A DNA stretch of 64,000 nucleotides, taken from positions 62,001 to 126,000 of the forward strand of contig PEAM01000002.1 of assembly GCA_002753565.1 (NCBI GenBank), given 5' to 3'. The position numbers were made by a program, and so were the translations under genes. The notes under the pieces were generated by a model that saw only the letters and a program-made list of their open reading frames with translations, had not been told where the DNA came from and made no database searches. This document shows positions 1 through 64,000 of this stretch, piece after piece. How positions within the stretch are numbered: the stretch's first letter is position 1; each line of letters starts with the position of its first letter. The DNA is from Magnetococcales bacterium. Lineage in GTDB: Bacteria > Pseudomonadota > Magnetococcia > Magnetococcales > JADFYX01.

Positions 1-1
1 C

Positions 2-1165
2 TGTTCAAACTCTCTTCGTTCCGACGATGCCGAAAAAAATGCCGTTGGCCTGCTCCATGAAGAGATGCGACAGATGGGCAGTTTGATCATGCAGGCGGCA
101 GATGCCAATCGAATTCCGGCCGGGGGAGCGTTGGCTGTGGACCGGGAGGGGTTTTCCCAAACCGTCACCAGGCTATTGGATTCGGCCCACCGGATAACCC
201 GTGTGGATGGTGAAGTGCTCGCCCCTCCTGAAGGAGAGCTGACACTGATTGCGACAGGCCCGCTGACCTCCCCGGCACTGTCAAAATGGCTGGAGAGCAA
301 GCTGGGTCCGGATCGGCTGGCTTTTTTTGATGCCCTGGCACCCATTGTTTCGGCCGACTCCATCAATCATGACATCGTCTGGCGACAATCCCGCTACGAC
401 AAGGGCAGTGCCGACTATATCAACTGTCCCATGAACAAGCAGCAGTACGAAACGTTTATTGACAATTTATTGGCAGCCGAAAAGGTGGCCTTCAAGTCTT
501 TTGAGAAAACCGGCTACTTTGAAGGGTGCCTTCCCATCGAGGTGATGGCGGAGCGGGGGAGGGAGACCCTCCGTTTTGGTCCCCTTAAGCCGGTTGGGTT
601 GACCAACCCCCATAAACCGGATGAGCCGTTGCACGCCGTGGTCCAGCTTAGACAGGATAACAAGCAGGGAACCTTGTGGAATATTGTCGGCTTTCAAACC
701 AAATTGACCTGGCCGGAGCAGAGGCGGATCTTTCGAACCATTCCCGGCTTGGAGGCGGCAGAGTTTGAACGGTTGGGGGCCATACATCGGAACACCTTTG
801 TTGACAGCCCACAGTTGTTGGATGGCTATCTGCGTCTAAAAACTGACTCTCATCTCTATTTTGCTGGTCAAATTACTGGCGTTGAGGGGTATGTAGAGTC
901 TGCGGCGAGTGGTTTGCTGGCTGGAATTTTCATGGCTCGGGCGGCTGCCGACTTTGCTCTTCCTCCTCCTCCACCCAAAACAACAGCCCATGGTGCCCTT
1001 TTGAACCATGTAACAGAATGGGTGGAAAAACGGGCCTTTCAGCCAATGAACATCAACTTTGGTCTGTTTCCTCCCCTGGAGGAAAAGGTGGTAAAAAAAT
1101 CAAGAAAACCAGCGCTTAGCAAAAGAGCCATCCGGGATTTATCTCACTGGCTTCAATTATTGTAA
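2..1165 (+). CDS. trmFO: TrmFO, folate-dependent tRNA m5U54 methyltransferase (3' part, 5' end outside window)
   Basis: The enzyme is FAD- and methylenetetrahydrofolate-dependent and methylates uridine 54 in the T-loop of tRNAs. The open frame runs in from the left edge: codons from base 2 read [16 protein letters not shown], a hallmark of the TrmFO N-terminal half, so the first ATG inside the window (65) is internal. Later family segments are visible, such as [14 protein letters not shown] and the C-terminal FAD-binding stretch [20 protein letters not shown]. The nucleotide-binding N-terminus lies outside the window. The protein ends with a basic tail. The family is typical of Firmicutes, alphaproteobacteria and some deltaproteobacteria; gammaproteobacteria use TrmA instead, so it is a mild taxonomic pointer. 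Confidence 0.95.
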
Positions 1166-1242
1166 ATAATGTTGCAACATAACCAGCTTTTAGTATAGAA
1201 TTGCTAACTTTTTATTGGTTGGGGGTGGGCGCTGTACTTTGG

Positions 1243-1298
1243 GTTGGTTTTTTTAGTTTTGTTAATTTTTTAGACCGAAATTAACAAAACGGACCAAC
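1243..1298. other. Long AT-rich hairpin between trmFO and the M23 peptidase gene
   Basis: A perfect 13-bp inverted repeat (1256-1268 with 1278-1290) around a 9-base loop is enclosed by a second 6-bp arm pair (1243-1248 with 1293-1298). It is not followed by a T-run on the plus strand, so it is not a standard intrinsic terminator. It could be a terminator of an unusual type, an operator, or an mRNA 5' structure of the downstream gene. Confidence 0.6.
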
Positions 1299-1384
1299 AA
1301 TTGCATTTCACTCTTTCCAAAATATCCTAGAGGAGCTGAACCGTTTTGTCTGCTATTACACCTTGAGATTATGACGAGAGAAGT

Positions 1385-3322
1385 ATGCTTGCTGGATCAA
1401 TAAAAAAATATAAGAAACCAATTTTAGGCATGCCGTCCTATCCAGGCAGAGATCCTAGAATTGCCCGCAACGCCCAAGAGACGAATCGGCGGCAGTTTCC
1501 GTTTCTTCTGTTTGGTGTCATGACGGTTGTCGGGTTTATTGCCATTCATGGCGCTCTGAATGCCAGCACTGGTTTTAGCAGTGTGGAGGAGTCTCCGAGC
1601 TTTCTGAGTTGGATCTTGCGTAATGAGGGCCAACCAAAACAGGCCCCCATTCCCAAGCCGGTCCGTCAACCCCGTGATAGCCAAACGACCTCTTCCACCG
1701 CCACACGAGTGGTGCCCACACCGATTAAACGAAACCCCGACAGACCCATACAGTTGGCTTCACTCTCTGTCAGTGATTCCAGCACCTGGAGAAAACCCGA
1801 TAGAGAGGCCGTCGCCCCTTTACGGCGTCGAAGCAACAGACTGAACAATCGCGTTGTTATTGAGCGGGTTGGCAAGCGGGATACCCTGACCTCCTTACTA
1901 CAGCGTCAAAAAGTTCCCCTGTCCACTGTTTACGCTCTGGCCCGTGGCGCCAAGCCGGTTTTTAATCTGGCTACCGGTTTTCAGCGTGGCAAGCTGGTGA
2001 AGTTGGTCTTTAATAGTGAAAGAAAACTGATCGCTTTCGCCTACCCGGTGGATAACGATCGGACCATGACCGTCATCAAGAAGAACGATGGCGAGTTCAG
2101 CGCACAGATAGATAACAACCTGGACAATTTGCCAAAGCTGGCGAGTACCGTGTCCAGCACATCTTCCCCCGCCATATCGGCAAAATCCATTTTTGAACAA
2201 GCGGATAAATTGGTCCGGGTCAAGGTGCGCAGAGGGGACTATCTGACGGGTGTACTGGCTCGGCGCAATATTTCCCGCTCGACAGCGGTTCGTCTGGCCA
2301 AAGCCACCAAACCGGTTTTCGACCTTGCCCGTTTCCTCAAGCCGGGTAACGAGTTGAAGCTGGCCCTCTCCAAAGAGGGAGGGTTGAGTGGTCTCTCCTA
2401 TCCGCTGGATAATGAACGTGTGCTATGGGTTACCCGTGACCAACAAGATCAGTTTGTTGCCCAGATCGAGAAAAAACAGTATGAGACCCGTCTGGAGACC
2501 GTCTCTGGCTTGGTTCGTGGCGATGGCTCCCTCTTTTTGGCAGGCAAACATGCAGGTCTGACCAAAATGATGGCGGTCAAGTTGGCGGCTCTCTTTGAGT
2601 GGGATGTGGACTTTGCTCGCGATATTCGGGTAGGGGACCGTTTTACGGTTATTCGGGAAGCCAAATATTTCGAAAACGAACGGGTTCGTGAGGGGGATAT
2701 CATTGCGGCAGAGTTTGTGAATCAGGGACGGAAATACCGTGCTGTTCGCTATACCAACCCGGAAGGAAACGTCGGCTATTTTGATACCAAGGGTCGGAGC
2801 ATGCGCAAGATGTTTATTCGTGCCCCGGTTGACTTCAGCCGGATCTCCTCCCGGTTTGCCAAACGGCGCAAACATCCGGTACTCGGCTTTACACGAGCCC
2901 ATAAAGGTACTGACTTTGCCGCTTCTACCGGTACCCCGGTTAGAGCATCTGGCAGCGGAAAAGTTATCTTCTCTGGACGTCGGGGCGGTTTTGGTAACCT
3001 GGTGTTGGTGCGTCATAACAACAAATATACCACAGCCTATGCCCATTTGAAGCAGATTGCCAAAGGGGTGAAGAGCAACAGCCGGGTGTCTCAGGGTCAG
3101 GTGATTGGTCAGGTGGGCATGACGGGCACAGCAACCGGACCCCATTTGCACTATGAGATTCGCGTCAACGGCAAGCAGGTCAATCCTCTGACCATCCAAC
3201 TGCCGTCAGCGGAGCCGGTACCCCGTAAGTATATGGCAGATTTTCGCCTTAAAACAGCCTCTCTACTGGCTCAGTTAAATAGCGAAACCGTGAAGGTAGC
3301 CTCGCTCTCGACTTCCAAGTAA
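1385..3322 (+). CDS. MepM-like murein DD-endopeptidase (M23 family)
   Basis: A periplasmic, inner-membrane-anchored peptidoglycan hydrolase of 645 residues. A basic N-terminus precedes one membrane segment (about residues 38-58) and a low-complexity linker. Two tandem copies of an OapA/LysM-like module follow (about 157-247 and 277-367), each with the pattern GDTLTxLLxR, AKPVFxLA and YPxDN. A Csd3-like middle region leads into a LytM/M23 domain. The zinc and catalytic residues are intact: H506 and D510 in HKGTD, and H587/H589 in PHLHYE. The architecture matches E. coli MepM, which opens DD-crosslinks for wall growth. prmC starts two bases after the stop, so the two are probably cotranscribed. 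A later ATG at 1430 is an alternative start, but it would leave the membrane segment intact. Confidence 0.85.
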   Translation: MLAGSIKKYKKPILGMPSYPGRDPRIARNAQETNRRQFPFLLFGVMTVVGFIAIHGALNASTGFSSVEESPSFLSWILRNEGQPKQAPIPKPVRQPRDSQTTSSTATRVVPTPIKRNPDRPIQLASLSVSDSSTWRKPDREAVAPLRRRSNRLNNRVVIERVGKRDTLTSLLQRQKVPLSTVYALARGAKPVFNLATGFQRGKLVKLVFNSERKLIAFAYPVDNDRTMTVIKKNDGEFSAQIDNNLDNLPKLASTVSSTSSPAISAKSIFEQADKLVRVKVRRGDYLTGVLARRNISRSTAVRLAKATKPVFDLARFLKPGNELKLALSKEGGLSGLSYPLDNERVLWVTRDQQDQFVAQIEKKQYETRLETVSGLVRGDGSLFLAGKHAGLTKMMAVKLAALFEWDVDFARDIRVGDRFTVIREAKYFENERVREGDIIAAEFVNQGRKYRAVRYTNPEGNVGYFDTKGRSMRKMFIRAPVDFSRISSRFAKRRKHPVLGFTRAHKGTDFAASTGTPVRASGSGKVIFSGRRGGFGNLVLVRHNNKYTTAYAHLKQIAKGVKSNSRVSQGQVIGQVGMTGTATGPHLHYEIRVNGKQVNPLTIQLPSAEPVPRKYMADFRLKTASLLAQLNSETVKVASLSTSK

Positions 3323-3324
3323 AG

Positions 3325-4200
3325 ATGGCCTCATCCCACCAGCAACCCTGGACCATTCGTCGATTGGTCCAGTGGGGGAGTGATTGGCTGGCTGGCCGGG
3401 AGATTGAGCAGCCTCGGTTGGATGTGGAGTTGTTACTGGCTGATGCGCTGGATCTGAGCCGTATGGATCTGTTCATGGATATGGACCGACCTTTGGATCA
3501 GGCGGAGTTGGCTGCTTTTAAAAGTCGTATCAAACGCCGTTCCCAACGAGAACCGGTTGCCTACATTTTAGGCAAACGAGGATTTTGGAAGCAGGAGTTT
3601 GTGGTCAACCCCTCTGTTCTCATTCCCCGCCCTGAGACTGAAACCCTGATCGAAGCCGTTTTATCCCTCTACCCGGACCGAGCGTCTACTTTTGAGATGT
3701 TGGACCTGGGTGTTGGCTCTGGGACCATTCTTTATTCTCTGTTGGGTGAGTTTACTCAGGCTAGGGGAGTAGGTATTGATCTCTCTGATGAGGCGCTTCA
3801 GGTGGCAAAGCTCAATGGAGATCGGTTGGGGTTGTCGGGTCGTGTCACTCTGTTGGCAGGAGATTTGACAGCACCCCTCTATTCCGACTGCCGATATGAT
3901 TTAATTGTCTCCAACCCCCCATATATTGTCAGCAAGGCGATGGCAACTCTTCAGCCAGAAGTTCGAGATCAAGAGCCTCATCTGGCTTTGGATGGCGGGG
4001 AGGATGGACTTTCCATCTATCGTCGTCTGATTCCCCAATCGTATCGTTTTCTAGAGCCTTCTGGCTGGCTTGTTGTCGAGATAGGCTATGATCAGGGCAA
4101 AGCGGTTCCATCCCTCTTTACCGCAGCGGGTTTTGAAAGTGTGTCGGTGTCAACCGACTATGGTCATCGAGATCGGGTGGTGATGGGGATGAAAAAATAG
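3325..4200 (+). CDS. prmC: PrmC, release factor glutamine N5-methyltransferase
   Basis: This SAM-dependent enzyme methylates the glutamine of the GGQ motif in RF1 and RF2 and raises their termination efficiency. It has 291 residues, the usual length. The Rossmann motif LDLGVGSGTI lies at about 127-136 and the substrate-binding NPPY signature at 197-200. The N-terminal helical bundle carries the usual QPRLDVELLLA segment. It follows the M23 gene by two bases. Its substrate gene prfA is not adjacent; it is at 29.4 kb beside hemA, whereas many proteobacteria have hemA-prfA-prmC together. The TAG stop lies within the first bases of a copy of the intergenic repeat family. Confidence 0.95.
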   Translation: MASSHQQPWTIRRLVQWGSDWLAGREIEQPRLDVELLLADALDLSRMDLFMDMDRPLDQAELAAFKSRIKRRSQREPVAYILGKRGFWKQEFVVNPSVLIPRPETETLIEAVLSLYPDRASTFEMLDLGVGSGTILYSLLGEFTQARGVGIDLSDEALQVAKLNGDRLGLSGRVTLLAGDLTAPLYSDCRYDLIVSNPPYIVSKAMATLQPEVRDQEPHLALDGGEDGLSIYRRLIPQSYRFLEPSGWLVVEIGYDQGKAVPSLFTAAGFESVSVSTDYGHRDRVVMGMKK

Positions 4201-4285
4201 CGATTCCAAACCAAATTAGGTGGCAAATTGTTGCGGATGGGTCTGGGCAGCGCCCAAGCTTCTAAGCCTTTGGCTTTGCTTTTGA
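4198..4285 (+). repeat. Intergenic repeat family, copy 1 (short form)
   Basis: The copy begins at the prmC stop codon and contains the family core GCGGATGGGTCTGGG, then CAGCGCCCAAG and the CCTTTGGCTTTGCTTTT segment. It lacks the internal hairpin block seen in the longer copies. It is the same family as copies at 5876, 7028, 14652, 18025, 18971 and 29316. Confidence 0.8.
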
Positions 4286-4372
4286 CCGACTGACAGGTTG
4301 GATTTTCAAGACAGGCTTGTACTTTTTCCTTTTGAGTGTATGGTAAGATTAAACCGATACGACTGGGAGGAT

Positions 4373-4470
4373 ATGAATGGCTAACTCCATAGAAAAAATG
4401 CCGCATCACCCATTGGGTGGCTTCGATTTTTTCCATGATAACCGCTAAACCAATATTTTGCGCCATTCAT
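4373..4470. other. Nested inverted repeats between prmC and the HATPase gene
   Basis: Three inverted-repeat pairs are nested: ATGAATGGC (4373-4381) with its complement at 4462-4470, GAAAAAAT (4392-4399) with 4426-4433, and CACCC (4407-4411) with 4415-4419. A 23-codon ORF (4377-4448) with a GGAGG six bases upstream runs through it, as does a minus-strand frame, so the stretch is either structured non-coding DNA or a tiny gene. No function is evident. Confidence 0.4.
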
Positions 4471-4560
4471 ACACTCTCAACTACCGTCTCCAGGCTAAAA
4501 CGCTTCAGTTTGTCGTCAATCCAATGCTTAACTTTAATCAACCCCAATAGGATGATGGGC

Positions 4561-5088
4561 ATGAAAGATAAAGGAGAGTCATCCAGAGTTGGAAAGATCC
4601 CGGAGCCTTTGAATATTTTGGAGGGGGAGGCCCGTTTCAGAACGTTGAAAGAGGCCTGTGATCTGGCACAGCAGTTGGCTGTTCACTGTCCTGATTATCA
4701 AAGCGCTGTCACTGGCTTGATCGAATTGATGTACAACGCCATTGAACATGGCAATTTGGGTATCAATTATGAGGAGAAGAGCCTTCTTTCCCGAGAAAAT
4801 CGTTTGGATGAAGAGATTGAGAGGCGGTTGACTAGTCCGGAATATGCTGGTCGGATGGCGACGATTCGGTGGGAGCAGACGGCAACGGATATTTTTTTTA
4901 CCATTGAAGATCAGGGTGAGGGATTTGATAGCGCTCCTTATATGGAGATGTCACCAGACAGAGTTCTGCATCAACACGGTCGAGGCATTGTCATGGCTCG
5001 CCACTCCTGTTTTAGTCAACTACAGTATCTTGGTCGTGGCAACCGGGTTCGAGCGACGATCTCATTGCTGGATGATAAAAAAGGTTAA
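4561..5088 (+). CDS. Anti-sigma-factor-type ATP-binding protein (HATPase_c)
   Basis: A 175-residue GHKL ATPase of the RsbW/SpoIIAB type without sensor or membrane segments. The N-box ELMYNAIEHGN (about 55-65), the G1 motif EDQGEGFD and the G2 motif HGRGIVMARHS are all present. Such proteins bind a sigma factor or phosphorylate an anti-sigma antagonist, and others are stand-alone serine kinases in two-component pathways; which applies cannot be told here, and no STAS or PP2C partner is adjacent. The start at 4561 is chosen because AGGA lies eight bases upstream; in-frame ATGs at 4552 and 4555 are alternatives, and an extension to 4417 would run through inverted repeats. It converges on the cytochrome gene across a strong hairpin. 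Confidence 0.75.
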   Translation: MKDKGESSRVGKIPEPLNILEGEARFRTLKEACDLAQQLAVHCPDYQSAVTGLIELMYNAIEHGNLGINYEEKSLLSRENRLDEEIERRLTSPEYAGRMATIRWEQTATDIFFTIEDQGEGFDSAPYMEMSPDRVLHQHGRGIVMARHSCFSQLQYLGRGNRVRATISLLDDKKG

Positions 5089-5124
5089 CGGCCAAACCTA
5101 TAGAGAGGGCAGGGGGGGCGTAAA

Positions 5125-5166
5125 GTCACAACGGCCTCTTTAGGGGATATAAGAGGCCGTTGTGAC
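5125..5166. terminator. Perfect 16-bp stem-loop between convergent genes
   Basis: Bases 5125-5140 pair perfectly with 5151-5166 around a 10-base loop. It sits between the stops of the HATPase gene (plus) and the cytochrome gene (minus), where a bidirectional terminator is expected. T-runs are poor on both sides (TTTA on the minus side). Confidence 0.7.
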
Positions 5167-5180
5167 TGTGAAATAAGGTT

Positions 5181-5684
5181 CTATTTTCTCTTCAAGGTTC
5201 CCCAAACATCCGGGGCGACCGACTTAGGCAGATAAGAGTGACAGGCGTTGCACGACTCCATCATCGTATCCAAAGCCTCCCGCAGACCCTCCCGATCATC
5301 CTCTTCCATATTTTCATGGGCGGAGCGAATAACCCCCTTCATGGCATTGTTGCTCTGTTTTGCCAATTTTTCGAACTGGATCACCGTCATGTCAGGGTGT
5401 GTTGATTTTCTCTTCAGTAGTTTGGCAGACTCAGCAGCATGCCAATCCATGGGACCAAGCAGGCCAAAGGTTTTTTGGATGGCGATTGCATGGCGAACCA
5501 GATTGTCAGAATACTTCATATCGTGAGCGGTTAGGTTGAGGATGGCATCTTTATGAATTCTTAGAACGGTGATGACAGAATTGACGTAAGAATCACGGGT
5601 AAAGTTCTCCTCTGCCTGAACAGGAAGAACCCAGGATAGACAAAGAAGGGTGATAACAAAGATAAAGGGGGCTCTTCTATTCAT
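5181..5684 (-). CDS. Periplasmic class II cytochrome c (c'/c556 type)
   Basis: A 167-residue exported haem protein. Residues 1-24 form a Sec signal peptide ending VQA-EE. The only haem-binding site, CNACH at 145-149, lies near the C-terminus as in cytochromes c' and c556, whose fold is a four-helix bundle. The rest is helical with no membrane segment. Class II cytochromes carry electrons or bind NO and other gases; the axial ligand cannot be settled by eye, although several methionines in the first helix would allow a six-coordinate c556 type. A perfect TATAAT lies upstream on the minus strand (5740-5735). Confidence 0.8.
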   Translation of the reverse strand: MNRRAPFIFVITLLCLSWVLPVQAEENFTRDSYVNSVITVLRIHKDAILNLTAHDMKYSDNLVRHAIAIQKTFGLLGPMDWHAAESAKLLKRKSTHPDMTVIQFEKLAKQSNNAMKGVIRSAHENMEEDDREGLREALDTMMESCNACHSYLPKSVAPDVWGTLKRK

Positions 5685-5734
5685 AATGACCTCTCAAGAC
5701 AGATTCTGAAGAAAAAAAAGTGAAATAGTGATCG

Positions 5735-5740
5735 ATTATA
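5735..5740 (-). promoter_or_regulatory. Candidate -10 box for the cytochrome c gene
   Basis: TATAAT reads on the minus strand about 50 bases before the start codon, in an AT-rich stretch. No good -35 hexamer is visible at 16-18 bases. Confidence 0.35.
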
Positions 5741-5875
5741 ATGCAAAATCAATACCGATTAATATACTGAAAGTCAGAAATGAAGTAAATACAGCAGATA
5801 AAAAAAATGACAGGTGAGCACTCTTGCCGTTCTCCTTGTCTAACAGTGTAGGCAAAAAGCAGTGTTTTAGCCTCT

Positions 5876-6033
5876 ACAGAGATTTCAAACCATAATGTGT
5901 ACAAAACGATTGCGGATGGGTCTGGGCAGCGCCAAAGGTCCTAAGTGTTTGACTTTGCTTTTTTTTAATTTTAAAATCGTCGGGGTTTGGGGAGCTGCAA
6001 GGCCTCCCAAGGTGTTGACTTTGCCTTTAACTG
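5876..6033 (+). repeat. Intergenic repeat family, copy 2 (long form without hairpin block)
   Basis: It has the 5' module (GATTTCAAACC to GCGGATGGGTCTGGG) and the 3' module (GACTTTGCTTTT, GCAAGGCCTCCCAAGG, GACTTTGCCTTTAACTG), but the internal hairpin block is precisely missing when compared with the copy at 18025. It is the one copy that does not follow a gene end; it lies upstream of msrB. Confidence 0.85.
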
Positions 6034-6088
6034 GTGTCCAAATTTGGTTTTAACTGACTCTACCCAACAAGATGCAGGAGATTGATTG

Positions 6089-6577
6089 ATGAATAGAAGA
6101 CGCTTTTTAATCTCAACACTGACACTATCGGTACCCCTCCTAACCGGTCGATCTCTCTGGGCCGAGACCCCTGAGAGTAGATCTGTCGTGGAGAAAATAG
6201 TCAAAAACAGTGAGGAGTGGCAATCTCTTTTGACGCCTAAACAGTTTCACGTCCTACGCCAGGAGGGGACCGAGCCGGCTTTTTCCAGTGCCTTGAATGA
6301 GGAAAAACGCCCTGGTATCTACCACTGTGCCGGCTGTGACCTGGCACTTTTTACCTCCAAGATGAAATATGACAGTGGCACCGGATGGCCCAGTTTTACC
6401 GACACCCTGCCCGGCCACCTGGAAACCAAACTGGATTTTAAACTGATTATTCCCCGTACCGAATACCACTGCGCCCGCTGTGGTGGTCATCAGGGCCATC
6501 TGTTTAAAGATGGTCCTCCGCCCCGAAACGAGCGGTGGTGTAATAATGGTGTCGCCTTGCGTTTTGTGGCCACCTGA
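6089..6577 (+). CDS. msrB: Exported peptide-methionine (R)-S-oxide reductase
   Basis: It repairs the R epimer of methionine sulfoxide. In this 162-residue protein an N-terminal NRRRFLIST followed by a hydrophobic stretch and a WAE cleavage region resembles a twin-arginine signal, so the enzyme is probably periplasmic. Structural zinc cysteines are in CAGC (80, 83) and CARC (128, 131); the catalytic cysteine is C151 in RWCNNGVALRF; GTGWPSF is the substrate-loop motif. ATG 6089 is preferred over the overlapping TTG at 6086 because AGGAG lies eight bases upstream. A periplasmic MsrB needs a reductant from the membrane; no DsbD/CcdA-type partner is adjacent. Confidence 0.9.
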   Translation: MNRRRFLISTLTLSVPLLTGRSLWAETPESRSVVEKIVKNSEEWQSLLTPKQFHVLRQEGTEPAFSSALNEEKRPGIYHCAGCDLALFTSKMKYDSGTGWPSFTDTLPGHLETKLDFKLIIPRTEYHCARCGGHQGHLFKDGPPPRNERWCNNGVALRFVAT

Positions 6578-6587
6578 TGGTTGGGAG

Positions 6588-6950
6588 TTAAGGGATGCGA
6601 TCCCGTTGCCAGTTCTGATAACGCGCAGAAAAAAGAGCCTCCAGTTTATCAATCACCTCCGAGTCCGGTGTACCATAAACCTTCTCCATCAAAAGCCGGG
6701 AAGCCTCATCCAGCAGCCCCATGTCGGCATCGATCATGGGGTAGTTCTTCTTCAAACGCTTCAACCCTTTAACAGCCGATTCGCTGGAGGGACGTGGCAG
6801 GCCCAGCGGCGTCGAGCTGACCGGTGCCTCCTTACCGCTCTGCCGACTCAGTAAAAATTCAGCAAAGTGGATCAGTGTCTCTTTCTCCGCCTTGCCCAAC
6901 TGTCGCCAGGCCTCCAAAAACCGCTTTTTATCCTTCTCTGTTTTAATCAT
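6588..6950 (-). CDS. Small conserved-type cytosolic protein of unknown function
   Basis: A 120-residue charged, mostly helical protein without a signal peptide or membrane segment. The N-terminal half reads like a helix bundle (FLEAWRQLGKAEKETLIHFAEFLL), followed by a proline/serine linker and a second helical half. I do not recognise a family with certainty. It converges on msrB, with 10 bases between the stops. Codon use and composition resemble the neighbours, which supports a real gene. Confidence 0.6.
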   Translation of the reverse strand: MIKTEKDKKRFLEAWRQLGKAEKETLIHFAEFLLSRQSGKEAPVSSTPLGLPRPSSESAVKGLKRLKKNYPMIDADMGLLDEASRLLMEKVYGTPDSEVIDKLEALFSARYQNWQRDRIP

Positions 6951-7027
6951 CGTAACAATTCAATTTCACAAGGTTGCCAGAGCCCTCCTGTTAAGCAGAC
7001 CATAGTCAGTCAAAACAGATTGGGACA

Positions 7028-7216
7028 ACGGTTAAAGGCAGAGTCAAAACCTTGGGAGGCCTTGCAGGCCCCCAAACCCCCACGCTTTTAAGGGTAAAAA
7101 ATAAAAGCAAAGTCAAAGGGTTGTGACCTTGGGCTCTGCCCAAACCCGCTGAGAAGGCATGAATGCCTTCCCAGACCCATCCGTTCTCGTTTTGTACACA
7201 TTTGGTTTGGAATCTG
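7028..7216 (-). repeat. Intergenic repeat family, copy 3 (full form)
   Basis: A full-length copy in minus orientation beginning directly after the stop of the minus-strand gene at 7218. Read on the minus strand it has the 5' module, an internal hairpin (GGGAAGGCATTCATGCCTTC), the GTTTGGGCAG block and the 3' module ending GACTCTGCCTTTAAC. Confidence 0.85.
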
Positions 7217-7217
7217 T

Positions 7218-7556
7218 TTATTGGCCAGTCTGCACAGGGCGATTGATATCTTGGGAAGGGGCCGGTATGTAGTCGGAGGGAATCTGATCCCCAACCGAGA
7301 TGGCCCGATCAAGAGCAATCAATAGAAAAAGACCAGACAGGGCAATGATGGCCATGCGACCCTGAGGACTTTTCACCCACTCTGCCAACTCGTCACTGAA
7401 CGTACGATCCGAATCCACGCCATACTCCGAATCGTTGGCAGCCCCGTCTCCAGAATTTGATGCCGAGGGGTGATGCTCTCGCCATAAAGAACGAACACCA
7501 TAAACAATGGCGAGAAGCAGCATCACACCAAGGAGAAGATACAAAAAAATTCTCAA
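7218..7556 (-). CDS. Small membrane protein with two predicted helices
   Basis: A 112-residue protein with a membrane helix at the N-terminus (about 3-22), an acidic serine-rich loop and a second helix (about 66-85), then a short tail. No family is recognised. The start is a TTG overlapping the TGA of the Nudix gene, implying translational coupling, so a role linked to that enzyme is possible but unproven. Its stop abuts repeat copy 3. Confidence 0.6.
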   Translation of the reverse strand: MRIFLYLLLGVMLLLAIVYGVRSLWREHHPSASNSGDGAANDSEYGVDSDRTFSDELAEWVKSPQGRMAIIALSGLFLLIALDRAISVGDQIPSDYIPAPSQDINRPVQTGQ

Positions 7557-8176
7557 GGTAACTTTTCCTTACGTAAAATGTTAATAAAATGGTTGATTAT
7601 TCGGGCTGTTGCCCCCCATACCAGATCGTTGCCAGAGACAAATTCAAGGGGGGAGTGACGCGTAGGATAGGAAAAGAGAGCCAAAGGAAAAACCAACACC
7701 TCTGCCACCTCCCAACGATCCGGCTTCAACATCAGCGGCTCTTCCAAAAGGCCAACAAAAGGGTAGATCAGATAGCCCGTAGAGTGGGTGGTTACACTGG
7801 GTAAAGCCCCCAGAACATGAGGGCAAACTTTCTCTCCAAGCTCCTCTTGAGTCTCTCGTAAGGCGGTCTCCAGATAGGAGCCATCGGTTTTCTCCCATCG
7901 CCCACCCGGAAAAGCAATCTGACCCTTATGGCTGGAGACCGATTCTGATCGGCGAATTAACAGCATATGCCAGCCATCCGAGCGCCACATCAGAGGTAAT
8001 AATACAGCAGAAGATTGCAGCGGACTGTCCCTATTCTGTTCCAGAGGAGGTACAACAGAAAGGTTGGAACCGGATTTGCTTAATGGCTCAACAGAGTAGA
8101 GCCGATCGGCAATCTCTTGCCGGGATAGACCGGTTAAATCGAGCGGTTTTTCAAGAGTGTGACTATCTACGTTCAA
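7553..8176 (-). CDS. Nudix hydrolase, CoA pyrophosphatase type
   Basis: A 207-residue enzyme likely to cleave CoA or oxidised CoA to 3',5'-ADP and phosphopantetheine. The NuCoA signature LLIRRS..SSHKGQIAFPGG (about 72-92) directly precedes the Nudix box, whose catalytic part is ALRETQEELGE (about 105-115). The first glutamate of the canonical box is not conserved, as in the NudL/YeaB group. The start is uncertain: the only upstream candidate in frame is a TTG at 8176 with no clear Shine-Dalgarno. It overlaps the following small membrane protein gene. Confidence 0.85.
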   Translation of the reverse strand: MNVDSHTLEKPLDLTGLSRQEIADRLYSVEPLSKSGSNLSVVPPLEQNRDSPLQSSAVLLPLMWRSDGWHMLLIRRSESVSSHKGQIAFPGGRWEKTDGSYLETALRETQEELGEKVCPHVLGALPSVTTHSTGYLIYPFVGLLEEPLMLKPDRWEVAEVLVFPLALFSYPTRHSPLEFVSGNDLVWGATARIINHFINILRKEKLP

Positions 8177-8208
8177 AACAGTGCCAACTTTACCAAGAGG
8201 TTATTAAC

Positions 8209-8442
8209 GTGTCCGCCATGCATCCCATTATTGTCAGACTGACCCCAGGTACCCATCGCATCTGTACCTGTGGCGAAAGCATGACAGCCCCCCTTTGCGA
8301 CGAATCGGAAGGCCCTCTCTGCCGCAAGGCACCAACCGTCACAGTGGAGTCTGCCAAAACAGTCCCCATCTGCGCCTGTGGTCGTACGGAAACAGCGCCC
8401 ATTTGTGATGGTAGCCACGGGTATGAAAAACTCAAAAAGTGA
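8209..8442 (+). CDS. CDGSH-type iron-sulfur protein with two motifs
   Basis: A 77-residue protein. The C-terminal motif is complete, with C55, C57, C66 and H70 in CDGSH, the three-Cys one-His ligand set of a 2Fe-2S cluster. The N-terminal motif has C19, C21 and C30, but the CDGSH position reads CDESE, so the histidine ligand is a glutamate (E34); a further cysteine (C38) follows closely. Prokaryotic proteins with two CDGSH motifs are known. GTG 8209 is chosen because AAGAGG lies eight bases upstream; ATG 8218 is the alternative. It is divergent from the Nudix gene, with only 32 bases between starts. Confidence 0.75.
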   Translation: MSAMHPIIVRLTPGTHRICTCGESMTAPLCDESEGPLCRKAPTVTVESAKTVPICACGRTETAPICDGSHGYEKLKK

Positions 8443-8505
8443 TGCCGCCCTTCAACCCAAACAGCCCCTGGACAATCCTATATCAAATGGCTGTTGGAAG
8501 GAAGA

Positions 8506-9507
8506 CTATTGACGAGAAAGGCGGATGGTAGGCACCTCATCCATGGTAATATTGGCCTGAATAATCGGTCTAAGCCGTGCTTTGCTGGAGGTGGGTGGCT
8601 CCAACTTTACCACCTGATTGTGGGAGGAAGTTTTCCCGGAAGCTTTATGATCGCGTGCGTAACCCCCTTGGATGGGAACCAGAGAGGAGGCCAACTGTAC
8701 GATAGGCCGGTTGGTGATGACCGAGAAGGTCTGACCGGTTGACTTGGAACGCATTTTGGTTCGAATGATGGGGGACTTCCTTGAGATGGGCAGACTGACA
8801 ACATCGTCCGTCCCCGGAAAAGCCGTCCTGAGTCGAGGTTTGGCCAATGGGGCCACACGGGATCTATCCCGGCTGCTGGCAAAACGACGTTTAATGGAAA
8901 GATGGGGGGTCCGCTTAAGCTGATACTCTTTTTGATTGCGCTCCCAATTGGCCTTCATGAGAATCCGTCGGGAGTCGGTCAGGACCACGGTCCCATTGGC
9001 TCGACGCAGTCGGTAGATACGCCGGGGTGTCATGTTGGAGCCGGGATTGATCTTGGCATAGTTGCGCATCACGCTGCCCACATATTTGCGGGTCTCGGGA
9101 AACGGAGGCACACCCTTGAACCGGGCCACATTGGCCGGTCCGGCATTATAGGCAGCCAAAGCCAGGGTGATATCGGAAAACCGCTCGAGCATTTTTTTGA
9201 GATAGCGAGCCCCGCCACGGAGGTTCTGCTCAGGATTGAAACGGTTGGTTACACCCAACTCACGCGCCGTAGCGGGCATCAGTTGCATCAGTCCGACCGC
9301 CCCCTTGCTGGAGATGGAGCTGGGATTGAAGGCCGATTCGACAGAGATGATCGCTTTGAGAAGATAAGGGTCAATCCCCTCCTGACGAGCTATCCTCCAG
9401 ATCAGCCGCTCCATCGCCTTGCCAACCTTCGGCTTGGCCTCTGCGGAGGAGGTCTCCATCATACTGCTGCCAAGCAAAAGAGCTAAAACCAAAAAAAATC
9501 GATACAT
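8506..9507 (-). CDS. Lytic transglycosylase, SLT family
   Basis: It cleaves the glycan backbone of peptidoglycan, releasing 1,6-anhydromuropeptides. In this 333-residue protein, residues 1-24 form a signal peptide (FFLVLALLL, cleavage near AEA). The SLT domain spans about 30-150; the catalytic glutamate is E57 in IISVESAFNP, with GAVGLMQLMP and LALAAYNAGP motifs. The C-terminal 170 residues are basic and unassigned. ATG 9507 is chosen because it gives a clean signal peptide and lies four bases after the pgeF stop; the frame itself extends upstream to 9597 inside pgeF. Pairing with PgeF makes a small cell-wall unit. Confidence 0.88.
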   Translation of the reverse strand: MYRFFLVLALLLGSSMMETSSAEAKPKVGKAMERLIWRIARQEGIDPYLLKAIISVESAFNPSSISSKGAVGLMQLMPATARELGVTNRFNPEQNLRGGARYLKKMLERFSDITLALAAYNAGPANVARFKGVPPFPETRKYVGSVMRNYAKINPGSNMTPRRIYRLRRANGTVVLTDSRRILMKANWERNQKEYQLKRTPHLSIKRRFASSRDRSRVAPLAKPRLRTAFPGTDDVVSLPISRKSPIIRTKMRSKSTGQTFSVITNRPIVQLASSLVPIQGGYARDHKASGKTSSHNQVVKLEPPTSSKARLRPIIQANITMDEVPTIRLSRQ

Positions 9508-9511
9508 TCCA

Positions 9512-10315
9512 CTAACACAAATAGATCCCACCCACCTGCCGCCCACACTGGGCCTCCCCACGAATGGTTGTGCGACGATGGCTGAAGAATAGGTCATCGT
9601 TTAGGTAGGTACAGAGTCCTACATCGTATATTTTATCGGGCGAAACATGATTCCAGGTCAACTGTTCATGAAGATAACCAGGCAGATCGAAGTGAACTGT
9701 ACCCTGATCCGAGCTATATGAAAAGAATTTTTGGCATCCAAAGTGATTTTTATTTTTGGCCTTTTCTAGAAAATGCTTTCTAAATTGGTCACCTACCTCA
9801 TAACTGGGCGAACGGATGCAGGGACCGATTATGGCCACTACGTTTTCCGGCCTGCTCCCCAGGGCCACCATCTGTTCCAGACAAGAGGCGACGATCCCCG
9901 CTTCAGCTCCTCGCCACCCTGCATGAGCCGCCCCCACCACCCTCGCCACCGGGTCAGCCAGCAGCAACGGGGCGCAATCGGCTGTCATGATAGCCAGTGC
10001 CACCCTGTTATGGGTAGTGACCAACCCATCAGCGTCGGGCTGTTGTTCGGTGTCAAGCGGTGCATGCAGGGTTGTCACCCCATGAACCTGGTTGACAAAA
10101 ACAAGGCTGTCAACTGAAAGAGAGAGAGCCTGTTGCAGTGCCTGGCGATTGCGATGCACCCGCTTGGGGTCATCCGCCACATGCAGACCCAGATTTAAAC
10201 CGCCATACCCTCCCTGGCTCTCCCCCCCCTGGCGTGTCGTGAAAAAAAACCCGACTCCAGATAGGGCAGGAATTTTATTTAAGGGGACAAATTGTATTTT
10301 CTCTTGATCTTTCAT
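9512..10315 (-). CDS. pgeF: PgeF/YfiH, peptidoglycan editing factor (purine nucleoside phosphorylase fold)
   Basis: This is a 267-residue cytosolic protein of the DUF152 family, which in E. coli prevents misincorporation of serine for alanine in the muropeptide stem and has purine nucleoside phosphorylase/laccase-like activity in other members. Zinc-site residues are visible: H78 in NQVHG, C114 in TADCAP and H131 in AHAGWRG. The first in-frame ATG gives the usual length. It is followed after four bases by the lytic transglycosylase gene. Confidence 0.9.
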   Translation of the reverse strand: MKDQEKIQFVPLNKIPALSGVGFFFTTRQGGESQGGYGGLNLGLHVADDPKRVHRNRQALQQALSLSVDSLVFVNQVHGVTTLHAPLDTEQQPDADGLVTTHNRVALAIMTADCAPLLLADPVARVVGAAHAGWRGAEAGIVASCLEQMVALGSRPENVVAIIGPCIRSPSYEVGDQFRKHFLEKAKNKNHFGCQKFFSYSSDQGTVHFDLPGYLHEQLTWNHVSPDKIYDVGLCTYLNDDLFFSHRRTTIRGEAQCGRQVGGIYLC

Positions 10316-10331
10316 TGGCGTTCCACGATAA

Positions 10332-10360
10332 TTAGCCGTTTTTAGATAACCCTACATAAT
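10332..10360 (+). promoter_or_regulatory. Candidate sigma-70 promoter for rpsF cluster
   Basis: TTAGCC (10332-10337) and CATAAT (10355-10360) are separated by 17 bases upstream of the structured rpsF leader. The -10 box is good and the -35 weak. Confidence 0.35.
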
Positions 10361-10389
10361 CCTTTGCTCCTCTAGACCCTTGAGTCGAG

Positions 10390-10450
10390 AGGGGCTGCTG
10401 ACGGATTTTGCCTCTCCTTGACAAGGAGGCTTGAGTATCTGCCGTCAGTA
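10390..10450 (+). promoter_or_regulatory. Probable rpsF leader (ribosomal protein S6:S18 autoregulatory RNA)
   Basis: CTGACGG at 10398-10404 pairs with CCGTCAG at 10442-10448, enclosing an inner stem formed by GCCT.CCTT and AAGGAGGC. A structured mRNA with a CCG-containing outer helix upstream of rpsF is the hallmark of the bacterial S6:S18 leader, through which the two proteins repress their own operon. Position and shape fit; a covariance-model match is needed. Confidence 0.5.
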
Positions 10451-10475
10451 ACACCTGAACCCATAAGGGAGCGCC

Positions 10476-10922
10476 ATGGCCTATTACGAGTCCATTATTG
10501 TCATCCGTCCAGATCTTACCACCGAACAGATTGAAACTGTAACCAATCGTGTGTCAGGGATCATCAGCAACAACGGCGGAAAAATCCTGCAAACCGAACT
10601 TTGGGGCCGTCGTCAGTTGGCCTACATGGTAAAGAAAACCAGCAAAGGTTACTACGTCTTCAATATTATCGAAGGGGGCGGACCTCTGATTGCCACCTTG
10701 GAGGGGCTTTTGATGATTGATGAGGATATTCTTAAGTTTATGAATATCCGCGTTGCCAAGCCGAGCCTGGACCCCACACCGTTGGCACCCTCTGCTGAAC
10801 TACCGCCAGCAACAGAAACATCCCCTGCATCCTCCTCAGGATTGACCCCTGAAGAGGAGGAGGCTGCGGCAGAAATCAAGGCCGAAAAGGATGATGACGA
10901 GGATGATGACGAGGAAGACTAA
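10476..10922 (+). CDS. rpsF: 30S ribosomal protein S6
   Basis: It binds S18 and the central domain of 16S rRNA. It has 148 residues. The N-terminal 95 residues are canonical (YYESIIVIRPDLT, GKILQTELWGRRQLAY, DEDILKFMNIRV). The remaining 50 are a serine/proline linker and a very acidic tail (EEEEAAAEIKAEKDDDEDDD). E. coli S6 also receives a glutamate tail, there added after translation by RimK; here a long acidic tail is genetically encoded. It heads the cluster rpsF-priB-rpsR-DUF2232-rplI; its TAA directly abuts the priB ATG. Confidence 0.97.
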   Translation: MAYYESIIVIRPDLTTEQIETVTNRVSGIISNNGGKILQTELWGRRQLAYMVKKTSKGYYVFNIIEGGGPLIATLEGLLMIDEDILKFMNIRVAKPSLDPTPLAPSAELPPATETSPASSSGLTPEEEEAAAEIKAEKDDDEDDDEED

Positions 10923-11288
10923 ATGGCTCAACTGGAACAATCGAGTGTGGGATCGGTCAATGAGACCGCCCTGGATGGTGTGCTGTTAGAATCACCTGAA
11001 TTTCGATTGACTCCAGCCGGAAGGGCGGTTGCCTCTCTCATGATAGAACACATCAGCGAGGGCAACCAGTCGGCACCGATCAAACGATTGGAGTTACGCA
11101 TGCCGATAGTGGCCCTTGGGGCATTAGCCGATCAGTGTCGTGATGTTAGGCCGGGCCAGCTTATTCGGGTGACAGGAAGACTGAATCAAAAACGGTGGAT
11201 TCGAGATGGAAAGGTCCGCTGGGGTAAGTTGGAACTACTTGCCCAGACCATTCAGCCCCTTGTACCCTCTGGACAGCCCAGTGAATAA
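10923..11288 (+). CDS. priB: PriB, primosomal replication protein N
   Basis: A single-strand-binding OB-fold protein that links PriA and DnaT in replication restart. It has 121 residues. The SSB-like core is visible (GVLLESPEFRLTPAGRAVAS, MPIVALGALADQC, LIRVTGRLNQKRW), and it occupies the classical position between rpsF and rpsR. The N-terminal 15 residues are an extension relative to E. coli PriB. PriB is best known from beta- and gammaproteobacteria; its presence here is a phylogenetic hint, although a divergent SSB paralogue would look similar. Confidence 0.85.
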   Translation: MAQLEQSSVGSVNETALDGVLLESPEFRLTPAGRAVASLMIEHISEGNQSAPIKRLELRMPIVALGALADQCRDVRPGQLIRVTGRLNQKRWIRDGKVRWGKLELLAQTIQPLVPSGQPSE

Positions 11289-11337
11289 CCCACGATGATA
11301 ATCCAATATCATAGTGTAATTGTTAGGAAATAGAACG

Positions 11338-11631
11338 ATGTCAGAAAATTATGAAGGTTCCGATCAAGGTGGCTCCGTTAGACCCAGAGCGGCTCGTCCG
11401 GCTGGGTTTAAGCGGCCTTTTTTCCGTCGTCGCAAAGTGTGTCTGTTCTGTGCGGATAAGAGTGCTAAAATCGACTATAAAGATCCCAAAACCCTGGGCC
11501 GTTTTATCACGGAGCGAGGAAAAATGATCCCCAGCCGGATTACCGGTGTTTGTGCCCCCCATCAACGGCATTTGAGCAAAGCCATTAAACAGGCTCGTGT
11601 TATTGCTCTTCTGCCTTATCTGGTTAAATAG
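11338..11631 (+). CDS. rpsR: 30S ribosomal protein S18
   Basis: A 97-residue protein that partners S6 on the 30S platform. The core ([57 protein letters not shown]) is canonical, and the N-terminus carries about 20 extra residues. ATG 11338 is chosen over the upstream frame start at 11320 because AGGA lies about nine bases before it. Confidence 0.97.
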
Positions 11632-11710
11632 ACCAGAAACGTATTGGGTGTTTGGGTGAAAAACCAAAGCCAAAATAGCCGCGGGACCCACAGAGGAGGT
11701 TTTCAGATCC

Positions 11711-12646
11711 ATGCTCCTTAAAAAGCTGACTGGAAACCCACTTCTGGCTGGAACCTTGTCCGCTCTTTTGCTCATTGTTCCGTTGGCACAGATCTATCTG
11801 CTTTTTCCACTGCAGTTGATTGCGCCACTGCCTGTTTTCCTGGTTGCTCTGCGCTTGGGGATCAAAGCCGGTGCGTTGGCGGCGGTTGTGCCTCTGCTGT
11901 TTTGTCTGGGTATTCTGGGGCAGCTCTCTACTCCCCTGATCATCACCTATCTGGTCATGATCTGGTTTCCTCTTCTGGCGGCTTGGTTGGTTCAGGGGGG
12001 GTGGCGACCGGTACAGATTTTGGGTGGAGGCTACCTTCTGGCTCTGGCGCTTCTGGTCCTCTTCTTGCTTGGCTCGATGTTGACGGGTAATGCCATGTTG
12101 GAGGCCGTACACAGCCAGATGATGGTAAGCAAACAGGCCATCATGACCACCTTGGCGGGTGCGGAAGGGGCGGATGCTCAGTTGTTGGTAGAGATGGGCA
12201 ATAGTCTGGATGAAGCCTTTCGGCTTTTTGCCCTGCTTTTTCCGGCTCTGTTTCTGTCTAGTTGGTACACCATTCAGGTAGCTAATCTGCTGTTGGCTCG
12301 GTATCTGATCATACGCTGGCAGATGCCGCTCATGCCGGAACAGGACCTCTCTTCTTTACGGGTGCCGTTCTTTCTGGTCTGGCCGCTGATTGGCTGTGCC
12401 ATGTTGGCTTTGATGGCCAGCGGCTCCTTGCAGCAGTTGGGATTGAATCTGGTTCTCTTTTTAGCGATCCCCTACTTTTTTCAGGGGTATTCTGTTGTCT
12501 ATAGAGGGTTCCAACATTTTAAAGTGTCTGTTTTTATTCGGGTTATATTCTACATGATCCTCATGACCTGGTCAGCGGCTATTTTGGCCGTAACCCTCAT
12601 GGGACTTCTAGATACCTGGATGGATTTTCGAAAACGTTTAACCTAG
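11711..12646 (+). CDS. DUF2232 polytopic membrane protein
   Basis: A 311-residue protein with about eight hydrophobic segments, related to the YybS/DUF2232 family often encoded between rpsR and rplI. The family resembles S components of ECF transporters, but no substrate is established. Here it keeps the standard position in the ribosomal cluster. AGGAGG lies 11 bases upstream of the ATG. Confidence 0.8.
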   Translation: MLLKKLTGNPLLAGTLSALLLIVPLAQIYLLFPLQLIAPLPVFLVALRLGIKAGALAAVVPLLFCLGILGQLSTPLIITYLVMIWFPLLAAWLVQGGWRPVQILGGGYLLALALLVLFLLGSMLTGNAMLEAVHSQMMVSKQAIMTTLAGAEGADAQLLVEMGNSLDEAFRLFALLFPALFLSSWYTIQVANLLLARYLIIRWQMPLMPEQDLSSLRVPFFLVWPLIGCAMLALMASGSLQQLGLNLVLFLAIPYFFQGYSVVYRGFQHFKVSVFIRVIFYMILMTWSAAILAVTLMGLLDTWMDFRKRLT

Positions 12647-12716
12647 GATCCAACGTGTTGGGTTCAGGTCTAATCAGCAGGGGAGAGTGATCTCTCCTAG
12701 ATAAAAAGGTGATACC

Positions 12717-13169
12717 ATGGAAGTAATCCTTCTGGAGAAAATTGGTAAAATGGGTGACTTGGGCGATATGGTCCGGGTTCGTGGTGGCTATGGTCGCAAC
12801 TTTTTGGTTCCTCAGGGCAAAGCTCTACCGGCTACCAAAGAGAACCGGGCCATTTTTGATGCTCGCCGGGCTGAATATGAAAAACGCCAGAGTGAAATTT
12901 TAAAAACAGCCAAGGATCTGGCCGAAAAAATTGCTGAGATCCAAGTGGTGCTGGACCGTCCGGCTGGTGCTACTGAAAAGTTATTCGGCTCGGTAACCAA
13001 TGCCGATATCGCTGCCTTCTTTAAAGAGAAAGGGGTGGATGTGATTCGGAGTATCATTGATATTCCTCAACCCATTCGTACCTTGGGTGAGCATCCGGTT
13101 CGCATTCGTCTGCATCCGGATGTTATTCCAGAGATCACAGTCTTGGTTGAGCGTACCGTTAGCCGTTAG
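12717..13169 (+). CDS. rplI: 50S ribosomal protein L9
   Basis: A 150-residue protein with the L9 signature MEVILLEKIGKMGDLGDMVRVRGGYGRNFL at the N-terminus (residues 1-30), a long connecting helix and a C-terminal RNA-binding domain (GSVTNADIAAF, IRTLGEHPVRIRLHPDV). AAAGGTG precedes the start. It ends the rpsF cluster and is followed by an intrinsic-type terminator. Confidence 0.97.
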   Translation: MEVILLEKIGKMGDLGDMVRVRGGYGRNFLVPQGKALPATKENRAIFDARRAEYEKRQSEILKTAKDLAEKIAEIQVVLDRPAGATEKLFGSVTNADIAAFFKEKGVDVIRSIIDIPQPIRTLGEHPVRIRLHPDVIPEITVLVERTVSR

Positions 13170-13195
13170 TTGGTTGGTTGGCTGCAACCCTCAGG

Positions 13196-13246
13196 TTCCC
13201 TTAAAATGGTCTGTCTTTTTAAGGGAAGACATCCTCATTTTTTTTA
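13196..13246 (+). terminator. rplI terminator
   Basis: A perfect 11-bp stem (13196-13206 with 13217-13227) with a 10-base loop, followed 10-20 bases later by a run of eight Ts. A second smaller hairpin (13253-13259 with 13269-13275), also followed by T8, lies just before fmdB. Confidence 0.65.
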
Positions 13247-13306
13247 CCCAAAACCTCTTTACCATTTGAAGAGGTAGGATGGGCTGTTTTTTTTCAGGAG
13301 ATAACC

Positions 13307-13540
13307 GTGCCACTATATGATTATAAGTGCGATGGCTGTCAGCACTGTTTTGAAGTAAGTCATGCCATGGCGGCTCCTGCCATCAAGGTGTGTCCGGAGT
13401 GTGGTAAAAAACGGGTGCGTAAAGTGCTTTCTACCGGGGGTGTCCTCAACTCTTCCAAAGGGGGCCAGGATGCCAGCCCCCCTTCAGGACCGTGTGCGAG
13501 CATGGGCGGAGGTTGTGCGGGTGGTATGTGTCCCATGTAG
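13307..13540 (+). CDS. FmdB-family zinc ribbon protein
   Basis: A 77-residue protein opening MPLYDYKCDGC, the family signature, with a zinc ribbon formed by CDGC and CPEC. The C-terminus is rich in glycine, cysteine and methionine (MGGGCAGGMCPM), which might bind metal. FmdB was named for a regulatory role near formamidase, but most members have no known function. The start is a GTG with CAGGAG seven bases upstream. Confidence 0.85.
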   Translation: MPLYDYKCDGCQHCFEVSHAMAAPAIKVCPECGKKRVRKVLSTGGVLNSSKGGQDASPPSGPCASMGGGCAGGMCPM

Positions 13541-13608
13541 GTAAGTTGATTGCTGTTTTTCCTTGGGCTGATTTTTTTGATTGTAACAGTCTGAGGTTGT
13601 TGGATTTT

Positions 13609-13647
13609 AAAAGGGTTGGGCCCGACAAAGGGACCCGACCCTTTTTT
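13609..13647 (+). terminator. Intrinsic terminator after fmdB
   Basis: A 12-bp stem with one G-T pair (13609-13620 with 13634-13645) ends in a run of six Ts. It is a strong plus-strand terminator. Confidence 0.8.
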
Positions 13648-13795
13648 GATGGTCAACCCACAACCCGGATTGTCTGGATGGTGCAAGAATCATCCTGGAC
13701 CTCTTGTGGCAAAACGTTAAAATATAGAATTGTTATCCTGTAAAACGGTACAGGCCCGGGGACAGGATCAAGCCTTTTAATGGAGCTAAAGCGTC

Positions 13796-14653
13796 ATGGC
13801 CCGTATTATTGATGGAAAAAAAATTGCCTTGGGTATTCGTCAGGGGTTGAAAACAGAGGTGGAGCAACTGACTCAGGAGCGAGGAGTGGTACCGGGGCTG
13901 GCTGTGGTGCTGGTTGGAGCCAATCCGGCCTCTCAGGTTTATGTCCGGATGAAGAAAAAGGCGTGTGAAGAGGTTGGTATCGCCTCTTTTTCCCATGAAC
14001 TACCGGTGGATACAACCGAGTTGACCTTACTGGCTCTGGTTGAGCAGTTAAACCAGGATTCCAAGGTGCATGGAATATTGGTTCAACTGCCACTACCCAA
14101 GCAAATTAGTGAACAGAAGGTGATAGAGGCCATCTCTCCTGCCAAGGATGTTGATGGTTTTCACCCTTATAGTTCTGGGCAGTTGATGACGGGGGGGCCG
14201 GGTTTTTGGCCTTGTACTCCGTGGGGTGTGATGGAGCTTTTGCGTGTGGAGGGGGTAGACCCGTCTGGCAAAACGGCGGTGGTTATCGGCCGATCCAATA
14301 TTGTCGGCAAACCGGTTGCCCTGATGTTATTGGCGGCTCATGCTACGGTAACCATCTGCCATTCAAGAACCCCTGATCTACCCAAGGTGGTGAGAGGGGC
14401 GGATATTGTGATTGCGGCGGTAGGTCGTCCTCGGATGGTGAAGGGGGATTGGATTAAGGAGGGGGCCATTGTTATCGATGTTGGGACCAACCGTCTTGAC
14501 GATGGTTCATTGTGTGGTGATGTCGATTTTGATGCCGCCAGCAAGCATGCTGCCGCCATTTCACCCTCTCCGGGGGGGGTAGGTCCCATGACTATCGCCA
14601 TGTTGGTTAAAAATACGGTAGAGAGTGCCAAGGCCAGCAGCGCAATTTCCTGA
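13796..14653 (+). CDS. folD: FolD, methylenetetrahydrofolate dehydrogenase/cyclohydrolase
   Basis: It interconverts 5,10-methylene-, methenyl- and 10-formyl-THF with NADP+, supplying one-carbon units. It has 285 residues. Visible motifs are the catalytic YVRMKKKAC region, [19 protein letters not shown], the nucleotide-binding [11 protein letters not shown] and the signature [14 protein letters not shown]. The stop overlaps the first bases of a repeat copy. Confidence 0.97.
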
Positions 14654-14752
14654 TAGAGATTTCAAACCCAATGGGTACCAAACGAGTGCGGATGGGTATG
14701 GGAAGGTATGGATGCTTTCCCAGCGGGTATGGGCAGCGCCCAAGGTGTTACC
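14652..14752 (+). repeat. Intergenic repeat family, copy 4 (5' module plus hairpin)
   Basis: It starts at the folD stop codon. It includes ATAGAGATTTCAAACCC, GCGGATGGGTATGGGAAGG, the inverted CTTTCCCAGCGGG and GGGCAGCGCCCAAGG; the 3' module is absent. Confidence 0.85.
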
Positions 14753-14760
14753 CAAGCCCC

Positions 14761-15597
14761 TCAACGAGATAGATTGATCTGCTGGCGAACCTCTTCCGGG
14801 GTAACCCCTTGCTGGCGTAGGGAGCGGATGCTGAGAGAACGATTGCTTTTGGCCAATTTTTGTCCCGACGTATCCAACAACAGCCGATGATGGTGGTATT
14901 GGGGGGTGTTTAGCCCCAATAGAGCCTGCAGCAGACGGTGGATGTGGGTCGCTTGGAAAAGATCTTGACCTCGAACAACCTGGTTGATTTCCTGCAGATG
15001 GTCATCCACCGTCACCGATAGATGGTAACTGGTCGGTGTCTCTTTTCGGGCTAACACCACATCACCAAAGCGTTCCGGGGTGGCAACAACCTCCCCTTGC
15101 AACCGGTCAAACCAGCTTAAACGGCCCACACGAGCCACCGCTTGTTCCATATCCAGACGCAGGGCAAACGGTTTTTGTTGGTGTAGAAACGCCTCCTTTT
15201 GTCGCGGGGTAAGCTGGCGACAGCTACCGGGATAGAGGGGGCCATCCGGCCCTCGCTGAACCTGGCCCAATCGTGCCCGCTCTGCAGCCATTTCGGATCG
15301 TGTGCAAAAACAGGGGTAGAGAACCCCCTTGTCTGTTAATATGTCGAGAGCGTGGGCATAGTCAGTCATCTGCTCCGACTGACGGCGCACCGGTTTGGGC
15401 CAGCGGAGTCCCAACCAGTGCAGATCCTCAAAAATAGCCTGCACAAAGGACTCCCGACACCGTCCACCATCAATATCCTCCAGCCGAAGAAGGAACCGAC
15501 CACCCTCCTGAGTAGTCGCATAGGCGGTGAGGGCAGAATAGGCGTGACCAAGATGGAGAAAGCCGGTGGGGCTGGGAGCAAAGCGGCTGATTACCAT
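14761..15597 (-). CDS. gluQ: GluQ, glutamyl-Q tRNA(Asp) synthetase
   Basis: It activates glutamate and attaches it to queuosine 34 of tRNA(Asp); it is a truncated GluRS lacking the anticodon-binding domain. It has 278 residues. The class I motif is APSPTGFLHLGHAYSAL; a zinc site is likely formed by CFC and the later SC (about 113-140); the KMSKS equivalent is KLAKS. The ATG at 15597 shares one base with the TGA of the upstream methyltransferase-like gene, implying coupling. Confidence 0.92.
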   Translation of the reverse strand: MVISRFAPSPTGFLHLGHAYSALTAYATTQEGGRFLLRLEDIDGGRCRESFVQAIFEDLHWLGLRWPKPVRRQSEQMTDYAHALDILTDKGVLYPCFCTRSEMAAERARLGQVQRGPDGPLYPGSCRQLTPRQKEAFLHQQKPFALRLDMEQAVARVGRLSWFDRLQGEVVATPERFGDVVLARKETPTSYHLSVTVDDHLQEINQVVRGQDLFQATHIHRLLQALLGLNTPQYHHHRLLLDTSGQKLAKSNRSLSIRSLRQQGVTPEEVRQQINLSR

Positions 15598-16259
15598 CAC
15601 TTGGTATCAGACGACCCTTGCTCGGAGGAAGCCGTGGGTTGCCATCGTCGATTCCATCGAGGTATCAGAGCCGGAACAGCCTGCTGATAGCGGCGGTATG
15701 ACGCTCCGTAGAGAGCCAACAATCTTTTCTCTTCCCAGTTTAAACCGATCAGAAGGTAGAGGGTGGCAAACAGGTTGGTGATCACCATGGCTTCGGTCAT
15801 GGGCCGAAACCAGATAATCAGCAAGGTGCCACTATAGAGGGGATGACGAACAAACTGATGGGGTAGAGAGAAAACCATGGGCTCTTCTCCAATTCTATGT
15901 TTGGATAAACCGGCCCAAATCTGCTTTAACCCGAGGAAGCGCCAGATGTCATAAGCGGTAAAACTCCAGATCAAGACCATGAGACCAACCCCCTGGATAG
16001 AGAGAAAGGACCACTTCATCATACCAATCGGTTGAAAAAATGGCACAAATGCTAGATTATGTCGAGCAAAGGAGAAGACTTCCATGATGGCGAAAACAGA
16101 GACACCGTTAAAAATAAGCCGCTCAAACGACGCAAAAGGGCCAAGAATTCGCCGCCATGCCCCTTTAAATGCTTCCGATGCCATGACAGAGTGGAGAAGG
16201 CCGAAAAGGAGCCAAAACAGGCCATAGACAGTAATATCGACACTATCTGATTGCATCAT
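15597..16259 (-). CDS. Isoprenylcysteine/phospholipid methyltransferase-like membrane protein
   Basis: A 220-residue protein with about five membrane helices. The C-terminal SAM-binding pattern typical of ICMT/PEMT and MddA-type proteins is present: RHPLYSGTLLIIW, then LNWEEKRLLALYGASYRRY. Substrates in the family range from lipids and prenylated groups to methanethiol; none can be assigned here. ATG 16259 is chosen because the frame upstream (to 16367) is polar and overlaps the fumarase promoter region. Confidence 0.7.
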   Translation of the reverse strand: MMQSDSVDITVYGLFWLLFGLLHSVMASEAFKGAWRRILGPFASFERLIFNGVSVFAIMEVFSFARHNLAFVPFFQPIGMMKWSFLSIQGVGLMVLIWSFTAYDIWRFLGLKQIWAGLSKHRIGEEPMVFSLPHQFVRHPLYSGTLLIIWFRPMTEAMVITNLFATLYLLIGLNWEEKRLLALYGASYRRYQQAVPALIPRWNRRWQPTASSEQGSSDTK

Positions 16260-16405
16260 CTCAAGAGGTCCAATAGGATCTTTGCCATTGACTGGAACGT
16301 CCAGATGTGACAGTTGAGGTCTTAACCCACAATGCAAGGAGCAAATCCTATCCTTCTCCTGCAACAACTCAATTTCATGATAACCATTTAAGGGAGTGTG
16401 ACGCT

Positions 16406-18022
16406 ATGCCCGAATTTAAATATACTGAGGTTCTCAACCCAGGACCTGACGGGGCCGAGTATCTCTCCTTGACCCGCGATCATGTCTCCTTGGAACGATT
16501 CAAAACCGAGGATATCATCCATGTCAGGCCGGAGGGGTTGACACTCCTATCCGAAAAGGCATTCCATGAGGCGTCCCACCTTTTGCGCGCCAGCCATCTT
16601 CAGCAGTTACGTACCATTCTCGATGATGCCGAATCTTCTGAAAATGATCGTTATGTCGCCTTGGAACTGCTCAAAAATGCCAATATTGCTGCGGGCAGGG
16701 TCCTGCCCAGTTGTCAAGATACTGGTACCGCCATGGTTATTGGTAAAAAAGGTCACCGGGTCTGGACCGGAGGAGGGGATAAGATGGCCCTTTCCAAAGG
16801 GATTTTCAATACCTATACCAAAACCAATCTGCGCTATTCTCAAGTGGCTCCCCTCACCACCTATAACGAGAAAAATACCGGCAACAACCTCCCCGCTCAG
16901 ATCGATATCGAGGCCACGGACGGTGAGACCTATAAATTTCTTTTTATGGCAAAAGGGGGCGGATCAGCCAATAAAACCTTCTTGTATCAACAGACAAAAG
17001 CCCTGTTGACACCGGAGAAGCTGGCAGCCTTTTTATTGGATAAAATCAAAACATTGGGCACCTCTGCCTGTCCTCCCTACCATCTGGCGGTGGTGATTGG
17101 CGGTCTCTCTCCGGAAATGAACCTGAAGACGGTCAAGTTGGCCTCGGCCCGCTATCTGGATCGCCTCCCATCCCAAGGGGATGGGTTGGGTTCTGCCCTG
17201 CGGGATCGTGTTTTAGAAGAGCAGATTTTAACCATGACTCGAAATATCGGCATGGGGGCACAATTTGGTGGAAAATATTTTGCTCACGATGTTCGGGTTA
17301 TCCGCCTGCCCCGTCATGGTGCCTCCTGTCCGGTAGGGATTGGGGTCTCTTGTTCGGCGGATCGGAATATTCTTGGTCGGGTCGATCGGGAAGGGATCTG
17401 GCTTGAAGCGCTAGAGACCGATCCGGCCCGCTTTCTTCCAGATGCCGAACCCGAAGCGCTGAGCAGTACAGTTGTCCATATCGACCTGAACCAACCCATG
17501 AAAAAGATCCGGGCTGTTCTTTCCGATCTTCCGGTGACCACCCGTGTCATGTTGACCGGCCCCATTATTGTGGCTCGGGATATTGCCCATGCCAAAATTC
17601 AGGAGCGACTGGAGCAGGGAGAGGGGATGCCGGACTATTTTCAAAACCATGTGGTGTACTATGCCGGACCGGCCAAAACACCGGAAGGTCTCTCTTCTGG
17701 CTCTTTTGGGCCGACAACGGCGGGTCGTATGGACAGTTATGTGGAAGAGTTTCAAAAAAATGGTGGGTCGTATGTCATGTTGGCCAAGGGCAATCGCAGC
17801 CAGCAGGTAACGGATGCCTGTCAAAAATATGGGGGATTCTATTTAGGCTCCATTGGGGGTGCTGCGGCCCGTCTGGCCAAGGACAGTATTCGCAAAATTG
17901 AGGTGATCGACTACCCGGAGTTGGGTATGGAGGCGGTGCATCGTATACAAGTGGAAAATTTCCCTGCCTTTATCATTGTTGATGACAAAGGCAACGATTT
18001 TTTTGCCCAATTTAATCTGTAG
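16406..18022 (+). CDS. fumA: Class I fumarate hydratase (4Fe-4S)
   Basis: This oxygen-sensitive iron-sulfur enzyme hydrates fumarate to malate in the TCA cycle. Its 538 residues include both the alpha-type N-terminal half ([42 protein letters not shown]) and the beta-type C-terminal half ([38 protein letters not shown]), as in single-chain FumA/FumB. Cluster cysteines are in [15 protein letters not shown] and [12 protein letters not shown] 16406 has GGGAG upstream; the in-frame start at 16307 would overlap the divergent gene. A full repeat copy begins two bases after the stop. Confidence 0.95.
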
Positions 18023-18024
18023 GT

Positions 18025-18210
18025 ATAGAGATTTCAAACCAAATTTGTACAAAACGATTGCGGATGGGTCTGGGAAGGCATGAACCTCTTCCCAGCGGGT
18101 TTGGGCAGCGCAAAAGGTCCTAAGCCTTTGACTTTGCTTTTTTATTTTTAAAAGCGTGGGGGTTTTTGGGCCTGCAAGGCCTCCCAAGGTGTTGACTTTG
18201 CCTTAAACTG
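18025..18210 (+). repeat. Intergenic repeat family, copy 5 (full form, reference copy)
   Basis: In order it contains ATAGAGATTTCAAACC, TACAAAACGATTGCGG, ATGGGTCTGGGAAGGC, the inverted CTTCCCAGCGGGTTTGGG, CCTTTGACTTTGCTTTT, AAAAGCGTGGGGGTTT, GCAAGGCCTCCCAAGG and GACTTTGCCTTAAACTG. It starts two bases after the fumarase stop. Confidence 0.9.
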
Positions 18211-18267
18211 TTATAGCCTGCATCGGTTCTGTTTTTTGTCCCAAATTTTAAACAGCACGTTGGTCTG

Positions 18268-18284
18268 GGGGGCTGCAAGCCCCC
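18268..18284. other. GC-rich hairpin in the repeat region
   Basis: A 7-bp perfect stem GGGGGCT/AGCCCCC with a 3-base loop lies downstream of the micro-ORF on the minus strand. It may terminate it, but no T-run follows. Confidence 0.4.
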
Positions 18285-18330
18285 TCCCAGGAGTTACGGA
18301 CCATTTTTCAATGAGAATGACAACAATCAA

Positions 18331-18429
18331 CTACAGGCTGCGCCAGATATCCCGCTGTGGGCGGACACCGAATTCACCGATGGCAAAGGTAAGAACGGAA
18401 AAAGAGAAGAGGATCAATAGGGTTTCCAT
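18331..18429 (-). CDS. Candidate 32-residue single-helix membrane micro-protein
   Basis: A 33-codon minus-strand frame starting METLLILFSFSVLTFAIGEF and ending RPQRDIWRSL: a hydrophobic helix followed by a basic tail. AAGGA lies seven bases before the ATG, and a perfect TATAAT (18464-18459) about 30 bases upstream would give a leader of roughly 20 bases. The -35 region is poor. I cannot name a family; single-helix accessory subunits of membrane complexes have this size and shape. It is isolated inside a repeat-rich gap, and no other gene is convincing there. Confidence 0.45.
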   Translation of the reverse strand: METLLILFSFSVLTFAIGEFGVRPQRDIWRSL

Positions 18430-18458
18430 GGTTATTTCCTTTATTTGGTCTGTTTAAT

Positions 18459-18464
18459 ATTATA
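18459..18464 (-). promoter_or_regulatory. -10 box upstream of the micro-ORF
   Basis: A perfect TATAAT on the minus strand in an AT-rich context, without a recognisable -35 hexamer at 16-18 bases. Confidence 0.4.
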
Positions 18465-18484
18465 AAGCTCGCCCTATGTAGCGA

Positions 18485-18970
18485 GTCTTTGCTTTGCTTT
18501 ATTAAGGTGGTGTTAACTTCATAACCTACCATCACAAACAGGGTAGAGAGACAGGTAAATGGGCTTCATCTTTCAGTGGTTCTTGCTCTATTGCCCTTGA
18601 CTATTTCAAGAGCAATAACCCTGCCGGAATTGGGCTGTTTTAAGGGATGAAAAGGGGATTGGGGAGGGAGTTGGTGTTTAATTTCTAAGGATTTTGAATG
18701 GTTGCTTGATTATTTTTCCAGCCCGTTTTTTTTATCAAAAGCGTGATCTTCCATTCGATAAATTCCGTAACAAAAGTCAACCAAAATCCATGGCCTATAA
18801 AAAAAACGGGGTTATGCTGCCTGAAGGTACAATTTCTGACACTTTCTATAACGGCACACAAAAAAACCATTGCAGGGGGTCCGGGAGGGTCTCCGGCGGA
18901 GTTTGGGGCAGCGCTCCCTTCATCTAAAAAGCGGGCTTGCAGTGGCCAGGCACCAGTTGTTTTTGCAAGA
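18485..18970. other. Gene-poor stretch with a second GC-rich repeat-like block
   Basis: No convincing coding frame is seen. It includes a 7-bp stem-loop (18583-18589 with 18609-18615). A block at about 18876-18920 (GGGGGTCCGGGAGGGTCTCC, GGCGGAG, GGGGCAGCGCTCCC) looks like a separate GC-rich repeat type. Short frames on both strands are repeat-derived or of atypical composition. Confidence 0.5.
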
Positions 18971-19074
18971 CTCCTTAGAACCTTGGGCGCTGCCTAAACC
19001 CTCTGGAAAGATATGGATGCCTTCCCAGACCCATCCGCAATCGTTTTGTACAAATTTGGTTTGAAATCTCTGTA
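18971..19074 (-). repeat. Intergenic repeat family, copy 6 (5' module plus hairpin, minus orientation)
   Basis: Read on the minus strand it begins CAGAGATTTCAAACC, contains GATTGCGGATGGGTCTGGGA and the hairpin block, and ends near GGCGCCCAAGG. It lies 83 bases downstream of the argH stop in the same orientation as argH. Confidence 0.85.
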
Positions 19075-19157
19075 GAAACAAAAAACAAAACCATGGGCGT
19101 TGCCCTTACCGACCAGGGACGGGCGCCCCCCTAGAGGTTTTTTTCTGAAAGTTAACC

Positions 19158-20543
19158 TCAAGCAATACGTTTGGTCGCCTCTACCAAAGCCTTTTTGACT
19201 GTTTCAAACGCTGTGCCCCCAAGGGAAACCCGAGCATTAACCGATGATTGAATGGTTAAAATAGCAGCGACATCCGATTGAATACGTGGATCTACCTCTT
19301 GCATTTGAGCCAGGGTAAGCTGATCCAGTGTCAGGTTTTGCTCCACACAGACACGGACAATTCGTCCTGAAATAGCGTGGGCCTCTCGAAAAGGGATGTT
19401 TTTTCTCACCAGATAATCAGCCAAATCCGTAGCCGTGGTAAACCCTTCGCCAGCCGCAGCCAACATGGCCTCTCGTCGCACTTGAATACCCGGAACCAAG
19501 TCGGTAAAAACCCGCAAAACACCCTGAACCGTGTCAACCGTATCAAAAATCGGCTCTTTGTCTTCTTGCATGTCTCGATTATACGCCAGAGGCAGACCCT
19601 TCATCAGGGTAAGAAGAGCCAGAAGATTGCCTGTGACACGCCCGGTCTTGCCTCGAACCAACTCTGGTACGTCTGGGTTTTTCTTCTGTGGCATGATGCT
19701 GGAACCGGTACAAAAAGCGTCCGATAACTCAACAAAACCAAAAGCAGGAGATGACCATAAAATCAACTCTTCTGAAAAGCGGGAAAAATGGGTCATGATC
19801 AACGCCGCTGCACTGGCCAACTCGACTGCAAAATCCCGATCCGATACAGCATCCAAAGAGTTTTGACAAATACCCTCAAAATCCAACTGGTCCGCTACCC
19901 AAACCCGATCCACCGGAAAAGGGGTGCCCGCCAGAGCCGCAGACCCCAGAGGGAGCTGGTTGAGTCGCTTGCGTAGATCGATCAAGCGAGCATAATCTCG
20001 ATCCAACATTTCGAAATAGGCAAGAAGATGGTGGGCAAAACTGATGGGTTGTGCGTTTTGCAGGTGGGTAAAGCCGGGTAGAATGGTCTCGATGTGCTGT
20101 TGAGCAAGAGCCAGCAGGTTGGTCTGTACACCCCGAATTCCCACCCCCATGGCATCTACCTCATCCCGAAGATAGAGGCGGATATCGGTGGCGACCTGAT
20201 CGTTGCGAGAGCGAGCCGTATGCAACTTGCCAGCTACCGGTCCAATCAGCTCCCGTAGTCTGCTCTCCACATGCATGTGGATATCTTCCAAGGCATCCGA
20301 AAAAGCCAACGTGCCCTGCTCCAGCTCCTCCTGCACCCGATCCAAACCCGCCGCAATCTGCTCTGCCTCCTCCGGAGTAATGATCCCCTGACGGCCCAAC
20401 ATGCGGCAATGAACCTTGGAAGCCCGAATATCATGACGAAACAGGCGGGAATCGTAGGCGATGGAAGAGGAGAAAGCCTCGACAAACGCATCGGTAGATT
20501 GAGAAAACCGCCCCCCCCATAATTTGGCTGGGGGAGAACTCAT
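19158..20543 (-). CDS. argH: Argininosuccinate lyase
   Basis: It catalyses the last step of arginine synthesis, splitting argininosuccinate to arginine and fumarate. It has 461 residues, the standard length. The fumarase/aspartase superfamily signature [12 protein letters not shown] is intact, as are the substrate segments [13 protein letters not shown] and [10 protein letters not shown]. Its ATG overlaps the argG stop by four bases (ATGA). It is last in the transcribed order argD-argF-argG-argH. Confidence 0.97.
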
Positions 20544-21757
20544 GTGCCTTTCCGCAGCATGGCAGCAATGCGAATCCGCAAGGCGTTCAGCTTGATAAAG
20601 CCGGTGGCATCCGCCTGGTTATAAGCCCCTTGATCATCTTCAAAGGTGGCGATGGCCGGGTCAAACAGGCTTTTTTCTGATTTGCGCCCAACAACAATGA
20701 CGTTGCCCTTATAGAGCTTCATTCGAACCACACCACTCACATGAACTTGAGAAGCATCAATCATGGTTTGGATCATCTCCCGCTCTGGGCTGAACCAGTA
20801 GCCATTATAGACCAAGGTGGCATACCGTGGCACCAACTCATCTTTCAGATGGGCAACCTCCCGGTCCAAAGTGAGAGACTCCAGCGCCCGATGGGCAACA
20901 CCCAGGATGGTACCGCCCGGTGTCTCGTAGACACCTCGGGATTTCATGCCCACATAACGGTTTTCTACCAGATCCAAGCGCCCGATGCCGTTCTCTCCCC
21001 CCAGTTGATTGAGGCGAGCCAGCAGGTTGGCCGGAGAGAGGGGTTGACCGTCAATGGCTACCGGATCTCCCTTTTCGAAGGAGAGTTCAATATAGGTGGC
21101 CTTGTCTGGCGCCCGCTCTGGGGAGACCGACAAGACAAACATATCCTCATCCGGCTCGGCAAACGGATCCTCCAGCACTTTTCCCTCAAAGGAGATGTGC
21201 AGCAGATTGCGATCCATGGAGTAGGGGGACTCACCCCGCTTGTCTCGTGGAACCGGAATGTTATGCTTGTCCGCATAGGCCAACAGCTTGTCTCGGGAGG
21301 TTAAGTCCCACTCCCGCCATGGGGCAATTACCTTGATATCCGGCCGATGGGCATAATAGCCCAACTCAAAGCGGACCTGATCGTTCCCCTTGCCCGTGGA
21401 GCCATGAGAGACCGCCTCGGCATGGGTTTCGTTGGCAATTTCAATTTGACGTTTGGCAATCAAGGGGCGTGCAATGGAGGTACCCAGGTGGTAGACCCCC
21501 TCATAGAGAGCGTTGGCCCGATACATGGGGAAGACATAATCCCGAACAAACTCCTCTTTCAGATCCTCTACATAGATCTCTCTGATGCCAAAATTTTCTG
21601 CCTTGACCCGAGCCTCTTCCAGCTCTTTTCCCTGACCCAGGTCAGCCGCAAAGGCCACCACTTCGCACTGATATTCATCTTGAAGCCATTTGAGAATGAT
21701 AGAGGTATCCAAACCGCCGGAATAGGCCAAAACCACTTTGTTGATCTGCTGGGACAT
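20540..21757 (-). CDS. argG: Argininosuccinate synthase
   Basis: It condenses citrulline and aspartate using ATP. It has 405 residues. The PP-loop [14 protein letters not shown] is at the N-terminus, with downstream family segments [15 protein letters not shown] and [16 protein letters not shown] 21757 gives the canonical N-terminus; the frame extends further upstream to 21922 but with non-coding character. A 61-base spacer separates it from argF. Confidence 0.97.
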
Positions 21758-21818
21758 GGTGCAAAAACTCCTTGAGCTTAATTCTATATGGATAAGGTGA
21801 ACAGAGCCTGTTCCCCTG

Positions 21819-22781
21819 TTAGATCTTTTTTTCCAACCCATACCCCAACAGCCACTCCAAAATAGCCTTTTGAACGTGCAGTCGGTTTTCGGCCTCGTCC
21901 CAGATGACCGATTGCGGGCCATCCATCACATCACTAGAGACCTCTTCACCCCGGTGGGCAGGCAAACAGTGCATGAACAGAGCATCGGGTTTGGCCTCTT
22001 TCATCATGGCACTGTTGACACAGAACCCCTCAAAAGCCCGTAATCGTCGCTCTCTCTCCGCCTCCTGACCCATGGAGGTCCAAGTGTCGGTGATAACCAG
22101 ATCGGCCCCCCGAGCCGCTTCACGGGGGTCACCGGTCAACTGTACCGACCCCTGTCCTTCGGCTTCGATCTCTTTTTGGGCTTGAGCCATCACCTTGGGG
22201 TTTGGCTCATAATTGGTGGGACAGGCCAGGGTGAGATGACACCCTACCTTGGAGGTTGCCATGATCCAGGAGTGGGCCATGTTGTTGCCATCCCCGATCC
22301 AGGCCACTTTTCGCCCTTCCAGGGAGCCACGCTTTTCCTGATAGGTAAACAGATCGGTCAGTACCTGACAGGGGTGAAAATCGTCAGAAAGGCCATTAAT
22401 AACCGGAATAGAAGCATATTTTGCCATGGTGACAATGTTATCATGGGCAAAGGTCCGCACCATCAAACCATCCAGATAGCGGGAGAACACCTGGGCACTG
22501 TCAGAAATTTTCTCTCCCCGACCCAGCTGAATCTCTTTGGAAGAGAGAAAAAGGGCATGACCCCCCAGTTGAAACATACCCACCTCAAAGGAGACTCGTG
22601 TTCTTGAAGAGGGTTTCTCGAAGATCATTCCCAGGGTGCGGCCCTTCAGAGTATGGGTCACCGTTCCCGTTTTAACCGCCTTTTTCAAGGTGGCAGCCCG
22701 ACTAAACAGCCTCTGGATCTCAGAGGGTGTTACATCGGAGAGAGAGAGAAGATCACGTTTGTTCTCTTGGTTGGTGGGCAT
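21819..22781 (-). CDS. argF: Ornithine carbamoyltransferase
   Basis: It makes citrulline from ornithine and carbamoyl phosphate. It has 320 residues. The carbamoyl phosphate motif [12 protein letters not shown] is present, with HPCQVLTDL and the ornithine-binding [10 protein letters not shown]. It sits between argD and argG, with about 60-base gaps on both sides. Confidence 0.97.
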
Positions 22782-22842
22782 GGTTTTAAGTTCTTTATGA
22801 TAGTGGGGTCAGGGGTCGGCTGGTTTCAGCCGACCTGATTGA

Positions 22843-24015
22843 CTAAAAAATATCCGATAAGGCATCGTTGAGTATGGTAATGGCCCGATCAATTTCATCC
22901 AAACTTACCGTCAGCGGAGGTAGGATACGGATGGTTGTACCCATCTGACAACTAACCAGAAGACCGCGAGAGAGGGCAACGCTGACCAACTCCTCCGCCG
23001 GAGAGTTTAACTCGAAGGCCGCCATCAACCCCCGACCCCGCACCGACTTCACCAGTTTGTGATGAGATTGAAGAAGCTTCAAACGGCTCAAAAGGTGGGC
23101 ACCCTTGGCCTCGACACCCGCCAGAACACCTTGATCGAGTAGAACATCCAAGGTTGCAAGGGCCGCCGTAGAGACCAATGGACTACCCCCAAAGGTGGAG
23201 CCGTGGGTACCCGGAGAGAAAGCTTTCGCCACCTTTCTGGTCGCAAGGCAAGCCCCCATGGGCAGACCGGAAGCCAAGGCCTTGGCACTGGTCATGATAT
23301 CCGGAACAACATCGGTCCATTGGTGGCACCACATCTTTCCGGTCCGTCCCATACCGGTCTGGACCTCATCCAGAATCAGCAACAGCCCCTCTTTATCGGC
23401 AAGCTTACGCAGAGCTTTCAGATAGCCCTCATCAGGAATCTGTATGCCGGCCTCGCCTTGAATGGGCTCGATCATGATGGCGGCTGTATAGGAGGATATC
23501 GCCTCCTTGACCGCCTGAATATCGTTGAAGGCTACATAACGGAAACCCGGCAACAGAGGATCAAAACCCCGATGCACCTTCTCCTGACCGGTGGCCGTTA
23601 GAGTGGCCATGGTTCGACCATGAAAACTATTGATGGCAGTGATGATCTCAAACCGGCCCGGCTTGCCCCGATCACGCATACTTTTACGCGCCAGCTTAAT
23701 GGCCGCTTCATTAGCCTCTGCTCCGCTGTTGCAGAAAAAAACCTGATCGGCAAAACAGGTGGAGGTAAGGCGATCGGCCAGCTGTTCTTGCGCTCGAATG
23801 GCGTACAAGTTGGAGGTGTGAATCAGCTTGGCAACCTGATTTTGGACCGCCTCGACCACTTTAGGATGACAGTGGCCCAGATTGTTCACCCCGATACCCG
23901 ATAGAAAATCCAGATACTTTTTGCCATTCTCATCCCAGATAAGCGTCCCCTCTCCCCGTTCAAAGGCAACGGGAAAACGACCATAAGTGGGCATGACAGA
24001 GTGACTATCGTTCAT
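22843..24015 (-). CDS. argD: Acetylornithine/succinyldiaminopimelate aminotransferase
   Basis: A PLP-dependent class III aminotransferase for N-acetylornithine; many also serve in lysine synthesis. It has 390 residues. Motifs include the phosphate-binding NSGAEANEAAIKLAR, IIEPIQGEAGI, LILDEVQTGMGRTGK and the PLP lysine in SAKALASGLPMGA. ATG 24015 gives the normal N-terminus; the open frame up to 24168 overlaps the upstream exporter gene. It is the first arg gene in the run. Confidence 0.95.
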   Translation of the reverse strand: MNDSHSVMPTYGRFPVAFERGEGTLIWDENGKKYLDFLSGIGVNNLGHCHPKVVEAVQNQVAKLIHTSNLYAIRAQEQLADRLTSTCFADQVFFCNSGAEANEAAIKLARKSMRDRGKPGRFEIITAINSFHGRTMATLTATGQEKVHRGFDPLLPGFRYVAFNDIQAVKEAISSYTAAIMIEPIQGEAGIQIPDEGYLKALRKLADKEGLLLILDEVQTGMGRTGKMWCHQWTDVVPDIMTSAKALASGLPMGACLATRKVAKAFSPGTHGSTFGGSPLVSTAALATLDVLLDQGVLAGVEAKGAHLLSRLKLLQSHHKLVKSVRGRGLMAAFELNSPAEELVSVALSRGLLVSCQMGTTIRILPPLTVSLDEIDRAITILNDALSDIF

Positions 24016-24160
24016 AACTTTCTCACTTGGGGAGATAAAATAGATACAGATGGAAAACTTTCTTTCTACCAGCTTCAGCAGGACAATAGCAAGCTCGAAT
24101 TGACTTTTTCCCTGAAAAAGCCCTCTCTTTTCATCCTTTTGAAACAGGTTTCTTGCGCTC

Positions 24161-24784
24161 TTAATCAAGCTGGGTCAAAGCCAGAGCCGCCAACACCAAA
24201 AAAAAGATTCCAGCAAGTTTATGCAGTATATTCAAAGGAATACGCTTTAAAAACCGCTGCCCAACTACCACACCGATAGCCGAAGAGAGCGCCAGAGCCA
24301 AGGTGGCCCCAAGCCAGATAGCCAGAGGGGGAGCCGCGCTGGCCATGCCGGCAACGGCAATTTGGGTTTTATCGCCAAATTCCGCTATAAAAATGAGCAA
24401 AAAAGCGCTGATCAGAATGCTGCGACCACTCTTGACCGCCACCTCTTCCTCCTCTTCCTCCTCTTCCCCAGCCAACAGGGTTTGCACCCCAAACAGGGCA
24501 AACAGAGCCGCCACCAGATAGATCATGATGTTGTGAGGAATCCAGCTGGAGAGGGTGGCACCAAAAACCACGGCCAGGATATTGAGAATGATAAAGGCCA
24601 GAAGGGTGCCGAAAAACACCGGTTGTGGCCGGTGTCGCGCGGCCAGGGTCATACAGACCAGTTGGGATTTATCCCCCAATTCAGCCAGAAAAATAACCAC
24701 CAGTGTGGTGCCAGAGACAGAAAACCACTCTGCAAGAGTGGGAACAGCGAAAAGAGTTTCGGTATCGAGAAGGGTGTTAGTCAT
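24161..24784 (-). CDS. TMEM165/GDT1 (UPF0016) family cation exporter, likely Mn2+
   Basis: A 207-residue membrane protein with two homologous three-helix halves. Each half bears the family ion-site motif: AELGDKSQL (E35) and AEFGDKTQI (E134). The halves are joined by a cytosolic loop carrying eight consecutive glutamates (107-114). Bacterial and eukaryotic members export or compartmentalise Mn2+ (and Ca2+). The assignment to manganese is strengthened by a yybP-ykoY riboswitch directly upstream. It precedes argD by about 145 bases. Confidence 0.9.
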   Translation of the reverse strand: MTNTLLDTETLFAVPTLAEWFSVSGTTLVVIFLAELGDKSQLVCMTLAARHRPQPVFFGTLLAFIILNILAVVFGATLSSWIPHNIMIYLVAALFALFGVQTLLAGEEEEEEEEVAVKSGRSILISAFLLIFIAEFGDKTQIAVAGMASAAPPLAIWLGATLALALSSAIGVVVGQRFLKRIPLNILHKLAGIFFLVLAALALTQLD

Positions 24785-24807
24785 GAATCAATTACCACGC
24801 AATAAGG

Positions 24808-24852
24808 GGGGGTCGATCGAAAACCAAAGGCACACCATCCCAGTCGACCCCC
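24808..24852 (-). promoter_or_regulatory. Expression-platform hairpin of the Mn riboswitch
   Basis: GGGGGTCGA at one end pairs perfectly (9 bp) with its complement (24844-24852 with 24808-24816), between the aptamer and the start codon. No strong U-run follows, so control may be at translation or by Rho as well as by attenuation. Confidence 0.5.
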
Positions 24853-24870
24853 GTCGCTGAAGATGTTGTA

Positions 24871-25063
24871 CCTAAAGTCTCGTCAAACCCACTTTAAATG
24901 CGGCCTGAAACCGACAAAAAAAGTTGAGCCAGCCTGTACCATGGCTCGGACTCAAACGGCTGTTTGAACCGACGACCAATGATGTTGATACAGGCCCCTT
25001 CCATCCCAAAAGAAACCGAGCGCTCTTGGTGTGGGATAGAGAGGGCGACTACTCCCCTTAGAG
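24871..25063 (-). ncRNA. yybP-ykoY manganese riboswitch
   Basis: Read on the minus strand the 5' side is CTCTAAGGGGAGTAG and the 3' side TTTGACGAGACTTTAGG; these match the conserved GGGGAGUAG and GACGAGACC elements of the yybP-ykoY aptamer, and CTAAGG pairs with CTTTAG to form P1. Internal helices include the GGTCGTCGG region. The family senses Mn2+ and turns on exporters such as MntP and TMEM165-type proteins, which is exactly the gene found downstream. Confidence 0.85.
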
Positions 25064-25073
25064 TATGGGCCGG

Positions 25074-25103
25074 ATTATAGCGACCAGTCCGGCTTGCTGA
25101 CAA
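25074..25103 (-). promoter_or_regulatory. Sigma-70 promoter of the riboswitch-exporter unit
   Basis: TTGTCA (25103-25098) and a perfect TATAAT (25079-25074) are separated by 18 bases; the predicted transcript would begin just before the aptamer at about 25067. Confidence 0.75.
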
Positions 25104-25115
25104 CCTTTTTCAGGT

Positions 25116-25721
25116 TTAATCGGCGACGTTACGCAAAAAAACCAACTCTCGCACCGCATCCCGATGTCGCATCAGGCCATCAATTTCCCGCAGGGTAGTT
25201 TTTAACTGTTCACGAGCCGACGCCACATGGGCCTTGGCTTCCGGCAGTTGGTTGACCAACACCTGCCATTTTTCCTCATACTCACGAACCATCGCCTGGG
25301 TCTCCTGCTTGACTTCAATCAGCTCCATTCGTTGAGGTTCGGTAGAGATCATGGGATCGAGCAGAGAGAGAATCTGAGCTTGGCGATATTTTTCAATGGC
25401 AGCATTCAGCGGCTGTTTTTTAAAGTTCAACGCCTCTTTGGCTGCCTTGATGCGTCCTTCCAGGTCGGCCAGGGCCTTCTCTTTGCTGGACAACAGCTTG
25501 AATTGGGACTCATACGACTCCTCTTGAGTGGCCAGTTGCCGCTCTAAAATAGACTCCCGAGTCACCCGTTCCGCCTCCGACTTGGGATAGGACCAGGTTC
25601 CGACCGCCGAGGCGTCCGAAAAGACGGTCGTCAGCATCAAACCACAAAAAAGGAGGACACCTGCCCGTATCATCCAACTGTTGGTGGGGGGGTTAGCCTG
25701 TTTCATCTCTTCATTCTCCAT
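25116..25721 (-). CDS. Exported coiled-coil protein of unknown function
   Basis: A 201-residue protein with an N-terminal signal anchor or signal peptide (hydrophobic about 16-32, then SDASAVG) followed by about 150 residues of charged, heptad-rich sequence predicted to form coiled coil. No family is recognised; it is likely periplasmic or envelope-attached. The start could be 25721 or an ATG five codons later (25706); the frame extends to 25814 but that part lacks a ribosome binding site. It is divergent from the AI-2E permease gene. Confidence 0.55.
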   Translation of the reverse strand: MENEEMKQANPPTNSWMIRAGVLLFCGLMLTTVFSDASAVGTWSYPKSEAERVTRESILERQLATQEESYESQFKLLSSKEKALADLEGRIKAAKEALNFKKQPLNAAIEKYRQAQILSLLDPMISTEPQRMELIEVKQETQAMVREYEEKWQVLVNQLPEAKAHVASAREQLKTTLREIDGLMRHRDAVRELVFLRNVAD

Positions 25722-25876
25722 TACCAATTTATATGAAGATAGTGTGAAAAAACCAATTATTCTGCTCACATATCCTTGTGTGCGTTCTAGAAACCAGATA
25801 ACTGTCAGAGTCATTTAATCCCAGAACATCTCCCTTTTGTTGACAAGCCGAGCCAATTTGGTTTGAATGCAGAGTG

Positions 25877-27010
25877 ATGAATAACTCTCCTATCCAACCC
25901 GAGTGTTCCCCTCCCTTTGAAGAGGGTTTTCTGCTCACCCTTCTGGCTTTGGCTTGCGGCGGGTTGCTCTGGCTCTTTTTTCCTCTGCTGCCAGGGCTGT
26001 TTCTCGCTATCCTCCTGGCCTCGTCCACCTACTCCCTTTATGAGGATATCCAACGCCGCCTGACTATTGGATCGGACAGAGCGGCGCTGATCATGACCGT
26101 TTTAATTTTTTTTCTTGTCATCTCCCCCCTTATCTACCTGCTGATGGCAACCGGTTTTCGCATTGGGGAGGGGGTGCGGCAGATTCAACTCTGGGCAGCG
26201 GGATTTCCCGATCTGATGGCACTCAAAGGGGCGCTGGCAGCCAATCTGGACCGTATTCCCATGCCGGAAGCCCTGCACGTCTTCATTCTTGACTGGGCCA
26301 CCTCACATAAAGAGCAGATCGGTCAGAAGGCGGCGGAGGTTCTGCTCTTTCTTTTTCGGGGTATTACCAATAACTCCCTGGCCTTTTTCTCCTCCCTGAT
26401 CCTGGTGGTCTTCGCCCTGTTTTTTTTCTATCGGGACGGACCCAGGCTTCTGGTGCGGCTTAAACATCTCTCCCCCTTGCCCAACCACTACGACACCCTG
26501 TTTTTCAATCGCTTTCAGGCTCTGGCGACCATTCTTACCTTGAGCACCCTGGGTATCGCCGTGTTGCAGGGGGCCTCCTTCTCGCTGGTGGCTCTGTTCA
26601 TGGGGCTGCCCTGGTTCTATCTGGGCGTAGCCATTGCTGCGGCCTCCTTTATTCCGGTGGTGGGCGGCCTGATCGTCTGGGGACCCCTGGCCTATATCCT
26701 CTATTGGAACGGTCAACCGGGGAAAGCCCTGTTTTTGGTTGTTTGGGGGGCAGTCATCATCGGCTTTGTGGTCGACAACATCTGTCGGCCCATGCTGATC
26801 CGCTGGCTGGCTAGAAATTTTTCTGCCGATAAGAGTGGTGACAACTTGCAGATCCTGGATCATACTCTGCTGGTCACCCTGGCGACGGTGGGGGGGTTGA
26901 TCAGTTTTGGCATTCCCGGCCTGCTTTTTGGTCCCATGATAGCGGCGATGGCCATCACCATTTTTGATCTCTACGAACTGCGCCACGGCCATCTTTTGGA
27001 TCGATCCTGA
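25877..27010 (+). CDS. AI-2E family (PerM-like) permease
   Basis: A 377-residue protein with six to eight membrane helices in the family arrangement: N-terminal hydrophobic pair, a periplasmic helical domain (QLWAAGFPDLMALKG), then a C-terminal bundle with GLPWFYLGVAIAAASFIPVVGG and NPxL-like VDNICRPMLI. Members include the AI-2 exporter TqsA and Na+/H+ antiporters; the substrate is not predictable. ATG 25877 follows an overlapping GTG at 25874. It lies upstream of fliQ without an obvious functional link. Confidence 0.85.
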   Translation: MNNSPIQPECSPPFEEGFLLTLLALACGGLLWLFFPLLPGLFLAILLASSTYSLYEDIQRRLTIGSDRAALIMTVLIFFLVISPLIYLLMATGFRIGEGVRQIQLWAAGFPDLMALKGALAANLDRIPMPEALHVFILDWATSHKEQIGQKAAEVLLFLFRGITNNSLAFFSSLILVVFALFFFYRDGPRLLVRLKHLSPLPNHYDTLFFNRFQALATILTLSTLGIAVLQGASFSLVALFMGLPWFYLGVAIAAASFIPVVGGLIVWGPLAYILYWNGQPGKALFLVVWGAVIIGFVVDNICRPMLIRWLARNFSADKSGDNLQILDHTLLVTLATVGGLISFGIPGLLFGPMIAAMAITIFDLYELRHGHLLDRS

Positions 27011-27102
27011 GGTGACCCACAACTTTTACCGTGAATAACGGAATGAAATCCGCTAAAATGGGGTAACTGTTTATCGTTAAATGCGTTTAAGAGACTCAGA
27101 TC

Positions 27103-27372
27103 ATGCCCGCAGAGACCGTAATTCAACTGGTAGTAGATGCGCTAAAGATCGCCATGATGATTTCGGCCCCCATGCTTTTGACGGCACTGGTGGTGGGTAT
27201 TGTCATCTCTCTCTTCCAGTCGGTTACCCAAATCCAAGAGATGACCCTGACCTTCATACCCAAGATTTTGGCCACCTTTCTTGCTCTGATGATCTCCTTA
27301 CCCTGGATGCTTCAAACCTTGATGGACTATTTTGCCAATCTTTTTGAATCTATCCCAAATTTACTCAACTAG
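27103..27372 (+). CDS. fliQ: FliQ, flagellar type III export gate subunit
   Basis: An 89-residue protein with two membrane helices and the conserved VGIVISLFQSVTQIQEMTL segment. Four copies join FliP and FliR in the export gate. It starts the three-gene set fliQ-fliR-flhB; fliP is not immediately upstream, where the AI-2E permease is found instead. Confidence 0.95.
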   Translation: MPAETVIQLVVDALKIAMMISAPMLLTALVVGIVISLFQSVTQIQEMTLTFIPKILATFLALMISLPWMLQTLMDYFANLFESIPNLLN

Positions 27373-27397
27373 CTTGTAAAGACAGGATATTTAAGCG

Positions 27398-28192
27398 GTG
27401 GACCCTTTTGCATTGATGGATTTTCTCGGGCTTTCCATCGGGGAGGTGGAACGCTATGTCCTGGTCCTCTCCCGCCTTACCGGCATGTTTTTATCGGCGC
27501 CTTTTTTCTCCCGTGCGGTTGGTCCAAGACGCATTAAAACCGCCCTGCTTCTGGGCATCACCATCGTGATTTTTCCTCTGGTCTCTCCCTGGCCTCATGA
27601 GGGGTCGGCTTCGGTTGCCTTTATGGTGGCGGCGGCGACGACTGAAGTGGCTATTGGTGCTGTGTTCGGTATGTTGGTCCACTGGGTGTTGGTGTCGGTT
27701 CAGGTGGCGGGTGGTCTGATCGGGTTTCAGATGGGACTCTCCATGGCCATGGTCATGGACCCCACCTCTGGACTGCAAGAGGGTGTGCTGAGCAACCTTC
27801 TCTATCTGGTCACCCTGATCCTTTTTCTCAATATGAACGGTCACCATTTACTTATTGAAGGGGTTGCCCGCTCTTTTCAATCGTTGCCGTTGGGGAGCGG
27901 TCTCCCCTCAGGAGATGTCCTGATACAGGCTGGTGTTGCGGGTGTTCTCCAGCTGTTTAAACTGGGTATTTTGATTGCTGCCCCCATTATTGCCGCCACC
28001 AAGCTTCTCTATCTGGGCATGGGTTTGATCAATCGGGCTTCTCCCCAGATCCAGGTATTTTTCCTGGCCATGCCTATTGCGCAGATGATTGGTTTTGTCC
28101 TCTTGGGGTTGACCATGGCACTCTTTGCTCAGGTGATGGCGCGGGAGATTGACGGCTTTTTCTCTCTGGCCTATAAAGTGTTGGGTCTTTAG
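27398..28192 (+). CDS. fliR: FliR, flagellar export gate subunit
   Basis: A 264-residue polytopic membrane protein with family segments SAPFFSRAVGPRRIKTALL, GFQMGLSMAMVMDP and LLYLVTLILFLNMNGHHLLI. The start is a GTG at 27398 with AGGAT about ten bases upstream; an ATG at 27416 is possible. The spacers to fliQ (25 bases) and flhB (29 bases) suggest a single transcript. Confidence 0.93.
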   Translation: MDPFALMDFLGLSIGEVERYVLVLSRLTGMFLSAPFFSRAVGPRRIKTALLLGITIVIFPLVSPWPHEGSASVAFMVAAATTEVAIGAVFGMLVHWVLVSVQVAGGLIGFQMGLSMAMVMDPTSGLQEGVLSNLLYLVTLILFLNMNGHHLLIEGVARSFQSLPLGSGLPSGDVLIQAGVAGVLQLFKLGILIAAPIIAATKLLYLGMGLINRASPQIQVFFLAMPIAQMIGFVLLGLTMALFAQVMAREIDGFFSLAYKVLGL

Positions 28193-28221
28193 CCCGGCCA
28201 TCCTAAAGGATACTGTGGACC

Positions 28222-29292
28222 ATGGCAGAAGATAATGATAAAGACTCCAAAACCGAAGAGCCTACGGGCAAAAGGCTCACGGATGCTCGGAACAAAGGCC
28301 AGGTAGTGACCTCCAAGGAGGTTGGCACCGCGCTTCTTTTTGTGGCGGCCACCCTTCTTTTCTATTTTCAGGGCGAAGCGCTCTGGCTCTCTCTTCAGAC
28401 CAAAATGCGTTTTTTCTTTTCCGGAGCCATCTCCGGGGATATGACTCCCATGGGGTTGAGTCGGTTGCTCAACGGCCTGATCATGGAGTACCTGCTTGAT
28501 TTAGCGCCATTTTTTGGGCTGTTCATCGTTTTTGCCATCTTTTCCGGTATTTTGCAACATGGTTTTCTCATCTCATTGGAGTCCATCAAGCCCAAATTTT
28601 CCAAGTTAAACCCCATTTCGGGGTTCAAGCGACTTTTTTCGGTCCGATCTTTGGTTGAGCTGCTCAAATCGATTTTAAAAATGACGGTTATCTCATTGGT
28701 GGTTTACTGGGCGCTTAAAGATAGCTCGGACCGTATTGTTGGTTTGACGGCCACCAATATGACGTATGTGGTGGAGTCCATGGCAGTGGACATCATGGAG
28801 GTGATGTCTTTGGTTACCCTCACTTTCATTGCGATGGCATTTTTGGATTTTTTATACCAAAAATACGAGCATATCAAAGGGTTGAAGATGACCAAGCAGG
28901 AGGTTAAGGATGAGCAGAAGCAGATGGAGGGTGATCCACTGATCAAGGGGCGTATCCGACAGATTCAGCGGGAAATGGCTCAGCGTCGTATGATGGAGGA
29001 GGTTCCCAAAGCGGATGTGGTTATCACCAACCCGACCCATTATGCGGTCGCTCTCCATTATAAGCAGGGAGAGATGCAGGCCCCAAAATTATTGGCCAAG
29101 GGGAAGGGCAGGATTGCCCAGCGTATTCGGGAGATTGCTCGGGAGAACGACATCATTGTCGTTCAAAACCCCCCTTTGGCGCGGACGGTATTTCGGGATG
29201 TGGAGCTGGACCAGGTCATTCCGCCGGATCTATTCAAGGCGGTTGCAGAGGTTTTGGCTTATGTGTTCAGTTTGAAGCAAAATCGAAACTGA
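28222..29292 (+). CDS. flhB: FlhB, flagellar export switch protein
   Basis: A 356-residue protein with four membrane helices and a cytosolic C-terminal domain that controls substrate specificity. The autocleavage site NPTH is intact (VVITNPTHYAVAL), followed by KGKGRIAQRIREIA. The N-terminus is the typical acidic EDSKTEEPTGKRLTDARNKG. The gene ends 24 bases before a copy of the repeat family. Confidence 0.95.
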   Translation: MAEDNDKDSKTEEPTGKRLTDARNKGQVVTSKEVGTALLFVAATLLFYFQGEALWLSLQTKMRFFFSGAISGDMTPMGLSRLLNGLIMEYLLDLAPFFGLFIVFAIFSGILQHGFLISLESIKPKFSKLNPISGFKRLFSVRSLVELLKSILKMTVISLVVYWALKDSSDRIVGLTATNMTYVVESMAVDIMEVMSLVTLTFIAMAFLDFLYQKYEHIKGLKMTKQEVKDEQKQMEGDPLIKGRIRQIQREMAQRRMMEEVPKADVVITNPTHYAVALHYKQGEMQAPKLLAKGKGRIAQRIREIARENDIIVVQNPPLARTVFRDVELDQVIPPDLFKAVAEVLAYVFSLKQNRN

Positions 29293-29315
29293 TCTGGTCT
29301 GCTCAAGGTGCCACA

Positions 29316-29385
29316 CTATAGAGATTCCAATCCAAATGGGTACCAAACGATTGCGGATGGGTCTGGGAAGTGCCCAAAGTTCTAC
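29316..29385 (+). repeat. Intergenic repeat family, copy 7 (short form)
   Basis: ATAGAGATTCCAATCC and ACCAAACGATTGCGGATGGG, then GTCTGGGAAGTGCCCAAAG. The hairpin block and 3' module are missing. It lies between the convergent flhB and prfA genes, in flhB orientation. Confidence 0.8.
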
Positions 29386-29393
29386 AGGGCAGG

Positions 29394-30479
29394 TTATGCC
29401 TCACCCAGTTGCGCCAGCAAGTCAGCCTGATTTTGCGTGGTCAAAGCGGATATCACCTCAGAAAGATCCCCCTGCATCACCGCATCCAGCTTGTGAAGAG
29501 TCAGATTGATACGGTGGTCGGTCAGTCGGTTTTGAGGAAAATTATAGGTTCGAATACGCTCCGAACGGTCCCCAGAACCTACCTGCCCGCGCCGCTCCTC
29601 AGACCGTTCATCATTGGCAGCCTGCTGCTCCAAATCGAAAAGTCGGGCCTTCAAAACCTTTAAAGCCTGATTTTTGTTTTTGAGTTGAGACTTCTCATCC
29701 TGACAAATAACCACCAAACCAGAGGGAATGTGGGTAATGCGAATGGCCGAGTCGGTGGTATTGACACTCTGCCCACCCGGACCAGAAGCCCGGAAAACAT
29801 CGATGCGCAGGTCCTCTTTTTCATTGATTTTAATATCTACCTCATCGGCTTCGGGTAAAATGGCGACCGTACAAGCCGAGGTGTGAATACGTCCCCCCGC
29901 TTCTGTTGTTGGTACCCTCTGCACCCGATGTACCCCAGACTCAAACTTTAAAGCAGAAAAAGCCCCCTTGCCATTGACCATGGCAACCACCTCTTTAAAA
30001 CCCCCTAAAGCAGTTGGGCTGCTGGAGAGAATCTCAATTCGCCAACCGTTGGTTTCGGCATATCGGTTGTACATGCGAAACAGATCCCCGGCAAACAGAC
30101 CCGCCTCATCCCCTCCGGTACCGGCCCGAATCTCTAAAATGACATTCTTGTTTTCGTTGGGATCTTTGGGTAATAACATAATCTGGAGATGGCGCCACTT
30201 TTCGGTATTCTGCTGCTTGAGCTCCTCCAACTCCTCCCGAGCCATCTGGCGCATTTCCGGGTCAGAATCCCCGTCCGAGAGCATCAACTCCGTCTCCTCC
30301 AAGGCTTTTTCACCAGCCTGAAACTCCTTGAATGCCTCAACAACCGGGTCCAGATCCGAATACTCCTTGCTTAAACGGGTAAACAGATTGGAGTCCGCCA
30401 TGGTCTCCGATTGTCCCAGCAGTGCGCTCAACTCGGCATGCCGTCGTGAAAGGGTTTTTAATTTATCAAGAAAAGCCAT
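29394..30479 (-). CDS. prfA: Peptide chain release factor 1
   Basis: It reads UAA and UAG and hydrolyses peptidyl-tRNA. It has 361 residues. The catalytic GGQ is in [15 protein letters not shown], and the codon-recognition tripeptide is PTT in [14 protein letters not shown], where most RF1s have PAT or PVT. It follows hemA by six bases. Its modifying enzyme PrmC is encoded at 3.3 kb. Confidence 0.97.
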
Positions 30480-30485
30480 GGTCTC

Positions 30486-31751
30486 TTATTTCCGATCCAG
30501 TTCAAACAGTTTCCGAGCCGCGTCCACATACAACTCGCTATTCTCTTCACCCGCCATGGTTCTCAGTTGTTTGAGAGGCTGGTGTAAGATTTTATTGACC
30601 AACAGACGGGCAAACTTCTCCAGTTTTTTTCTTTCGGAGTCAGAAAGATCCGGCCAGCTTTTTTGTAGTTTTTCAAGCTCCTGATCCCGCAACGATTCAA
30701 CTTTTTCCTTCAGAGCCACCACTGTGGGTACAACCGCTAAACTTTGCAGCCACTGTACAAAAGGGGTGATTTCCAGGGCGATAATCTGCTCCGCTGAGCC
30801 AATCTCCCGCCCCCGATCGCCTCTGTTATCCGCGACAATCTGCATTAAATCATCAATATCATAAAGGAAGGCATTCTCAACCTGAACGATTTCGGGGTCC
30901 AAATCTCGGGGTACCGCAATATCGATATAAAACTGAGGCCGCTGACGGCGTGCTTTAAGAGCTTTTTGAACGCTAGCTGCCTCTACCATTAAATGGGAGG
31001 CTCCGGTGGAAGAGAGAATGATATCGGCCCGCTGAAGCTGGTTATCAAGTTGGCTGAGGTCAAACCCTTCACCGTGAAACTGGGCTGCCAACTTCTGGGC
31101 ATTGTCCAAGGTGCGATTGACGACTAAAATTTTCACCCCCTGGGAGACCAGATGTTGGGCTGCCAACTCACACATCTCCCCCGCCCCAATCAACAGACAG
31201 GTGTGTCCCTCCAGTCGTCCAAAAATACGCCTAGCCAGATTGACCGCAACCGAGGCAATAGAGACCGGATTTTTGGCAATACCGGTCTCGGTGCGAATTT
31301 TTTTGGCAACCTGAAAAAATCGGTGGAACAATTTGTTGAGAAGGGTCCCCGTGGTGCCCAAATCAAAAGCCTCTTTGAAGGCCTGCTTCATCTGACCAAG
31401 AATTTGAGCCTCTCCCACCACCAGAGAGTCCAGACTGGCGGCAACCCGAAATCCATGTTCAATGGCTGCCTCATCTTGGTGGGTATAGAGGTGGGGGTAC
31501 AACGCATCGGGCTCAATCTGATGGCTCTGTGAGAGCCAATGGCGAATAGCCTCGGCACCCTTTTCCGGGTCGGAAGAGACGCAATAGAGCTCAAACCGGT
31601 TACAGGTGGAGAGTATCAACCCTTCTGAAAGTGGTTCCAAGGCAACCAGATCCAGTAGTTGATTTTCCAACGAGTTCCCAGCAGCCGCCACCTTCTCACG
31701 TAAGGCGACCGGTGCGGTCTTGTGGCTTAAGCCAACGATGATGATTTTCAT
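30486..31751 (-). CDS. hemA: Glutamyl-tRNA reductase
   Basis: The first step of C5 tetrapyrrole synthesis: glutamyl-tRNA(Glu) to glutamate-1-semialdehyde with NADPH. It has 421 residues. GLSHKTAPVALREK is at the N-terminus; the catalytic cysteine is in LSTCNRFELYC; GEAQILGQMKQAF and the Rossmann segment LIGAGEMCELAAQHL follow. Using the C5 route instead of ALA synthase is unlike classical alphaproteobacteria. Cotranscribed with prfA. Confidence 0.96.
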   Translation of the reverse strand: MKIIIVGLSHKTAPVALREKVAAAGNSLENQLLDLVALEPLSEGLILSTCNRFELYCVSSDPEKGAEAIRHWLSQSHQIEPDALYPHLYTHQDEAAIEHGFRVAASLDSLVVGEAQILGQMKQAFKEAFDLGTTGTLLNKLFHRFFQVAKKIRTETGIAKNPVSIASVAVNLARRIFGRLEGHTCLLIGAGEMCELAAQHLVSQGVKILVVNRTLDNAQKLAAQFHGEGFDLSQLDNQLQRADIILSSTGASHLMVEAASVQKALKARRQRPQFYIDIAVPRDLDPEIVQVENAFLYDIDDLMQIVADNRGDRGREIGSAEQIIALEITPFVQWLQSLAVVPTVVALKEKVESLRDQELEKLQKSWPDLSDSERKKLEKFARLLVNKILHQPLKQLRTMAGEENSELYVDAARKLFELDRK

Positions 31752-31879
31752 CGATACGGATTAGGAGAGGTCGCAATAAGGGCCATGAAAAAAAGGAAAA
31801 TCCAGAGTGTCATTTGTCACACTCAAAAAAAGCACAATGGATGGTCCGCTTTTTTCGTCACCACTCAAGTAAATAGAAA

Positions 31880-31904
31880 ACCAAAAAGAGCCGCCATGGC
31901 TCTT
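31880..31904 (-). terminator. Intrinsic terminator of the minus-strand gene upstream of hemA
   Basis: AAGAGCC (31886-31892) pairs with GGCTCTT (31898-31904) around five bases; on the minus strand the stem runs into TTTGGTTTT. It lies about 90 bases after the stop of the small membrane protein gene and about 130 before hemA. Confidence 0.65.
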
Positions 31905-31993
31905 CCGGTGCAAAGTCCAATCAAGGTTAATCCCTTTTTATGCCACGAAGCCCCGCTCCACCGCAAGTTGAAAGGGGTATTTGACGCTGGGTG

Positions 31994-32344
31994 CTAAGAG
32001 AGGGCATCAATCTCCATCTGCCTGAGAATGGCGTCAATCATCAGAAGAATGATGGAAACAATGTTGGCCACCACCGCACCCCAGGCCAAGCCGTTGGCCA
32101 ACTCCGGGTTGTTGAAATAGTAGAAAGACCACAAGGCCGGTACCAGGTGAAAATCGGCTACCAGACTGGCTGCCATGGTCATGGCACCGGTCGTTCGCCT
32201 GGCTCCCAACTTTAAGGTGGTAGCGATCAAATTCATGCTGACAGCAATAATCAGCTCATAACCGTTGGAGTGGGAGAGATAGCTGACAGTGGTTGTTAAC
32301 GCCATCATCAGAAAAAAAGTGGTCCAAACCATGCGCCATTCCAT
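31994..32344 (-). CDS. Small membrane protein next to a K+ channel gene
   Basis: A 116-residue protein with three or four hydrophobic segments (MVWTTFFLMMALTTTVSYL, ELIIAVSMNLIATTLKLG, AVVANIVSIILLMIDAIL). I cannot name the family with confidence. It begins 33 bases after the channel gene stop and shares its strand, so an accessory role to the channel is plausible. ATG 32344 is chosen because GAGGTG lies about five bases upstream. Confidence 0.65.
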   Translation of the reverse strand: MEWRMVWTTFFLMMALTTTVSYLSHSNGYELIIAVSMNLIATTLKLGARRTTGAMTMAASLVADFHLVPALWSFYYFNNPELANGLAWGAVVANIVSIILLMIDAILRQMEIDALS

Positions 32345-32377
32345 AGGGCACCTCACGAAAAAAAACGGTTAGACAGT

Positions 32378-33481
32378 CTATGCCAACAGGTCGGATTCCT
32401 CCGACTCATCACTCTGTTTGGGATGGAGATACTCCGGTAACTGGTGGAGTTGAGCCAATGTGCCCATAATCAACACCTGGTCGCCAGCATGAATATGCAT
32501 ATCCGGGTTGGGCATTAAAATCAGGCGTCGATGTCTTTTTCGTTGAATACCCAGAATGTGCGCCCCCAGGTCTCGACGAATGTTGGTCTCCCGGATGGAG
32601 AGGCCCTCCAAGGTTGACCCCTTCTCGACCGTCACCTCGCGGATGTCCAAATTAAGAAACTCCCCAAAAGCCACCCGATCCAAAAAGCTGCTCTGGCCTT
32701 CGTCGGATGGGTGGATCGCCATGGCGGAGATCCGCTGTCCGATCAGTTCGTTGGGAAGAATAACCGTCGTGGCTCCCACCTTGTGCAGTTTTTCCCTGGA
32801 CTCCTGATGGCCGGCTACCGTAATCAGCAGGATGGACCGCTTGATCTCCTCCTCGAGAATTTTCCCGGTAACCACCACGGTAATGTTATCGGAATCTTCC
32901 TGAAAAGCGGCGACAATACCCCGGGCGTAAAAAATGTTGGCCCGCCTGAAACTATCGTTCAAAAAAGGGTTTAAAGGGAGAATCTCCACAATACCATCTT
33001 CATTGGCCTGCTCTACCCGTGCCTGATCATTATCAATCACCACATAGGGGATACCTTGACGAAGCAGGCTGCGTACCACCTGGCGAGTAATTTCGGTGTA
33101 ACCCGCAATAATAAAATGGTCTTTAAAATTCCTGGCTTTATTCTCCATAAAGGTATCTCGGATTTTCCCCAGTAAATCGTGACTCACCACCACATTGATG
33201 GAGACCGCGATGGCGTAGGACCAGACACCCACACCACCCAAAATAAGGATAACCACAAAGAGACGACCCTCTTGGGAGATGGGGTGTGTCTCTTGATATC
33301 CGACCGTGGTCAGGGTAAATACGGTTTGATAAACGGCATCCAGAAAAGGGTAATCATCAATGATCATAAACCCTAAAGTGCCGATGGTATTGACCAAAAT
33401 CAGGGCGATGATGGGCGATTGAAATCGCTCTAGGATATCACTGAGATCATGGCGGCGTTTTGAAAAACGGTTAAGCAGCAT
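32378..33481 (-). CDS. MthK-like potassium channel with RCK domains
   Basis: A 367-residue two-helix K+ channel: N-terminal membrane helix (about 22-41), pore helix and filter TTVGYQ (58-63), second membrane helix (about 75-100), then RCK_N (from DHFIIAGYTE, about 121) and RCK_C domains to the C-terminus. The nucleotide-binding loop is GYTEIT rather than GxGxxG, which resembles the GWSEST loop of the Ca2+-gated MthK channel and argues against tight NAD binding. The filter ends YQE where YGD/YGE is common. It probably contributes to potassium homeostasis. Confidence 0.88.
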   Translation of the reverse strand: MLLNRFSKRRHDLSDILERFQSPIIALILVNTIGTLGFMIIDDYPFLDAVYQTVFTLTTVGYQETHPISQEGRLFVVILILGGVGVWSYAIAVSINVVVSHDLLGKIRDTFMENKARNFKDHFIIAGYTEITRQVVRSLLRQGIPYVVIDNDQARVEQANEDGIVEILPLNPFLNDSFRRANIFYARGIVAAFQEDSDNITVVVTGKILEEEIKRSILLITVAGHQESREKLHKVGATTVILPNELIGQRISAMAIHPSDEGQSSFLDRVAFGEFLNLDIREVTVEKGSTLEGLSIRETNIRRDLGAHILGIQRKRHRRLILMPNPDMHIHAGDQVLIMGTLAQLHQLPEYLHPKQSDESEESDLLA

Positions 33482-33496
33482 TCAACTCCCATCCAC

Positions 33497-33540
33497 TTCC
33501 GGTTTGGGTCCGGTGGCAAAAGCCCGGACCCAAACCGGAA
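33497..33540 (-). terminator. Perfect 17-bp stem-loop after pckA
   Basis: Bases 33497-33513 pair perfectly with 33524-33540 around a 10-base loop, just downstream of the pckA stop. There is no U-run, so it is either a Rho-type/processing structure or a terminator lacking the usual tail. Confidence 0.6.
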
Positions 33541-33556
33541 AGAATATAAAGGAATT

Positions 33557-35161
33557 CTAGAGCTGTGGTCCAGCCTTGACCAGAGCCTTGCCCTCTTGTG
33601 TATCGGTATATTGTACAAAATTCTTCACAAACATTGCTGCCAGCTTGGTGGCTTTATTCGTCCACTCTTCAGGCTCATCGTAGGTATCACGGGGATCGAG
33701 AATACCGCTGTCGACACCCGGAAGAGCAGTGGGAACCGAAAGGTTGAAAATAGGAATGTTCTTGGTCTCGGCCCCATCAATAGAGCCATTGAGAATGGCA
33801 TCGATGATAGCGCGGGTGTCTTGAATGGAGATCCGCTTTCCTGTTCCGTTCCAGCCGGTGTTGACCAGATAGGCGCTGGCACCAGCCGCCTCCATACGTT
33901 TAACCAACTCTACTCCGTACTGGGTGGGGTGCAGCGTCAGAAAGGCCGCCCCAAAGCAGGCAGAAAAGGTAGGGGTCGGCTGAGTCACACCCCGCTCGGT
34001 CCCGGCCAGCTTGGCGGTAAATCCTGAGAGAAAATGGTATTTGGTCTGTTCTGGAGTCAGTTTGGAGACCGGTGGAATAACCCCATAAGCATCCGCCGTT
34101 AAAAAGATAACCTTGGTGGCATGTCCGGCCTTGGATGGGGAGGGGACGCTGTTATCGATGTGGTGGATGGGATAGGAGACCCGAGTATTTTGGGTAACCG
34201 AGGCGTCGGAATAGTCAATTTTGCCGTTGCTGTCAACCGTGACATTCTCCAGCAGGGCATCCCGTCGAATGGCTTTAAAAATGTCCGGTTCCGCGACCGG
34301 GTCCAGGTTGATGGTTTTGGCGTAACAGCCCCCTTCAAAGTTGAAAATGCCGTCATCATCCCAACCATGCTCGTCATCACCGATCAACTGCCGTTTAGGA
34401 TCGGTGGAGAGGGTGGTCTTTCCGGTACCGGAAAGACCGAAGAAAATAGCCGTATCACCCTTGGCGCCCACATTGGCAGAGCAGTGCATGGCGGCCATTC
34501 CCTTGAGAGGCAGATAGTAGTTCATCAGGGAGAACATCCCCTTTTTCATCTCACCGCCATACCAGGTTCCGCCAATAATCTGAATTTTTTCCGTAAGGTT
34601 GAAAGCCGAAAAGTTCTCTGAGTGCAGTCCCATTTGTTGATAGTCGGGGTTGCTGGTTTTCGAGCCGTTCATGACGATGAAGTCCGGCTCACCAAAGTTG
34701 GCCAGCTCCTCTGGGGTGGGGCGGATGAACATGTTGGTGACAAAATGGGCCTGCCAGGCCACCTCGACAATAAAACGAACTTTCAGACGGCTGCCCTCAT
34801 TGGCACCACAATAAGCGTCGACGACAAAAAGCCGTTGCCCGGAGAGTTGGTCCACCACAAGTTTTTTACAGTGGCTCCACTGAGCCTGGGTCATGGGCTT
34901 ATTATCGGACTTGTTATTGGACTTCCACCACCAGACGGTATCTTTGCTGATGGCATCCTCGACAATATATTTATCCTTGGGTGAACGGCCGGTAAAGATA
35001 CCGGTCATGACATTGACCGCACCATTTTCGGTGACAACCCCTTTTTCGAACCCTTCCAACCCTGTTTTGGTCTCTTCCTCAAATAACTGCGAATAGGAAG
35101 GATTATGCACAACCTCGGTTGCACCAAGAATACCATATTTTTCAAGATCTTTAGGGTTCAT
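33557..35161 (-). CDS. pckA: Phosphoenolpyruvate carboxykinase (ATP)
   Basis: It converts oxaloacetate and ATP to PEP, the entry to gluconeogenesis. It has 534 residues. The kinase-1a P-loop is [13 protein letters not shown], followed by IGDDEHGWD and FEGGCYAK; the C-terminal [13 protein letters not shown] is canonical. It follows pgi by 37 bases on the same strand, joining two sugar-synthesis steps, and ends at a strong stem-loop. Confidence 0.97.
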
Positions 35162-35198
35162 CTGATTATCCTAACTGTAAAAGGTTGGGCAAAAAAAA

Positions 35199-36464
35199 TT
35201 AAAATTGAGCCAGATAGTCACGAGCGCGAATCTTTCCATCTTCCACCGCTGGTTGATCGTAGGCATCGATTCCAAACAATTCGGCCAAAATGACCGTCTC
35301 TGATTCTAACAGGATGATCATCTCCCCGAAAGCGCCTGAATCCCCCGTGGCAATATTTAATGTCCTCACCGGTGCTTTTTTATGGATCAATGCATCCCGT
35401 GTGCCTAAAAATTCTGCGGCAAACAGAGAGCCGGTGGTTCTTCCCGATAGAGGAGAAACAGAGGCTAAAGAGCTGAACTGTTTGCCTATCTTCTTGCCTC
35501 TAGAGGCTGAAAGAGGGTCGTAAAAAAAGGTAAACTGTTTGTCGGCCGGTCCATCCAGATAGAGTTGTAGTTGAGAGTGTTGATCGGTCACTCCCCGTGC
35601 AGCTACCGGAGTTAAACCGAAGGCTTTACCCGCCGAGTCGGTTTTACCCAGGCTCTCTCCCCAAAGTTGGCTTTGCCAGGCGGCTACACGATCCAATCTC
35701 TGTCCATAACTCATATAAACACTAATATTTTTTCCATTTGCTGCCATGGCATATTGGGCGATCGCCCCTTGAAAGGCCGGATTTTTAGCGATCTCTTTTT
35801 CCAGACAGTGGGCCATCATGGTGTTGGCTCCGACCATCAGTTGATCAATATCGGCCCCAGCTACCGCAGCTGGAAGGAGCCCGACCACCGATAGCGCAGA
35901 AAAACGCCCCCCCACCGGCGGGTGATCAATAATGGTCATCTGCAGCTCTTGAGCTATTTTACCCAGGTCACCGTCTCGGTCTTCCGTAATAACAGCCACC
36001 TGTCGGGCCCATTTTTTTCCCAACTGTTTTTGCAAAGCGGGCAGGGTGGTTAACAGTTGGCTTAATGTTTCTGCTGTGCCACCGGATTTGCTCACCACCA
36101 GCAGAAACGTTTTTTTCCACGACATCTGCTCCAGATCAGCCAGAGTATCCGGGTCAACATTATCGTAGAAGTCTACCGGAAGCCCTCTCTTTTTTTTGAG
36201 GCCATTAACCAGCATCTCACCCCCCAGTGAGCTACCACCAATGCCAAAGACAACCAGATGCTTTGCCCGCTTGGTAATCATTTTTCGTAATTTTTTCACC
36301 CGCTTGAGGACTGTTTTATCCTTGGGAAGGGTCAGGAAAGGGGGGAGATTACCCGCCTGCCAAAGCGCAATCCGTTTTTGTACCTGCTTGATTTTTTTTT
36401 GGCTGGGCAGGGGGGTAGCGTTGATGAAAGTGGCATCTTCGCAATGTAGTCCAGAAAATTTCAT
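35199..36464 (-). CDS. pgi: Glucose-6-phosphate isomerase (short form)
   Basis: It interconverts glucose-6-phosphate and fructose-6-phosphate. At 421 residues it is shorter than the 550-residue E. coli enzyme and fits the compact bacterial class. SIS-domain motifs are visible: VFGIGGSSLGGEMLVNG, VVSKSGGTAETLSQL and GRFSALSVVGLLPAA, with QLWGESLGK later. It is preceded by nlpD with a 15-base gap. Confidence 0.93.
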   Translation of the reverse strand: MKFSGLHCEDATFINATPLPSQKKIKQVQKRIALWQAGNLPPFLTLPKDKTVLKRVKKLRKMITKRAKHLVVFGIGGSSLGGEMLVNGLKKKRGLPVDFYDNVDPDTLADLEQMSWKKTFLLVVSKSGGTAETLSQLLTTLPALQKQLGKKWARQVAVITEDRDGDLGKIAQELQMTIIDHPPVGGRFSALSVVGLLPAAVAGADIDQLMVGANTMMAHCLEKEIAKNPAFQGAIAQYAMAANGKNISVYMSYGQRLDRVAAWQSQLWGESLGKTDSAGKAFGLTPVAARGVTDQHSQLQLYLDGPADKQFTFFYDPLSASRGKKIGKQFSSLASVSPLSGRTTGSLFAAEFLGTRDALIHKKAPVRTLNIATGDSGAFGEMIILLESETVILAELFGIDAYDQPAVEDGKIRARDYLAQF

Positions 36465-36479
36465 GATACTTAAAACCGC

Positions 36480-37508
36480 TTATTTGGAGGGAAGATAGCG
36501 TAAAGGGTTCAGGGGTTTGATTCGGTTGCGTATTTCAAAGTGCAGTCGTGGCGAGGTGGCATGACCTGACTGACCCGCCAGAGCAATGCGTTCACCGGCT
36601 TTAATCTGCTGTCCGCGTCTGACCAAAATCTGATTGACATAGCCGTAGGCTGTCATGTAGGAGCCGCCATGACGGAGCAAAATCATGTTGCCATAGCCCG
36701 GCAGGCCGCTATCGGCATAGGCGACAATACCATCCGCCGTGGCACGAACCGGATCCCCTACCTGGACGGCTATATCGATGCCGTTGTTTCGAAGCTGACC
36801 CCGACGACCAAACTTGCTGATCAACCGACCCTTATGGGGCCACACCCACTGTTTAGGTGGACCAGAGGGCAGAGACCAACGGCTGGGCTTTTTTTTGAGA
36901 GCAGCTACAGCCACCGGAGCTGCAACGGGTCTGGGCTTGGGTTTAATCTGTGGAGAGGTGATCTTAATCGGCTTTTCGGGTTGATCCTCTGGCACCACTT
37001 CGATGGCGAAGGGTCCCTTCTCCGGCATAGGGAGAGGTTGAACTGGCTCCACCACTTTGGCAACAATCTGTGGAGATGGTTGCAGGGTGGTCTCAGGAGG
37101 ATCAGCAAGGGCAGATTGACTCACATCGGGCTTGGAAAGGGCAACCCCTTGCTCTTGAGTTGGAGTCGACTGACCGCCAGGAGAGCTTAAACGCAGTGCC
37201 TGATTAACCCGCAGCAGGTCGGTATTTTGAATCGTATTCCAATCGGCCAGACTCTCCACTTCAATGCCGTGAACAGCGGCAATGGCCCACAAGGTATCCC
37301 CTGGTTGAACCAGATAAATGTCGTTGGAGGATTTGCTGATCTTCTCTGCCGGCTCTCCCCCTTCGTCACTCCAGGCCAAGGGGGGGCCGCTGGCAATCCG
37401 TACCCTGGGTGGTGTGGAGGGCGCCGAAGAGCAACCGGCCAGGCTGAAGGTGATCGCCAGGAGGAGCAGGAGAATCAGGTGGTGAAATCGGACAGTAGAT
37501 AAAGTCAT
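36480..37508 (-). CDS. nlpD: NlpD-like lipoprotein, LysM plus degenerate LytM domain
   Basis: A 342-residue outer-membrane lipoprotein. The signal ends in the lipobox LAGC (about 22-25); a LysM domain follows (about 67-111, YLVQPGDTLWAIAAVHGIEV), then a proline/lysine-rich linker and a C-terminal LytM domain. Catalytic zinc ligands are lost: NNGID replaces HxxxD and RLHFE replaces HLH. This is the pattern of NlpD/EnvC amidase activators, which stimulate AmiC at the division site rather than cut peptidoglycan. Neighbours yqaA and pcm match the common pcm-nlpD linkage. Confidence 0.9.
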   Translation of the reverse strand: MTLSTVRFHHLILLLLLAITFSLAGCSSAPSTPPRVRIASGPPLAWSDEGGEPAEKISKSSNDIYLVQPGDTLWAIAAVHGIEVESLADWNTIQNTDLLRVNQALRLSSPGGQSTPTQEQGVALSKPDVSQSALADPPETTLQPSPQIVAKVVEPVQPLPMPEKGPFAIEVVPEDQPEKPIKITSPQIKPKPRPVAAPVAVAALKKKPSRWSLPSGPPKQWVWPHKGRLISKFGRRGQLRNNGIDIAVQVGDPVRATADGIVAYADSGLPGYGNMILLRHGGSYMTAYGYVNQILVRRGQQIKAGERIALAGQSGHATSPRLHFEIRNRIKPLNPLRYLPSK

Positions 37509-37511
37509 CGC

Positions 37512-38090
37512 TTAAAATAGTTTAACCAAGGTAAAGGCGACAATAACCAGCACTAAAAGAGCAACAGTCAGGAGCTCCAAATGTTTTTCCACCAAGCTCC
37601 TCAACCGATCTCCTCCCCACTTTAACAGAGTTGCCACCAGAAAAAAACGGGCGCCTCGTGCCAGAACAGAAACCCCAAAGAATAGCAGGAAAGGAGAGCC
37701 AAAGGCACCAGCCGAAAGGGTAAACAGTTTGTAGGGTATGGGTGAAAAGCCTGCCACGGCAATGATCCAGACATCATACTGTCGGAAGAGCTCGCCCAAC
37801 TGCTCATACCGCCCCTGAGCACCGTAAAACTGGATGATCGGCTCTCCCAGAATGGGCATGAACTCCTGGCCAATCAGATAGCCCAAAGCACCACCCAGAG
37901 CCGAGCCGATGGTACAGATAGCCGCCAGCTTAAAGGCTCGGCCCGGTTGAGCCAAAATCATGGGGATAAGGAGGACATCGGGTGGAATGGGAAAAAAGGA
38001 AGATTCAGCCAGCGCCACCCAAAACAGCACCCAAGGGGCATGAGGGGAGGCGGCCTGGCTCATGGTCCAGTGATACAGACGGCGAATCAT
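37512..38090 (-). CDS. YqaA/DedA-family membrane protein
   Basis: A 192-residue protein of the SNARE-associated/DedA superfamily (YqaA subgroup) with four to five membrane segments. The motif ESSFFPIPPDVLLIPM and the later GFSPIPYKLFTLSAGAF are diagnostic. DedA proteins include undecaprenyl-phosphate and phospholipid flippases; the role of YqaA is not established. Its ATG directly follows the pcm stop. Confidence 0.85.
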   Translation of the reverse strand: MIRRLYHWTMSQAASPHAPWVLFWVALAESSFFPIPPDVLLIPMILAQPGRAFKLAAICTIGSALGGALGYLIGQEFMPILGEPIIQFYGAQGRYEQLGELFRQYDVWIIAVAGFSPIPYKLFTLSAGAFGSPFLLFFGVSVLARGARFFLVATLLKWGGDRLRSLVEKHLELLTVALLVLVIVAFTLVKLF

Positions 38091-38762
38091 CTAATGCTTT
38101 CCCGACCAGCCCCTGGCGCCCACCAGTGGGACAAATCGACACGGTTCCAGCACCTCCCGTTTCACCTCCCTTTCGCTCTGTTTAACCAGGCGGACCAGCT
38201 CTTGAGATTTTTTACCTCCCTCTGGAATCAACATGAATCCCCCGATTGCCAACTGCTCGATAAGGGTTTCCGGTATCACCGGTGCCCCAGCAGTTACCAG
38301 AATACGGTCAAACTGCCGTGGTTCCGGCCAGCCCAGGGTTCCGTCTCCGGTGCGGTAGATAACATTGTGAATATTGAGACGGCGCAGCCGTTTGCGCGCA
38401 TTTTCCGCTAAAACAGCATGCCGTTCTATGGTGTAGACCTTCTGGCAAAGACCGGAGAGAACCGATGTTTGATAACCGGAGCCGGTACCAATTTCCAATA
38501 CCTCTTCTGGTCCGGAGAGCATCAAGGCTTCCGTCATGCGGGCGACAATAAAGGGCTGAGAGAGGGTTTGTCCTTCACCGATGGGGAGGGTGGCATCACT
38601 GTAGGCCCGACCAGCCAGTGCCTCGTCGACAAAAAGATGGCGTAACACCCGACGCATGACGGCCAAAACACGAGGATCATGGATGCCTCGTTTGACCAAC
38701 TGCTCACGAACCATCCGTTCTCTGGCTCGTGTCGATACCAGTCCATGCTCAAGGTTGCTCAT
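38091..38762 (-). CDS. pcm: Protein-L-isoaspartate O-methyltransferase
   Basis: A repair enzyme that methylates isoaspartyl residues with SAM. It has 223 residues. Motif I VLEIGTGSGYQTSVL, the substrate loop LPIGEGQTLSQP and GAPVIPETLIEQL are present. It is the first gene of the pcm-yqaA-nlpD run. Confidence 0.95.
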   Translation of the reverse strand: MSNLEHGLVSTRARERMVREQLVKRGIHDPRVLAVMRRVLRHLFVDEALAGRAYSDATLPIGEGQTLSQPFIVARMTEALMLSGPEEVLEIGTGSGYQTSVLSGLCQKVYTIERHAVLAENARKRLRRLNIHNVIYRTGDGTLGWPEPRQFDRILVTAGAPVIPETLIEQLAIGGFMLIPEGGKKSQELVRLVKQSEREVKREVLEPCRFVPLVGARGWSGKH

Positions 38763-38977
38763 CGACTAACCCGGTTATTCTGATTGTTCAGATTCATACC
38801 CCAAAAGGAAAGCCTGACCTCATCTAACGCCTGTCGGGAAGCGGTTCAATTCCACTCCAGGCCCCTTAGTCAACAACAAGGGGGTAGGTTCAAAAGAGAG
38901 GTGCAGAAAAGTAAGTGATGGTGTCTGGTTGATCTTGTATTCCATACCCATGAAAGCTGGAATGAAAAAAAAAGGAG
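38763..38977. other. Spacer between ihfA and pcm
   Basis: No gene seen. It holds a T-run on the minus strand shortly after ihfA (about 38966-38974) and a 6-bp CCCCTT/AAGGGG stem-loop. A tRNA-like GGTTCAATTCC string is present, but no tRNA fold forms around it. Confidence 0.4.
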
Positions 38978-39256
38978 CTATCTGTTGTTAACCCGGTCAC
39001 GCAAAATTTGACTGGGCTTGAACGTCAGCACTTTTCGCGCGGTAATTTCGATCTCTTCTCCGGTTTTAGGATTGCGACCCCGGCGAGGGACTTTACTGCG
39101 GATGGTAAAGTTGCCAAAGCGGGGAATTTTAACCGACTCTCCCTTTTCCAACTGAGAACGGATCATCTCGAAAACGGAATCAACCAATTCTGCCGACTCT
39201 TTTTTCGATAAATTAATCTGTTGATAAACAGCTTCCACAATTTCTGCTTTTGTCAT
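38978..39256 (-). CDS. ihfA: Integration host factor, alpha subunit
   Basis: The 92-residue subunit forms a DNA-bending dimer with IhfB. Typical segments are MTKAEIVEAVYQQINLSKKE, LEKGESVKIPRFGNF and the DNA-intercalating arm RGRNPKTGEEIEI. ATG 39256 is chosen because GGAG lies six bases upstream; the frame could start six codons earlier. Its place after pheST is classical. A weak terminator separates it from pheT, so it may also have its own promoter. Confidence 0.93.
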   Translation of the reverse strand: MTKAEIVEAVYQQINLSKKESAELVDSVFEMIRSQLEKGESVKIPRFGNFTIRSKVPRRGRNPKTGEEIEITARKVLTFKPSQILRDRVNNR

Positions 39257-39377
39257 GGATGGCTCCATTTTCAATCAATTTATCTGGATTAATAGTGGTC
39301 TTGGTATTGCTTCAAACAACCCCATCTACACTCAAAGGGACAAGAGGTTCCTCAACGACCAGCAGGATAGGGCCAAG

Positions 39378-39402
39378 GACAAAGGATTGGCGCGACCAAT
39401 CC
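39378..39402 (-). terminator. Candidate terminator downstream of pheT
   Basis: A perfect 7-bp stem GGATTGG/CCAATCC (39384-39390 with 39396-39402) is followed on the minus strand by TTTGTCCTT. A further 7-bp GC-rich stem (39470-39476 with 39490-39496) lies closer to pheT. Confidence 0.4.
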
Positions 39403-39523
39403 CTGGACCAATTGAGGATAGGGTTCTTTGATTAACGTGTCAAGATGATTGATTTTTTTCTTGATAGTAGGGCGAGTGGATCTCAAGACCTCGCCCCTCT
39501 ATCCGTCCCAAGGGCAACCTGCC

Positions 39524-41899
39524 TTAGCGCTGAACAGCGCCAAACTGCTCTTTAACCCGCAGGATGATCTGCTCTGTCAACTGTTGAGTCTCGGCCTCTG
39601 TCAAGGTTCGGTCATCCGCCTGCAAGGTCACCTTCAAGGCCAAGCTTTTCTCACTATCCTTAACATGTTCGCCGGTGTAGACATCAAAAAGAGTCACCTG
39701 CCTGATCAACTGTCTGTCCACCGAAAAAATGCAATCCAAAAAGGGCTGAGCCGCAACGCTATCGGCTACCAAAAAGGCAAAATCCCGATCAACGGAAGGA
39801 AAACGACTGAGAGTCTGTTGACCTTTTTTCGCCGATTTTCTACCCATGGCCTCTTGTAAATAACGACTCTCCAACTCAAACAGAAAAAGAGGTTGCGCTG
39901 AATCCAGGCTCTCTTGGATAGTCGGGTGCAACGCACCGATCCAGCCGATAGCCGTTTGATTGCGACCAAGAAAAACCAGGGCTTTGCGACCAGGGTGCAG
40001 AAACGACGGCCCACCCTCTTCAAAGCGTAGAGGTTCATCAGCTAACCCGGCCACCAGGGCCACCAACACCCCTTTCAGGTCGAAAAAATCAACCAGCCGT
40101 TCCGGCTCATGCCAGTTTTTGCTCACCAACTCCCCAGAGAGCAGAGCCGCAATGCGCTCCTCTTCCAGAAGCGAGTGATTCTCTCCCGGACGAAAGACCC
40201 GGCCTACCTCAAAAAGCTTGAGAATACGGTTGCCTCGACTCAGATTCCGCCGAGCACTCTCCATCAATCCCCCAATCAGGGTAGAGCGCATGATGGCCTG
40301 ATCTTCTGATATGGGATTGAGCAGTGCGGTGGTCTGGACCCCAGGGTCAAATTGATCTTGCACCCCTTGACTGACAAAAGCGTAGTTGATGGTTTCAAAA
40401 TAGCCCAGACCGGTCATCAACCGGGTGGCTTTCCTGGCTAGCGAGGCCTCTGGATTGAGGGGAGGAAGATCAACCGCGATGCGAGGCAGGGAGGAGGGGA
40501 CCCGGTCGTAGCCATAAAGACGGACAACCTCCTCCAACAGATCCTCTTCTCGGATAAGATCGTGGCGATGGCTGGGAGGCTGAAAGGTCCCTTGCGCTGT
40601 TTTCTGGCAGCCGAGACGACTCAACATCTCCTCCATCTGCGCCTGGGAGAGCTGAATGCCACCCAGTTGATTGACCCGTTCGTGCCGAAAGGAGATGGCA
40701 GCCGCTGGCTGCCAGGTTCCCGAATCCACCATGTTGACCGGCCCAGCCTTGCCGCCAGCCGTCTGAAGAATCAGTTGGGTGGCATAGTCCATGGCCAACG
40801 CCAGCCCCATGGGGTCGACCCCTCGCTCATAGCGATGGCGAGAGTCACTTTGAATGGCTAACTGACGACCGGTCCGAGCTGTGCGGATGGGGTTAAAATA
40901 GGCAGCCTCCAAAAAGATATCGGTGGTCCGTTCTGTTACCCCACTCTCTACCCCCCCCATAATACCTGCTAAAGCCAGCGGACGGCTCTGGTCGGCGATC
41001 AGGGTCATCTCGGTGGTTAAGGTTCTCTCAACCTCATCCAGGGTGGTCAACCGCTCCCCCTCTTTGGCACGGCGCACCACAATGGGTAGACTCAACTGAT
41101 CCAGGTCGAAGGCGTGCAGGGGGTGGTTGAGATCCAGCAGAATAAAGTTGGTAATGTCGACGACGTTGTTGATACTCCGCAGACCAACCGACTCCAGCCG
41201 TTGTCGCAACCAGGCCGGACTGGGGCCGATGGTCACCCCCCGGATGATGCGACCACTGTAGCGTGGGCATCCCTGGCCATCCTCTACCACAATCTGGGCA
41301 AGGGTGTCGTCGGTCTGAGCCACAGAGGGGGTCAGCGGTTTGAGCTCGGTATGGGTCAAGGCACCCAACTCTCGGGCAATACCCCGAACACCCAGACAGT
41401 CTCCGCGGTTGGGGGTAAGATCCAGCTCAAACACCACACCCTTACGCCCAACGAGATCGGCTACGGCTGTACCGGATGGGCTCTCTGGCGGCAGAATAAG
41501 AATACCATCCGCCTCAGCAGCCAGACCCAGTTCAGCCACCGAGCAGAGCATCCCCTCGGAGAGTTGACCACGAATTTTGCCTTTTTTGATTTTCAGTCCA
41601 TTGGGTAGTTTAGCCCCTATGCGGGCTACCGCTACCTTGTCGTGCTGTTTATGATTGGTTGCCCCACAGACAATAGAGAGGGTCTCTGCACCCACCTGAA
41701 CCTGACAGCAGGTCAGGCGGTCGGCGTCGGGGTGGGGGGTAACCTCCAGCAGGGTTCCTACCTCCACCTTCTCCAGCCCCGCGCCCAGGTCGGTGAGTCC
41801 ATCCAGCTCCAGACCGGCCATGGTTAACTTTTCCCCTATCGTTTGGGGGGCAAGATCGATCTCGATATGGTCGGCAAGCCACTGTTGGGTAAATTTCAT
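39524..41899 (-). CDS. pheT: Phenylalanyl-tRNA synthetase beta subunit
   Basis: A 791-residue subunit with an EMAP-type tRNA-binding domain near the N-terminus (LEVTPHPDADRLTCCQVQVG, about 45-65), B3/B4 editing domain, B5 domain and C-terminal anticodon-binding fold. The start at 41899 has GGAGGGGAAT upstream within the last codons of pheS and lies one base after its stop, so translation is coupled. Confidence 0.96.
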   Translation of the reverse strand: MKFTQQWLADHIEIDLAPQTIGEKLTMAGLELDGLTDLGAGLEKVEVGTLLEVTPHPDADRLTCCQVQVGAETLSIVCGATNHKQHDKVAVARIGAKLPNGLKIKKGKIRGQLSEGMLCSVAELGLAAEADGILILPPESPSGTAVADLVGRKGVVFELDLTPNRGDCLGVRGIARELGALTHTELKPLTPSVAQTDDTLAQIVVEDGQGCPRYSGRIIRGVTIGPSPAWLRQRLESVGLRSINNVVDITNFILLDLNHPLHAFDLDQLSLPIVVRRAKEGERLTTLDEVERTLTTEMTLIADQSRPLALAGIMGGVESGVTERTTDIFLEAAYFNPIRTARTGRQLAIQSDSRHRYERGVDPMGLALAMDYATQLILQTAGGKAGPVNMVDSGTWQPAAAISFRHERVNQLGGIQLSQAQMEEMLSRLGCQKTAQGTFQPPSHRHDLIREEDLLEEVVRLYGYDRVPSSLPRIAVDLPPLNPEASLARKATRLMTGLGYFETINYAFVSQGVQDQFDPGVQTTALLNPISEDQAIMRSTLIGGLMESARRNLSRGNRILKLFEVGRVFRPGENHSLLEEERIAALLSGELVSKNWHEPERLVDFFDLKGVLVALVAGLADEPLRFEEGGPSFLHPGRKALVFLGRNQTAIGWIGALHPTIQESLDSAQPLFLFELESRYLQEAMGRKSAKKGQQTLSRFPSVDRDFAFLVADSVAAQPFLDCIFSVDRQLIRQVTLFDVYTGEHVKDSEKSLALKVTLQADDRTLTEAETQQLTEQIILRVKEQFGAVQR

Positions 41900-41900
41900 C

Positions 41901-42950
41901 TTATTCCCCTCCCACCGTGGCATGTTGACGCAAAAAACGGATATCGTTCTCAAAAAAGGTTCTTAAATCGTTGATTCCATATTTGAGCATCGCCAGTCGT
42001 TCCACTCCCATGCCAAAGGCAAATCCCGAATAGAGCTCGGTATCTATCTGAACATTGTCAAGCACATTGGGATGAATCATCCCACAGCCCAAAATCTCCA
42101 GCCAGCCGGTATTCTTACAAATCCGACACCCTTTGCCGTTACAAAACAAGCAGCCCATGTCCGCCTCGGCAGAAGGCTCCGTGAAGGGAAAAAAAGAGGG
42201 GCGAAAACGGACCGGAAGTTCCCGCTCAAAAAAGCGCACCAAAAAGACCTCCAGCAGCCCTTTAAGCTGACCAAAATGGACCCCTTCATCCACCAAAATG
42301 CCCTCCACCTGATGAAACATCGGGGTGTGGGTCACGTCGGAATCGCAACGAAATACTTTTCCGGGCGCAATCATGCGGATCGGGGGTTTACGATTCTCCA
42401 TAAAGTGAACCTGGACCGACGAGGTGTGGGTCCTCAGCACCCGCTTGCTGCCATCAAAAGCAGGGGGAAGATAGAAGGTGTCGTGCATCTCTCGTGCAGG
42501 GTGGTCGGCAGGAATGTTCAGCGCCTCAAAATTGTACCAATCACTCTCCACCTCCGGCCCGGTAGCCGGTGGAAACCCCATATGGGTAAACAGGGTGGTA
42601 ATCTCATCCAACGCACGGGTAACCGGATGGATGGAGCCCACAGCCCGCTCCCGACCGGGGAGGGTAATGTCCAGCTGCTCCGCTTGCAAACGACTAGCCA
42701 GAGCGCTCTGTTTAAGGCGAGACCGTTGAGCCTCCAGAGCTTGGTTAAAGGCCTCCTTGATCTGATTGGCCAGCACCCCCAGCTGGGGACGCTCTTGAGC
42801 CGAAACCTTGCCCAGTCCACGCAGAATTTTGGTTAAAGCACCTTTTTTTCCCAGGGTGCGGACCCGAACCTCTTCCAACGCATCGATAGATTGAGTGGCT
42901 TCCAGATCAATCAGAGCCTGTTTTTTGAGTTCTTCTAGTTGTTCACGCAT
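41901..42950 (-). CDS. pheS: Phenylalanyl-tRNA synthetase alpha subunit
   Basis: The 349-residue catalytic subunit. It has an N-terminal coiled coil, then class II motifs: motif 2 [20 protein letters not shown] and motif 3 [17 protein letters not shown]. The [17 protein letters not shown] segment, a cysteine-rich loop, is seen in many bacterial PheS proteins. ATG 42950 gives the canonical MREQLEEL start, although the Shine-Dalgarno is weak and the frame extends to 43028. A terminator/attenuator-like hairpin lies upstream. Confidence 0.95.
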
Positions 42951-43078
42951 GGCATTTGGTCTACTTAATAGGGAGTAAAAGGCTTGGTAAGCCCTTGGTA
43001 ATGCGGTTTTAGAGAGGGGTAACCCCACGGAAGGCTCGGTCTATCCCTCCCGTTTAAGAGATAGATGAGATAAACCCG

Positions 43079-43144
43079 AAAAAAACAATGGGGTCAAAGG
43101 CAAAAGGCCCAGGGAGTATACTACCCCCCAGGCCCCCTTGACCC
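43079..43144 (-). terminator. Strong terminator or attenuator between rplT and pheS
   Basis: GGGTCAA (43091-43097) pairs with TTGACCC (43138-43144), with additional GC-rich pairing inside; on the minus strand the structure is followed after five bases by seven Ts. In many bacteria pheST is controlled by attenuation, so this could be the rplT terminator, a pheST attenuator, or both. Confidence 0.7.
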
Positions 43145-43161
43145 AATAACCAACCTCTCCT

Positions 43162-43515
43162 CTATAAGGCCGCTTTGGCACTCTCGGCCAATTTGGCAAA
43201 GTCGGCTGGTCGTGACACCGCGAGTTCAGCTAAAATCTTACGGTCCAACTCAATGCCGGCCTTCATCAGGCCATTCATGAAGCGACTGTAAGTAAGCCCA
43301 CTCAAGCGGGCCGCAGCGTTGATCCGGGTGATCCAGAGACGACGGAATTCACGCTTGCGATTTTTCCGGTCCCGATAAGCATACTGCAGACCCTTCTCCA
43401 CCTTCTCTGTGGCAATCCGAAAACAGCTGGAATTGCGCCCTTGGTATCCTTTGGCCCGTTTTAATATTTTTTTGTGACGTGCGTGTGTTGTTACACCCCG
43501 TTTGACTCTCGGCAT
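43162..43515 (-). CDS. rplT: 50S ribosomal protein L20
   Basis: A 117-residue protein, canonical throughout ([49 protein letters not shown]). L20 is an assembly protein and a known translational autoregulator of the infC-rpmI-rplT operon. Confidence 0.97.
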
Positions 43516-43630
43516 TGCCGTAACTCCTAAAAAACTTGACTATTCAAACTCGGTAATCAAACCAAGTCACTCTGGTAAGCGGGACTATCCTCGGTGTCAG
43601 GTCATCCACGCTTTTGGGTCGGTTCCAATC

Positions 43631-43828
43631 CTACGCGCCGGGTAACATCTTGCGAACGGCTGCCAAATCGGCATCACAAACCATACTGGCCCCACGCATG
43701 TTACGTTTACGCTTGGTGGTTTTCTTGGTCAGAATGTGTTGTTTGAACGCGTTGGTACGTTTGAACTTTCCCTTTCCCGTTACCTTGAACCGTTTGGCGG
43801 CTCCACGGTGGGTTTTGATCTTGGGCAT
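43631..43828 (-). CDS. rpmI: 50S ribosomal protein L35
   Basis: A 65-residue basic protein, [20 protein letters not shown] at the N-terminus, [15 protein letters not shown] later. ATG 43828 is the canonical start; the open frame to 43903 runs through an intergenic hairpin. Confidence 0.96.
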
Positions 43829-43860
43829 CTTGCTTCCACTTTTGTTGAATGTTGACACAA

Positions 43861-43890
43861 ATAGTTTGTCTGGAAAACCAGACAAACTAT
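43861..43890 (-). promoter_or_regulatory. Perfect 13-bp hairpin between infC and rpmI
   Basis: Bases 43861-43873 pair perfectly with 43878-43890 around an AAAA (TTTT on the RNA strand) tetraloop, 33 bases before the rpmI start. In E. coli L20 represses rpmI-rplT by binding structures upstream of rpmI, so an L20 operator or an attenuator is a reasonable reading; the sequence itself does not resemble the E. coli sites. Confidence 0.45.
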
Positions 43891-43921
43891 CACAAAACGA
43901 CATAAAAACCAGCCTGTTATG

Positions 43922-44494
43922 TTAAACGGCTGATTTTTTCTCTTTGGCAGTCTGGCTAGGCGCCACGACCATGGTCATCTGCCGCCCCATCATTTTGGGG
44001 TACTGCTCGACTCTGGCCATATCCACCAGATCCTTCTCCACTCGTTTGAGCAGTTGCAGACCGATACTTTGGTGCGCCATCTCACGTCCACGAAACCGCA
44101 AGGTACACTTGACCTTGTTTCCGGCCGTCAGAAACTTACGCATGCTACGAAGTTTGACTTCGTAATCATGGGTATCGGTACCCGGTCGGAACTTGATCTC
44201 TTTCAGCTCAACCCGTGTCTGTTTTTTTCTGGCCTGTCGTTCCCGTATCGATTGTTGATACTTGAACTTGGTATAATCCATGATTTTACAGACAGGAGGC
44301 CTGGCTCCAGGGGAGACTTCGACCAGATCCAACCCGGCAGTCATGGAGCGGCTGAGCGCGATATACCGCTCTACGACACCCACCTGCTGCCCGTTTTCGT
44401 CAATGAGTCGTACCTCCGGCACTCGGATCATCTCATTAATGCGAGTGGTATCCTGGGTCTGCGGAGCCCTCTCTTTAATTGGTGGTTTGGCGAT
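43922..44494 (-). CDS. infC: Translation initiation factor IF-3 (AUC start)
   Basis: It binds the 30S subunit and discriminates against non-canonical initiation codons. Read from the first in-frame ATG (44431) the protein lacks its N-terminus. The frame continues upstream as KPPIKERAPQTQDTTRINEM, matching the IF3 family N-terminus (RINEMIRVPEVRLID). The frame opens at ATC (44494), and AGGAG lies exactly eight bases before it. Rare AUU/AUA/AUC starts in infC are the basis of its autoregulation. From 44494 the product is 190 residues. It lies between thrS (31-base gap) and rpmI. Confidence 0.93.
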   Translation of the reverse strand: MAKPPIKERAPQTQDTTRINEMIRVPEVRLIDENGQQVGVVERYIALSRSMTAGLDLVEVSPGARPPVCKIMDYTKFKYQQSIRERQARKKQTRVELKEIKFRPGTDTHDYEVKLRSMRKFLTAGNKVKCTLRFRGREMAHQSIGLQLLKRVEKDLVDMARVEQYPKMMGRQMTMVVAPSQTAKEKKSAV

Positions 44495-44525
44495 GAGTCA
44501 TACTCCTAAATAAGGTGTCAGAAGG

Positions 44526-46439
44526 TTATTTCCTGCTTTTATTTTCTTGAACCAAGCTTGTTATTACATCGTTCAGGGGGGTAATGCCAAGGTTTTTCCC
44601 AGATTTATCTCTTGGACTTACCGACTTTTCTGCCTGTTCCTTCTCCCCGACAATCAGTAGCCATGGGATTTTCTTCATGGAATGGGCGCGTATTTTGTAG
44701 CCAATTTTTTCATTGCGAATATCGGCATCAGCGCGAATTCCCGCTGCACGGAGCTGGTCCCTCACCTCGATGGCCCAGTCGGAATGAGCTTCGGTAATCG
44801 TCAGCACAACCGCCTGAACCGGCGCAAGCCACAGGGGAAACCGTCCGGCATAATGTTCGACAAGTATCCCAAAAAAACGCTCCAACGAACCAAGCAATGC
44901 ACGGTGAATCATGATGGGACGATGCCGCTCTCCATCTTCGCCTACATAGGTTATATCAAATCGCTCGGGAAGATTGAAGTCCAATTGTATGGTAGAGCAC
45001 TGCCACTTGCGTCCAATGGTGTCGGTAATCTTGACATCAATCTTCGGACCATAAAAGGCACCACCGCCCACATCCTCAATATAGGTGAGTCCACGATGGT
45101 TGATTGCCCCGGCTAACGCCTGGGTTGCCTTATCCCATATGGCCTCGGATCCTACCGATTTTTCCGGCTTGGTGGAGAGGTAGATTTCAAAATCTTCAAA
45201 GCCAAAGGTCTCCAACGTATTGAGAGTCAGCTCTAAAATTTCACTGATCTCTGCCTCAATCTGATCTTCCCGACAAAAAATATGGGCATCGTCCTGGGTA
45301 AATCCCCGTACCCGGAAAAGACCGTGCAAGGCACCGGACATCTCATAGCGATAGACTGTTCCAAGCTCCGCCCAACGCAGAGGAAAATCCCGATGGGAGT
45401 GGAGTTGAGATTTGTAGATGAGAATATGAAACGGGCAGTTCATTGGCCGAATCTGATACTCTTGCTCATCCACCTTCAGGGGTTGAAACATCGACTCCCC
45501 ATAAAAATCCAGGTGACCGGAGGTTTTCCAAAGGTCGATATTGGCCAGATGGGGTGTATAAAGAAACTCATAACCGGCCTGGGTATGAGACTCCTTCCAG
45601 TAGTTTTCGATGGTGGTTCGAATCCGTGAACCCATGGGGTGCCAGAACACCAACCCCCCTCCCGCCTCTTCCTGGATGGAGAAAAGATCCAGATCCTTAC
45701 CAATTTTACGGTGATCGCGCTTTTCGGCCTCTTCCATCATGTGGAGATAGGCCTTCAGCGCTTTTTTGTCGGGAAAAGCCGTGCCGTAGATTCGTTGCAA
45801 CTGTTTGTTGCTGGAGTCCCCACGCCAGTAGGCCCCCGCTACCCGAAGCAACTTGAACGCCTTGATATGACCGGTGGCCGGCAGATGAGGTCCTCGGCAC
45901 AGATCGATAAAATCTCCCTGGGCATAAAGAGAGAGAGTCTCTCCGGCTGGAATTTCCGCAATAATTTCCGCTTTATACGCCTCGCCCATCTCCCGGAAAA
46001 AAGCCACCGCCGCATCCCGCTCCATCACCTTGCGCTCAATGGGATGGTTCTCTTTGATAAGTGCGTCCATCTTTTTTTCAATGGCAGCCAGATCGTCCAG
46101 GGTGAAAGGGCGCTCATAGTCAAAATCGTAATAAAAGCCGTTCTCCACCGAGGGGCCAATGGTAACCTGGGCTGTGGGAAAAAGGCTTTTGACCGCTTGC
46201 GCCATCAGATGGCTGGTGGAGTGGCGAATAATATCCAGAGCCTCTTCTGATTTGGCGGTAATCAGAGAGATGTGGGCATCCTTTTCAATGGTCTGGCTCA
46301 TGTCAGCCAATTGACCATCAATGGTGCCAGCCAAGGCCGCTTTCGCCAGCCCCGGACCAATGGAGGCCGCAACCTGAGCCAGGCTAACGGGTGAATCAAA
46401 CTCTTTGCCTGTTCCATCAGGCAATGTGATGCAGATCAT
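44526..46439 (-). CDS. thrS: Threonyl-tRNA synthetase
   Basis: A 637-residue protein with an N-terminal TGS domain, the editing domain [11 protein letters not shown] with its C-terminal histidine/cysteine site, class II motif 2 [17 protein letters not shown], the zinc-ligand segment PMNCPFH, and a C-terminal anticodon-binding domain. ATG 46439 gives the canonical MICITLPDG start; the frame upstream overlaps glmM. It heads the thrS-infC-rpmI-rplT-pheS-pheT group. No T-box is seen. Confidence 0.97.
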
Positions 46440-46443
46440 GTGG

Positions 46444-47823
46444 TTATTCCCCTGAGGCTTTCTTGATTTCCTGACATAATATTTCAGCAATTTCTGTAAT
46501 TTCCGGCATCGAGTCCCCCTCAACCATGACACGAACCATGGGTTCGGTACCCGATTTTCTAACCAGAATCCGTCCACTCTCTTTTAACTTGGACTTGGCC
46601 GCCGCCATGGCTTTCTGTACCGTCTTGTTATCAAGAGGGTCTGTTCCAGGTTCGATCATAACATTTTTCAGTAACTGCGGTACCGTCTCCATGCCCGAAT
46701 GCAGCTCCGACAACGGTTTGCCACTATCGGCCATCAACTCCAAAATTTTTAAGGCCGATACCAGACCGTCTCCGGTGCTGTTGTGGTCTAGAAAGAGCAG
46801 ATGGCCCGACTGCTCTCCACCCAGATTGTAGCCGTTGGCAAGCATATGTTCCAACACATAACGGTCTCCTACCTGGGTGCGAACGAGTTTGAGTTTCTGC
46901 TTTGCCAGAAATCTCTCCAGGCCAAGATTGGACATCACCGTGGCAACCACCCCACCCCCTGTCAGGCTCTTTTTGCGTTTCATGGAGAGGGCGCTCATAG
47001 CCAGCAAATGGTCGCCGTCCAGCAGGTTGCCTTTTTCATCGCAGATCAGCAGACGATCGGCATCCCCATCCAGGGCAATGCCGATATCAGCCCGAACTTC
47101 CAACACTTTTTTGCGCATCTGTTCCGGGTGAAGGGAACCATATTCTTCGTTGATATTCAACCCATTAGGTGCATTGCCAATAGCGACTACCTCGGCACCC
47201 AACTCCCAAAAAATAGCCGGAGCCACCTTGTAAGAGGCCCCGTTGGCACAATCAACCACCACCCGCAAGCCGTTGAGTTTTAAGTTTTTGGGAAAACTGT
47301 TTTTGCAAAACTCCACATAACGGCCTCGGGCATCTTCGATGTTGGTGGCTCGACCGATGTGGGCATCCTTGGGGGGGTGGAGATCCATCTCGCCTGAAAA
47401 CATCACCCGCTCAATCTCCGCCTCCATCTCGTCAGGAAGCTTCATCCCGTTGGGATCGAAAAATTTAATGCCGTTGTCGTGAAAAGAGTTGTGCGAGGCC
47501 GAGATCATGACCCCAGCGTCAGCACGCAGGGCACGGGTCATATAGGCCACCGCCGGCGTGGGAAGGGTACCCACCTGCAGACAGTGAATGCCCATGGAGG
47601 TAAATCCCGCCCGCAAGGCCGACTCAAACATATATCCCGAAAGCCGGGTATCCTTACCGATCACCACCGAGTGGCGACGATCATCCTGCCGAAAGACATA
47701 GCCCGCAGCCCGTCCAAGCTTCAGCACCTGTTCAGCCGTCATGGGGCTGACGTTGGCCCGACTGCGAATACCGTCAGTACCAAAAAATTTGCGAACTGGT
47801 TTTTTCTCTTCAGATTTTGCCAT
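46444..47823 (-). CDS. glmM: Phosphoglucosamine mutase
   Basis: It converts glucosamine-6-phosphate to the 1-phosphate for UDP-GlcNAc synthesis. It has 459 residues. The phosphoserine is S110 in [13 protein letters not shown]; metal loop DGDADR, sugar loop GGEQSGH and phosphate loop [11 protein letters not shown] are intact. ATG 47823 lies one base after the folP stop; the order ftsH-folP-glmM is widespread. Confidence 0.97.
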
Positions 47824-47824
47824 C

Positions 47825-49000
47825 TTATGGGGCACCCTCCAGACCCATCCACCACCCTCTTGCAACCCTCAGGGCCTGCTTGGCCCCCCGAACATCATGA
47901 ACCCTGAAAATTTGCGCTCCCGCCAGATAACCCAAGGCAGCCAACAGATGACTGCTGGCATCCCGTTGTTGCGGCTCGGACTCTTGGCTCAGCGTACCAA
48001 CAATCTGCTTGCGGGAAAGACCCAACAGTAGAGGAGCTCCCAAACCTCGCAGTATACGCTGTCGGCGCAACAACGCCAGGTTATGGTTGGCGGTTTTACC
48101 AAATCCAATACCGGGGTCGACTATAATACGTTGTTTGTCGATGCCGTTTGCGACACAAAAAGCGATTCGCTGCGCTAAAAAGCGGTAGACCTGACTGATC
48201 ACATCCCCATAGTGTGGCGCCTGCTGCATGGTTGCCGGGCTACCCTGCATGTGCATAAGGATAATCGGCACATCAGAGCGGACAAGCTGAGCCAAATACC
48301 CGTCACCCTTCTTCTCTGCCTTCTCCATACCCCGTAAAGCCGTCACATCGTTAATGAGAGCCGCTCCCGCAGCCAAAGCTGCCACCATGACTGCCGGTTT
48401 GGAGCTATCGATACTCAGGGGAATGGTCAACTGTTTTGATAACGCCTCCACCACCGGCACCACCCGAGCCAACTCCTCCTCCACCCCAACCTCATCGGCT
48501 CCCGGTCGGGTGGACTCCCCACCAATATCGAGTAGATCCGCCCCCTGTCGGGCCATCTCCAACCCTTGGGCAATAGCCCGCTCAACCGTCTGGGTTCCAT
48601 CTTTTGAAAAAGAGTCGGGGGTGACGTTGACAATTCCCATCACCAAGGGGGTAGAAAAATCCAGTTGCCAGCGGTTATCCCTACCCCACTGCCAAAGAGG
48701 CTCCGGGGCCAGATGAGCTGACAGGGTTTGGTGTAAGGCTTCGGCAGGTTGAGGGTGTTGATGGTGGTTGAGCTGTTGAATCCAATCTTCCAAAGCTTGG
48801 CGGGTTAGACGACCGAAACAGTGCAGGGTGTTGTCTACCGACTGCAACACCATACCGGCCGTCGGTACGCCCCACCCTATATTCCAACCAACCAAGCGCA
48901 CAGCCCAAACTGTCTGAGAATCAGACAGCTCCGGTGTGCCCTCCTCTTCCCAGCCATTCGTCAGGCCAAGAAGAGGTTCTAGCAGCGCATGTACGGTCAT
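47825..49000 (-). CDS. folP: Dihydropteroate synthase with N-terminal extension
   Basis: It joins p-aminobenzoate to the pterin diphosphate; it is the sulfonamide target. It has 391 residues. The TIM-barrel core starts at about residue 117: [16 protein letters not shown], then [30 protein letters not shown] and [13 protein letters not shown]. An extra 110 residues precede the core; they have no motif I recognise. The ATG overlaps the ftsH TGA (ATGA), so the start and coupling are well supported. Confidence 0.93.
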
Positions 49001-50973
49001 TTTTCGTCTGGTTTTCCGCTCTCTTCCCTTTCATCGTTTTGGGCTTGAGTGGGCTTTTCCTCATCCTGGGCTGGGGTATCTTGAATAGGGGCTGCTTCCT
49101 CTGGTTTGGGTCGGTCAGAGGGGTGCAGTTTACGCACTCTTTTGGGTTCGGTGCGGGGTTTCAAGGCCTCTTCCAAAGAGAGCCCATCCACCAGATTCCG
49201 TACCTCATCCCCATCGATGGTCTCCCGATCCAGCAGCGCTTCCGCCATGTTTTTCAGGGCATCCAACTTACTGGTCAAAATCTCTCTGGCCCGGTTGTTG
49301 TTACGGTCGACAATAGCCCGGATCTCTTGATCGATCGCCCGAGCGGTATCCTCCGAGACACTCTTATGCTGGGTAATCTCTCGCCCTAAAAAGATCTCCT
49401 CTTCATTATCGCCATAGGCCAGTGGTCCCAAAGCCTCGGTCATGCCAAAGTCGCAAACCATCTTCCGAGCCAGATCTGTCGCCCGTTTAATGTCGTTGCC
49501 TGCGCCGGTGGTCATCTGGTTGAGCAGAAGCTCCTCAGCAATACGACCACCCATCAAAACGGAAATATTGTTCTCCAGCTGCTCTTTGGAATAGGTATAG
49601 CGGTCTTCTGTCGGAAGCTGCATGGTCAACCCCAGAGCCCGACCCCGAGGAATGATGGTGACCTTATGGACCGGGTCGGTACCGGGAATCATGGCGGCAA
49701 CAATGGCGTGGCCTGCCTCATGATAGGCGGTGGTTTTACGCTCTTTTTCTGAAATGATGGCCGAATTACGAGGTTTGCCCATCATGACCTTATCTTTGGC
49801 CGCCTCAAAATCTTCCATCTCCACCAGCTTTTTATCGGCCCGTGCAGCCCCCAGAGCGGCTTCATTGACCAGATTGGCCAGATCGGCTCCAGAAAAACCC
49901 GGTGTGCCTCGGGCAATCACTTCGGCATCCACATTCTCGTCGACCGGTACTCGACCCATGTGAACCAACAAAATTTGCGTACGACCGTTGATATCCGGGT
50001 TGGGCACCTCTACCTGTCGGTCAAAGCGACCAGGACGAAGCAGAGCCGGGTCCAGTACATCGGGTCGATTGGTTGCCGCAACCAGGATCACCCCTTCTGC
50101 CGACTCAAAGCCATCCATCTCCACCAAAAGCTGGTTCAAGGTCTGCTCGCGTTCGTCATGACCTCCCCCCAAGCCTGCACCACGGTGCCGACCGACAGCG
50201 TCAATCTCGTCGATAAAGATAATGCAGGGGGCGTTTTTGCGTCCCTGCTCAAACATATCCCGAACCCGAGCAGCACCGACGCCGACAAACATCTCGACGA
50301 AGTCCGAGCCCGATAAATTGAAAAAGGGCACGTTGGCCTCTCCGGCAATGGCTCTCGCCAACAGGGTTTTACCGGTTCCTGGGGGGCCGACCAACAACAC
50401 ACCTTTGGGAATTTTACCACCGAGGCGCTGAAATTTTTGAGGATTTTTTAAGAAGGCAATCACCTCCTCCAACTCCTCTTTGGCCTCTTCGATGCCAGCG
50501 ACATCTTTAAAAGTGACCTTGTTCTGCTTGTCATCGGTCAGCATGCGGGCCTTGGACTTGCCAAATGACATGGGTCCACGACCACCGCCGCCACCCTGCA
50601 TCTGCCGCATGAAGAAGATCCAGACCCCAATCAGCAGCAACATGGGGAACCAACTGATCAGCAAAGTGAGCAGCAGCGAACCCTCTTCGGGTGGTCGGGC
50701 GTTGATATTGACCTTCTTTTCCCGAAGCATCCGAACCAGATCCGGATCTTCCGGGGTGTAGGTCGAGAAGGTTCCGCCGTCAGAAAGAATGCCGGATAGG
50801 GTACGGCCCTGAATGGTGACATCAGTCACACGACCCTGATCAAGCTGGTAGTTAAACTCGGAAAAAGGGACCTGTTGGCTCTTTTCAACTGGTTGATTAA
50901 AAAGGTTGAAAAGCATGATTAACAACAGACCGATCACCAGCCACAAGGAAAGATTTTTGTAGAATCCGTTCAA
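48997..50973 (-). CDS. ftsH: FtsH, ATP-dependent zinc metalloprotease (UUG start)
   Basis: A membrane-bound AAA+ protease for quality control and regulated turnover (for example LpxC or sigma-32 in other bacteria). It has 658 residues. Two membrane helices (about 10-25 and 110-127) flank a periplasmic domain. Walker A GPPGTGKT, Walker [13 protein letters not shown], arginine finger and the zinc site HEAGH are present. The C-terminal 60 residues are charged and rich in Pro, Glu and Gln. No ATG fits; TTG 50973 with GGAG eight bases upstream gives the canonical [11 protein letters not shown] start. Confidence 0.95.
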
Positions 50974-51053
50974 AAAACTGTCTCCCGGATGCGTCAGGCA
51001 TCCACGGTAATAATGAAATATTAGGCGGGGTACAGAAGACCCCCAACCCATAT

Positions 51054-51082
51054 AAGATATTTATTCAATTGAAAAAGTTCAA
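51054..51082 (-). promoter_or_regulatory. Candidate promoter of ftsH
   Basis: TTGAAC (51082-51077) and TATCTT (51059-51054) with a 17-base spacer, about 80 bases upstream of the ftsH start and downstream of tilS. Confidence 0.45.
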
Positions 51083-51107
51083 CCCTGGTTCAGCAGATTT
51101 TCATGAA

Positions 51108-52133
51108 TCAGTGGGGTGCTTCCGTCGCTTCGCAAAAAACAAGCCGCTTATTCTCCTTGGTAATTTTTATCCCCCGTATGCGCATTTCACCGCCTCTTTG
51201 CGCTGATCTGGCCAGCCGAATAAAGCCGGCAACCGCCTTTTGACCAGGAGGGTGGTTCCCCTTGGTCACGGTTTGATGACAGCGGCGCAGTGCCCGAACC
51301 AGCAGCTCGTCCGGCAGCCCCTTCAAAGCCAGCAGGTCTAGAGATACCCCGCCCGCTACCTCGTGACAAGCCAGTTTGGGCCACTGTTGATCCAGCGCCC
51401 ACTCCAGCGCGCTGGTAGCCTGGGCCATGCGCTGGGTGGTGGCAGCCACCCTCTCTATCGCTTGCGGTTCCAGCCGGGTCAGTTGAGGAATGAGACCGTG
51501 GCGAAGATTGGCGCGGCGATAGTTGGTGTTATCATTACTGGGGTCTTCCCGCCAGTTGATCTGTTGACTCTTCAGCCAGAGTCGAATAGCGGCCCGGCTC
51601 AAATAAAGAAGCGGACGCACCAGAGTGACTGTCTCACTCAACCGCCGGGATGGTGCCATGGCACACAGGCCGGTTATGCCACTTCCACGGAGCAATCGTT
51701 CTAAAAAAGTCTCCACCTGATCATCCTGATGATGACCGGTAGCCACTAGATTGGCACCATGTTCCGAAGCGGTACGGGTCAGAAAGTGATAACGGGCCTC
51801 CCGAGCCTGTGCAGGCAGGTTCCCCCTGTCGGGGGGCTGCTGCCAACGAGAAAGAACCGTCTTCAATCCCAGATCTTTGGCAGCCTGCTGAACAAATCGT
51901 CCTTCCTCTGCCGACTCCCGGCGCAGGTTGTGGTCAAAATGGGCCACCAAAACCGATTCGGAAATGGGGGGTGTCAAAAGGTTGCTACGGGCGATCAGAT
52001 GCATCAAGGCGATTGAGTCCGCTCCACCAGAGACTGCAACCACCACCCGGGAGTCCGGCTCAAAAAGAGAGCGAGACTCTTTGGAAAACTGACGTAAAAA
52101 GGTGGAAAGGGCTCTCTTATCACGGATGGGCAT
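51108..52133 (-). CDS. tilS: tRNA(Ile)-lysidine synthetase
   Basis: It places lysidine at position 34 of the CAU-anticodon tRNA(Ile) so that it reads AUA. It has 341 residues. The PP-loop is AVSGGADSIALMHL, with ATGHHQDDQVETFL and LLRGSGITGL as further family segments. The tilS-ftsH order is conserved widely. Confidence 0.93.
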   Translation of the reverse strand: MPIRDKRALSTFLRQFSKESRSLFEPDSRVVVAVSGGADSIALMHLIARSNLLTPPISESVLVAHFDHNLRRESAEEGRFVQQAAKDLGLKTVLSRWQQPPDRGNLPAQAREARYHFLTRTASEHGANLVATGHHQDDQVETFLERLLRGSGITGLCAMAPSRRLSETVTLVRPLLYLSRAAIRLWLKSQQINWREDPSNDNTNYRRANLRHGLIPQLTRLEPQAIERVAATTQRMAQATSALEWALDQQWPKLACHEVAGGVSLDLLALKGLPDELLVRALRRCHQTVTKGNHPPGQKAVAGFIRLARSAQRGGEMRIRGIKITKENKRLVFCEATEAPH

Positions 52134-52232
52134 CTCTGACCGCTATCGTTAGGCTAAGGATGAAAAAAAGGGGGGAGAGCCAGAATAAGGGCACTCTACT
52201 ACCCTTCTACCTTAACGTAACGCCTCGCCCAA

Positions 52233-53156
52233 TTACTGTCCGGCTGCCCGGTTGTTAATCATCTGCAGCCGTTGCTTGGCTAACGAAACTGCATTGGAGT
52301 CGGGATGGTCAGTCAGCAAACGGCTCAGACTGGCTTTGGCATTGACCATATCCCCCAGCTCATAGAAGGCAAAACCAATTTTAAGCAAGCAGGCAGGTAT
52401 TTTGGTGCTGTCGGGCCATTTGACCAAGACCGTATTAAAGGCCTGCAACGCCTCCGGGTACTGCTTCTGGACATAGTAAAGTTCACCGATCCAATACTGG
52501 GCATTGTCTGCCAGGGAATCGTTGGGAAACCATTTGAGAAACTGGCTGAAATCCTCTAAAGAGGCTTGATATTTTCCACTACGCAGCTTCAGGAAGGCCG
52601 CTTCATACGCCTCTCTGGCAGAGGCCGGCATGGGGGCATCTTCCGGTACGGTAGGTATGGGGGTGATCTCAGGCTCAGCAGGGGCCGGAGGCTGGGCCGG
52701 TTGAATCACCGCCGGTTTAGCCGGTTGGGCAACAACAGCGGCTGGAGGGTCAAAAGGCTGGGGTGGCGGTGGGGCCGCCGCAATATTGCGAGCCACACTC
52801 TGCTTCTCTCTCTGGACCAGCCGGTCACTGAGCTTGAGATTATCCCGGCGAGCGACATCCAGCTCGCCCCGAAGCTCGTTCACCTCTTTTTCCAGCAAGG
52901 CGAGGCGGTTCTCGACGCTGGCCAGGGCTTTATTCTGGATATCACCCATTTTTTTAATCTGGCCTTGAACCCCAGTCAACTCCTGTTGCCAGTTGGCTAC
53001 AGGAGGAGTGTTGGCCTGAGTTGGGGCCTGGGCTGCTGGCTGGTTGGTCGACCCATCCGACGCAGGGGGTTGAACACCGATGGTACACCCCCCCAACATC
53101 CAGAAAATAACCGCAAAAAGTGTTCCCCTCGAAAGAGTGGATTGTGGCATGGACAT
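52233..53156 (-). CDS. cpoB: CpoB (YbgF), Tol-Pal associated TPR protein
   Basis: An exported protein coordinating outer-membrane constriction with PBP1B activity. It has 307 residues. The signal sequence ends MLGGC, a possible lipobox, although E. coli CpoB is soluble. A coiled coil (about 60-110) is followed by a Pro/Ala-rich linker and three TPR-like repeats from about 180 (AYEAAFLKLRSGKYQASLEDF to the end). ATG 53156 is chosen because GGAG lies seven bases upstream. Confidence 0.9.
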   Translation of the reverse strand: MSMPQSTLSRGTLFAVIFWMLGGCTIGVQPPASDGSTNQPAAQAPTQANTPPVANWQQELTGVQGQIKKMGDIQNKALASVENRLALLEKEVNELRGELDVARRDNLKLSDRLVQREKQSVARNIAAAPPPPQPFDPPAAVVAQPAKPAVIQPAQPPAPAEPEITPIPTVPEDAPMPASAREAYEAAFLKLRSGKYQASLEDFSQFLKWFPNDSLADNAQYWIGELYYVQKQYPEALQAFNTVLVKWPDSTKIPACLLKIGFAFYELGDMVNAKASLSRLLTDHPDSNAVSLAKQRLQMINNRAAGQ

Positions 53157-53225
53157 CAAACTGCTCCCCCATTGGTGCAATAGGCTTGGTGTGCAAACTT
53201 TTGGTTCATGGTTCTCAATCCGTCA

Positions 53226-53810
53226 TCAGTAAGATCGAACGACAATTTCCGCCCGACGGTTTTTCGACCAGACCGATTGGCTGTGACCTCGAACCAGAGG
53301 CCGCTCTTTCCCGTAGGATATGGCTTGAATTTTGTTGGGGTCAACCCCTTGGGATATGAGAAACCGAACCACCGCCTCAGCTCTCTGTTGGCCCAGGGCC
53401 AGGTTGTACTCCCGAGTGCCCCGTTCGTCGCAATGGCCTTCGATGATCACACTCCCTTGTTGACGAGCCAGCCAGCCAGCATTGTCCCGTAGAAGGGTGG
53501 TGGCCTCTTCGTTGAGAAGAGAGGAGTTCAAGGCAAAGAAAACACGTCTTTGCGCCCCGGTAGCCGCCCAGGTTCCGGCTGTGGGCCGGTTCGGGTTGTC
53601 CAGGTCGTTGCTGTAGCCTCCCAGACGATTGAGTGTGGTACCCGATTCCGCCTGACCCTCCCCCCTTTCTGTGCCGGACTGCTGCTCATATCCCCCTTCT
53701 GGTGGAAGAGATTGAGAAGGGTCCGGTGGTGGTTTGTTCGGGGAAGAGGAACAGCCAGCGATCAGCCCCATCAATAGTGCCGAAAAAATCAGAGAGCTTA
53801 AGGGTTTCAT
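53226..53810 (-). CDS. pal: Pal, peptidoglycan-associated lipoprotein
   Basis: A 194-residue outer-membrane lipoprotein. Lipobox IAGC at about 17-20; a Pro/Gly-rich linker; C-terminal OmpA-like domain binding diaminopimelate, with IIEGHCDERGTREYNLALG and the QQRAEAV segment. It lies between tolB and cpoB in the normal order. tolQ, tolR and tolA are not in the window. Confidence 0.96.
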   Translation of the reverse strand: MKPLSSLIFSALLMGLIAGCSSSPNKPPPDPSQSLPPEGGYEQQSGTERGEGQAESGTTLNRLGGYSNDLDNPNRPTAGTWAATGAQRRVFFALNSSLLNEEATTLLRDNAGWLARQQGSVIIEGHCDERGTREYNLALGQQRAEAVVRFLISQGVDPNKIQAISYGKERPLVRGHSQSVWSKNRRAEIVVRSY

Positions 53811-53871
53811 GCCATTTCCTTACAAAATACTGGGATTGAAGTATATCTATTATAACCGTCCAACCGGGTCA

Positions 53872-55257
53872 CTACTGAATGAGCGGAGACCACGACGGGT
53901 CTGATCCACTTATTTTTTTCTCCAGTTTCAATAATCTTTCATTATGACCGGTTAAATCAATGGTGTAAAGCTGTGTCTGACTCCCAACCTGGCGGGAAAA
54001 GAGTATGACCCGACCGTTGGGTGCCCAGGAGGGGGACTCATCCATCCAGGAGTCGGTTAAAATATGATTTTTTTGACCTTCCGGGTCGGTAACAGCAATA
54101 CGAAACCGTCGGCTTCCACCCCGGACATAGGCAATGTAATCCCCTCGGGGAGACCAGGCAGGGGCGGCATTATAGGGGCCATCAAAGGTGATGCGCTTGA
54201 CGTTCTGCCCATTGGCATCCATGACATACAGTTGCGGTGAGCCGGAACGGTTGGAGTTGAATACCAGCTTTCTGCCATCTGGTGACCAGGAGGGAGAGGT
54301 GTCGATACCGTTGTTGTGAGTCAATCGGGTTAGATCACCCGTACGCAGATCTTTGATGTAGATCTCTGCATTGCCATCCTTTGTGAGGGTCAAAGCCATT
54401 CTGTTCCCATCCGGTGACCAGGAGGGAGCACTGTTGAGGCCAGGATAATCCCCCTGCAAAACGCGCTTGCCGGTGTAGAGATCCCATCGGTAGATTCGGG
54501 GTGGACCCTTTTCGTAAGAGACAAAAAACAGATGCTCCCCATTGGGAGAGAAACGGGGCGTCAGGACAAGGCTCTGCCCCTTGGTAAGATCCACCCGGTT
54601 CTCCCCGTCTTGATCCATCAAGGCCAACCATTTAAGGTCACCCTTCTCCGCCACAAAAGAGATGCGAGAGGTAAAATAACCGGATTCGCCTGTTAAACGG
54701 GTATAGATTTCATCGGCTACCCGATGGGCCACATGCCGCCAATCCCGCAGAGGTGCTGTAAACCGTTTGCCCTTACCAACCAGAGCGCCACCATAGACAT
54801 CGTACAGGTAGAAGTCGACAAACAGCTGCCCCCCCTTCTCCCGGACCGCTCCCGAGACCAGAGCCTCGGCACCAATCAGACGCCAGTTGCGGTAGTGGGG
54901 ACCCTGTTTCCAGAGATCATCGGGTTTTTGGAGGTAGGCCTTTTCATCCAGGGGTTTGAACAGGCCAGAGCGCTCCAGGTCGGCCATGACGACAGAAGCC
55001 ACACGCCGCCCCATATCGTCGGAACTGTTGCTGATCTTCTTGACATTGCCCTGAGCATTCAGGTTGATGAAATGGGGCAGGGCAATGGGTAGAGGCTCCT
55101 GACCACCTTTGGAAATGTCGATCACCATACCGGCCTCAGCCAAGCCAGTTGTCGCAACCAGCGCCCATAAAAGAAGGGCTAACCCGTAAACCCAGCGCCC
55201 AAAAAAAGGCTGGGAGTGGGGGGTTGTCAGAGAGAATCTATTCAGTCGGTTTGCCAT
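53872..55257 (-). CDS. tolB: TolB, periplasmic Tol-Pal beta-propeller protein
   Basis: A 461-residue protein with a signal peptide (hydrophobic about 24-42, cleavage near AEA), an N-terminal TolB domain (AVVMADLERSGLFKPL-type segment) and a six-bladed propeller with the repeated SPSWSPDGRK/NAAPAWSPRG blade motifs. ATG 55257 has AAGG five bases upstream; ATG 55281 in frame is an alternative. The tolB-pal gap is 61 bases. Confidence 0.95.
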   Translation of the reverse strand: MANRLNRFSLTTPHSQPFFGRWVYGLALLLWALVATTGLAEAGMVIDISKGGQEPLPIALPHFINLNAQGNVKKISNSSDDMGRRVASVVMADLERSGLFKPLDEKAYLQKPDDLWKQGPHYRNWRLIGAEALVSGAVREKGGQLFVDFYLYDVYGGALVGKGKRFTAPLRDWRHVAHRVADEIYTRLTGESGYFTSRISFVAEKGDLKWLALMDQDGENRVDLTKGQSLVLTPRFSPNGEHLFFVSYEKGPPRIYRWDLYTGKRVLQGDYPGLNSAPSWSPDGNRMALTLTKDGNAEIYIKDLRTGDLTRLTHNNGIDTSPSWSPDGRKLVFNSNRSGSPQLYVMDANGQNVKRITFDGPYNAAPAWSPRGDYIAYVRGGSRRFRIAVTDPEGQKNHILTDSWMDESPSWAPNGRVILFSRQVGSQTQLYTIDLTGHNERLLKLEKKISGSDPSWSPLIQ

Positions 55258-55309
55258 CAGTACCTTATACACCCTGATCATCTGCCTGAAAAAAAGCCAT
55301 TAAAAAAAT

Positions 55310-55339
55310 ATATTAACGTAAAGTAGTATACTATTTCAA
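55310..55339 (-). promoter_or_regulatory. Candidate promoter of tolB-pal-cpoB
   Basis: TTGAAA (55339-55334) and TAATAT (55315-55310) with an 18-base spacer in an AT-rich gap between the kinase gene and tolB. Confidence 0.4.
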
Positions 55340-55364
55340 ATAACCGACGGGATCAATTACCTTT

Positions 55365-56183
55365 TTACCGATCAACCCTCGCCAGCGCCATTTTAAATGC
55401 CTCGGCACTCTGAAAACGGTCACCGGGCCGTTTGGCCAGAGCCTGTTGGAGAAGAGAGTCGAAGCCAGGAGAGAGGGCAGGGTTGCAGGTGGAGGGGTCG
55501 GGGGGGGTAAAGGTAAGAGTATTCTTCATGATCTCTGCCATACTCTGGCCTTGGAACGGTTTGCTGCCACAGAGGAGTTCGTAGAGGATAACCCCGACGG
55601 AGAAGAGATCCGACCGGGCATCGGTTCGGGAGCCCATCACCTGCTCCGGGGACATGTAGGCGGGGGTACCGGTCACATGTTCAAATTGGCAGGGGATGGA
55701 TTTTTCCAGCCGGGCGATACCAAAATCAGCAATTTTAATCTGCTGGCTCGCCAACAGAACCATATTTCCCGGCTTGATATCCTGATGAACCATACCGGCC
55801 TGATGGATATGGGCCAGGGCGGCCAAAATCTGAGTGACCATTCCAACCGACTCCTGGCTGCTAAAGCGTTTCTGGCTCAGCCAACTCTTCAGGCTGTTAC
55901 CGTGGACATACTCCATGGCGATAAAGGGGGGGGTGCTCTGTGAGTTGAATTCGTAGATGCGGATAATGTTCGGGTGTTGCAAGGTGCTGGCTGCCCAGGC
56001 TTCCCAGGCCAGACGAGCTTGACGTTCTTGGCAGAATGGGTCAGAGAGATAGTCGGGATGGAGGGTTTTGATGGAGACAAAGCGCTGTTCAACCGGGTCC
56101 CACCCCTTTAAAAGCAGGCTGTGGGGGCTCTCCACCAGCAGCGACTGAATCGGATAACGTCCCAACTGTTTGATCAGGGCCAT
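55365..56183 (-). CDS. Hanks-type serine/threonine protein kinase, cytosolic
   Basis: A 272-residue protein consisting only of a kinase domain. Seen: lysine K39 in VSIKTL, catalytic HQDIKPGN (D135, N140), DFG (D153), activation-segment GTPAYMSPEQ and DLFSVGVILYELLCG. The glycine-rich loop is not recognisable: the N-terminus reads LGRYPIQSLLVESPHSLLLK with no GxGxxG, and the usual R of HRD is Q. No membrane segment, PASTA or sensor domain. It may still be active, or act as a weak or scaffold kinase. Upstream is a gamma-carbonic anhydrase gene; downstream tolB. No phosphatase is nearby. Confidence 0.88.
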   Translation of the reverse strand: MALIKQLGRYPIQSLLVESPHSLLLKGWDPVEQRFVSIKTLHPDYLSDPFCQERQARLAWEAWAASTLQHPNIIRIYEFNSQSTPPFIAMEYVHGNSLKSWLSQKRFSSQESVGMVTQILAALAHIHQAGMVHQDIKPGNMVLLASQQIKIADFGIARLEKSIPCQFEHVTGTPAYMSPEQVMGSRTDARSDLFSVGVILYELLCGSKPFQGQSMAEIMKNTLTFTPPDPSTCNPALSPGFDSLLQQALAKRPGDRFQSAEAFKMALARVDR

Positions 56184-56209
56184 GGCTTCTCACTGGGGGC
56201 GGTTGGTTA

Positions 56210-56749
56210 TCAATCACTCAAACCGGTACGATGACGATGGGATAGTGTAACATAGTTCAGAGTGGTTTTGAGGGTTGCCTGCAACTCCTCTGGCGTGCGA
56301 GGACGAATCTGCCGGGCCGGACTACCCAACCAGAGGGTTTCTGGAGGGACAATCTTGCCAGGGGTAAGGAGAGATCCGGCCCCGAGCATGGCTCTCTGGC
56401 CAACCATGGCCCGATCCAAAACAATAGCGCCAATACCGATCATGGCACCCTGTTCGATGTGGCAGGCGTGAAGGGTAACCTGATGACCAATCAAAACCTG
56501 ATCGCCAATAATCAGGGGCGTCCCTTGAGGATTATGTTCAGTGGGACGCGTAACATGGAGAATGGAGCCATCCTGAATATTGGATTCCGCACCGATCACG
56601 ATGGTGTTGACATCACCACGAATCACCACACCAGGCCAGATGGAGCTGTGCGGGCCAATACGGACCTGACCAATAATGGTGGCATCAGGATGGATAAAAG
56701 CGGAAGAGTCAATATGAGGGTGATGACCCTCAAAGCTATGGATGGGCAT
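56210..56749 (-). CDS. Gamma-carbonic anhydrase family protein
   Basis: A 179-residue left-handed beta-helix protein of hexapeptide repeats (SSIWPGVVIRGDVNTIVIG). The three zinc-binding histidines of the class are present: H65 (ILHV), H89 and H94 (GHQVTLHAC). Members include true carbonic anhydrases, the YrdA/PaaY group and mitochondrial complex I accessory proteins; enzymatic activity cannot be inferred from the ligands alone. Its position about 370 bases from nuoA, though divergent, is worth noting. Confidence 0.88.
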   Translation of the reverse strand: MPIHSFEGHHPHIDSSAFIHPDATIIGQVRIGPHSSIWPGVVIRGDVNTIVIGAESNIQDGSILHVTRPTEHNPQGTPLIIGDQVLIGHQVTLHACHIEQGAMIGIGAIVLDRAMVGQRAMLGAGSLLTPGKIVPPETLWLGSPARQIRPRTPEELQATLKTTLNYVTLSHRHRTGLSD

Positions 56750-57115
56750 GCGGTCTCATTCCATGAAGTAAAAAAAAGGATAGAAAAAGATTATGGCCTC
56801 ATCCAAAGATAAAAATCCAGATTCTGCAAAAATTAACCCATTGCATCAGAACTCACTAATATTAGAGGGTTCTTATGGTTATGAGCAGGAATGAATCGGG
56901 GGAAAAATAGTTGATAAAAAATTGATGATGTAACTTCAGCTAATTTAAAGGAATGGTCCTGTTATACCAAGCCAGCCCGCTGACAAAATAGGTATAGTCA
57001 GTTGACGAAGAACCGTTTGGCGTGTAGGTTTCAAAGCTGTTTGGGACACTGTTTTAAGTGCTGATTCTGGTACTGACTGCAGGTCTGACTGCTTGGGACG
57101 TTTTGGAGCCTGACT
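56750..57115. promoter_or_regulatory. Divergent control region upstream of nuoA
   Basis: A 366-base AT-rich gap. A possible nuo promoter is TTGACG (57002-57007) with TAGGTT 17 bases later; it is weak. A 33-codon frame (56793-56894) has a poorly spaced AAGGA and is not convincing. GGAG lies seven bases before the nuoA ATG. Confidence 0.35.
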
Positions 57116-57472
57116 ATGCTTGAAAATTATTTCCCTGTCCTCGTCTTTCTTGGCGTCGGCTTGGCCATGGCCTTTGGAATGATGGGTGCTTCCTATCTTC
57201 TCGGCCCCAAAAATCCTTACGATGACAAGCGAAGCCAGTATGAGTGTGGATTCGAACCGTTCAATCGCGTCCGTATGCAGTTTGATATTCGTTTCTACCT
57301 CCTGGCGATCCTCTTCATCATCTTCGACATCGAAGCGGCATTTTTGTTCCCCTGGGCGGTCGCTTTTACTGAAATAGGCATCATCGGCTTTATCGAGATG
57401 GTCCTTTTTCTCTTTGTTTTGTTGGTTGGTTATGCCTATGCCTGGAAGAAAGGTGCTTTAGAATGGGAGTAG
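57116..57472 (+). CDS. nuoA: NADH-quinone oxidoreductase subunit A
   Basis: A 118-residue membrane subunit with three helices. The conserved loop YECGFEPF is present, as is [22 protein letters not shown]. It is the first gene of the operon nuoA-B-C-D-E-F-G. Confidence 0.97.
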
Positions 57473-57975
57473 TCGAGCAGATCAACAACGAGGTTTCAGA
57501 TCGGGGCTTTATGCTCACCTCGGCGGATAAACTGGTCAACTGGGCAAGAACCTGTTCCATGTGGCCCATGACGTTTGGTCTGGCCTGTTGCGCGGTAGAG
57601 ATGATGCATGCAGGTGCCAGCCGATACGACCTGGACCGGTTTGGCATGGGTGCCTTTCGGGGGAGTCCTCGCCAGTCCGACCTGATGATTGTCGCTGGAA
57701 CCCTGACCAATAAAATGGCCCCGGCCTTGCGGTTGCTCTACGACCAAATGTCCGAACCCCGTTGGGTCATCTCCATGGGTTCCTGTGCCAACGGTGGCGG
57801 TTATTACCATTACGGCTATTCGACGGTGCGAGGATGTGACCGTATTGTCCCGGTAGATGTCTATATTCCCGGTTGCCCGCCAACGGCAGAGGCTTTTCTT
57901 TACGGGATATTGCAGTTACATAAAAAGATTCACCGCACCCACACCCTCTACAGCGGGTGGGGAGAGCGGGCATGA
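57463..57975 (+). CDS. nuoB: NADH-quinone oxidoreductase subunit B
   Basis: The 170-residue subunit holds cluster N2 next to the quinone site. Ligand cysteines are in [18 protein letters not shown] and IPGCPPTAE. It overlaps nuoA by 10 bases. Confidence 0.97.
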
Positions 57976-58547
57976 TAGCAGAAAAGTTGGACAATCTAGA
58001 GAAGTTGGTTGGTGAAAAATTTCCCAGCCTCACCATCGAAAAAGAGCTGGAAGCGTTGGTACTTCGGGTCTCTCCTGACCAGTTGATCGAAACCATGACC
58101 CAGCTTCGTGATGGGCCAGGGTTGGACTTTACCATGATGATCGACCTGGCGGGTGTCCACTATCCAGATCGCAAAGAGCCGTTCGAGGTGGTCTATCAGC
58201 TTCTGTCGGTTAAAAAGAACCATCGGATTCGCATCAAGGTTTCTGTGGATGAAGAGACGCCGGTTCCCTCCATTATTTCGGTCTGGGGCTGTGCGGATTG
58301 GTTTGAGCGGGAGGCGTACGATATGTTCGGCATCCGTTTTAGTGGCCATCCTGACCTGCGACGTCTGCTGAGTGAGTACGACTTTGAAGGGCACCCTTTA
58401 AGAAAGGATTTCCCTCTGTCGGGCAAGATTGAGATGCGATATGACGAAAAGTTGGGGCGTGTTGTTCGTGAGCCGATTGATATGAGTCGGAATCCACGGG
58501 AACCGTTCAAGCGTAAAGATCGGGAACCTTATCCTCAGACTCCCTGA
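57972..58547 (+). CDS. nuoC: NADH-quinone oxidoreductase subunit C
   Basis: A 191-residue, 30-kDa-type subunit of the connecting module. Family segments [22 protein letters not shown] and [13 protein letters not shown] are intact. The ATG overlaps the nuoB stop (ATGA) with GGAGAG just upstream; a GTG at 57957 is a less likely start. It is a separate gene from nuoD, unlike the fused nuoCD of E. coli. Confidence 0.96.
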
Positions 58548-58635
58548 TAGCCCTAAGGGCGGTTGGTTTTTTGTGTGGGTAGGCAAAGGACAACGGATGG
58601 CGATGGGTAACGACTGTGGCGGTGGATAACGAGTG

Positions 58636-59817
58636 ATGGAAGAGCGGAAAGAGTTTCAGAACTATACCATAAACTTCGGACCACAACATCCGGCGGCTCA
58701 CGGCGTGCTGCGTCTTCTGCTGGAGTTGGATGGCGAAGTGGTGGAGCGGGCCGATCCCCATATTGGTTTATTGCATCGGGGTACCGAGAAGCTTCTAGAG
58801 CATAAAACCTATCTGCAGGGCGTCCCCTATTTTGACCGACTGGACTACATGTCCATGATGTCTGAAGAGCACACCTGGGTTTTAGCGGTAGAAAAATTGA
58901 TGGGTATTGAGGCACCGCCTCGGGCTCAGTATATTCGGGTTATCTTTGCTGAGTTGACACGAATGCTCAACCATCTGCTGTTTTTGGGTGCGCACGGTCT
59001 GGATGTAGGTGCCATGACCATGTTTATCTACACCTTCCGGGAGCGGGAGGTCATCTTCGATATGTACGAGGCTGTCTGTGGCGCCAGGATGCATGCGGCC
59101 TATTTCAGGCCCGGTGGCGTTGCTCGAGATCTTCCCGAGGGCTTGGAAGAGAAGATTCGTGAATTTACAGAAGACTTTCCCTCCAAGTTGGATGAGTACG
59201 AGGTGCTGTTGACCAACAACCGCATCTGGAAACAGCGGCTGGTGGATGTGGGAATTGTCACCGAGCAGGAGGCGTTGGATTGGGGTTTTGTTGGTCCCAT
59301 GTTACGGGGCTCTGGGGTGGCATACGATCTCAGAAAAGCTGAACCTTACGACGCCTATGACAAGGTGGATTTTGACATTCCGGTCGGCAAAAATGGTGAC
59401 TGCTATGACCGTTATCTGGTTCGGATAGAGGAGCTGCGGCAGAGCTGCCGGATTATTCTTCAATCGTTGGATCAGATGGAAGAGGGGCCGGTAAAGTACG
59501 ACGACTTTAAACTGTCGGTGCCCTACCAAAAAGATCAAGAGACGGGTATGGAGTCTCTGATCCACCACTTTAAGCACTTCTCCTCTGGGTTTGATGTGCC
59601 GGCGGGCGAGATCTATCTTGCTACCGAAAGCCCTAAAGGTGAGTTTGGCGTCTATATTGTCTCGACAGGGGGAGCAAAACCCTACCGAGTCAAGATCAGG
59701 GCGGCTGGGTTCAATCATCTTCAAGCCACCAAGCATATGTTGCCCGGTTTGATGTTGACAGATGTGACGACGGTAATCGGAACCATCGATATCGTTTTTG
59801 GAGAGATCGATCGGTAG
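58636..59817 (+). CDS. nuoD: NADH-quinone oxidoreductase subunit D
   Basis: The 49-kDa subunit, 393 residues here, lining the quinone cavity. [15 protein letters not shown] with the quinone-binding histidines, [16 protein letters not shown]-type EKLLEHKTY, and the C-terminal [12 protein letters not shown]-type ending are seen. ATG 58636 is preferred over an overlapping GTG at 58633. An 88-base gap follows nuoC. Confidence 0.97.
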
Positions 59818-59877
59818 AAGCAGTTTGGGAACGGTTCAAGACCTATTAATATCGAGCAATCGCGCGGCATTTAATCG

Positions 59878-60390
59878 ATGAGTGAGATGCAAGAAGATAC
59901 CAATACAGAACGTCCACAATTCTCCGCAGATGCGTTGAAGCAGGTGGATGAGATATTCAGCCGCTATCCCAAGGAGAGGCGGGCCTCAGCCTTGATGCCT
60001 GTTTTGCATCTGGCCCAGAGTGAATTTGGCGGCTGGCTCTCCCGACAAACATTGGATTATGTGGCGGAAGTCGTTGGCGTTGCCCCCATACGCTGTTATG
60101 AGGTGGCCACCTTCTATACCATGTACAATCTAAAGCCGGTGGGAAAATACCATGTGCAGGTTTGCACCAATATTTCCTGTTGGCTGTGTGACTCCGAAAC
60201 CATCGTCAGCTCTTTGGAAGAGAAACTGCAGGCGAAGGTCGGGTCGACCACATCGGATAATCGCTTTACCCTATCGGCGGTTGAGTGTCTAGGTGCCTGT
60301 ATCAATGCTCCCATGATGCAGGTTAATGACGACTATTTCGAGAATCTGACGGCAGACCGTGTTGCCGAGATTATTGATCGTCTCCCTTGA
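59878..60390 (+). CDS. nuoE: NADH-quinone oxidoreductase subunit E
   Basis: The 170-residue 24-kDa subunit with the 2Fe-2S cluster N1a. Thioredoxin-like fold; ligand cysteines are in VCTNISCWLC and CLGACINAP. It ends 13 bases before nuoF. Confidence 0.96.
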   Translation: MSEMQEDTNTERPQFSADALKQVDEIFSRYPKERRASALMPVLHLAQSEFGGWLSRQTLDYVAEVVGVAPIRCYEVATFYTMYNLKPVGKYHVQVCTNISCWLCDSETIVSSLEEKLQAKVGSTTSDNRFTLSAVECLGACINAPMMQVNDDYFENLTADRVAEIIDRLP

Positions 60391-60403
60391 ACAGGATGAA
60401 GAG

Positions 60404-61678
60404 ATGAGCGCCCAAGTACAAATCCTCTTTAAGAATTCTACAAAGAAGAATAGCCACACCTTGAAGGTTCATAAAGAGGGTGGGGGTTATAAACAGGTAG
60501 AGAAAGCTTTCGGTCTCTCAACCGAGGATATCATCGACGAAGTCAAACGGTCTGGTATTCGTGGTCGGGGTGGCGCGGGCTTTCCGGCTGGTTTGAAATG
60601 GTCGTTCATCCCCAAGGACAATTCACGGGATAAATATCTGGTCTGCAACGCCGATGAGGGCGAGCCTGGAACCTGTAAAGATCGGGATATTATTCGCTAT
60701 GTACCCCATCAACTCATTGAGGGGATGATTATTGCCGCTTATGCGGTTGGGGCTGAGCGGGGCTACATCTATATCCGTGGTGAGTTTGTCCGAGAGGCGG
60801 AAATTTTACAAAAAGCCATCGATGAAGCCTATAAAGAGGGCTATCTCGGCGAGAATATTCTTGACAAGGGGATTCGGTTCGACCTGGCCATCCACCGGGG
60901 TGCCGGGGCCTATGTTTGTGGTGAAGAGACCGGTTTGCTGGAGTCACTGGAGGGCAAAAAAGGTCAGCCTCGTGTGAAACCGCCCTTTCCAGCCAATATC
61001 GGTTTGTGGGGTGGTCCGACGGTGATCAACAATGTCGAGACCCTGGCGGCTGTGCCAGCCATCATCGAAAAAGGGGGAGAGTGGTACGGTAAGCTGGGTG
61101 TAGAAAAATCCAGTGGTACCAAGCTTTTTTCCATCTCTGGGCATGTCAATAAGCCGGGTAACTACGAAGTGGAACTGGGTATTCCGATGAAGACCCTGAT
61201 TGAAGAGTATGCAGGGGGTGTTCGTGGAGGATGGGATAATCTAAAAGGGATTATTCCGGGAGGGGCCTCTTCAGCAATTTTGCCCAAAGAGGTATGTGAA
61301 ACCGTCACCATGGATTATGACGCCATTGCCAAAGCTGGCAGCATGTTGGGGTCTGGTGCCGTGGTGGTTATAGATAAGTCGGTCTGTATCGTCAAAGCGG
61401 TGGAGAGACTCTCCCGTTTTTATCGACACGAATCTTGTGGACAGTGTACGCCCTGTCGTGAAGGTACTGGCTGGATGTCACAGATCATGACCCGAATCGA
61501 AGCTGGTGGGGGTGTGGAAGGGGACATCGAATTGCTGGGTAGTATCTGCGGCAATATATCCGGGAAGACCATTTGTGCCCTCGGAGATGCGGCAGTTGGA
61601 CCGATTGCTGGTTCAATCAAGGCGTTCCGGGAAGAATATCTTTATCACGTAGAACACGGCCGCTGCATGGTAGGCTGA
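60404..61678 (+). CDS. nuoF: NADH-quinone oxidoreductase subunit F
   Basis: The 51-kDa NADH- and FMN-binding subunit, 424 residues. FMN site RGRGGAGFPAGLKWSF; NADH-binding GAGAYVCGEETGLLESLEG; cluster N3 ligands in ESCGQCTPCREG plus a downstream cysteine. ATG 60404 follows AGGATGAAGAG; the frame from 60359 overlaps nuoE. Confidence 0.97.
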   Translation: MSAQVQILFKNSTKKNSHTLKVHKEGGGYKQVEKAFGLSTEDIIDEVKRSGIRGRGGAGFPAGLKWSFIPKDNSRDKYLVCNADEGEPGTCKDRDIIRYVPHQLIEGMIIAAYAVGAERGYIYIRGEFVREAEILQKAIDEAYKEGYLGENILDKGIRFDLAIHRGAGAYVCGEETGLLESLEGKKGQPRVKPPFPANIGLWGGPTVINNVETLAAVPAIIEKGGEWYGKLGVEKSSGTKLFSISGHVNKPGNYEVELGIPMKTLIEEYAGGVRGGWDNLKGIIPGGASSAILPKEVCETVTMDYDAIAKAGSMLGSGAVVVIDKSVCIVKAVERLSRFYRHESCGQCTPCREGTGWMSQIMTRIEAGGGVEGDIELLGSICGNISGKTICALGDAAVGPIAGSIKAFREEYLYHVEHGRCMVG

Positions 61679-61694
61679 GGAGCAAACCGAGAAG

Positions 61695-64000
61695 ATGCCA
61701 ACTCTTATCATCGACGGGAAGGAGATTAGCGTCAAGCCGGGTGCCACCATTATGGAGGCAGCTAAGCAGCTTGGTGTCTACATTCCCCATTTTTGCTATC
61801 ATCCCAAACTGTCCGTATCCGGCAACTGTCGGATGTGTCTGGTCGAGGTGGAGAAGATGCCCCGACCGGTCATCTCCTGCGCCATGCCGGTCAACGACGG
61901 TATGGTGGTAAAAACCAACTCCGAAATGGTGACGGAAGCACGCAAGGGTGTGATGGAGTTTTTACTCATCAACCACCCCTTGGACTGCCCCGTCTGCGAT
62001 CAGGGAGGGGAGTGCTCTCTACAAGATCTGGCCATGAAATATGGCCCGGATCGGAGTCGCTACCGGGAGGAGAAACGCCAGTTTCCCAACTATGACCTGG
62101 GCCCCTTGATTGAAACGGAGATGAACCGTTGCATTCAATGTACCCGCTGTATCCGATTCTCCACCGAAGTTGCCGGTGTTGAGGAGCTGGGTGCTGTCTA
62201 TCGTGGGGACTATATGAAGGTTGGTCCCTATGTTGAAAAGCTGACTTTAAGTTCAGAAATGGCCGGCAACGTGGCAGAGTCCTGTCCGGTTGGCGCCCTC
62301 AATCTCAAGCCTTTTCATTTTGAGGCCCGTGGTTGGGAGTTGCAGCAGGCGGACGGTGTGTGTGGTCACTGTTCGGTGGGTTGTCAGACCAGTAATGAAT
62401 ATCTTGACGATTCCATCAAGCGGGTATCCTCGCGCAGTTGTGATGAGATCAATCTAACCTGGCTGTGTAACAAGGGCCGTTTTTCCTACGACGGACTTGA
62501 GAAAAATCGACTTGAAAAGCCTGCCATTAAAGGTGAGACAGGTGAAATAAGCTGGCAGATGGCCTTGGATCAGGCCGCCGAATTGATCAAGAGCGTCAAG
62601 CCCGATCAGGTTGCCGGTCTGGCAGACCCCTCTGGACGAGGGGCAGAAGAGCTGTATGCTTTCCAAGATTTTCTGCGTAATGCAGTTGGAACACCTCATG
62701 TCGATCACCGTATTCGCCTGAAAGATTTTAGTGGTGATGAGGTCAAGCTGACCCGGGCCGATCTGCTGATGAACACCAGCCTTGCCGATATGGCGAGTGC
62801 CGATGCCATCTTGCTGATCGGCAGTGATTCCCGGTTTGAAACACCGTTGCTCAATCTGAGGCTGAGACAGGCCTCATTGCAGGGTGCCAAGGTGTTCTCT
62901 CTTTCACCCCGTCTGCTCAATGCCAATTTGGAAGGGATGCAGCAGATTGTGCTGCGCCCAGGTAGCGAGTTGGCCTATCTTCAGTCTATTGTTGCTGCAC
63001 AGGGGTCTGGCAAGGGTAAGGGAGAGGCGGCAACCATTGCTTCGGCTCTTAAAAAGGCCAAACGTCCTCTGATCATTCTGGGTGATTATGCCAATTACCA
63101 TCCAGCAGCGGAATCCATCCGGCGGTTGGCGGTAGAGATCGCCAAAAAGGCCGATGCCTTGAGCAGTGACTGGAATGGCTTCAACCGAATTGTCTCTCGG
63201 GGCAATGCGGCAGCCGCACAAGATCTGGGTGTGGTACCCCATCGGGGACCGGGCCATAAGGGGTTGGAGTCCAAAGGGAAAAACGCACGCAAAATCCTTA
63301 AAGGTGCAGCGGAAGGAACGATCAAAGTTCTCTTTTTGCTCGGCGTGGACCCTTTACTGGACTGTACCGATAGCCATTTGGCCAAACAGGCCATGGAAAA
63401 AGCGAAAATCATCTACATCGGTACCCACCATTCACCGGTTTGCAAGCAAGCTGATGTGGTTTTGGCTGGACTGGCTCCCGGAGAGAAACAGAGCACCTTT
63501 ACCAACTGTGAAGGGCGGGTACAGCGAGCTGAAAAAGCGGTCAATGGCCCGGTAGAGAGCAAAGAAGATTGGCGTATTCTCAGAGCGTTGAGCGACCGTT
63601 TTGCCAAGCCACTCTCTTATAACACCATTGAGTCTCTCCACGATGCCATAGCCAAGGCCGATCATCGCTACGATCTGTCCGAACTCTATGGGGATGAGTT
63701 GGGCCCCGCCTGTGATCATGCACCGGTTACCACTGGACTAAAAGTCTCTGGTTCATCCAAAGAGATGAAGGGGATGACACTGATTGTCGAGTCCTCCTTT
63801 TATCACGATGAACCACAAGTTCGAAACTCCACCACACTGGCTCTGTTGGATGAGGGATGTTCGATAAGAATCAACCCCAAAGATGCAGCCAGTCAGAAGA
63901 TTGAAGCCGGTAATACGGTCCGGTTGATCAGCGGTGAGAAGAAGATCGAGTTGATCGCCAAGATTGATGAAAAAGTTCCGGAAGGGGTTGTTTTCGGACA
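61695..64000 (+). CDS. nuoG: NADH-quinone oxidoreductase subunit G (3' end outside window)
   Basis: The 75-kDa iron-sulfur subunit. The open frame runs to the right edge for 768 codons. It has a 2Fe-2S domain (HFCYH, GNCRMC, SCAMP), the N5 ligand set HPLDCPVCDQGGEC, N4 ligands CIQCTRC and ESCPVGAL, and a fourth cluster motif CGHCSVGC plus C258 exactly 27 residues later (C223, C226, C230, C258), the N7 pattern. A molybdopterin-oxidoreductase-like domain follows. The N-terminal ATG has GAGAAG directly upstream. Confidence 0.97.
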   Translation, partial: MPTLIIDGKEISVKPGATIMEAAKQLGVYIPHFCYHPKLSVSGNCRMCLVEVEKMPRPVISCAMPVNDGMVVKTNSEMVTEARKGVMEFLLINHPLDCPVCDQGGECSLQDLAMKYGPDRSRYREEKRQFPNYDLGPLIETEMNRCIQCTRCIRFSTEVAGVEELGAVYRGDYMKVGPYVEKLTLSSEMAGNVAESCPVGALNLKPFHFEARGWELQQADGVCGHCSVGCQTSNEYLDDSIKRVSSRSCDEINLTWLCNKGRFSYDGLEKNRLEKPAIKGETGEISWQMALDQAAELIKSVKPDQVAGLADPSGRGAEELYAFQDFLRNAVGTPHVDHRIRLKDFSGDEVKLTRADLLMNTSLADMASADAILLIGSDSRFETPLLNLRLRQASLQGAKVFSLSPRLLNANLEGMQQIVLRPGSELAYLQSIVAAQGSGKGKGEAATIASALKKAKRPLIILGDYANYHPAAESIRRLAVEIAKKADALSSDWNGFNRIVSRGNAAAAQDLGVVPHRGPGHKGLESKGKNARKILKGAAEGTIKVLFLLGVDPLLDCTDSHLAKQAMEKAKIIYIGTHHSPVCKQADVVLAGLAPGEKQSTFTNCEGRVQRAEKAVNGPVESKEDWRILRALSDRFAKPLSYNTIESLHDAIAKADHRYDLSELYGDELGPACDHAPVTTGLKVSGSSKEMKGMTLIVESSFYHDEPQVRNSTTLALLDEGCSIRINPKDAASQKIEAGNTVRLISGEKKIELIAKIDEKVPEGVVFG

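Follow-up and report, generated by a model that had tools for sequence, protein, structure and literature searches.

A gene of only 32 codons, of a size that genome annotation tends to pass over and the product of which is predicted to be a single-helix membrane micro-protein, very probably lies in the gap between the fumarase gene (16307-18022, plus strand) and argH (19158-20543, minus strand) in the window, i.e. the whole 64,000-nt stretch of DNA that was analysed; this assessment is based on sequence comparison. The gene is 99 nt long with its stop codon. It is read from the minus strand and, as the preliminary description had reported, begins with ATG and carries AAGGA seven bases ahead. 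The window belongs to a genome of 3.87 Mb (G000; 92 contigs, 99% complete), with which four congeners, G001, G002, G003 and G004, were compared (completeness 82%, 65%, 82% and 90%, respectively). The coordinates of the features are given in Table 1.

Table 1. Features in and around the micro-protein gene (window coordinates).
Feature	Position	Strand	Basis	Remark
Micro-protein gene, 32 codons + TAG	18429..18331	minus	ATG frame, G003 homologue, codon-position pattern, start-anchored null, hydropathy, AlphaFold2	
AAGGA, ribosome-binding-site candidate	18437-18441	minus	sequence	7 nt 5' of ATG
Perfect TATAAT, candidate -10 box	18459-18464	minus	sequence	
GC-rich dyad, 6 pairs by scan	18468-18485	minus	terminator-like match on both strands	directly upstream of TATAAT
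7-bp GC-rich hairpin without U run	18268-18284	minus	sequence and fold	~46 nt after micro-protein stop
Dispersed repeat copy, unit ~185-190 bp	18024-18212		repeat comparison	adjoins the gene, not part of it
Inverted partial copy of dispersed repeat, 101 nt, 89%	18974-19074		repeat comparison	other side of the gene

When the peptide was searched against 61 genomes, its own included, five were matched at E ≤ 1, and the meaningful matches were those in G000 and G003. The G003 relative (E = 6.4e-6, 59% over 27 aa), found in this one of the four congeners, is a 28-residue product encoded by 87 nt with the stop codon on contig JADFZU010000003.1 of 'Magnetococcales bacterium isolate nJSWbin3', and 16 of 27 residues are identical in the two peptides from the initiator methionine on. 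The other three matches (L003, L004 and L005; E 0.25-0.93) lie inside longer frames or have no aligned start and were rejected. At the DNA level, 47 of the 81 coding bases are identical, with identities at 15, 22 and 10 of 27 first, second and third codon positions, respectively, and the upstream bases agree at 15 of 60 positions, the level of random sequence. The dN of the pair is 0.36, and dS, which could not be computed (returned as -1), is taken as saturated. The start and a ribosome-binding site are also conserved, GAGGTG in G003 standing at a similar distance to AAGGA. On these alignments the codon-position pattern is a coding signature and, because the amino acids are retained in the congener although the DNA on either side is unrelated, the micro-protein is almost certainly encoded. 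The search for relatives that the preliminary description had proposed thus returned a conserved copy with free third codon positions.

The relationship was further assessed by a start-anchored comparison covering 23,377 distinct 27-mers from 114 sequences (555,580 bases, loci partly overlapping), in which the window's own peptide scored 133, the G003 peptide 89 and the best of the other 23,375 27-mers 27. When the G003 peptide was shuffled 100,000 times with the composition of helix and tail kept, the highest score was 61 and 89 was never reached. As only two members are known, the conservation rests on one pair.

Taken alone, without its homologue, the 32-aa frame could be of chance origin. 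When the 1135-bp gap was shuffled 2000 times with dinucleotides preserved, there were 8.6 ATG starts of at least 25 aa per shuffle, nested ones counted, against 10 in the real gap, and 21% of the shuffles held at least one such start with a Shine-Dalgarno-like word. The same kind of start with an upstream TATAAT occurred in 0.25% of the shuffles, a figure that overstates significance because the criteria were set after the feature was seen. The promoter matches, likewise at shuffle level, and the failure to find a copy in three of the four congeners are in keeping with a chance frame that is no gene. However, the homology to the G003 peptide, which raises the gene above chance, the codon-position pattern and the shared start at an unrelated genomic place make such an origin barely credible, and with the G003 match it is refuted, barring an artefact in that match such as cross-binning.

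The spacing of the TATAAT box to the ATG predicts a leader of ~23 nt, close to the leader of about 20 bases noted previously, and from this candidate box transcription would start at about 18452-18453. No good -35 sequence accompanies the box, and the promoter is absent from the list returned by a sigma-70 scan of 17800-19300. Hence, the 'own promoter' of the preliminary description is borne out for its perfect -10 element and not for the remainder, and seems to have been over-read, a weak promoter with only the -10 good being suggested by the sequence. The scan gave two sites, compared with a shuffle mean of 1.9, and one of these (18738-18709, minus strand) aims at the micro-protein frame from ~280 nt upstream. 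A scan for terminator-like structures found two, against 2.4 in shuffles. The GC-rich dyad next to the TATAAT box is possibly an operator or a chance match, as far as its sequence indicates, and the hairpin beyond the stop codon, which falls inside a segment (18244-18323) that partly recurs elsewhere, may form the 3' end of the micro-protein transcript or be part of a repeat. No match to Rfam was obtained for 16000-21000 at E 1, and ARAGORN identified no tRNA in the window. A perfect 14-nt inverted repeat, CCCGTTTTTTTTAT, occupies 18722-18735 and 18797-18810, with 61 nt between its arms.

The frame had been described as lying inside a repeat cluster, and copies of a dispersed repeat are indeed present on both sides of it. 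At least 41 near-full-length copies of the first 101 bases of this repeat occur in G000, the two window copies included; as 121 candidates were seen at first look and 40 were scored, this count is a minimum. The second part of the repeat unit is also present in all four congeners. Matches to window positions 18125-18973, nearly all of them to the repeat part, number at least 31 in G002, at least 42 in G004, 7 in G001 and 6 in G003. The segment 18244-18323, just past the micro-protein stop, partly recurs beside two other repeat copies (L091, 1305-1381; L084, 1474-1502).

In G003, the gene is found in a 731-bp gap between a gene for a Rieske-domain protein and a hemerythrin-GGDEF gene, and in both carriers it stands alone in its intergenic gap. 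The flanking genes differ between G000 and G003, and the conserved neighbour sought on the suggestion of the preliminary description is therefore absent. All 11 G000 matches to the hemerythrin-GGDEF gene cover the GGDEF part only, from residue 188 onward, and a pairing of the micro-protein with this gene was rejected. Around the relatives of the hemerythrin-GGDEF gene in G001 (74%) and G004 (51%), no copy was found; the best match there, of 12 residues (L116, E 0.023) inside an open stretch of 15 residues, was read as chance.

The hemerythrin-GGDEF gene starts 211 bp downstream of the micro-protein gene in G003 and on the same strand which, together with a short frame behind a short leader, would suit a regulatory role towards a downstream gene, as a leader peptide or translated decoy. 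In the window, however, the next minus-strand frame of at least 150 aa begins at 16367, ~2 kb off and beyond the oppositely oriented fumarase gene, and the conserved signal is an amino acid sequence with free third positions. This role is accordingly considered very improbable.

In the window (16307-20543), the 3' ends of the fumarase gene and argH point at each other across 1.1 kb, and in G001, G002 and G004 (L050, L051 and L052) it is their 5' ends that do so, across ~9 kb. This difference in arrangement is a rearrangement, possibly at the repeat cluster. Because the two genes are oriented differently in these congeners, there is no syntenic gap to read. Around argH and the fumarase gene of G001, G002 and G004, no listed match was convincing as a decayed copy of the micro-protein gene; the best other match among those listed (E 0.097) falls at the L004 site in G001, which had been rejected before.

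As to the product, the single helix with a basic tail noted earlier is supported by prediction. The most hydrophobic stretch comprises residues 4-18, and in the two members hydropathy over 15 residues peaks at 2.39 and 2.36. AlphaFold2, run on the two-sequence pair, gave a single helix over residues 2-31 with a mean pLDDT of 82.4 (94 for residues 1-10, 92 for 11-20, and 64 and 67 beyond), a model that from two sequences shows little beyond helix propensity. The polar residues after the helix are kept, and the segment E-[FY]-G-x-R-P-x-R-D is conserved in both members at residues 19-27. The natural reading, under the positive-inside rule, is that the micro-protein would have its helix in the membrane and its basic tail in the cytoplasm. 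No family was found for it in Pfam, NCBIfam or PADLOC at a limit of E 10, HMMER filters dropping most matches above ~0.1. Two PHROGs matches (E 0.17 and 0.27) were obtained for the G003 peptide and none for the window peptide. A profile search of solved structures returned 32 distinct sequences at E ≤ 10, nearly all of them the eukaryotic ribosomal protein uS4, which aligns to residues 17-31 (best E 0.024 with the two-row profile, 1.6 with the single sequence). This similarity was dismissed as chance, being confined to the tail, found in a distant domain of life and obtained with a two-row profile.

The distribution of the gene was examined more widely. The two-row profile matched 13 of 48 genomes of the order at E ≤ 0.5, strongly in G000 and G003 only. 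The 12 weak matches are spread over 11 genomes, have E values of 0.0114-0.498 and extend over 8-21 of the 32 positions, one of them (L061) being the L003 site again; they were rejected as judged from the match table, and no convincing relative was seen with this profile in the other 46 genomes of the order. Across the phylum, in a sample that overlaps the order set, 2 of 398 genomes match at E 0.005, with none convincing in the other 396. The tail motif, with up to three mismatches allowed, occurs once in G000, once in G003 and not in G001, G002 or G004, and the gene is single copy in each carrier. A motif scan of genome contigs, in a collection that may omit the window's own genome, yielded six stretches, namely the G003 contig and five others in which no start is followed by a hydrophobic helix in frame. 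Neither viral contigs nor plasmids gave a match to the micro-protein, and two phage records, at E 6 and 10, were rejected as weak.

As regards conservation in close relatives, the lack of which had been named beforehand as a ground for refuting the gene, the gene is kept in G003, and no copy was seen in the other three congeners. Given that these are 82, 65 and 90% complete, it is more probable that the gene is truly missing from one or more of them than that assembly gaps hide it in all three. As judged by a 316-residue open frame beside fixQ, G003 is the congener most distant from G000 (69.9% versus 71.5, 73.7 and 74.7%). The opposite strand of the fixQ locus carries another open frame, which is probably not coding; there G003 shows 40.4% over 225 residues, above G001 and G002. 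Inheritance from a common ancestor with later losses and movement of the gene both fit this history.

The shape of the product, with one predicted helix and a charged tail, had led to its comparison with small accessory subunits of respiratory or transport complexes, and this shape is what favours a subunit of a known respiratory complex or ion pump, such as CydX, KdpF or CcoQ. The micro-protein resembles CydX in size and in having one helix, and presumably also in a glutamate near the helix end. However, cydA (PF01654) has no match in the G000 or G003 assemblies, being found in 2 of the 48 order genomes, neither of them a carrier, and kdpA (PF03814) is absent from the G000-G004 assemblies though present in 20 of the 48. 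The control searches for cydA and kdpA were matched in 10 and 5 of 14 genomes, respectively. As both carriers' assemblies are without cydA and kdpA, the CydX and KdpF readings fail, and count as refuted provided that neither assembly has a gap at those loci; at 82% completeness, the negatives for G003 are weaker than those for G000. The CcoQ reading fails because a separate FixQ/CcoQ (PF05545) scoring over the cut-off is present in all five genomes of the genus. With the lack of a Pfam match, which also sets the micro-protein apart from CydX, and of an NCBIfam match, an accessory role of this kind is distinctly unlikely, and the resemblance drawn in the preliminary description found no support for the three subunits covered.

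The strongest competing reading is a type I-like toxic peptide, the helix of which would depolarise the membrane when overproduced and the synthesis of which would be silenced by an antisense RNA. The small size, the single hydrophobic predicted helix, the solo intergenic position at unrelated places in G000 and G003 and the patchy distribution fit such a peptide. DinQ of E. coli, as portrayed in an excerpt of PMC3567139, is a 27-aa toxic peptide with a single membrane span, encoded in an 823-bp intergenic region, and is a close parallel in layout: 27 compared with 28-32 residues, a single hydrophobic helix and a solo gene in a large intergenic gap. The same excerpt gives the complementarity between dinQ and agrB as 30 of 31 nt. 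In the window, however, neither the leader nor the frame is repeated exactly over 11 nt or more within ~1 kb, and G003 has one 11-nt direct match only; hence, as far as exact matches were searched, there is nothing like the dinQ/agrB complementarity, and the adjacent antisense element that marks DinQ was not found. Each carrier has one copy, and no promoter on the opposite (plus) strand was listed by the scan of 17800-19300, though an antisense RNA overlapping the frame may exist. A toxic peptide is therefore regarded as unlikely.

The reading that we favour, at slightly better than even, is one in which a small orphan membrane protein uses its conserved surface segment to modulate a partner in the membrane. 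The mRNA would start at the -10 box with a short leader, and the peptide would insert in the inner membrane and leave its arginine-bearing tail on the cytoplasmic side, as the positive-inside rule suggests. At the membrane surface, the E-[FY]-G-x-R-P-x-R-D segment would dock on a larger membrane protein and modulate it, in a manner resembling the small regulatory membrane peptides of other bacteria, and the partner gene need not be encoded next door. As no copy was found in three other congeners, any interaction with a partner would be dispensable or lineage-specific. More tentatively, and somewhat short of an even chance, the two members may represent a new orphan family of membrane micro-proteins confined to one Magnetococcales genus, in which the cytoplasmic segment recognises a membrane partner and the gene stays, moves or is lost irrespective of its neighbours.

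One congener can thus suffice for recognising a 32-codon gene in a little-studied lineage, given the codon-position pattern and a start that is shared although the surroundings are unrelated. The small membrane proteins, many members of which are still without an assigned function, gain an unannotated family, the practical importance of which will stay modest as long as neither a partner nor a phenotype has been found. In an excerpt of PMC10903887, small membrane proteins are delimited by an open reading frame of 60-180 nt, a membrane-anchoring segment of 15-30 aa and conservation in another organism. The micro-protein genes measure 99 and 87 nt with the stop codon, and conservation is provided by G003, the one relative. 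As to an anchoring segment, the hydropathy and the AlphaFold2 helix are in agreement, both being predictions. Unlike the named members of this class, the micro-protein has no Pfam or NCBIfam match and no partner gene alongside, and its two members belong to one genus. It nevertheless shares with AcrZ, CcmD, CydX and CcoQ, as these are presented in that excerpt, a gene of 60-180 nt, one predicted helix of membrane length, conservation elsewhere and an intergenic location.
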